A stretch of DNA of 29,944 nucleotides from a virus. The DNA lies in the IMG/VR virus record IMGVR_UViG_3300046360_000062, positions 1 through 29,944 of that record; one strand, written 5' to 3'. How positions within the stretch are numbered: position 1 is the first letter of the stretch; every line of letters starts with the position of its first letter. Shown in pieces: positions 1 through 29,944 of the stretch. Made by a program: the position numbers and the translations under genes. A model generated the notes under the pieces. That model saw only the letters and a list, made by a program, of their open reading frames with translations. It was not told the origin of the DNA and searched no databases.

Positions 1-109
1 AGAATACACAGAATGCCGAAATTGCACTTACAATAGGAATACACAATATAGATAATAAAATCTGAATGCCCTCGGGTAAGTCACGTACCCATGTGTTGAA
101 TTTATTCAC
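1..109 (-). CDS. Small one-helix membrane protein, copy 2 (3' end outside window)
   Basis: This gene is read leftward and runs off the window at base 1, so only 36 residues are visible. A GTG start at 107-109 is chosen because GGAGG lies 7 bases upstream. The visible protein has a short polar N-terminus containing DLPEG and then a hydrophobic stretch from about residue 15 to the edge, so it is probably a single-pass membrane protein. It matches the protein at 656-817 at 22 of 36 positions, sharing DLPEG and ISAFCVF. The GTG overlaps the TGA of the preceding gene (106-108), which suggests coupled translation. The function is not known; the copy relationship is seen directly, the membrane location is inferred. 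Confidence 0.75.
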   Translation of the reverse strand, partial: MNKFNTWVRDLPEGIQILLSILCIPIVSAISAFCVF

Positions 110-279
110 TCCAATTCCTCCCTGAATATTTTTAGAAAATCAGATGTCAATTTATCTTCTTGATTTAAGGGGCCAAATTTCTGTATATAATATTGCATAT
201 AAGAAGTCGCCATTTCTTTGCTCAATAATTTATCTACAACCATCTTCATTAATTGAGGGAATTCTTTCTTGGTTACCAT
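106..279 (-). CDS. Small hypothetical protein (57 aa)
   Basis: A 57-residue open frame begins at ATG 277-279 and ends in a TGA that overlaps the next gene's GTG start. The protein is rich in lysine, glutamate and leucine and probably helical; it has no hydrophobic segment and no motif I recognise. The start lies 7 bases after the previous gene's stop, and the upstream GGGATG is only a weak ribosome binding site, so translation may depend on coupling. The case for it being real rests on its exact fit between two better supported genes in a nearly gapless operon. Confidence 0.6.
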   Translation of the reverse strand: MVTKKEFPQLMKMVVDKLLSKEMATSYMQYYIQKFGPLNQEDKLTSDFLKIFREELE

Positions 280-286
280 TTATTAT

Positions 287-487
287 TCATCCCAATATCC
301 TCCATCGAGGTTGTTTTCTAAAATTATATGCTAATCGTTTAATCTTATTTTTCAATTGTCGGCCATAATAAGCGCAAATAAACAATGGGCCATGCCAGCC
401 GTGTATGTTACATCTCCTTGTATGATACCAATGTTTATTGGTAGGATGCTCCATAAATCCATGTTGCACTTTCGTGAAGTCATTCAT
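287..487 (-). CDS. Small His/Cys-rich protein with MNDFTK N-terminus (66 aa)
   Basis: The ATG at 485-487 is chosen because it lies in the conserved ATGAATGACTTCACGAAAG start cassette shared with the genes at 480-659 and 814-1158, and because it overlaps the stop of the upstream gene in an ATGAATGA junction. After the shared MNDFTK the sequence is unrelated to the other two: a basic, aromatic, His/Cys-containing body (WYHTRRCNIHGWHG) with a lysine/arginine-rich end. It looks like a start cassette joined to a different coding body. Nucleic-acid binding is possible from the charge but is only inference. Confidence 0.65.
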   Translation of the reverse strand: MNDFTKVQHGFMEHPTNKHWYHTRRCNIHGWHGPLFICAYYGRQLKNKIKRLAYNFRKQPRWRILG

Positions 488-659
488 AATCTGCAACCGT
501 CGGTATTTTTAGCTCAAAATAATTATTAATCATAGAGCATAGCTTCTCATCTAAATCATCCAGTTTTAATTTTGTATCATTACTTACTGAGCATCGTTTC
601 TTTATCAACACAATGCCATCAGCCATCATGTTTAGTTCTTCTTTCGTGAAGTCATTCAT
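480..659 (-). CDS. MNDFTKEEL-type small phage protein (59 aa)
   Basis: A short acidic, probably helical protein starting MNDFTKEEL. Small proteins with this kind of N-terminus are, from memory, common in phage accessory regions and have no assigned function. The ATG at 657-659 is preferred over the upstream TTG at 671 because it sits in the repeated start cassette and overlaps the stop of the membrane-protein gene (ATGA). GGTGG a few bases upstream may serve as ribosome binding site. It is paralogous in its first half to the N-terminal part of the gene at 814-1158, including a shared MIN motif near the end of the domain. Confidence 0.75.
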   Translation of the reverse strand: MNDFTKEELNMMADGIVLIKKRCSVSNDTKLKLDDLDEKLCSMINNYFELKIPTVADYE

Positions 660-817
660 GTCAACCACCAAAATTTCAAATAAACCTCATGCCAAAGAGT
701 GGCAATTAAGAATACGCAGAATGCGGATATTCCAACTACCGGAGGAAGACACAACATTGTTAATATAACCTGCATCCCTTCTGGGAGATCGTCTATCCAT
801 TTACTAAATTTACTCAT
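656..817 (-). CDS. Small one-helix membrane protein, copy 1 (53 aa)
   Basis: The protein has a polar N-terminus (MSKFSKWIDDLPEG), a hydrophobic stretch at about residues 15-41, and a short aromatic tail (KFWWLT). This is the pattern of a single-pass membrane protein. Both ends are coupled: the ATG overlaps the upstream TGA (ATGA, 814-817) and its TGA overlaps the next ATG (656-659). A second copy begins at 109 and runs out of the window. The role is unknown; small membrane proteins in early phage operons can include exclusion or membrane-modifying proteins, but nothing here identifies that. Confidence 0.75.
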   Translation of the reverse strand: MSKFSKWIDDLPEGMQVILTMLCLPPVVGISAFCVFLIATLWHEVYLKFWWLT

Positions 818-1158
818 CCTTGTTTAATCCTCAATTTAACCACGAAGGCTTCTTTGATTGCTTCGGCTATTTCGTCGATCAATCCTGAACGGTCTTGTAC
901 ATAATACTCATAGAGGTCTAACACCTCTTTTATGGTGTCTTTTACGCTGAAACCGTTGATTGTGTAATCCATTTTTAGGTTCGATGGTAATGTTACTGTT
1001 AGGCCACCGGTATATAAGTCATTCATCTGTAGAATCCCCTTTTCATTAATCATACCTTCCAGCTTCTCTAACAATGCATCATCTTCGCCGTCTTCAAACT
1101 TGCATTGGTCTAAGCATGAATGAAGTGTTTCTAGCTCTTCTTTCGTGAAGTCATTCAT
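814..1158 (-). CDS. Two-part small protein: MNDFTKEEL domain fused to LPSNLK domain (114 aa)
   Basis: Residues 1-44 are a MNDFTKEEL-type domain like the gene at 480-659. Residues 45-114 match almost the whole protein at 1312-1521, sharing LPSNLK, DYTINGFS, TIKEVL and the C-terminal KLR(I/M)KQG. The second part begins at an internal ATG (1024-1026) with AGGGG 9 bases upstream, so a shorter 70-residue product may also be made. The nucleotide junction (18 bases, 1018-1035) recurs at 1673-1690, where it is a stop/start overlap between two separate genes. The fusion therefore probably arose by a small frame change. The function of neither domain is known. Confidence 0.8.
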   Translation of the reverse strand: MNDFTKEELETLHSCLDQCKFEDGEDDALLEKLEGMINEKGILQMNDLYTGGLTVTLPSNLKMDYTINGFSVKDTIKEVLDLYEYYVQDRSGLIDEIAEAIKEAFVVKLRIKQG

Positions 1159-1232
1159 AATTGGTGTAATCCATATACAATGATTAATCCGATACATACT
1201 CCAAGTAACATAAATATTAAGCTTCTAATCAT
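1155..1232 (-). CDS. 25-aa membrane microprotein
   Basis: This very short frame starts at ATG 1230-1232 and ends in a TGA overlapping the ATG of the next gene. Residues 4-21 are almost entirely hydrophobic (LIFMLLGVCIGLIIVYG) after an MIRS start, so the product would be a single membrane helix with little else. Its reality is supported by ATGA overlaps at both ends and by the absence of any other use for these bases. There is no strong ribosome binding site, so it would rely on coupling. A chance frame cannot be excluded. Confidence 0.5.
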   Translation of the reverse strand: MIRSLIFMLLGVCIGLIIVYGLHQL

Positions 1233-1315
1233 TTTATTAACCATATTGTTAGACATATAACACAAGTGCAAAACATAATTGTTTTGCATATATTTTCTAT
1301 ACTTTCGTCACTCAT
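1229..1315 (-). CDS. 28-aa membrane microprotein
   Basis: The frame starts at ATG 1313-1315, overlapping the stop of the gene upstream (ATGA), and ends in TGA overlapping the start of the 25-aa frame. The peptide has an acidic N-terminus (MSDESIEN) followed by a cysteine-rich hydrophobic helix (residues 12-27). With the next gene it forms a pair of tandem membrane microproteins. The upstream CAGGGATG gives a partial ribosome binding site. Function is not recognised; the evidence is gene packing and composition only. Confidence 0.5.
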   Translation of the reverse strand: MSDESIENICKTIMFCTCVICLTIWLIK

Positions 1316-1521
1316 CCCTGTTTCATCCTCAATTTAACCGCAAATGCTTCTTTGATTTCTTCTGCAATATGGTCTACATGCAGCTTATCCAGCGTTATAT
1401 CATCCAACTGCATCAACACCTCTTTGATAGTCTCTTTAATGCTGAAACCGTTGATTGTGTAATCCGGCTTTAGGTTAGATGGTAAGATTCCTGTAAAGCC
1501 ATCGGTATATAAGTCACTCAT
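1312..1521 (-). CDS. LPSNLK-domain small protein (69 aa)
   Basis: This is the stand-alone paralogue of the second half of the gene at 814-1158: the two share LPSNLK, DYTINGFS, TIKEVL and an almost identical C-terminus. The ATG at 1519-1521 is chosen over the GTG at 1524 because it gives MSDLYTDG, matching MNDLYTGG in the paralogue, and because it overlaps the upstream gene's stop (1514-1516). The predicted protein is mostly helical in its second half and carries no membrane segment. I do not recognise the family. Confidence 0.8.
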   Translation of the reverse strand: MSDLYTDGFTGILPSNLKPDYTINGFSIKETIKEVLMQLDDITLDKLHVDHIAEEIKEAFAVKLRMKQG

Positions 1522-1681
1522 CACCGCCCATCCCCCATAAAGTTTTACATTTAGAGCATATTAAATACAATGCATCAAAACCAGATACTCGCTGATGTTG
1601 CAATAGCTTTGTGTGTGAACATATTTTTGATTTCTGGTTTAATATTATCCATTGTTCGGGTTTGGGGTTGTTGTCATTCAT
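1514..1681 (-). CDS. Small Cys/His protein, possible zinc ribbon (55 aa)
   Basis: A 55-residue frame starts at ATG 1679-1681 with AAGGAG 10 bases upstream, and overlaps both neighbours by 8 bases. The sequence carries C21-x-H23 and, 19 residues later, C42-x-x-C45 (ICSKC), spacing that would suit a small zinc-binding fold. The start (MNDNNP) shares the ATGAATGAC bases with other genes in the array but not their protein sequence. Zinc binding is inferred from the residues; the partner or target is unknown. Confidence 0.7.
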   Translation of the reverse strand: MNDNNPKPEQWIILNQKSKICSHTKLLQHQRVSGFDALYLICSKCKTLWGMGGDE

Positions 1682-1931
1682 CTGTAGAATTCTCCTTATA
1701 AATTAAATGCTGAACTCGTAACAAAGATAATTCAAATCGATAATTGGCTAACATTAATTCAATAGCTCTTTCGATATGTTCTAGTGAGTTAATATCTATG
1801 GATGCCGGTGGATAATCTGGATCGTTTCTAATAATATCAATCTGATAATCCTCTTCGAATTTATATTTCAAGTCGAAATTTATGAAGAATCTATTTGGTA
1901 ATGACGGATGCTTATCTATCATCTTTTTCAT
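1674..1931 (-). CDS. Hypothetical protein (85 aa)
   Basis: The frame begins at ATG 1929-1931 with GGGGAG about 9 bases upstream and an ATGA overlap with the preceding gene. The product is an acidic, tyrosine- and isoleucine-containing protein with an N-terminal RFFINFDLKYKF stretch that could be beta strand and a helical C-terminal half. No motif or family is recognised. Its stop overlaps the next start by 8 bases, and the last 18 bases recur at 1018-1035 inside the fused gene. Confidence 0.75.
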   Translation of the reverse strand: MKKMIDKHPSLPNRFFINFDLKYKFEEDYQIDIIRNDPDYPPASIDINSLEHIERAIELMLANYRFELSLLRVQHLIYKENSTDE

Positions 1932-2473
1932 TTATAAAACTCCCCGCATTTTTTGCATCTATAGTGCATCTTTGAGTCATATGGAAATCCTGGTGTATAT
2001 GTGTGTTCGTCTCTTTCATGCTGGCATTCTTCTCTAATCAATTCCTGCAACTTATCTGCGGTGACTTGAAAGCCTTTGGGTTCTAACATTGATTGCCACA
2101 TATTTATCTGCGCTTCGATTAGGGTTTGTTTTGTTGGATAAATAGTCGATCCCCATGCCTCAGCACATACGTCGGCTTCTTCATTTGGATGAATTGCGTA
2201 GCCTTCTCGGTTAGCGATGCATTTAACCATTCTCGGCTCGTTGCCGCTTCTGAACCAGCCTTCTTTATACTTCGGCTTTGGTTGCGTGAGTTCTTGCATT
2301 TTAGAATACATATCTCGATAACACATGTAATATCCTTCCGCATGACCATAGGTATATTTGTCATCTCTAACCCAGTCTAATTTAAGATGCTCTTTCTGCT
2401 CTTTTATTTTATTTTCTAACCATTGTAGTATTTCCGCATGCTTAATTTTTAATTTGTTATAGTCAATAATCAT
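1928..2473 (-). CDS. Phage accessory protein with C-terminal zinc-site residues (181 aa)
   Basis: The N-terminus (MIIDYNKLKIKHAEI) resembles that of the next gene upstream (MIDYEKLKIFID), a start type that I recall from small phage proteins of unknown role. The middle is tryptophan- and charge-rich. The C-terminus holds C150, H152, H157 and C173-x-x-C176 (RCKKCGEFYK), which could bind one zinc. The start is immediately after the upstream stop (TGAATG), indicating coupled translation. It is the longest gene of the leftward operon apart from its neighbours' combined length and is well supported as coding; the biochemical role is not known. Confidence 0.8.
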   Translation of the reverse strand: MIIDYNKLKIKHAEILQWLENKIKEQKEHLKLDWVRDDKYTYGHAEGYYMCYRDMYSKMQELTQPKPKYKEGWFRSGNEPRMVKCIANREGYAIHPNEEADVCAEAWGSTIYPTKQTLIEAQINMWQSMLEPKGFQVTADKLQELIREECQHERDEHTYTPGFPYDSKMHYRCKKCGEFYK

Positions 2474-2668
2474 TCAGAATGTCCCATTTATTTTGTGTTT
2501 AATTGTGTGAAGACAGGAAAGATATCCTTGAATTTTTCCAAATTGAAATTGGGCATCATGAACATGAAGATCGGACTTAAGCCTATCGAATTCACCATAA
2601 TAGGCCAATGGCAATATACGTTCAATTTCATCATCTATGAATATTTTTAACTTCTCGTAGTCAATCAT
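2474..2668 (-). CDS. MIDYEKLKI-type small protein (64 aa)
   Basis: The frame is open further upstream, but the ATG at 2666-2668 is chosen because GAGGAG lies 8 bases before it and because the resulting MIDYEKLKI start matches the next gene's N-terminus. The upstream extension overlaps a different, well-supported gene. The protein is acidic and probably helical, with several histidines in the middle (LHVHDAQF). It appears to be a short partner or partial duplicate of the 181-aa protein's N-terminal region. No function is assigned. Confidence 0.75.
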   Translation of the reverse strand: MIDYEKLKIFIDDEIERILPLAYYGEFDRLKSDLHVHDAQFQFGKIQGYLSCLHTIKHKINGTF

Positions 2669-2828
2669 TCTTAAACTCCTCTTTCGGAACACCGCAGAAA
2701 TAACCCCATGCAATCGGCAACCCAAACCGCTTTGCGTCAACGCATTGCTCGTCTGTCATCTTGCGCCCACACTTGTTTTTGCATTCAGGGGATGCGCAGA
2801 AAGTCTTGTCGCGGAAACATAAGGCCAT
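2661..2828 (-). CDS. Cysteine-rich small phage protein, likely zinc-binding (55 aa)
   Basis: Six cysteines lie at 4, 11, 16, 20, 29 and 45 (LCFRDKTFCASPECKNKCG at the front, WGYFCG near the end). This resembles a class of very short phage proteins with a CxRD-TFC start that I recall from many phage genomes, of unknown role. The ATG at 2826-2828 follows the XRE gene's stop by 2 bases and has AAGGAA upstream. Its end overlaps the next start by 8 bases (ATGATTGA). Zinc binding is inferred from the cysteine pattern. Confidence 0.75.
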   Translation of the reverse strand: MALCFRDKTFCASPECKNKCGRKMTDEQCVDAKRFGLPIAWGYFCGVPKEEFKND

Positions 2829-2830
2829 GG

Positions 2831-3337
2831 TTATTCCTTACCTTCTAGCTCAGCAATCCAGCTTAAGACAGTATTGTATGCTCGATACGCCACATCATTT
2901 TCGATGCTGGCTGTTACTTGCAAGGCTAACTTTAATCGCGACTTCAACACATCTAACGGGAATGCGTGTTGTGTGGATTTAACACTTTGGTCGTCAGTAG
3001 GTGCAAGCACATACTTCACCTCTTCGGGTGGTAGTGTTACTTGTGGCACATCGTAGATAATTTTAACATTATCCCCATCTTTAAATTTTGACTTACTACT
3101 TTGGTCGTCAGGATGCCTTTCAATATCCTCATAGTCCTTAAACTGCGACTTCAACTCGCTCAGACTAAACCCATAATGTTTGCAAATCTGCTTCAAGTCC
3201 TCGGCCTTTGGCGATTGCTTGCCGGTTTCCCACGAATGTACCTTCTGATAAGTTACTCCAATGCTATCAGCTATTTGCTGACGCGACCATTTCATTGCTT
3301 CACGCTTAATTGTTAAAAATTGACCTATGTTCATCAT
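2831..3337 (-). CDS. XRE-family helix-turn-helix regulator (168 aa)
   Basis: Residues about 5-62 form a typical XRE/HTH_3 DNA-binding domain (SRQQIADSIGVTYQKVHSWE followed by GKQSPKAEDLKQIC). The remaining 100 residues match nothing I know and lack the Ser-Lys signature expected of a CI/LexA-type self-cleaving domain, so it is unlikely to be an SOS-inducible repressor. AAGGCGG lies upstream of two adjacent ATG codons; either could start. As the fourth gene of the leftward operon it may act on the divergent control region at 3930-4045, which is inference from position. Confidence 0.85.
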   Translation of the reverse strand: MMNIGQFLTIKREAMKWSRQQIADSIGVTYQKVHSWETGKQSPKAEDLKQICKHYGFSLSELKSQFKDYEDIERHPDDQSSKSKFKDGDNVKIIYDVPQVTLPPEEVKYVLAPTDDQSVKSTQHAFPLDVLKSRLKLALQVTASIENDVAYRAYNTVLSWIAELEGKE

Positions 3338-3358
3338 ATTGTTCCGCCTTTTATTATA

Positions 3359-3508
3359 TTAAAATATTTGTTCATTCTCTAATAATTCACATATCCTAGA
3401 CAATAATTCCGAAGTTATTTCTTGAATTAATTCAGATGTTATTACCCTAGATGATTTCGCCAATAGTGAATCCATAATTAAACTCTTTATCGATGCTTCC
3501 AAGCTCAT
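3359..3508 (-). CDS. Small helical protein (49 aa)
   Basis: A 49-residue frame starts at ATG 3506-3508 with AGGGG about 6 bases upstream, 2 bases after the preceding stop. The peptide is rich in serine, leucine, isoleucine and glutamate and is probably one or two amphipathic helices; there is no strongly hydrophobic run. It fills an otherwise empty 170-base gap in the operon. No family is recognised. Confidence 0.65.
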   Translation of the reverse strand: MSLEASIKSLIMDSLLAKSSRVITSELIQEITSELLSRICELLENEQIF

Positions 3509-3510
3509 GA

Positions 3511-3711
3511 CTATCCCCTATTGTTATTTAACTCTTCTCTGATGCATATCAAACATTCAGCCAATATTCTGAATCCTCTCACACTCATAACAGGATCATA
3601 CTGTGCCATATTCAACATTTGTTCCAATCTAGCAAATGCTCTATTCAAAGCTTTACCTTCATGATTATTCTTGTACGCCCTCAAGGCAAGAACCTCTTCC
3701 TCTAAAGTCAT
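3511..3711 (-). CDS. Hypothetical helical protein (66 aa)
   Basis: The start ATG at 3709-3711 has AGAGG 7 bases upstream. The sequence (MTLEEEV, ALNRAFARLEQML, AECLICIREEL) reads as two or three amphipathic helices, possibly oligomeric. It lies between the Cro-like gene and the 49-aa gene in the same direction with gaps of 14 and 2 bases. I recognise no motif; a small regulator or antirepressor is possible from position only. Confidence 0.7.
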   Translation of the reverse strand: MTLEEEVLALRAYKNNHEGKALNRAFARLEQMLNMAQYDPVMSVRGFRILAECLICIREELNNNRG

Positions 3712-3725
3712 TCACAATCCTCTTG

Positions 3726-3929
3726 CTATATATCAACTCGGTTTGTTCTGTGATGGTGATTACGACTAGCCATCAATGTTCCTTGTGTTAGACTTTCTAT
3801 TCTTAGTTGCTGTAAAAGTGGTATGCGATTATTACGTTTCCAAACAGTATAATTCTGCGGCCTTATGTCTAATTGCTGGCACATCTTCCAGCCACTCCCA
3901 AAATATTCCACTGCTTCATCTAATGTCAT
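3726..3929 (-). CDS. Cro-like small DNA-binding regulator (67 aa)
   Basis: The sequence MTLDEAVEYFGSGWKMCQQL...VWKRNNRIPLLQQLRIESLTQG follows the pattern of Cro/YdaS-type phage regulators: a FGS segment, a helix-turn-helix at about residues 13-32, a W-K/R after the recognition helix, and the RIP...Q..IE.LT.G end. It is the first gene after the leftward promoter, the usual place of a Cro repressor, with AGAGG upstream of its ATG. It probably binds the operator region at about 3996-4007 to shut down early transcription. The C-terminus has an unusual histidine run (NHHHR). Confidence 0.8.
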   Translation of the reverse strand: MTLDEAVEYFGSGWKMCQQLDIRPQNYTVWKRNNRIPLLQQLRIESLTQGTLMASRNHHHRTNRVDI

Positions 3930-3977
3930 GTGTTGCCTCTCTCGTTAGCCTTGGTCTCTTAGGCCACCTCACGAACA

Positions 3978-4006
3978 ATGCTACACTAAAAAACGATTGA
4001 CATCAA
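3978..4006 (-). promoter_or_regulatory. Candidate leftward early promoter
   Basis: On the minus strand TTGATG (4001-4006) and TAGCAT (3978-3983) are separated by 17 bases, an imperfect sigma-70-type pair (4 of 6 in each box). It would start transcription about 40 bases before the Cro-like gene. Its -35 box overlaps that of the rightward promoter, so the two are likely to be mutually regulated. Confidence 0.45.
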
Positions 4007-4007
4007 T
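3996..4007. promoter_or_regulatory. Candidate operator palindrome between divergent promoters
   Basis: ATTGACATCAAT is an inverted repeat of ATTGA with two central bases. It covers the rightward -35 box and the leftward -35 box. A small dimeric regulator such as the Cro-like protein bound here could block both promoters. Only one clear copy is seen, which is fewer than in typical lambdoid operators. Confidence 0.4.
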
Positions 4008-4024
4008 TGTATTTTAGGTATAAT
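3997..4024 (+). promoter_or_regulatory. Strong sigma-70-type rightward promoter for the recombination operon
   Basis: Perfect consensus boxes TTGACA (3997-4002) and TATAAT (4019-4024) are separated by 16 bases, one short of optimum. It is followed by AGGAGG (4035-4040) five bases before the ATG of the exonuclease gene, so the leader is very short. Consensus boxes this good imply high activity unless repressed. Confidence 0.8.
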
Positions 4025-4045
4025 TTGTTGAATTAGGAGGTAATT

Positions 4046-4867
4046 ATGATTACAGATGAACAACGTGCTAATAGGTTAAACGGTTTAGGTGCTTCAGACA
4101 GCGCTATACATATGGGCTATTCGACTTATAAGACGCCATATGAACTGTATTTAGAGAAGACAGGATTGATATCTATAGATGATGACGAGATGACAGAACA
4201 GCAGTACTGGGGAAACGCACTTGAATCAGCTATATTAGATAGGTTTGAATATGAGAACGATGACACTTATGTAACTTATCCTGAGACTGTTTATCATAAA
4301 GACTACCCATTCATATTTGCTAACCTAGATGCTTATGACAAGGCACATAATATGGTGATAGAAGCTAAGAACTCTAACTCATTTATGCGTGCAGAGTGGG
4401 ATGACGGCATACCCATGCAATACATGATTCAGATAGCAAAGCAGGTAGCTATAATGGACGCTGAAGGGGGTTACTGCGCTGTATTGATCGGTGGTTGTGA
4501 ATATAGGCAATTTATTTATGAGAGAGATCGGGAGTTAGAAGAAATGATCATCAAAGCTGATCTTAACTTCTGGAGTTGCGTTCAACATAGAATTGAGCCA
4601 GAACTACTCACAATTTCAGATGCCATGCGTAAATATGTCGATGCCAAGAAGGGTAAACGAATCGAGGCACATCCTATGCTAAACGATCATCTTAATATCC
4701 TTGCAAATACTAAGCTCTCATTATCACAGATGACCAAGCAACAAGATAAAGCCAAGCTTGCTGTAATGACTTATATGGGGGATGCTGAATCCCTAGTAAA
4801 TGAATCTGGAAAAACTATTTGTACTTGGAAACAAGGCAAGAAATCTCGAACTTTTTTGATTAAATAA
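4046..4867 (+). CDS. YqaJ-type phage exonuclease (273 aa)
   Basis: This is a PD-(D/E)XK nuclease of the YqaJ/lambda-exonuclease type, which degrades one strand from double-strand ends to give single strands for recombination. Visible motifs are GASDSA with the following G24, E60 in GNALE, D95 and E106-A-K108 as the catalytic D...ExK, and Q125...Q129 in the last core helix. The length fits the family. It begins the rightward operon under a consensus promoter with a full AGGAGG site. The RecT-type gene at the end of the operon is its expected partner: exonuclease plus annealing protein is a well-known phage pair. Confidence 0.9.
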   Translation: MITDEQRANRLNGLGASDSAIHMGYSTYKTPYELYLEKTGLISIDDDEMTEQQYWGNALESAILDRFEYENDDTYVTYPETVYHKDYPFIFANLDAYDKAHNMVIEAKNSNSFMRAEWDDGIPMQYMIQIAKQVAIMDAEGGYCAVLIGGCEYRQFIYERDRELEEMIIKADLNFWSCVQHRIEPELLTISDAMRKYVDAKKGKRIEAHPMLNDHLNILANTKLSLSQMTKQQDKAKLAVMTYMGDAESLVNESGKTICTWKQGKKSRTFLIK

Positions 4868-4876
4868 GGAACTATT

Positions 4877-5209
4877 ATGCAGGAAATAATTATCAACGGC
4901 GAAGTATATGTTAAGAAGACTAATCCGTCAGAATACTTTATTGTTCGTACTTATTCAGCAGGTGTATTTGCTGGATATATTGAATCTAGAAATGGTCAAG
5001 AAGTCATAATGAAGGATGCGCGGCGTATTTGGTATTGGGATGGGGCGGCTTCTTTATCTCAACTTGCCATGGAAGGAACTACTAAGCCTGAAAACTGCAA
5101 ATTCCCGTGCAAAGTTGATCGCGTAGAATTACTTCAAGTTATTGAAATATTATCTGTCACAGACAAAGCTAAGAAATCAATAAATGAGGTTCCAGTATGG
5201 CATCAATAA
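4877..5209 (+). CDS. DUF6948-like phage protein (110 aa)
   Basis: The central run RTYSAGVFAGY, ARRIWYWDGAASLSQLA and the C-terminal VEVIEI-like VIEILSVTDKAKKSI...VPVW match a widespread small phage/plasmid family that I know as DUF6948 (name from memory); its function is not known. AAGGAA precedes the ATG. Its last 13 bases overlap the start of the first glycine-repeat gene in another frame. A piece of its 3' end (codons for DEVPVWHQ and stop) is repeated at 5514-5541, showing that the downstream duplication started inside this gene. Confidence 0.75.
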   Translation: MQEIIINGEVYVKKTNPSEYFIVRTYSAGVFAGYIESRNGQEVIMKDARRIWYWDGAASLSQLAMEGTTKPENCKFPCKVDRVELLQVIEILSVTDKAKKSINEVPVWHQ

Positions 5210-5490
5210 ATAATGGCCCTCGCAATGGCTCTGGCAATGGCTATGGCGATGGCGATGGCAATGGCTCTGGCTATGGCGATGGCTATGGCGATGGCTATGG
5301 CGATGGCTATGGCCATGGCTCTAGCTCTGGCTCTGGCTCTGGCTATGGCTCTGGCGATGGCTCTGGCTATGGCCCTGGCGATGGTTCTGGCTCTGGCGAT
5401 TGCTATGGCTATGGCTCTGGCGATGGCTATGGCTATGGCTATGGCTCTGGCGATGGCTATGGCGATGGTTCTGGCGATGGCTCTGGGTAA
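5197..5490 (+). CDS. Alternating-glycine repeat protein 1, aspartate/serine type (97 aa)
   Basis: After MASINNG the protein is almost entirely Gly-X, with X mostly Tyr, Asp or Ser (12 Asp and 1 His). The ATG at 5197-5199 has GAGG 8 bases upstream and overlaps the end of the DUF6948-like gene. The frame is chosen because a strong ribosome binding site and start are kept in both duplicated units; other frames also stay open because of the hexamer repeat. Such a chain should be disordered or form loose beta structure, with regular tyrosines. I know no function; phase-separating, adhesive or DNA-level roles are all possible and unproven. Confidence 0.65.
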   Translation: MASINNGPRNGSGNGYGDGDGNGSGYGDGYGDGYGDGYGHGSSSGSGSGYGSGDGSGYGPGDGSGSGDCYGYGSGDGYGYGYGSGDGYGDGSGDGSG

Positions 5491-5528
5491 TTATTATTAA
5501 ACAAGGAATCAATAGATGAGGTTCCAGT

Positions 5529-5816
5529 ATGGCATCAATAAATAATGGCTATGGCCATGGCAATGGCCATGGCTATGGCAATGGCCATGGCTATGGCAAT
5601 GGCCATGGCTATGGCTATGGGGATGGCGATGGCTATGGCAATGGCAATGGCTCTGGCAATGGCCATGGCTCTGGCAATGGCCATGGCTATGGCAATGGCT
5701 CTGGCAATGGCTATGGGGATGGCTATGGCCATGGGGATGAAGATGGCTATGGCTATGGCAATGGCCATGGCTATGTTTATGGGGATGGCGATGGCGATGG
5801 CTCTGGCAATGGGTAA
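5529..5816 (+). CDS. Alternating-glycine repeat protein 2, histidine/asparagine type (95 aa)
   Basis: This is the second copy, with the same MASINNG start, the same GAGG site and the same 3' border, but its X positions favour Asn and His (8 His against 1 in copy 1), plus Tyr, Asp and Ser. The differences are mostly first-base changes in the X codon (TAT, GAT, AAT, CAT), so composition drifts without breaking the Gly-X pattern. One HGDEDG and one YVYG interrupt the regularity. It ends 22 bases before the RecT-type gene. Function is not known; the protein-coding reading is an inference from conserved translation signals. Confidence 0.65.
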   Translation: MASINNGYGHGNGHGYGNGHGYGNGHGYGYGDGDGYGNGNGSGNGHGSGNGHGYGNGSGNGYGDGYGHGDEDGYGYGNGHGYVYGDGDGDGSGNG

Positions 5817-5838
5817 TTATTATTAAACAAGGGATATC

Positions 5839-6804
5839 ATGACAACAAACCAACTTTCCACCACTAATCAAGCATTATCCAGACTAGAAGACAGTCTGTT
5901 TGCGCCAGATAAATGTGAACATTATGAAAATCTGGCATGCAAATTGGCTGGCTCCCAAGTCATCCCCAAACAATACATTGGCAAGCCAACAGACTTGTTT
6001 GTTGCAATGGCCATGGGTTATCAATTAGGAATGCCCGTGGAACAAGCGATTCAAGACATTGCAGTAATCAACGGTAGGCCATGCGTTTGGGGTGACGGCT
6101 TGCTTGCAATAGTCATGAACCATCCAGAGTTCGACGATATAATCGAAGCCCCCATCATATCAGGCCAAACAATAGTAGGCTATAGTTGCACCGTCAAACG
6201 CAAAGGTAAGGCCGATTACACCAAAACATTCACACTAGATATGGCCAAGAAGGCAGGATTGTTAGGGAAAACTGGGCCATGGACGCAATATCCTGATAGG
6301 ATGCTACAAATGAGGGCGCGCGGCTTCGCACTCCGTGATAGATTTCCTGACGCTCTACGTGGTATCAAGTTACGAGAAGAAGTAGAGGACTATATAGACG
6401 GTGAAATCATCCCAGAGAAGACCGTAACCAATGGGCTATCACGCACACAGCAATTAAAGCAAGATATCAAACAGCGACAAGGAGTAGTTAATGCGGATAA
6501 TTCGGATCTTATTACAGATATTGCGCACGAAGATGACTATCTACCAGCTGAAGAAATGCAGGCGGATGCTCCCGATATACGAACAGACGTTGCCGCTGGA
6601 ATGCCTGATAATAGAGCAGACGATAACGCTGCATATATTACTTCGGCAACTCAAGCGCAATTAGAGATTATCATGGGATTGTTTAAGGCAAAAGAACTCA
6701 CACCCGAACGTATAGAGAAAGCTTTTGATTATTTCTGTATTAGCGACCTTAAAGAATTATCGGAAGACAATGCAGACAAGTTTATAGCGATGCTTCATAA
6801 ATAA
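5839..6804 (+). CDS. recT: RecT-family single-strand annealing protein (321 aa)
   Basis: Residues about 25-190 match the RecT family of phage annealing proteins: CKLAGSQVIPKQYIGKPTD, VAMAMGYQLGMPVEQAIQD, and INGRPCVWGDGLLA near residues 77-90, then a basic, aromatic-containing core ending RARGFALRDRFPDALRG. The protein would coat and anneal the single strands made by the YqaJ-type exonuclease. Compared with E. coli RecT (about 270 residues) it is longer, with an acidic linker at about 205-260 and a helical C-terminal module (TQAQLEIIMGLF... to the end) of the kind seen in other phage annealing proteins. AAGGG precedes the ATG. Its stop end overlaps the convergent nuclease gene by 10 bases. 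Confidence 0.88.
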   Translation: MTTNQLSTTNQALSRLEDSLFAPDKCEHYENLACKLAGSQVIPKQYIGKPTDLFVAMAMGYQLGMPVEQAIQDIAVINGRPCVWGDGLLAIVMNHPEFDDIIEAPIISGQTIVGYSCTVKRKGKADYTKTFTLDMAKKAGLLGKTGPWTQYPDRMLQMRARGFALRDRFPDALRGIKLREEVEDYIDGEIIPEKTVTNGLSRTQQLKQDIKQRQGVVNADNSDLITDIAHEDDYLPAEEMQADAPDIRTDVAAGMPDNRADDNAAYITSATQAQLEIIMGLFKAKELTPERIEKAFDYFCISDLKELSEDNADKFIAMLHK

Positions 6805-7223
6805 GACACGTCGTATGATAGATACCGCTCTATAAGCTCTCTAGCAGCCTGATAACCTGTAACGCACTCGGCTCGGTATCCGGCAGCATTAAGCTTGTCC
6901 AGATACCATTGCTGGGAAGATGTGGCCTTATTCTTTCCAGCCTTGAGTTCTATCCAAAGTCCGTGATATCTTCCTCTCGCTATCGGGAAGAATATATCTG
7001 GAACACCAGGTTTTACACCCATGAGCTTTAATATTTGACCCACAAGCCTATGGCATTTGCGTTCGTTAGCTATATGAAATGCTGCGTCAAGTTCTGGTAT
7101 AGTCTTAATCCAGCAAAATAATCTTATCTGCTCCATCTCCTCAAGACTAACCTTTATCTTAAAAGTTCTTACCCAGTTTAAGAACTTGATCCATTCCACC
7201 TCATCAATCGCGGTAGCTCCCAT
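6795..7223 (-). CDS. VRR-NUC domain nuclease (142 aa)
   Basis: The C-terminal half carries the VRR-NUC signature: KPGVPD with D76, GLWIELK with E92 and K94, then QQ at 104-105 and a GY...C/V segment, which together form a PD-(D/E)XK-like active site. Such small stand-alone nucleases are frequent in phages and may process branched or packaged DNA. The ATG at 7221-7223 (AGGA 7 bases upstream) is preferred to the TTG at 7229. It overlaps the lysozyme gene's end by 20 bases and is the last gene of the late operon. The N-terminal 60 residues are helical and unassigned. Confidence 0.85.
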   Translation of the reverse strand: MGATAIDEVEWIKFLNWVRTFKIKVSLEEMEQIRLFCWIKTIPELDAAFHIANERKCHRLVGQILKLMGVKPGVPDIFFPIARGRYHGLWIELKAGKNKATSSQQWYLDKLNAAGYRAECVTGYQAARELIERYLSYDVSYL

Positions 7224-7629
7224 GTTCAATCCTGTACTGTAAATCTAATACTCTATCAGATTGAACTTGTTTTGCCCATAAACTATTTTTGAGTTCTAAG
7301 GATGCAGACTTGTAGTCCATATTCCTGAACGCAGCTAGCATCTTGATGAATTTGAGTAAATTTGGGAGACCCATATTGAAGCATAGCTCGATGAGAACAT
7401 CTTGCCTTACCTTGTCTTGTGATTTATAGAATGGTTGTATAAGAAGTTCTTTGCGGCAACGCGCTATATCATTGTTAAGTAAATACAGTTGTTCGTCCAG
7501 AGTAAGTCCGACACCAATACGCTTGTCAATACATCTACCGATTCCAATCGACCAATAGCCCAGTGAATCAGGATAAGCAAATTGTTTGGTGCCTTCATGA
7601 AATATAATACTAGAAATTAGGTCGTCCAT
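7204..7629 (-). CDS. T4-type phage lysozyme (endolysin, 141 aa)
   Basis: The enzyme would cleave peptidoglycan glycan strands at the end of infection. With the start at 7627-7629 (AGG a short distance upstream), E12, D21 and S27 fall at the exact spacing of the T4 lysozyme Glu-Asp-Thr triad (HEG, YPDSLGYWSIGIG); the Thr is replaced by Ser. The GH24 core continues with LTLDEQLYLLNNDI and LCFNMG. There is no signal peptide, so export needs a holin, and none is recognised in the window. An in-frame ATG at 7683 would add 18 residues but lacks a ribosome binding site. Confidence 0.88.
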   Translation of the reverse strand: MDDLISSIIFHEGTKQFAYPDSLGYWSIGIGRCIDKRIGVGLTLDEQLYLLNNDIARCRKELLIQPFYKSQDKVRQDVLIELCFNMGLPNLLKFIKMLAAFRNMDYKSASLELKNSLWAKQVQSDRVLDLQYRIEHGSYRD

Positions 7630-7703
7630 ATATAACCTGATATGGCGACACTGGATGAGGTGGAACCAATGTCGCATAATCATACTAACATAACTAATTA
7701 AAG

Positions 7704-7778
7704 GTAGCTACGATGTTGCTAGAGCCGTCGCTCGCTGCGTCTAGAATACAGGCAACACTCATTAGAGTTCATAGCTAC
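7704..7778 (-). ncRNA. Candidate structured RNA element before the lysozyme gene (75 nt)
   Basis: Three nested inverted repeats are seen: GTAGCTA (7704-7710) with TAGCTAC (7772-7778), TGTTGC (7714-7719) with GCAACA (7752-7757), and CTAGA (7719-7723) with TCTAG (7740-7744), around a GC-rich loop. The element sits in a 155-base untranslated gap in an operon where genes otherwise touch. It is more GC-rich than its surroundings. It is not a recognisable tRNA or hammerhead ribozyme. A leader controlling lysozyme translation, a processing site or a self-cleaving RNA are possible. Confidence 0.45.
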
Positions 7779-7784
7779 GAACAC

Positions 7785-7985
7785 TTAGTCCATTACAGCC
7801 GCATCACTAACTTCTTCGGGTGCGACAACTTCTTCTACACCTGAAACGGCTTTCTGAGCATAATCTAGAATAATCTTGGCTTCTTCTAATCTCCCAACAA
7901 TGCTATGATGGTTGCCCAAAGATTGTGCTATAAACGATTCTAATTCTTTAACGCGAGCTTCTAATTGTTCGATTAACTTTAACAT
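7785..7985 (-). CDS. Small coiled-coil protein (66 aa)
   Basis: AGGAG lies 7 bases before the ATG at 7983-7985, a strong signal. Residues 1-50 show a heptad-like pattern (LIEQLEARVKELESFI... RLEEAKIILDYAQ), so a short coiled coil is likely, followed by an acidic tail. There is no membrane segment, so it is not an evident holin or spanin. It lies between the fibre genes and the lysozyme gene and could be a small virion or lysis accessory protein; I do not recognise it. Confidence 0.75.
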   Translation of the reverse strand: MLKLIEQLEARVKELESFIAQSLGNHHSIVGRLEEAKIILDYAQKAVSGVEEVVAPEEVSDAAVMD

Positions 7986-8068
7986 ATTTAACTCCTATAT
8001 TAAGATAGACAAATACTAATCTAAGACTTGTATTAAATCTATATATTTAGACAAATATAATTGATATT

Positions 8069-8094
8069 GCGCTCATACATCTGCAGAGGAGCGC
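8069..8094 (-). terminator. Hairpin after the fibre block (possible weak terminator)
   Basis: GCGCTC (8069-8074) and GAGCGC (8089-8094) form a 6-bp GC-rich stem with a 14-base loop, just after the stop of the 389-aa fibre protein. The following minus-strand bases are AT-rich but lack a clear U-run, so it may reduce rather than end transcription, or protect the 3' end. The rest of the 115-base gap (7986-8100) is AT-rich with no convincing promoter. Confidence 0.4.
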
Positions 8095-8100
8095 TACATA

Positions 8101-9270
8101 TTATTGTTGTGCAATAAATACTATATAGTTCAGGATGCAAGCAGCGCCAGGGTCTCCTGAGAATAGTACTGTAAAATTCCCTGTTCCAGGAGTAACTTTC
8201 GTAATAGACACTGTATTTGATGAGCTAACAATGTTAGCAACGATAACACTAGTTGCTACCACTCCTGCCTGAGTTATTGTGATAGGTCCTGCGCCTCCAC
8301 CACCAATATCAGCGCTACGTACTGCTTTAATGTTAGTATTCAATTGAACAGCACTTGTAGCTATACCAGAATCAGCAACCAGTCCACCAGTCCCGCTAGA
8401 TGCAAGAATATGAGCGGTTGTGAATGGTGTAGCAGTAGCACCAACAAGAATACGTGCTGCAGCATTACCTGGATCTGGAAGTGTATAAGTACTAGATTGA
8501 CCAAGACCTGTAATGTCACTGATAATTGCATTGAAGTTACCAACGTTACCAACAGGCGTTAATCGCAAGCTACCATTAGTTGTAGTGGCAGGATATGCAA
8601 TAAAGCCACCAGCAGTGCCGCCCGTACCGATACCTGAACTGATCACGCCAGCATCAACTGCAAATGCACCAATAGTAATATGTTGAGTGCCAGTTAACTT
8701 GGATATCAAAATATTAGCGGTAGACGCAGCTGAATCAGGGATGCTATACACAGATGCTTGGCCATGTAACGCATTGCTAATGGTGACCAATGTATCGCCA
8801 GTATTGGCTACTGCAGCAAGTACTAATGAGCCTTTACTGGCTGTTCCTGGGAATGATATCAATGTTCCAGCGGTCCCGCTTAATCCCGCCTGGATAGAGC
8901 CATTGTTAATGGCAGTACCTGTCAAGTTCCCTAGTGTTCCTGCTGTATCTGTTGACACAATCAAATGATTCAAAATAGTAGGCAATACAATATCGCCAGG
9001 AGAGCTTATTTGTACAAGACTTACCACTTTATTCTGGATTGTAGCACCTGAATAGGTAATTACAATTTTCAACCATACAGGGCCATTGTCAGAAGTATAG
9101 ACCAAAGCCATTTGATAATTGTTGAAAGTATATCCGGCGGCTGCTTGTTGAGTTAAGTAACCTGTTGCAGTCACGGTTGCATATGTATCACTGGTTAGGA
9201 TATAAATAACTTCAGGATTGACGCTTGCCAATCCTGTTGGAGCTGCTGTTTGTATTGCTAAGATTGACAT
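8101..9270 (-). CDS. Repeat-containing tail-fibre or virion surface protein (389 aa)
   Basis: The protein is rich in Ser, Thr, Ala, Gly and Val with almost no charged residues, as in phage fibre shafts. Two repeat units are seen at about residues 140-200 and 218-280 (GSLVLAAVANTGDTLVTISN... and GSLRLTPVGNVGNFNAIISD..., each followed by YSIPD or YTLPD). The C-terminus (about 320-389) looks like a compact beta domain and could be the receptor-binding tip. AAAGGAA precedes the ATG. It is the last of the fibre-type genes in the late operon. The host receptor is not known. Confidence 0.7.
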   Translation of the reverse strand: MSILAIQTAAPTGLASVNPEVIYILTSDTYATVTATGYLTQQAAAGYTFNNYQMALVYTSDNGPVWLKIVITYSGATIQNKVVSLVQISSPGDIVLPTILNHLIVSTDTAGTLGNLTGTAINNGSIQAGLSGTAGTLISFPGTASKGSLVLAAVANTGDTLVTISNALHGQASVYSIPDSAASTANILISKLTGTQHITIGAFAVDAGVISSGIGTGGTAGGFIAYPATTTNGSLRLTPVGNVGNFNAIISDITGLGQSSTYTLPDPGNAAARILVGATATPFTTAHILASSGTGGLVADSGIATSAVQLNTNIKAVRSADIGGGGAGPITITQAGVVATSVIVANIVSSSNTVSITKVTPGTGNFTVLFSGDPGAACILNYIVFIAQQ

Positions 9271-9295
9271 GATTGTTCCTTTGGTTGGTTAGATG

Positions 9296-12200
9296 TTAAC
9301 GTCGTCTTCTTGCGTATATGCCGCCAAAACCGACGCATGTTCCGGTAAATGTGCACAAAGCAGAAAGATAAATTGTTGTTGTTCCTGATAAAAATATTCT
9401 TTGGTAGGGAATATTTAATGAGTTAAGAGATCCAGTTGCGGCAGTGTATTGCATTACCGTTACTAAGGTTAGATCAGGTTGGGTAGCAGACGTACTATTA
9501 GCCCATCCAGACATCGAAGAAATAATTAGAGTTGGGTTAAATAATATATTGCCCCAAACATCCCAGTCTCCGGCTGTTAATGAGATAGAAGTAATATCAG
9601 CATTAACAGTTGTTGTAAGAGAGACAGCGCTTCCTAATAGTACGACATTGGATATTAATTGACCAACACTTCCAGTCGCAGCATTATCATTGGTAGTTGT
9701 ACCTATGATGCCAGATGTTGAGCTGAATGCAATGCTTGGTACTGTGCTTATTGCAGAGCCTGTTAATAATAATGTCCCTGTAGCATCTGGTACAGTAATT
9801 GTCTTACTAGTCGCGCTCGTAGGATAAGACCAATTAGTAGTATGGACATTAGACGTACCTGTCTGAACGATAACTTGGTTAGTCAAACTCTCGGTCTGTA
9901 GAGTAATCGGTTTCGCACCTTTCGTTGAGACTGTTATACCAACAGTTGCGCCAACACCAACAGCTGCGAGTAATACAGGATTAGTCCCAGCACTATTAGA
10001 AATTTGGAATGCATTTTGCGCACTAGCAGCAGCATCTAAATATAAAATATTATTAGATGCTGAATCTAGCAATCCTGAGAATCCTAGAGATATAGATCCA
10101 AAAGCTGGATTACTAGTTAGGGAAATATCTTGCGGCAAACTTAAGGTAACATTTCCAGTGCTTGAGGATGCAATGATTTGATTGGTAGTACCTGTAATAG
10201 AACTGACACCCAAAGTGGATAAATTGACCCATGTAGGTAAAGCAGAAGCCCCGTTAGATTTCAATATTTGCCCTGATGTTCCCGCGCCTGTATTTTGAAA
10301 TATTCCAGTACTGGTAGTTCCGCCACAAATAAGACCATAAGCAGTAGTAGTAGCTATTCCAGTTCCACCATTTGCGACTGGCAATGTTCCAGTTACACCA
10401 CTTGTTAATGGCAATCCAGTCACATTGGTCATTACGCCAGATGTTGGAGTGCCTAATAAAGGTGTAATTAGAGTTGGGGATGTAGCAAGTACGATACTAC
10501 CACTCCCAGTCACATTTTGGCCTAGCGCAGTTGTAATTCCGGTACCAAAAGCTGTAGGTAACGTAAGACTAGTGTTCCCCGTAACTATGAAATTTGTAGT
10601 AAATGCTCCAGAGAAGCTCAATGCAGCTCCCAGAGTAATCGTAGAACTTATTGCATTGGCAACCCCAGTGCCGCCATTAGAAGGTGATACCACCCCTGCA
10701 GTTTGTCCGAACTGAACAAATATAATCGGATCGGTTCCAATGGTTGTAACCGTTGCTGTTTCTAGCCAACCTGTGCCTACATTAACTGTGCCTGATATTA
10801 CGGGAATGATACCCGATCCATTAATATCTGATGGAGAATCATAGTTAGTTGCCCGAGTTAATATCCAATTTGTAATACCCGAACCAACATCAGTTACTAC
10901 ATAAATGCCATTCTGAAATAAGCTGGATTGATTCTTAATTAGAATCCTTTGAGCTACAGTAGCACTTATTCCATCAATTGAAAAAGTTGCTTGTGTACCT
11001 GCATTTGTTAATGTTGCCCCTACTCCTGATGCGCCATTGGAATATGTTACAGTTAAGTTGGCTGTGCTTGCAGCAGTTACTGCTTCTTCAGGAGTGAGTC
11101 CAACAGCCACAGTATCCACATAATTTTTTGTAGCCGCATCTTGGGCGCTAGTAGGGTCAGTCACCCCATTAATTTGATGCGAGTTCATTGCCAATGCTGA
11201 TTGCTGAGACCCAAGTGTTGAAGGAGTTACTAAGGTTGAACTTGTCTGCAATAAAATACTTCCTGAGCCGGATACATTCTGTCCGAAAGCTGTTGCAACG
11301 CCTGTTCCTAGTGATGTTACACCCGTGCCACCATTGGCTGCTGCTATAGTTGTACCAGTCCATACACCGGTTGTAATCGTACCAAGCGTTGTAATAGAAC
11401 TTTGGCCTACATAACTTGCTGATATGTCGATAACCGGAGTAGTGCCACCAGTTGAGGTTATTCTGTTTGATGTTCCTGTAACAGAAGCCACGGTCCCCGC
11501 TGTGGTTGCCAATGTGCCAGAAGTCGGGAATGTAACTGTAGTTACCCCTGTCATAGTAAATGTTGAGGCGAAAGCACCAGATGTTGTTAACGCGCCACCT
11601 AATGTCAATGTATTAGAACCATTGTTTACACCAGTCCCGCCGTATGTGGCACCTATAATAGTTCCTTGCCAGATACCTGTTCCTATTGTTCCTAAGGTAG
11701 TAATAGATGATTGACCCACATAAGTGGCAGCTATATCTATAACTGGAGTGCCACCACCAGTTGAGGTGATTCTATTCGCTGTACCGCTGACGCTACTAAC
11801 TCCAGTTCCAGCTGGAGTAGCCCAACTACCATCTCCTCTCCAGAATGTGCTGGATGTTGCGGCAGTACCACTATCAAGATTAGTCACTGGTAAATTACCT
11901 GTGACGCCAGTGCTTAATGGCAATCCAGTCCCGCTTGTCAGAATTACACTTGTCGGCGTTCCCAATGCAGGTGTAACCAACGTTGGACTTGTGCTCAAAA
12001 CTATACTGCCACTGCCAGTAACATTTTGACCAAGGGCGGTTTGTACGCCTGTACCAAATGATGTAATACCTGTGCCACCATTGGCAATCGCAATCGTTGT
12101 TCCAGTCCATACGCCAGTTGTTATTGTTCCAAGCGTCGTAATGGAGCTTTGCCCTACATAAGAAGCGGATATATCAATAACGGGGGTATTGCCCCCTGTG

Positions 12201-13612
12201 GAAGTTATACGATTCGAAGTTCCTGATACTGACGTAACCCCAGTTCCTGCAGGCGTTGTCCATGTTCCGGCGCCTGACCAATATGTTGATGCAGATGCAC
12301 TTGTCCCAGAATTCAAATTAGTTACAGGAATATTGCCGTTAAGGCTGATTGTGATAGATGCAGAGCCATTGGCCACCAGAATGTTTTGTCCAGAATTAAT
12401 TGCTGCGGCTGTGGGCGCTGCTCCAGTAGTTCCAATGAAAATCTGTCCAGCAGATAAAGCGGCTATAGACGGAACACCGGCGCCACTTGTAACTAGCATT
12501 CCACTATTTGCTGTAGCTAGTCCACTAACTGTGTTTGCGGTTGCATTATACAACAGCGTATTGACTGCGTATGTATCAGCAAACGTGCTTGTAGTTGCAA
12601 GCCAGTTTGTGCCATTGGAGCGTAATATCGTGCCTGTTGCTCCCACAGTTGTAGGGAATGAAGCAGTAGACCAAATGCTTGCACCGCCTGATACAGATTG
12701 TAGGAATTTACCGGTAGCACTTGGATTAGCCAAGAATGAGGGCACGCTACTACTATTAGTAATTAATACGCCACCAACTGCAGTGGTGATTTCTCCAATA
12801 GCATTAGCAGAAGAAGAGTATAAAATTTGGCTAGAAGTACTTGTTGCAGGCCAAGTTGTTGTTGACCACGCGGGCGCAGAACTTGCGCCAGATTGTAACA
12901 TCTGTCCTGCTGTAGCAGTGCTAGACAAAATAGCGCCTGCACTTGCAGTAGAATAGAATATACCGCCATTATCCGCCGTCAAACTCGCACTTGTTCCGCC
13001 TTGAGATAATAATACGGGAACTTGCAATGTAGCGCCTGTATATAATCCAAATGTAATCGCACTAGAACCAACTACTACAGGTGTATTACTCAATTCTTGA
13101 TACAGCAGTCCTGCGCTGACATCGCCTTGATTCACAAGTATGACGCCATACTGGACAATCTCAGCAGTACTATCATAATCAGTTGCTCGAGTCAGTACCC
13201 AGTTTGTTGTGCTAGAACCAATATTAGACACAATATAGATACCATTCTGCAATGTGCTTGCTTGGTTCTTGACAAGAACTCTATTACCGACTGCTAATGT
13301 TACACTGTCAATACTCAATGCAGCTTGTGCAGCAGAATTTGTAAGACTTGCGCCAATTCCTGACGAGCCATTACTGTATGTAGCTGTTAATGGCGCTGTA
13401 GTAGCAACTCTAACTGCATCATAGATTGTTAATCCTTGGGCATGCAGCATGAAATTAAATATTTCAGACAACGTGAATTTCTTGGTCTTACCATTGACGG
13501 ATGACGTAGTGTCAGTTGTGTCAGTAGCCGGAAATAAATCTGTTCCTTGGCTAGAACCTGAACCCGTACCGTCCGGTGGTGGTGGTAGCTGACTTATGAT
13601 CACTGTTGCCAT
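9296..13612 (-). CDS. Giant modular tail-fibre protein (1438 aa)
   Basis: This long Thr/Ser/Gly-rich protein is built of repeats. Residues about 58-190 and 837-970 are two copies of one domain (RV(L)[21 protein letters not shown]). Between and after them are many [25 protein letters not shown] and [14 protein letters not shown] units typical of phage fibre shafts. [21 protein letters not shown] motif near 825 is the common collar/stalk motif of trimeric fibres. The last 100 residues ([11 protein letters not shown] to GGIYARRRR) form a terminal beta domain seen in other fibres, probably the host-binding or trimerising tip. GGAG precedes the ATG. It is probably homotrimeric. Confidence 0.8.
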
Positions 13613-13625
13613 TATTCATGCTCCG

Positions 13626-14186
13626 TTATATAAAATAAATGCCTGTAAATTTCACTTCTTGCTGTGTAGCCGATGGAAAACTTGTAGCAAGCGTTAGCGT
13701 CGCTTGTGCCTGCGCACTTCCGGTAGTCTGGAATTGTGCCGTAGATGTAACCCCTATCGTACGCATAACTCCTTGAGTTCTAGTTCCTGTAAATGCTAGA
13801 GCTGATACAAATATAGTCATTGTATCTTCATTGTTTACAGTCCCTACGGTCAATGGCAATGTTATTTTTGCGGTTCCACTCGCTGTTGTATATGTGGGCG
13901 TAAATTTTATATTTATGTTTACATAAACTTTGGAGCCCACAATCGTATAAAAGCCAATTTGGGTAGCATAACTTACTGACAAATCTCCGACAGTCGCAGC
14001 AGTAAAAGTAGGGCTAAAAGACACGGCTTGGTTATAAGCGCTCAATACGGAACCACCAAAAGTAATACTGGTAGCTAGAGCAGCTCCAATATTTGGAGTC
14101 ACCAAAGTCGGGGAAGTGGCGCCAACAAATGAACCAGTACCTGTAGCACCAGACAAACTATTACCAACCATGTTAATACTAGCCAT
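13626..14186 (-). CDS. Fibre-tip-type protein, paralogue A (186 aa)
   Basis: The first 60 residues ([34 protein letters not shown]) are closely similar to those of the next gene upstream, and the SPTLVTP unit is shared with the large fibre proteins. The C-terminal 120 residues differ and read as a beta sandwich ending KFTGIYFI. AGGGA precedes the ATG. The pattern of a conserved anchor with a variable head suggests alternative receptor-binding tips. Attachment to the fibre is inferred from shared motifs and position. Confidence 0.7.
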   Translation of the reverse strand: MASINMVGNSLSGATGTGSFVGATSPTLVTPNIGAALATSITFGGSVLSAYNQAVSFSPTFTAATVGDLSVSYATQIGFYTIVGSKVYVNINIKFTPTYTTASGTAKITLPLTVGTVNNEDTMTIFVSALAFTGTRTQGVMRTIGVTSTAQFQTTGSAQAQATLTLATSFPSATQQEVKFTGIYFI

Positions 14187-14194
14187 AGCTATCC

Positions 14195-14758
14195 CTAAAC
14201 AAAATAGAATCCAGTGTATAAGATACTAAAAGCTACCCCAGAGACTATATTTGACATTTGAATGGCAGTCGCCGCTGTCGACGAACCAAAACCATAAAGC
14301 CAAATCTGAGTTGTGTTAGCCGTACATTGACCCACTAACTGTGTCACTCCAACCGGATAAATAAATGAGCCAATCTGAGTACAGGTAGAAGCATAATCAC
14401 CACTAGATGCATTAATAGTAAATGGTAATCCATCGACATATATTTGGCCCGAGGCGGTAGTAAATGTTGGCGTACAAATCAAGCGAATATTATAATCAAC
14501 TACATTCCCAACCCTTGAATAAAATGCGCTTTGTGTAGCATAGCTAACTGATAAATTACCAACTGTCGCACATGTAAATGTCGGAGTGAATGCTGTAGTT
14601 GCAACATATGAGCTTAATGTACTGCCTCCGAAATTAATGCTGGTAGCCGTAATGACTCCAAGTGTAGGTGTCACAAGAGTTGGGGAGTTCGAACCTACAA
14701 AAGACCCTGATCCAGTGCTCCCTGTTAACGAATTACCAACCTGATTCACTGTTGCCAT
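14195..14758 (-). CDS. Fibre-tip-type protein, paralogue B (187 aa)
   Basis: This tandem paralogue of the gene at 13626-14186 has the same anchor ([37 protein letters not shown]), the same length to one residue and an equivalent end (YTGFYFV). The heads share FTPTF.CATVG.LSVSYATQ..FY and then diverge. GGAG precedes the ATG. The two genes are 8 bases apart and look like a duplication followed by divergence of the probable receptor-facing part. Confidence 0.7.
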   Translation of the reverse strand: MATVNQVGNSLTGSTGSGSFVGSNSPTLVTPTLGVITATSINFGGSTLSSYVATTAFTPTFTCATVGNLSVSYATQSAFYSRVGNVVDYNIRLICTPTFTTASGQIYVDGLPFTINASSGDYASTCTQIGSFIYPVGVTQLVGQCTANTTQIWLYGFGSSTAATAIQMSNIVSGVAFSILYTGFYFV

Positions 14759-14759
14759 A

Positions 14760-14981
14760 CTAACTCCAGATAGATTTCAGATATGCTATTAATGGATCGC
14801 TATCATTACCAATAAATTTAATTACTTCGGCTAATTGGCTAGAGCCAAACATCGCTGAATTCACTGTTCTAGCAATTTCAATGCCATCTTCTTGCAAAGA
14901 AGTACTCATCGTAATATTTATGTTTTTGCTAATGACATCCAACATATTTAATTGCGGCATCAATAGAACTTTTATAATCAT
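14760..14981 (-). CDS. Small hypothetical protein in the fibre block (73 aa)
   Basis: The frame is open further upstream, but the ATG at 14979-14981 with AAGGGA 6 bases before it is the better start, leaving a 10-base gap after the large fibre gene. Unlike its neighbours the protein is not repetitive: MIIKVLLMPQLNMLDVISKN followed by a mixed helical segment ending in IAYLKSIW. It could be a fibre assembly chaperone or a small virion part; there is no direct evidence for either. Confidence 0.6.
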   Translation of the reverse strand: MIIKVLLMPQLNMLDVISKNINITMSTSLQEDGIEIARTVNSAMFGSSQLAEVIKFIGNDSDPLIAYLKSIWS

Positions 14982-14991
14982 GATCTTTCCC

Positions 14992-17571
14992 TTATGTAGT
15001 AGTAAACACGCCATTTACCATGGCATTCATTGCTACCCATGACGTATTAGCAACGTCACAAATAAGCTGAACAGCTTGACCAGCAGCGGCAGGACTAGTC
15101 ATCGTACCACCGGTTGATGTAGTTGTATTAATCACGCGGATTGTATCTCCGGTAGCGGCTGCAATAACGATACCGCCAGTATTTGCTGTAGCTCCTATAA
15201 CATATACAATATCTCCCACAGCATACGTAGATGGAAGCGTAATCGTAGTTTGCGCTGAATTAAGTGCAATATAATATGTATTTACAGCTGCTGTTTGAGT
15301 GGTTCCTGATATAGTCGCAACCGTAAAACCAGCACTCGTTGCCCACGTACCATCGCCACGCCAAAAGGTGGAGCTCGAAGCACTTGTGCCTGAATTTAGG
15401 TTGGTAACGGGCAAGTTTCCTGTCACCCCTGTTGTTAATGGCAATCCAGTTGCATTGGTGAGAGTTCCACTGGAAGGCGTTCCGAGAGCGCCGTTAAATG
15501 TTACAAATGCGCCTGCTGAACCAATGTTAACTGCAAGTGCTGTTACAACTCCTGTTCCCGATGTTATTTGGCCAACAACATTCGAACCAGATGCATAAAG
15601 GATATTGCCCGAGGTCACGGTATCAGGATAAGTAGCAGTTGATGCAACCCAATTGGTTCCATTTGCTCTTAATATAGTTCCTGTGCTTGTCGCGGTAGAT
15701 GGGAAAGTTGCCGTTGAAAAACTTGGAGCAGCAGCTGCATTACTTTGTAACATTTGTCCGGTAGTTCCAGGACCCGCTAAAATAGACGGCACACCAGAGC
15801 TGCTAGTGACTAACAAACCATTATTACCGGTAGCTAAACCTGTGACAGTATTTGAGCCATTTGAATACAACAAATTACTGGCGGTGTAGGTATCTGCAAA
15901 CGTTGCTGTACTGTTAATAATGTTAGTGCCATTAGACCGATGAATGGTTCCTGTAGTTCCTGCAGTACCAGGATAAGTTGCTGTTGTGTTTACAAAGTTA
16001 GTTCCATTTGATTGTAACAATGTACCGCTGGTTCCGGCCGTTGTTGGGAAAGTTGCTGTACTCCATGTTGGCAATGCAGCGGCTCCTCCAGAAGTCAAGA
16101 TCTGACCAGTACTTCCGGTTCCAACTGCTTGCCATGCGCCAGTAGCAGTCGTACCAGATGCCATCAAACTATAAGCCGTGGTAGCGGTTTGTAAACCAGT
16201 ACCCCCATTGGGAACTGTAAGTGCTGCTGTTAATGTTAGGGATCCAAATGTAGGACTACTTGTAGTTGCAATACTTTGAGGCAATGATAATGTCACATCA
16301 CCTGTAGCAGCACTTGCAATAACCTGATTTGCCGTTCCAGTAATGGAAGCCACACCAAAAGCTGTAGAAGCATCTGCTGATAATGGAATGAAATAACTGG
16401 TTCCATTAATTTTTGCACGCCAGAATCCTGCGCCATTTGTGCTAGGATAGATTGTGCCATTACCTCGGAAGCCTACAGGGAATGCAGCGGAACCTATGGC
16501 TATACCTGGGCCATTATCACCGGATGTCCCACCCGTGGATGCCAGTGCTACAGAATCATTACCGATGGCAATCGTTCCTGATGCACTACTTGTATTGGCT
16601 GTAGCTCGATAACCAAAATGTAGATTGTTGCTGCCGCTAACTATAGAAGCTCCTCCTGAAGCCCCGCTAACGCCAGAACCTGATCCAAAAAAATTATTTT
16701 GAATTCCTACGTCTACATTCGCACCTGAAAAAAAACCAAATGCCGTGGTATCTGTACCTTCATAATCATTGTTACTTAATGATAAAGAACCAACACATGT
16801 TGTGTTTCCCGCTGCTGGTTGCATATTAGTCAATACACCATTGCCAATACCAACTATATTCCCCCCAGCTCCGCCACTCGAAATCCCTGCATTTTGCCCG
16901 ACAAATAAATTAGATGCGTGGTTTCCTGCTCCTATACCAACGGTAATATTATCGACCAATATAGCAGCTGTTGTAGTAATGGTAGTGAATTGTACTGAAG
17001 AATTTGTGGCAATACTTTGCGGCAAGCTCAATGTGATCGCACCTGTACTAGCTGAAGCAATAACTTGATTTGCGGTTCCTGTAATAGACAATACACCACC
17101 TGAATCACCAGAATAACTAGCATTCCATGAGGCTGCAGTTGTGCCGCTTGTTAAAATACATTTTAATAATAAAGAAGTATTCGCAGCCATAACTTGAATG
17201 GCATTATTCCCTGAAGAATTGACAGTAACGACACCACTCGAATTGTTAATAATGAAATATGGTTGTCCTGCTACCAAAGTGCTCGTCACAGGCATTGTTA
17301 CAGTCTGTGTAGTAGAGCCTGTAAATTCCTGGGTATACTTACTAGCTACTGTTAGAACAGTGGTTGCTGCCGCTGTTGGTATAGTTGCAAATCCACCTAA
17401 GAAATTATTGGCACTTAGATTGCTATTCGCATCCCAAAGTGCAACTCCAGAAGCTGATGCGGTAGCAGATAACGAAAACTTAGAGTTAGCCCCAGCACTT
17501 AGACCTACCAATGTACTGCTAGAGCTCGCTACACCGGCACTTGGGAACGAACTCCATTTAATATCTGCCAT
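14992..17571 (-). CDS. Large modular tail-fibre protein (859 aa)
   Basis: The N-terminus ([29 protein letters not shown]) is a likely virion-anchor segment. Residues about 205-350 hold short repeats with GIGNG, CVGS, FG..SG and AIGND motifs, resembling the left-handed beta-roll heads of trimeric adhesins such as YadA. The rest repeats shaft units shared with the 1438-aa protein: [47 protein letters not shown]. The C-terminal 110 residues ([20 protein letters not shown] onward) form a different beta domain. GGAG precedes the ATG. It is probably a trimeric fibre acting in host recognition. Confidence 0.75.
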
Positions 17572-17576
17572 AGTTG

Positions 17577-17762
17577 TTACTCCGTATCCATAAAGGCCAA
17601 TGTGGTTTCTGTAATCATATAGATACCTGTTTCGGTAATCATTCTGTCACTTCCAGGCGGAGGAAATGAAGCATCTCCTCCGCCTCCATTATTATATGGA
17701 CTATCAATCAAGGGATCGTGATTCGTTAAATTCATTCCCAATGCATTCTGTAATACACCCAT
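17577..17762 (-). CDS. Small virion-associated protein (61 aa)
   Basis: The protein is proline/glycine-rich in the middle ([15 protein letters not shown]) and ends with a doubled MITETGIY / MITETTLA motif. Short proteins with such ITE repeats occur among phage structural genes as far as I recall, and the gp10-like protein here has similar TEDGDL repeats. AGGTGA precedes the ATG. It lies between fibre genes with gaps of 5 and 7 bases. A connector or adaptor role is only a guess. Confidence 0.6.
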
Positions 17763-17769
17763 ACGTCAC

Positions 17770-18126
17770 CTAATTCTGGTAAGGAGGAACAATTTGATAC
17801 TCAACCGTAATGAAAGGCGATGTTGCATCAGGTGTCAGTACACTAAAGGTTGATCCGCCTGCAATACGTCTCGCAGATGGGTTAAGAACCGATGTTATAG
17901 CTCCAACTGTTCCACCAGGAGCAGTCGCTGTAGTCGTAAAGTTAACGAATACATTCGCGCCAGGCGTATAACTAAATACTGCAATCCACCATGGATAATT
18001 ACTGGGGGCCGTAAATGTTTGTGCCGCACTGGCTGCTAATGAACATCCTTGGATATTGTAGGTTGGTTGAATACCAAAGCCGTTATAACCATTGATGTCC
18101 TGTGTCATGTTAAATTTTGTACTCAT
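17770..18126 (-). CDS. Small structural protein (118 aa)
   Basis: A Thr/Ala/Pro-rich beta-type protein (AAQTFTAPSNYPWWIAVFSY, GANVFVNF, ARRIAGGSTFSVLTP) with no repeats. Its ATG shares one base with the stop of the tail protein upstream (TAATG), so translation is probably coupled. The composition and place between tail and fibre genes suggest a tail or fibre accessory protein. I do not recognise the family. Confidence 0.65.
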   Translation of the reverse strand: MSTKFNMTQDINGYNGFGIQPTYNIQGCSLAASAAQTFTAPSNYPWWIAVFSYTPGANVFVNFTTTATAPGGTVGAITSVLNPSARRIAGGSTFSVLTPDATSPFITVEYQIVPPYQN

Positions 18127-20348
18127 TAAACGACTCCTCCTAATACTGCTTGGGATATATATTGGAATGCGATAGATGCTCTAGAAATATTGCCACCTGA
18201 AGTTGATACTAAATCTGTGGATGTTGCTGGTAAATATGACACTCCTTTCGCACCTACACCTGTTTGGGTCCATGCTGTTGTTGCAACATTTGATGTAGTA
18301 ATTGATGCGCTAGATACTGCTGTCATTGAGACCGTATTTGCAGCACCGGAAGCAGGTGAGTACAAAATCACAGTAGGGGTAGAGGAATATTTTATTGTAT
18401 TGAATACAAGTCCAAATGCAGTTGCCCATGCAACAGTATTTCCTCCACCACTTCCAGCCATTTGCATTAATGCTAATTGATTAACTACTGAAGCAGATCC
18501 AGCATATATATTAGATTCATAACTTTTTTCATAATAACGTTCGCAAACTTTTAAAGTTTGGTCGGGCGTCAATGGAGCAGGACGCGTTGCAATATCACCC
18601 TTGTTCAATCCAACTGAATATATGCTTACAGTTCCAGTGGACGTCACTGATGCCGTTCCAATAACTATCGCAAAAAATGTCGCTGTATTTGCTGCTGCGA
18701 TACCATCTAACGACCATCCTGAGAAATTATAGTCATTAAACTCAACATTAGCGCTTGTACCAATTGTGAATGTAGGACCATTAGTTTGCCCATTGAATGG
18801 TACTTGTGACCACGTTCCATTTTTTGTTGCCGGAACACCATTGGAATCTAACGTTAATACAATAGAATTGTTAGTTCCTGAAGTAATTACAGGCAATGTA
18901 CTATCAGTTGTATACCATAGAGACACACTTGCATTAGTTGCCCCACTGGCCTTAGCAGCTATATTAACCGCAATATTCCCGTTCAATAGTTCTCTTGCTT
19001 CAGTGGCAGGAAGATATTGTATGAGCGCCATTTGTGTCGTTGCCGCCGCAGTTAATACAATCTCGCCAGCACTACCTCCAGTGACACCCACTCCACTATC
19101 TGCAGACTGGAATATAATCGTTTGATCCCAAACATACTGAGATTTATTTGCTCCGATAGCGCTGGCTGGTACAGTTCTTCCACTAAATTGAGCTGGATTC
19201 AATGGAAAATCCCACCCAACCAAATAACTGGGAATAGGTTTATAGGCCAATTGTGGTTCGTAATACCACATCATTCCACTGAGCTGCTGTTGCGTGCTTT
19301 GTTGCTCGAATATCGGAAAATCCTGGGAATCACTGGCCAATAAAGTAGGAATTCCCACAATCTGGAAACTTGATACTTGTATGTGTGAATTACTTGGAAT
19401 ATCTAACGCAATATCAATATATCCATCGGGAGCAATATCAGTATTGATTACACCACCACTTCCAGGAATATCAATATTGCCAACCATTTCCACCCAATTA
19501 CCATCCGCAGCAGTTGTTCCAGTAACTATAAGTCTATTTGTAGCAGATGCATTTGAAGGGATATAAAGCAGTTCTAAATCATACTCAGCACTTCCTGATG
19601 CAGTTCTTGCTATGAAGTAACCCGCAACAATCCCATTAACCAACAACCTAGGACTAGATGTAAGTCTTTGTATTAATCGCCATGAAGTAACACCAGACGA
19701 ACCTTGTAAATCCAATACATATGGAGGATTAGATGGAACTTGAACATCTGACTCAGCAACTTGTTTTACTGTAATTGTCCCTGTGCCTGTTGTTTGCAAT
19801 AACCAACCAGGTGCAATTACTGTTTCAGTATTTGTCCCACTAACGCTATATATATAAGCGCCTGTAGTGGGATCGGCCAAAAAGTTAACTACACTGAATT
19901 GAGGATTTGATAACTCGTTTATGGATTCAGTTGGCTCATTTGCCGTGCTACCTTTCCCTAATTGAACTGGAGGCCATGCTTCACGACTGAATTGAAATAC
20001 TGTCTCGATATCATCTTCCGTCGCATAAACAGTTATGAAATATAGCTCTACTTTTCCAGATGTATTCTCTGGAGTTCCTTGATATGGAAATAGGAATGGA
20101 ATGATGTCATTACCAGATTCATCTCCAGGTGTTCCCACAGATGTTAATGTAATACTATGACCAAGATTGGTAAATATGTAATCACCACTAGGAGACTGCG
20201 ACTGCTGATACACATCTTTGAATACGGTTCTTGCTGAATCTTTATAGAAAGTTATCAACCCTGCAGACAGCGGCGCGCCTGTAGTCTTGTCGACAAAATA
20301 TTCCTGAAGCGGAAACATAGCAATAAAGCGTGGATCAGGCGTAGCCAT
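18126..20348 (-). CDS. Large tail / receptor-binding protein with virion-anchoring N-terminus (740 aa)
   Basis: The N-terminal 130 residues (PRFIAMFPLQEYFVDKTTGAP, LITFYKDSARTVFKDVYQQS) resemble the head-proximal domain used by many podophage tail proteins. Residues about 150-330 and 395-590 look like carbohydrate-binding-type beta sandwiches. Near residue 602, VCERYYEKSYE is a motif known from C-terminal regions of phage tail fibres. The last 100 residues are beta-rich. The ATG at 20346-20348 (AGGATGG upstream) is preferred to the TTG at 20354. It follows the ejection proteins, where P22-like phages often carry tail genes, and probably binds surface glycans. Confidence 0.75.
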   Translation of the reverse strand: MATPDPRFIAMFPLQEYFVDKTTGAPLSAGLITFYKDSARTVFKDVYQQSQSPSGDYIFTNLGHSITLTSVGTPGDESGNDIIPFLFPYQGTPENTSGKVELYFITVYATEDDIETVFQFSREAWPPVQLGKGSTANEPTESINELSNPQFSVVNFLADPTTGAYIYSVSGTNTETVIAPGWLLQTTGTGTITVKQVAESDVQVPSNPPYVLDLQGSSGVTSWRLIQRLTSSPRLLVNGIVAGYFIARTASGSAEYDLELLYIPSNASATNRLIVTGTTAADGNWVEMVGNIDIPGSGGVINTDIAPDGYIDIALDIPSNSHIQVSSFQIVGIPTLLASDSQDFPIFEQQSTQQQLSGMMWYYEPQLAYKPIPSYLVGWDFPLNPAQFSGRTVPASAIGANKSQYVWDQTIIFQSADSGVGVTGGSAGEIVLTAAATTQMALIQYLPATEARELLNGNIAVNIAAKASGATNASVSLWYTTDSTLPVITSGTNNSIVLTLDSNGVPATKNGTWSQVPFNGQTNGPTFTIGTSANVEFNDYNFSGWSLDGIAAANTATFFAIVIGTASVTSTGTVSIYSVGLNKGDIATRPAPLTPDQTLKVCERYYEKSYESNIYAGSASVVNQLALMQMAGSGGGNTVAWATAFGLVFNTIKYSSTPTVILYSPASGAANTVSMTAVSSASITTSNVATTAWTQTGVGAKGVSYLPATSTDLVSTSGGNISRASIAFQYISQAVLGGVV

Positions 20349-20361
20349 GCGCAAACCATCC

Positions 20362-20390
20362 TAGAATTAGGGGTTATTGCCTTAATTCTA
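20362..20390 (-). other. Inverted repeat between ejection and tail genes
   Basis: TAGAATTA (20362-20369) and TAATTCTA (20383-20390) can form an 8-bp stem with a 13-base loop in the 82-base gap 20349-20430. No U-run follows it in the minus direction, so it is not a standard terminator. It lies just before the ribosome binding site of the tail gene and could affect RNA processing or translation. Confidence 0.35.
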
Positions 20391-20430
20391 CGCCTACTAA
20401 ATATTTAACCAAGTCCATCGTTTTTTAGTA

Positions 20431-22587
20431 TTATTTGGTTAATAATAGCTCTAACGGTTTATGTTCTTGTCCTGAATCTGCCGCGAGCACTCGACGTGAT
20501 AATTTCTCAGCTAACTTTGTTTTCTTGCCTGACGACTTGCCCTCATTTGCTATCATTTTCCTGACTAATTTTTCTCTTACTTTGGATGAAGTCAATAAAT
20601 GAGTCAATCCTTTACCACCAGCCGCAGCAGCTACTAATGGGGCAGCAAACCCAACCAAGCCATGTCCTGTAGAAGCGCTTGCTCCTACCTGAGTCATCTT
20701 CGAAATCAAATCTAAATTACGCTGACCATTACCTAAATTTAACATTGTCTTAAATGACTCTGTATTCTTGTCCACCAAATCTACAAAGTCTTTCAAAGAT
20801 TTGTGAACTTTATTATCACCAAACAACGCTTTTTGTTGATTTTTGCCTAAATCATGGTAGAGTGTTCTTAATTTAACCGGATCGAGATTTCCGTCTCGGT
20901 CAATCGCACGAGAAAGATATGAGCTTGCTAGGATATTGTCTGTTCCATTTGGTTGTTGTCGTACCCCTTTCGATATTTTTTGCAAAAGAGTTGCTCGGTC
21001 ATTCTTCCCGCCTTTAATAAAATGGCTAAGTATTAAATCTGGATCACCGCCCTGTTTGATAAACTTGTGAATATCTGGATCTTTGTAAAGCGTATATTCT
21101 CCCTTATAGAAATCCATTGCATCTCTATGGGCATTCTTTAACTTTGAGCTTCCAGATTTATCTATAGATTCCTGGACATCATTTTCTAAAGCCTTCTTTA
21201 ACATTCCCAGTAATGCAGCTCTGTCAGTCTCTCCCTTGTATGATGCCTCATATGCTTTCTTCCCAATTTTTCCTCGTAAAATATCAGTGCTTTTTATTGA
21301 ATACCCATTATTTTGTTCTATCGGCTTTCCAGTAATAACACTTACTAAATTTTTTGGATTTGAAATTGGCACGGATGCTTTTTGTGATACATTTAAAGTC
21401 TTTGTATCAATAGGTTTACCAGTGGCAACAGAGATATCACCACCAATAATTGGTTCATCTTTCGTCGTATCAAATGATCTGCTTTTTCTAGACGGTACTT
21501 TGCTTTCTGAAGGATTTGAAGCCAATTGTTTTATTAATCTTTTATCTGAAGCATTCATAAGTGAAGATAAATCAGGATCTTCCTCAATTTGATTCAGAAT
21601 CGCATCCGCTGTTCTTCGCAAATTACTTCTATCAGTTGTTGTATTCGTCTCGTCAGCCAAATCATTAGTTTTCTTAAATTTAGCATTCTTAACATCCGTT
21701 ACGTCTTTTGAAGATGTACGTAACGCCTCTTGAATTTTTTCGCCATAATTATCAGATCGAAAGTTTCCCTGAAATTTTGAAATCAAATCAGAACCTTTCT
21801 CTTGAATCTTAGTCGCATTCTTCTGCATCTTCTTATATGTACCAGAGCCAATCACATGCGGCAAAACGTTTTCATATAAGCGCTTTAATGTAGGACTCTT
21901 GATAACATCACCCAAACTTGTATCTGTTCCTTCAGTTACATCTAGACTTCTTTGAAGCTCTTCTGGAGATAGATTACCGCGTAATGATTTAGATGGCCTC
22001 AACGCACCCAAACCTTTCCCAATTCCTTTAGCCGCCAACCCACCAGTTTCTGAAGTCAATATGCCTTGCAATGGATCCTGATTCTGTCCAGCAGAATGAA
22101 TACCTTCAATAGCGGCCCTTGTCGGTAATCCAGCCTCGCCAAATTTCCCAATCTTCCCAGGAATAGCAAATGCAGACAAACTACGAACCAAAGCATCCCC
22201 TGGCTTATCTTCACCAAACAATTTTTTCTCAATCCCCAAGTCTGGTATATGTGGAGCATAATCAGCCATTTGCTTGAAGTAGGGAATATCTTTGCGTTTA
22301 AGGTATTGTGCTATATTATAGGGAGCGTTAACTGCACCTATTACACCCTCGCCAAGACCTGCTCCGATATTAGCTAATCCTCGCAATGGATGGTCTGCTA
22401 TACCCTCTAATTGCCCAGGAAGTTCCGATAACATATTTTCAATAGCATCAGGAACACCAGAGATACTTTCCTGTATATCCTCGCCAATCCCACGTAAACC
22501 TTTCTTCTTGAATTTGATACCAGCCTCTTGGAATAAATCACGAGGCTGCATATCTATTCCAGCTTCCTTGAATAAATCTCGAGCCAT
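20431..22587 (-). CDS. Large ejection / internal virion protein (718 aa)
   Basis: By position (third after the gp10-like and neck genes) and size this corresponds to the large P22-type ejection protein gp16, although direct similarity is not evident to me. The N-terminus has a doubled RDLF(K/Q)EAGI motif. Residues about 55-110 are glycine/alanine-rich and may be membrane-active, and a hydrophobic GLVGFAAPLVAAAAGG stretch lies near residue 660. The middle is highly charged and Ser/Lys-rich, likely helical or flexible, as needed to pass through a narrow portal. Its ATG shares a base with the upstream stop. It probably helps deliver DNA across the host envelope. Confidence 0.65.
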   Translation of the reverse strand: MARDLFKEAGIDMQPRDLFQEAGIKFKKKGLRGIGEDIQESISGVPDAIENMLSELPGQLEGIADHPLRGLANIGAGLGEGVIGAVNAPYNIAQYLKRKDIPYFKQMADYAPHIPDLGIEKKLFGEDKPGDALVRSLSAFAIPGKIGKFGEAGLPTRAAIEGIHSAGQNQDPLQGILTSETGGLAAKGIGKGLGALRPSKSLRGNLSPEELQRSLDVTEGTDTSLGDVIKSPTLKRLYENVLPHVIGSGTYKKMQKNATKIQEKGSDLISKFQGNFRSDNYGEKIQEALRTSSKDVTDVKNAKFKKTNDLADETNTTTDRSNLRRTADAILNQIEEDPDLSSLMNASDKRLIKQLASNPSESKVPSRKSRSFDTTKDEPIIGGDISVATGKPIDTKTLNVSQKASVPISNPKNLVSVITGKPIEQNNGYSIKSTDILRGKIGKKAYEASYKGETDRAALLGMLKKALENDVQESIDKSGSSKLKNAHRDAMDFYKGEYTLYKDPDIHKFIKQGGDPDLILSHFIKGGKNDRATLLQKISKGVRQQPNGTDNILASSYLSRAIDRDGNLDPVKLRTLYHDLGKNQQKALFGDNKVHKSLKDFVDLVDKNTESFKTMLNLGNGQRNLDLISKMTQVGASASTGHGLVGFAAPLVAAAAGGKGLTHLLTSSKVREKLVRKMIANEGKSSGKKTKLAEKLSRRVLAADSGQEHKPLELLLTK

Positions 22588-23726
22588 TATTGGACTCCTA
22601 GTTTTTGTTTTACCTCAAGAACTGATATTCCATATTGTTTTGCCGTATCTTCTATATCTTTCTGAGTATAGGGTTGTAACTCTTTCTTTGAAGCCTGAGC
22701 TTTCAATGCAGTTCCCTTGTGCAATACTGATTGAGCATTACCTTTTCTCTGCTGTAAATGTGTCTTAAGTTTCTCTAATCGTGCTTTATAAGCTTTGTCT
22801 CCTTCACCATTTCTACGCCTAACCACTTTTTCAGCCTGTTCATATCCTTTGTCTGTATTTGGATAACCAAAAGCATTTGCGAATGTTTCGGCGCTCTCAG
22901 CAATGTCCGCTTCGTAATCAGCTTCTTTATTTGGACTCAAATATTGCCCTATCAAGCGGCCTGGAATATCATTTACCTTCGCTATCAAGCCATCAATAAT
23001 TGGAATAGCATTATCTATCCCATTGATAGTATTTTCTGCTTTGCTTTTAACAGCGGCCGTATTAGAAGTAAATTCCGCATCTGGATTAGTGGTACTTGAT
23101 ACAGTAACTTTCCCACTAGGGTGCGTAGTCACAGTAGTAATGGCCCCCGTCTTAGGGTCAATCTTTGTCTGCTGAGTACGTTTGTAGCCCATGCTCTCAA
23201 TTTTCTTACGCAATTGAGGCATAGAATCATATAATTTATCAATCTTGTATAGTTCAGGATTGCCAGGGTTAACCATATTTTCATTTGGATTTGGAGCACC
23301 ACTTACGTCCTGAGAATTAGATTGTGATGCAGGAACATCTACACCCTCCCCTTGGAAAGCATTCGCCAACTGCTGAGTTAAATCATTATCGTACTTATTT
23401 TTGGCAACAGTCTGTTGTAATCCTTGAATGCGCAGCCGTTCACTTTCATCTCGATATTGATTCAATATATGTGTAGCAAGCCTACTTTCTTCTTGACCAC
23501 CAATTCTGGCCTCCTCCCCCCTAGGCAAGAATTGGTTCTTAATCTTGTCATGCTCATTCTTAAGCTTCATAGCCAACAAGGATTCCGCCAACTGCTTAGG
23601 CTTAGCCATGGTATCCATAGATTCACGTGCGCCCATCATTCCTCTGCGAATTGCTTCACCAAAGTCTGGCGTTCCCATCTGATCAGGCGTTAATAACTGC
23701 GAGACAGAACTAGAATTGTAAGCCAT
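22587..23726 (-). CDS. Ejection-type virion protein (379 aa)
   Basis: The protein is hydrophilic and Gln/Lys/Asp-rich with long predicted helices at about residues 40-120 and 250-350, and a low-complexity linker in the middle (SQSNSQDVSGAPNPNEN). It lies between the 238-aa and 718-aa genes, the place of P22 gp20, and is joined to the latter by a TAATG overlap. AAGGGG precedes the ATG. No sequence motif proves the role; an internal virion protein ejected with the DNA is the best fit to size, composition and position. Confidence 0.6.
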   Translation of the reverse strand: MAYNSSSVSQLLTPDQMGTPDFGEAIRRGMMGARESMDTMAKPKQLAESLLAMKLKNEHDKIKNQFLPRGEEARIGGQEESRLATHILNQYRDESERLRIQGLQQTVAKNKYDNDLTQQLANAFQGEGVDVPASQSNSQDVSGAPNPNENMVNPGNPELYKIDKLYDSMPQLRKKIESMGYKRTQQTKIDPKTGAITTVTTHPSGKVTVSSTTNPDAEFTSNTAAVKSKAENTINGIDNAIPIIDGLIAKVNDIPGRLIGQYLSPNKEADYEADIAESAETFANAFGYPNTDKGYEQAEKVVRRRNGEGDKAYKARLEKLKTHLQQRKGNAQSVLHKGTALKAQASKKELQPYTQKDIEDTAKQYGISVLEVKQKLGVQ

Positions 23727-23735
23727 AATATCCCC

Positions 23736-24452
23736 TTACATGAACAAGAATGGTAAGATTTGCATTAAACCTTGCATCATTCCTGTCATTCCTTGTGATT
23801 TAGAAGTGTTCTTGTTTGCTTGGCCATTAAAGGCATTAGTTCCCTGCTGGGTAAGCGCACTAGCCAACATATCAGCCAAATTATTAGAAGCATTAGCACC
23901 TGTGTTGAACATACTCTGCTCGCCAGTAATGCCCTTACCATACAAGTCCATCATATTGCCCATATACTTATCAAAGTCCTGCCCAGCAATGTCGTTAGCA
24001 AGCGTCATGTTCTGCTCTTCATGCATCGGTGTACCTAACATACCACCCGCAGCAGCAGCAGAGCTACCAGCTCCCAAAGCGGTATCAAGACGATGTTTGT
24101 AACCAGGCGATTCCTTATATCCTCCACTAAGCTTATCGTAAACGCTACCTGTGTCGTTGAGCAAATTCTCATATTGTCCACCTAGTTGCTTTCCTGCTTC
24201 TGCGCCATTGTCTACAAATGGCTGTAAATACTTGCCGCCTACTCCTGGGATTTGATCAAGATAAGGCTTTGCAGCATCTGACGGGTTATTCTTGCCTGCG
24301 TTGAAGAAGTTAAATGCTCCTCCTGCAGCCGTTCCAGCGCCTGAGCCAATACCAAACATTTTCATCATATTCATGAACTTGTTCATATCGAAGCCATTAC
24401 TAGCCCCGCCGCTCGCTGGCTGTCCGCCTGTCATTGATATGTCTAATGCCAT
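23736..24452 (-). CDS. DNA-ejection protein, gp7-like position and size (238 aa)
   Basis: The sequence has a Met-rich N-terminus (MNKFMNMMKMFG), an alanine/glycine stretch (GSGAGTAAGGAFNFF), and a repeat of Ala/Gly-rich helices through GAGSSAAAAGGMLG, ending in a Met/Leu-rich hydrophobic tail (MMQGLMQILPFLFM). Small Ala/Gly/Met-rich proteins of this type are common among podophage internal virion proteins. P22 gp7 has nearly the same length (about 229) and position. AGGAG precedes the ATG. It probably inserts in or crosses the cell envelope during infection. Confidence 0.65.
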   Translation of the reverse strand: MALDISMTGGQPASGGASNGFDMNKFMNMMKMFGIGSGAGTAAGGAFNFFNAGKNNPSDAAKPYLDQIPGVGGKYLQPFVDNGAEAGKQLGGQYENLLNDTGSVYDKLSGGYKESPGYKHRLDTALGAGSSAAAAGGMLGTPMHEEQNMTLANDIAGQDFDKYMGNMMDLYGKGITGEQSMFNTGANASNNLADMLASALTQQGTNAFNGQANKNTSKSQGMTGMMQGLMQILPFLFM

Positions 24453-24463
24453 GTTATTATCTC

Positions 24464-24850
24464 CTACGTAACTGTAATAGTCTTAAATGTTGGCGCATGA
24501 TCCACTGTGCCATCATCCATCGCAACCACGAGCTTGTCATCCGGAGGAGTTGGATATACGGCTGTGCTTGGGACATATAACAACGTGCCCAATTGACAAG
24601 TAAATGTGGTGATATCTCCACCACTACCATCCGGCGTTGATACTGTGTTCCTAGCTATCTTATCAACATCTGTCTGCGTCTGTGATGGTACCACAATGCC
24701 TTGCGCGCCAATCAAATCTAACAATAGCGATACTAATGACTGCCGAAAAAACATCTCTTCATCTGTAGGACGTCCATCTTGGTCAACAATGCGACCCATG
24801 GGCAAGTTGGGAATGCGGACTACGGTTTGATTGTCTAAATTCTCAGCCAT
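24464..24850 (-). CDS. Small neck / head-completion-type protein (128 aa)
   Basis: The N-terminal RIPNLPMGRIVDQDGRPTDEE and FFRQSLVSLLLDLIG are, as far as I recall, a conserved arrangement in proteins found at this point of podophage virion operons: after gp10-like and before the ejection proteins. The C-terminal half is beta-type and ends in FKTITVT. A helical plug or needle-adaptor role is possible. Its ATG shares one base with the gp10-like stop (TAATG) and GGAG lies upstream. Identity is by position and partial pattern only. Confidence 0.6.
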   Translation of the reverse strand: MAENLDNQTVVRIPNLPMGRIVDQDGRPTDEEMFFRQSLVSLLLDLIGAQGIVVPSQTQTDVDKIARNTVSTPDGSGGDITTFTCQLGTLLYVPSTAVYPTPPDDKLVVAMDDGTVDHAPTFKTITVT

Positions 24851-26454
24851 TATTTATATATCTCCGCGACCCCGTCTGTGGCAACGAACCTACCAAATCC
24901 ATAAAACCTAATCTGATAGGTACAATCATTGGCCTGCCCTAGACGCTGCCAGATAAACCGACTTTTACGCTTTCCAGTAGCATTCATGTTCAAGCGAACG
25001 GATGCGCCGAAGTTCTCGCCACCATCACGAGAGACGCTCAAGTCTACAGCTTCAGAGGTATATACCGTTGTTACAGAGCTAGAACTCACAATGCCAGCAC
25101 CTATCAAATCCCCGTCTTCAGTTGCAATCAAATCCCCGTCTTCTGTGGCTAAATCCTCATAAACAATTGTTGTAATCGTATCTTCAGTGGTGATATTCGG
25201 CTGCCCATTCTCAATAGTAAAGCCCAAACTCTTCGTAATATAGTAACGTTGGTCAGGAAATCTCAAAGGAGGACATATTCTAATACGTGGTAATTCTCGT
25301 TTATCTAAGCCATGTTCATCATATTGAGCAAATGGATAAATAGAATCAAATTCGTATATATTGCCACCATTTAATGCTACGAAGTAGTATGTATTATTGT
25401 AATATACCACTTCTCTAGCAATGTGATAGTTCAAATTCTCATCAGAAATGCTTGAGAATAGATTGGTATTAAAATCGTAAGCGTAACTAATATTGTCAGT
25501 AGGAAACGTGAACTGATACAACAAATGCCCATCCTGCTGATACAGGAATCCAGTACAATTCTCAGGAGCGGAAAGATTCCCTAACTTAAAATCAATGCCG
25601 TCAGTAGAGATAGACTCTATCCCGTTTCCACGAGATACCATCAATACAGGGCCCGACTGCTCATTAACAGCAATCCATACAATATAATTGTTCAACGAAG
25701 CAATACTTGCAGGATTAATACAACCATAATCCACGTTCGCAGTACTATTCCGTTGATAAGGGAAGAACGCACCGCCAACATACTGCCAGAACTCAGCCAC
25801 ATTCCTGCCAAAGACAAGAACGTTATTGCCACCCCCAGGAACAGGAACCACCGCTTGTATGAAATCAGGCTTAGTTTGTATAGAACCAACATGTTGTGAG
25901 TCTACAGTCCAAACCTTGGCGTCGTTAAACCCAGACAATGCCCATACTGTAGTGCCTTGGCTAGCAACAATAAGTTGTCCATTCTTGAATGATATGTACC
26001 CAGGATTTTGGTAGGGAAATGCGAAATCTGTCCCACCAACTTCAAATGTCCCTGTCTCAGGAGTGGCTGACGCGTAAGTGTAGACATACAGTCTGATGCC
26101 ATCAGTAATAGCTATCTGATTCTCATTGTTCTCAGATATGTACACGTCTCCCGTAAACGTCTCAAGAGAGCCCTTGTTGAACGCATCAAAGTCACTGTTC
26201 ACCACATAGAAGACACTCCCAATGACAACAGCCATGAAGTTCCCTCGTGTGCTTGAATAGATACCTCGACCCACAGAATCAGGTGATAAGGTAAGCTTAT
26301 TGATATATCCGGCATAAGGCACCAAGAAATTGTCCGATACGATGAAATTCCATGTCTCTTCTAACGATATCTTAGGATAACGGCCATAATGCGTGCCACC
26401 AACCATCTTTAATGGAACCTCGATAACCTCTTGTCTTGCATTTGGAGCGGGCAT
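24850..26454 (-). CDS. Packaged-DNA stabilisation protein, P22 gp10-like (534 aa)
   Basis: P22 gp10 forms the hexameric nozzle that closes the portal below gp4. This protein fits in place (directly after the gp4-like gene), in size (P22 gp10 is about 470) and in its beta-propeller-like series of strands, with VSDNFLVPYAGY, GSVFYVVNS, QIAITDGIRLYVY and NNVLVFGRNVAEFW. Residues about 435-455 contain a perfect tandem duplication of ATEDGDLI, which comes from a 24-base repeat. The ribosome binding site (GTGAG) is weak. A C-terminal addition of about 60 residues may be a phage-specific contact to the tail. Confidence 0.75.
   Translation of the reverse strand: MPAPNARQEVIEVPLKMVGGTHYGRYPKISLEETWNFIVSDNFLVPYAGYINKLTLSPDSVGRGIYSSTRGNFMAVVIGSVFYVVNSDFDAFNKGSLETFTGDVYISENNENQIAITDGIRLYVYTYASATPETGTFEVGGTDFAFPYQNPGYISFKNGQLIVASQGTTVWALSGFNDAKVWTVDSQHVGSIQTKPDFIQAVVPVPGGGNNVLVFGRNVAEFWQYVGGAFFPYQRNSTANVDYGCINPASIASLNNYIVWIAVNEQSGPVLMVSRGNGIESISTDGIDFKLGNLSAPENCTGFLYQQDGHLLYQFTFPTDNISYAYDFNTNLFSSISDENLNYHIAREVVYYNNTYYFVALNGGNIYEFDSIYPFAQYDEHGLDKRELPRIRICPPLRFPDQRYYITKSLGFTIENGQPNITTEDTITTIVYEDLATEDGDLIATEDGDLIGAGIVSSSSVTTVYTSEAVDLSVSRDGGENFGASVRLNMNATGKRKSRFIWQRLGQANDCTYQIRFYGFGRFVATDGVAEIYK
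25103..25150. repeat. 24-base tandem repeat inside the gp10-like gene
   Basis: ATCAAATCCCCGTCTTC occurs at 25103-25119 and again at 25127-25143, a period of 24 bases that keeps frame and adds eight residues. It looks like a recent slippage duplication. Confidence 0.75.
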
Positions 26455-26475
26455 AATTACTCACTTGTATGGCAA

Positions 26476-27180
26476 CTAGTAGGGAAACCACCCCTTGCTT
26501 AAATTCACCACTTGCCAGTCTATTGCACATCTTGTGTTAAAATAGGACGATTTCATAATTGTCAAATCAGGCGGACTAACATCTAATAGTTTCTTCTCCA
26601 TCCTAGCAAGCTGCGCTTTAGACTCATCAGGAAAGGTTGCCCCCCATTCAGAACAGATATACTCCGCAAGAGAATAACGCAAATACTCAATATAAAACGT
26701 GTCATAAGTAAGCGACATATCTGTACTAAGCGTGACATCACTTAAAGCATACTTTCCCCAAATGGTAGACTCATAGTCTTGGCCAGACAGGAAGTAAATA
26801 TAGATGTCCATACCACCTAATACACGCTCAGGTCTATAAGACCATGGTAAGTTAGCAATGTCATCAACACGCGCTGTAGAGAAGAATTCTTTACGACTCA
26901 AATCCATCATGGGATAACGTACCACCCCAATATTGAACGTCATCGAATCAATGAATAATAAATTAGGAACGTTATACTTCTCAGTATTAGCAGTTAACGT
27001 TAAATGTGTCTGTGTAAAATAGGGAATAAGACGCAAGTCAGTACTCTTGTAGTCTAATAATGCATTAAGCAAGTACAGACCATCAGAGATTTGTTGCCCA
27101 TCTGGAACCTGCAATTGCCTACTTACTATCTGTGATAGATAGTAAGCACGCGTAATTAACTGCAAAGCGGTGTAAGCCAT
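26476..27180 (-). CDS. Head-to-tail connector, P22 gp4-like tail accessory factor (234 aa)
   Basis: The N-terminus (ALQLITRAYYLSQIVSRQLQVPDGQQISDGLYLLNALL) shows the helical pattern of gp4-type connector proteins, which bind the portal ring and start tail assembly. The C-terminal part (LRYSLAEYICSEWGATFPDE...LARMEKKLLD) carries the second conserved helix with the usual tryptophan and KLAR/LARM-like element. It is longer than P22 gp4 (166 residues) but like connector proteins of other P22-like phages. GAGGAG precedes the ATG. The gp10-like gene follows 21 bases later, as in P22. Confidence 0.75.
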   Translation of the reverse strand: MAYTALQLITRAYYLSQIVSRQLQVPDGQQISDGLYLLNALLDYKSTDLRLIPYFTQTHLTLTANTEKYNVPNLLFIDSMTFNIGVVRYPMMDLSRKEFFSTARVDDIANLPWSYRPERVLGGMDIYIYFLSGQDYESTIWGKYALSDVTLSTDMSLTYDTFYIEYLRYSLAEYICSEWGATFPDESKAQLARMEKKLLDVSPPDLTIMKSSYFNTRCAIDWQVVNLSKGWFPY

Positions 27181-27203
27181 GCGTCTTACTCCTCAGTTAT
27201 TAA

Positions 27204-27965
27204 TTACAGAAAGAAATCATATCCAGCGACGTTAATAGCTACAGCGTCTCCGGAGTTGGTTACTTTATAATCAACTTCAGGTACCGCAGTTGTCACCCGT
27301 GCAAATATACTTGCATTAGCACTCACAACAACAGAAGTAACCTGACCTGTAACAGTCAAAGCATTCCCTGTTGCATTGCCTGGAGTGATATTCAACACCC
27401 GTGAAGCAGCCCCAGGTGTAAATGCATAAGCAATTGACACAGGAGTATCCTCAACAGGAGGCACCCAAGCCAGCAAACTCACTGCCGTATAAGATGTCGC
27501 ATTACCAGCCGTTACTGCAGTGGCTTGAGGCGCATCGAACACAAACGAACGACGTGAATCATTACCCGCTGTCCAATATCCCAATAAGAAGTGAACGCTT
27601 GCATCAGATACGATATACCCGACTTTCGCATAAGCACTATAACCAAATGGAAGCAAGGGAACCGCAGATGAAGCAAGAGAAATCACTGCCCCAATATCTT
27701 GTTGTGTAACAGGATCGGCAACCAGATATACTGCATACACCTTACTGGCTGCAAAAGTCCCGGTATCTAACCCATTTAAACCATTAGTAGCAGCATTAAT
27801 GGTAATAGATGCGTCATTGATTAATTGATAAACACCTGTTGAGTCAAGAATTGACCCAGATGCAATATCTAATTTCGTATTTGGCGTGGTGCTATTGTTA
27901 CTAATGCGTAACCCATTAGCATACTGCCATGGCACTTGACCATATTGTACTGATGATACTGGCAT
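27204..27965 (-). CDS. Virion protein of unknown function (253 aa)
   Basis: The ATG at 27963-27965 (GAGGAA 7 bases upstream) is chosen; the longer frame would need a TTG start inside a hairpin. The protein starts PVSSVQYGQVPWQYANGLRISNN and has ASGSILDSTGVYQLI, AYAKVGYIVSDASVHFLLGYW and GNDSRRSFVFDAPQAT; these look like conserved virion-surface motifs seen between the capsid and connector genes of other podophages. The second half is beta-rich with Val/Ala/Thr. A head-decoration or neck-fibre role is possible but not shown. Confidence 0.65.
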   Translation of the reverse strand: MPVSSVQYGQVPWQYANGLRISNNSTTPNTKLDIASGSILDSTGVYQLINDASITINAATNGLNGLDTGTFAASKVYAVYLVADPVTQQDIGAVISLASSAVPLLPFGYSAYAKVGYIVSDASVHFLLGYWTAGNDSRRSFVFDAPQATAVTAGNATSYTAVSLLAWVPPVEDTPVSIAYAFTPGAASRVLNITPGNATGNALTVTGQVTSVVVSANASIFARVTTAVPEVDYKVTNSGDAVAINVAGYDFFL

Positions 27966-27994
27966 GATTATTTCCTCGTAAATGGTTGTATGAA

Positions 27995-28010
27995 GCGCAC
28001 CGAAATGCGC
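27995..28010 (-). other. UUCG-loop hairpin after the capsid gene
   Basis: On the transcript strand GCGCAU-UUCG-GUGCGC forms a 6-bp stem (last pair U-G) closed by a UUCG tetraloop, a very stable type. It starts 13 bases after the capsid stop. There is no U-run behind it, so it is more likely a 3' stabiliser or a partial terminator that limits reading into the downstream genes. Confidence 0.55.
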
Positions 28011-28022
28011 CAATGTTTAACA

Positions 28023-29351
28023 CTAAAGCGGAAAAATATATCTGAGAGAATTCTCAGCAACAAGCGTGCTTCCCCAAATGCTATCCCGAACATATGCCCG
28101 ATTATTCATCCCAAATTGACTACCAAAATAATGACGAATACTTGCGCCAGAATCAGGATCAGTCATGTTTGAAGTGGTAAACGGACTCTCATCAGGAAGT
28201 CTAGGCATCGCTAAATAGAACTGATCTCCAGACATCAAGATACCAGCACGATGACTTGGAACAGGTGTTACAGTCATGCCAGCAACAATAGTGTTGTTCA
28301 AGTTTTGGTTTTGGTTCTGTGCCCATACCAACCCGACACTATTGATTGTCTGTACTTGAACTGTAATCGCACCTGATACACTGGCAGCATCAGCAATAGC
28401 TCTAAATTGAACCGGTTGCTGTGATACTCTGTGACCAATAAAGGTCAAAAATCTCATATCAGGTTTGCCAGATACACCATCATTAAACTGGAACAAATCC
28501 CCAGCCTTAACAGCATTCGCATCAGTACCACTAGTTGGTTCACTAAACGTAATAGAAGTAACATTCTGTCCAGTAGGATCGTTAGTAGATACAACCGTCA
28601 TCACATTGTTAGGAGCTGCTGTATTACCAATCGTTCCAGATACATGCGTAGGCAAAAGATTAGACTCATACCAGTCAGTACCAGAAAACTTGCCCAATTC
28701 CCAACTCATAGCAATCTCATTGTTACGAGTCATTGCAAATTGGTTCAAACCAGTACCAACAATCGCAGGAATATTAGCCACAGGAAGAATGGCCATCATC
28801 TTATGCGTCGCAGCACCGAAGTCGTTGAAGTTCGCAACCGATTGAGCCAATTGTGTAAAGCTGTTGATAGGCGTAACACCGTCTCCATAAAAGCGGAACG
28901 GACCAGAATTAACTTGCGGAACACCAACATTCGCATTTTGTGGATCATTAGTCACAACTCCAGAAATGAAGTTACGTAATATGTCAGACTCAATCAATGT
29001 GCCTAATGCTTTTACAGCAGACATACCAAATCTGTCCATGTAATCACGTACATTGAAAATAAATTGCTGATCGGTGTAAGCCGCTGCAACGTTTGCCGCT
29101 TGACCACAAATTAATGATTGAACTCTTTGAACAGATGGTTGCTCTGTAATAACCAAACCAACGTAGGTAATGTACCGTGGAGTTGTATCAAATGTAACTG
29201 TGTCCCCAAGATTGGCGACTAGATCATTGAAATTCTGAAATTTCTTGTTAGATAAAGATATACCCACAAACGAGTTCAATAGCCAAGCCAGCTCAGCCTT
29301 TTGATATGTTTGTACGGTCTGTAAAATATTGACAGGTGTACTTGTAGTCAT
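28023..29351 (-). CDS. Major capsid protein, P22 gp5-like (442 aa)
   Basis: Length (P22 coat is 430), location directly after a scaffold-type gene and before the connector genes, and the pattern of N-terminal helix, GDTVTFDTTPRYIT, then a long helix with YMDRFGMSAVKALGTLIESDIL indicate an HK97-fold coat protein. A central region at about 225-330 (VMTVVSTNDPTGQNVTSITF to IGHRVSQQPVQF) is probably the inserted domain typical of P22-like coats. It would form the procapsid shell on the scaffold. Its ribosome binding site (GGAG, 9 bases upstream) and start codon lie in the 3' arm of a long hairpin (29350-29403), which may control output. Confidence 0.8.
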   Translation of the reverse strand: MTTSTPVNILQTVQTYQKAELAWLLNSFVGISLSNKKFQNFNDLVANLGDTVTFDTTPRYITYVGLVITEQPSVQRVQSLICGQAANVAAAYTDQQFIFNVRDYMDRFGMSAVKALGTLIESDILRNFISGVVTNDPQNANVGVPQVNSGPFRFYGDGVTPINSFTQLAQSVANFNDFGAATHKMMAILPVANIPAIVGTGLNQFAMTRNNEIAMSWELGKFSGTDWYESNLLPTHVSGTIGNTAAPNNVMTVVSTNDPTGQNVTSITFSEPTSGTDANAVKAGDLFQFNDGVSGKPDMRFLTFIGHRVSQQPVQFRAIADAASVSGAITVQVQTINSVGLVWAQNQNQNLNNTIVAGMTVTPVPSHRAGILMSGDQFYLAMPRLPDESPFTTSNMTDPDSGASIRHYFGSQFGMNNRAYVRDSIWGSTLVAENSLRYIFPL

Positions 29352-29403
29352 TGTAAGTCACTCCGAAGAAGATTAGTTCAGAGATAACGGAGTTACTTAC
29401 AAT
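29350..29403 (-). promoter_or_regulatory. Long hairpin covering the capsid ribosome binding site and start
   Basis: ATTGTAAGTCACTCCG (29350-29365) and CGGAGTTACTTACAAT (29388-29403) pair at 15 of 16 positions around a 22-base loop. On the minus-strand transcript the 3' arm holds GGAG and runs into the ATG of the capsid gene. The hairpin occupies nearly all of the 62-base gap between scaffold and capsid genes. Masking of the start or an RNA-processing site are likely roles; there is no U-run for a terminator. Confidence 0.7.
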
Positions 29404-29413
29404 GTCGTTTAGA

Positions 29414-29944
29414 TTAGGTTCTAAACATTTGCCTAAAATCATTCACCGACATTGCGCCGTTATCTGCGCCTGCTTGCGGTGATGGTTTCAATCGTGACAT
29501 TGGATCTTTACTTTCTTGCTCTTGAGCTACGGCCTCTTGATTACGCTTAATGCTCGCACTTAATGCTTGCATTGCTTGCTGTAGAGCATAGGGCTGGTCT
29601 TTAGCCAGAGTAATCAAGTTTGCCATCTTATTAGGATGCTCAATCACTTCTTGCATAATGTCCGCTGTATTCTCTAATTGGTTAGCAGCCATAACAATCT
29701 CTGTCATACCTGAACCTTGCTTATAATCATAGTTGCCTAGCTTTTCCTCTAATCCAGGATGCTTTTCTTCTGCAGAACGTAGCTTTTGCACGAAGCCTTG
29801 AATCATTTCCTCATTCTTAGCCGCTTGCTGCTTTTGCTGTGCTTCTTGCATCATAGATTGTAGATGTTGAGGCAATTGTTGAGATATTAACTTCGCAATA
29901 TCCTCTTGAGACATTTGCGGCATGCCACCTAAGCTCTGCTGTGC
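29414..29944 (-). CDS. Scaffolding protein, 5' end outside window (176 visible aa)
   Basis: The frame is open to the window edge; the ATG at 29921-29923 has no properly spaced ribosome binding site, so the gene probably starts beyond base 29944. The visible part is Gln/Glu/Lys-rich and helical (IAKLISQQLPQHLQSMMQEA, AANQLENTADIMQEVIEHP), with a C-terminal DPMSRLKPSP...SVNDFRQMFRT, a short basic helical end like the coat-binding end of P22-type scaffolds. It would guide capsid assembly and then leave the procapsid. Position directly before the capsid gene agrees. Confidence 0.75.
   Translation of the reverse strand, partial: AQQSLGGMPQMSQEDIAKLISQQLPQHLQSMMQEAQQKQQAAKNEEMIQGFVQKLRSAEEKHPGLEEKLGNYDYKQGSGMTEIVMAANQLENTADIMQEVIEHPNKMANLITLAKDQPYALQQAMQALSASIKRNQEAVAQEQESKDPMSRLKPSPQAGADNGAMSVNDFRQMFRT

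Follow-up and report, generated by a model that had tools for sequence, protein, structure and literature searches.

Tandem Gly-X repeat genes of a viral contig as probable members of a two-gene DUF6948 module of phages

The window, i.e., the whole stretch of DNA analyzed here, is a viral contig record of 29,944 bases that contains two tandem open reading frames (ORFs), each encoding MASINNG followed by (Gly-X)n. Our comparisons indicate that these ORFs are very probably coding and that they belong to a conserved two-gene module in which a DUF6948 gene precedes a (Gly-X)n gene, the two being apparently translationally coupled as judged from their arrangement. The complete reading, in which the tandem ORFs are Gly-X genes of this module and the repeat product additionally serves as a disordered chain in assembly, we regard as evenly balanced. 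A role of the DUF6948-Gly-X pair in nucleic acid or protein assembly is, taken by itself, a tentative proposal.

Table 1. Coordinates of the features of the window
Feature	Position	Strand	Details
YqaJ/RecE-type exonuclease	4046..4867	+	PF09588, E = 3.6e-22; phrog_434, E = 8.7e-57; context, outside the conserved module
DUF6948 gene	4877..5209	+	110 aa; PF22253, E = 8.6e-32, 109.6 bits, cut-off 27
Unit 1 5′ border	5171..5217	+	Within and just beyond the 3′ end of DUF6948
GAGG ribosome-binding-like site, unit 1	5186..5189	+	Made by Glu-Val codons of DUF6948
Gly-X gene 1	5197..5490	+	97 aa; X chiefly Ser, Tyr, Asp; start codon within the 3′ end of DUF6948
13-nt overlap	5197..5209	+	ATG of Gly-X gene 1 uses a Trp codon of DUF6948 (a-TGG)
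Unit 1 3′ border	5484..5506	+	23 bases, stop codon included; identical to 5810-5832
Unit 2 5′ border	5503..5549	+	Copy of the DUF6948 3′ end and the MASINNG start
Gly-X gene 2, tandem copy	5529..5816	+	95 aa; X chiefly Tyr, Asn, His, Asp
Unit 2 3′ border	5810..5832	+	23 bases, identical to 5484-5506
RecT-type annealing protein	5839..6804	+	phrog_561, E = 5.4e-41; PF03837 barely over cut-off; context, outside the conserved module

A first-pass annotation had described two tandem units with almost identical borders and differing interiors, and this description was confirmed (Table 1). The 5′ borders, each 47 bases long (26 upstream of the ATG and 21 from it onward), differ at 2 positions, a match that far exceeds chance in 30 kb; the 3′ borders are identical as proposed, over 23 rather than 22 bases. 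Each unit possesses the annotated GAGG site, located 7 nt 5′ of the ATG in both cases (5518 to 5521 in unit 2), and the ATG opens the MASINNG start, followed by about 45 Gly-X dipeptides. The 5′ border copies the 26 bases of the DUF6948 gene that immediately precede the overlap, and in the old DUF6948 frame the leader of unit 2 still encodes KESIDEVPVWHQ and a stop codon. Since unit 2 keeps this copied tail, the tandem would most simply have arisen by duplication of a segment consisting of the DUF6948 tail, the Gly-X gene, and the trailer. The two-unit structure of the window phage derives from one assembly; independent contigs (L063, L093, L113, L158, L166, L177, and L178) contain comparable arrays, in which 2 to about 8 tandem units repeat their leaders and ends. 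In L158, about eight Gly-X genes, distributed over both strands, have a common leader (MQEQLIRGEMxR) and a common end (KEDIVCKSN).

The X positions of unit 1 comprise 14 Ser, 13 Tyr, 12 Asp, 3 Asn, 2 Pro, and 1 His, those of unit 2 13 Tyr, 11 Asn, 8 His, 8 Asp, and 4 Ser. Glycine is encoded by GGC in 40 of 45 and 38 of 44 cases, respectively, the other window genes favoring GGT and GGA. The GGC-NNN hexamer noted in the first pass does repeat, the pattern being more exactly GGC-N[A/C]T. The minority codons are linked to their neighbors, GGT always being followed by TCT and GGG always by GAT, as expected if segments rather than single bases are copied. Note that an open frame by itself is no proof of coding here, the other frames of the tract being open too. 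Searches of Pfam, NCBIfam, and PHROGs with the window Gly-X ORFs gave nothing above the curated cut-offs, the sole subthreshold matches being TrAA12 and ser_rich_anae_1. Identification with Pfam TrAA12 or NCBIfam ser_rich was rejected as a low-complexity artifact; a few relatives do pass the TrAA12 cut-off, on the repeat alone. Neither tblastn of the Gly-X protein against phages (run with a low-complexity filter) nor a search of IMG/VR for the exact leader ATGGCATCAATAAATAATGGC gave a match. Elsewhere in the window, two tail-region proteins that look like paralogues (13626-14186 and 14195-14758, minus strand) start with MASINMVGNSLSGATG and MATVNQVGNSLTGSTG, respectively; the resemblance of their MASIN start to the Gly-X leader is probably due to chance. 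Two long tail proteins (9296-13612 and 14992-17571, minus strand) contain many degenerate internal repeats.

Searches for relatives retrieved hundreds of Gly-X ORFs from phages and prophages. The viral contigs retrieved by a codon pattern numbered at least 119, and nearly all of them contain (Gly-X)n ORFs in frame; a pattern left free at third codon positions gave 120 stretches, in part on the same contigs. The tracts of the relatives span about 60 to 120 residues. Carriers are phages and contigs assigned to Bacteroidota, Clostridia, Acidobacteria, Chlamydiae, cyanobacteria, and proteobacteria. The organism given for a genome contig is that of its metagenome bin, which may be incorrect if the contig is from a phage. 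Among cultured phages, the pair is present in Iodobacter phage PhiPLPE, Vibrio phage IKEMa6-1, Chlorobiaceae phage CV-1-33, and Pectobacterium phage Taid. In PhiPLPE, the Gly-X gene lacks an annotation, and in CV-1-33, its MAMALAM frame was annotated instead (the loci of these two phages being L279:3327-3588 and L280:1164-1409).

In some cases, a further domain is fused to the C-terminal end of the tract, and the chain may therefore also serve as a linker. Domain A, which features an LTGSC-type motif, was collected by this motif in 35 distinct sequences (L126:1069-1533 and 34 others); it is frequent in contigs of Bacteroidota and Clostridia and has no Pfam relative, and its confident predicted model yet had no relative in the PDB. 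Domain B (L237, L244, L230, L268, L097, and L206), with the consensus FWRSxxxGxPaNGG ... LHATxxPxKWxGxRWWxVALxGEV ... KREIIGE, gave no confident Pfam match. In L091, the tract is fused to DUF7666.

The constant partner of the repeat gene is DUF6948. The gene upstream of the tandem, called DUF6948-like in the first pass, is a clear member of this family (PF22253; Table 1). Counted from the last base of the DUF6948 stop codon, the ATG of unit 1 is at −13, and of 113 independent DUF6948 loci, 91 have their Gly-X start at this very position and 109 between −20 and +5. The same geometry reads −10 when the last sense codon is the reference. SD-like words are found 4 to 16 nt upstream of the start in 62 of the 113 relatives, compared with 22% in control windows. 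When loci were collected through DUF6948, without reference to repeats and in a set that favors relatives near the window's version, a Gly-X gene directly followed DUF6948 in all 65 viral loci with enough sequence; for bacterial and archaeal genome contigs, this was the case in 35 of 39 by a strict and 38 of 39 by a looser rule. Starting from the repeat, a search with a profile built from neighbors of Gly-X loci placed DUF6948 within 400 nt upstream in 139 of the 153 codon-pattern loci with enough upstream sequence. This profile was specific, matching 328 of 26,727 ORFs and a single one of 57 loci selected through RecT, and the lone DUF6948 gene among the latter adjoins the only Gly-X-like small ORF there. 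By Pfam, DUF6948 is the upstream neighbor of 43 of 106 Gly-X loci, the next family reaching 2 of 106, and it is absent from the 25 commonest downstream families. Strand and order of the pair are the same in nearly all relatives. The partners are separate genes at all loci but L182, where a natural in-frame DUF6948-Gly-X fusion was found. The whole pair is repeated three times in L298 and twice in L123 (L123:8353-9435).

Of 80 viral contigs (L285 to L364), 15 end within 250 nt behind DUF6948, and 1 starts within 250 nt before it. With contigs ending in the tract, the repeat appears to break short-read assemblies, and Gly-X genes are therefore probably underreported; the excess of contig ends is an independent sign of repeat behavior.

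The codon statistics were obtained from sets chosen without a GGC/T bias or via DUF6948 without any repeat. Among the 115 tracts collected solely via DUF6948, 66 have an invariant third base in the Gly codons and 63 in the X codons, and none is invariant at the first or second base of X. The codon rule differs between phages: GGC-NNC applies to 43 of these tracts, GGC-NNT to 40, GGT-NNC to 19, GGG-NNC to 6, and others to 7; GGA-NNT has also been seen. Genome GC contents of the codon-rule groups overlap broadly. The dominant third base is the same for Tyr, Asp, and Ser codons in 78 of 82 tracts, and the dominance of one Gly codon departs from the usage of flanking genes with a median binomial P of about 10^-13. 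At the protein level, at least three X types each reach at least 10% in 96 of 105 tracts, Asp is present in all 105, and the alphabet is narrow across very different hosts (Y, D, S, N, and few H or F). From these patterns, we infer that expansion and contraction by hexamers homogenizes the neutral third positions, whereas the composition of X would be selected at the protein level, because neutral X positions would homogenize as often, yet the mixture and the Asp residues are kept.

Close relatives provide snapshots of this process. Pairs with identical DUF6948 genes differ by tract indels of, for example, 30, 6, 72 (L305/L307), or 162 nt (L196/L214), in frame and in whole hexamers, or are identical throughout. 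In L394 and L397, whose DUF6948 genes are 97% identical, the codon rule differs (GGC/TCC versus GGA/AGC). Together with the relatives, these comparisons support the earlier claim of coding genes that follow a fixed Gly-X rule and have conserved borders and fast-changing interiors. No clear case of a frameshifted tract, which would have spoken for noncoding repeat DNA, was found among the relatives. Apparent out-of-frame Gly-X segments were considered as broken genes and rejected, most of them belonging to additional units or to alternative frames of the tract itself. A count of synonymous to nonsynonymous substitutions, a check suggested in the first pass, gave 114:37 for DUF6948 and 79:149 for the Gly-X ORFs including leaders and fused domains, the latter ratio depending on the alignment and partly reflecting shuffling, as repeat alignments are ambiguous. 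For L105 and L115, the ratios were 32:5 in DUF6948 versus 1:30 in Gly-X.

The nonsynonymous excess in the tract, set against strong purifying selection in DUF6948, could also signal an arms race, in which the chain of the same module is a surface whose X residues diversify under host pressure, as in a decoy, an anti-defense factor, or a superinfection factor. The wide host range of the carriers and the small size and early-region position of the gene are in line with this explanation. We nevertheless consider it unlikely: the narrow alphabet in very different hosts fits a bulk composition better than specific recognition, and no match was obtained in PADLOC-DB, which covers defense, not counter-defense.

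The exact 13-nt overlap would likewise suit a translation device, in which the downstream ORF, being coupled, modulates the expression of DUF6948 or the stability of the mRNA while the ORF product is unimportant, and uniform codons could set the elongation speed. This alternative is quite improbable, since the dominant Gly codon is the most used one of the flanking genes in only 35 of 76 tracts and the fusion of some tracts to domain A, domain B, or DUF6948 itself points to a protein product that matters.

The first-pass annotation had correctly identified the YqaJ-type and RecT-type neighbors and had linked the repeat to them, which corresponds to a DNA-level explanation: the hexamer tract would be prone to recombination and would serve the adjoining recombinases. 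Besides the adjoining genes in the window, the fast change in tract length and the frozen synonymous sites within the tract would agree with it. The proposed tie was not upheld by a comparison of loci collected with the window RecT, 56 of 57 of which lack both DUF6948 and a Gly-X gene; at the one remaining locus, DUF6948 and a Gly-X-like ORF occur together. RecT was detected in 5 of 32 records carrying the pair, and the genes up- and downstream belong to mixed early DNA-metabolism families (AAA_24, YqaJ, ERF, DUF669, DNA methylases, and NinB). Recombination genes are frequent, not constant, neighbors of the pair, and with these counts the Gly-X gene is not an obligate member of a recombination operon. 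A role at the DNA level is mostly refuted and very improbable, because the hexamer differs between phages while the Gly-X rule of the translation persists; the relatives also conserve the reading frame, the start codon, and the overlap. The codon patterns thus argue against a fixed DNA motif and support a Gly-{Tyr,Asp,Ser,Asn} chain under protein-level selection. The variable interior between fixed borders might finally recall a diversity-generating (DGR) variable region or an assembly artifact, but across the family at large this is refuted and barely credible, as the changes involve T/G/A/C at the first and A/C at the second X base with fixed third bases and are not adenine specific, no second, template-like copy exists in the 29,944-base record, and the structure recurs in independent contigs and in cultured phages.

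For the module of DUF6948 and a protein-coding Gly-X gene, the predicted structure of DUF6948 offers a possible function. The AlphaFold2 model is a confident barrel (pLDDT 93.8), and the PDB matches listed for it are nearly all Sm/LSm proteins, with weak E values of 0.008 to 0.03, probabilities of mostly 1.00, query-normalized TM scores of about 0.4 to 0.54, and target TM scores of about 0.4 to 0.7. DUF6948 is hence predicted to have an Sm/LSm-like fold. Its predicted fold resembles phage and marine Sm-like proteins (PDB 3by7; Synechococcus phages), although a search of the PDB with the DUF6948 sequence gave no match. Hfq profiles of Pfam and NCBIfam did not match the window proteins. The literature searched, which was incomplete in that most subscription journals were outside it, contained no paper on DUF6948, DUF7666, or Gly-X peptide motifs and no description of a Gly-X partner of DUF6948. 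We know of no Gly-X partner of Sm-like proteins of the phage/marine type.

Acinetobacter baumannii Hfq comprises an Sm core, GGFGGQ repeats, and an acidic tip, and its repeat number matters for function (PMC11617691). The predicted Sm-like fold of DUF6948 and its Gly/aromatic acidic companion recall this combination of an Sm core with disordered Gly/aromatic-rich repeats containing acidic residues, which led us to the idea of a tail encoded in trans. In A. baumannii, both parts reside in one protein with a known RNA-chaperone role (PMC11617691), whereas the Gly-X chain is, except in L182, the product of a separate, overlapping gene, alternates strictly, is hypervariable, and has DUF6948, not Hfq, as partner. 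Silk fibroins also have Gly-rich repeats with a synonymous-codon bias, homogenized by unequal crossing-over and slippage (PMC1885213, PMC4522600). They share with Gly-X the strong preference for particular synonymous codons; as animal structural proteins of thousands of residues, they differ from the acidic phage chains of about 60 to 120 residues, and homology is not claimed.

In the proposed mechanism, the Gly-X product would be a disordered, acidic, Tyr-studded, and self-associating chain that contacts the Sm-like DUF6948 protein in trans. DUF6948 would bind nucleic acid, and the tail would allow it to gather phage nucleic acid and/or proteins of early DNA metabolism. The pair might thereby represent an undescribed class of phage nucleoprotein assembly, in which an Sm-like binder is combined with a trans-encoded hypervariable chain that is rebuilt by hexamers and selected for composition, not sequence, a possibility we put forward with reserve.

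The presence of the pair across such varied hosts makes a general function likely. Its Gly-X member resembles low-complexity noise and, in some cultured phages, has been left unannotated or annotated in an incorrect frame. As a clear natural example of synonymous sites that vary less than nonsynonymous ones, the tracts allow a direct test of how a low-complexity protein is shaped jointly by repeat turnover and by selection on its composition.
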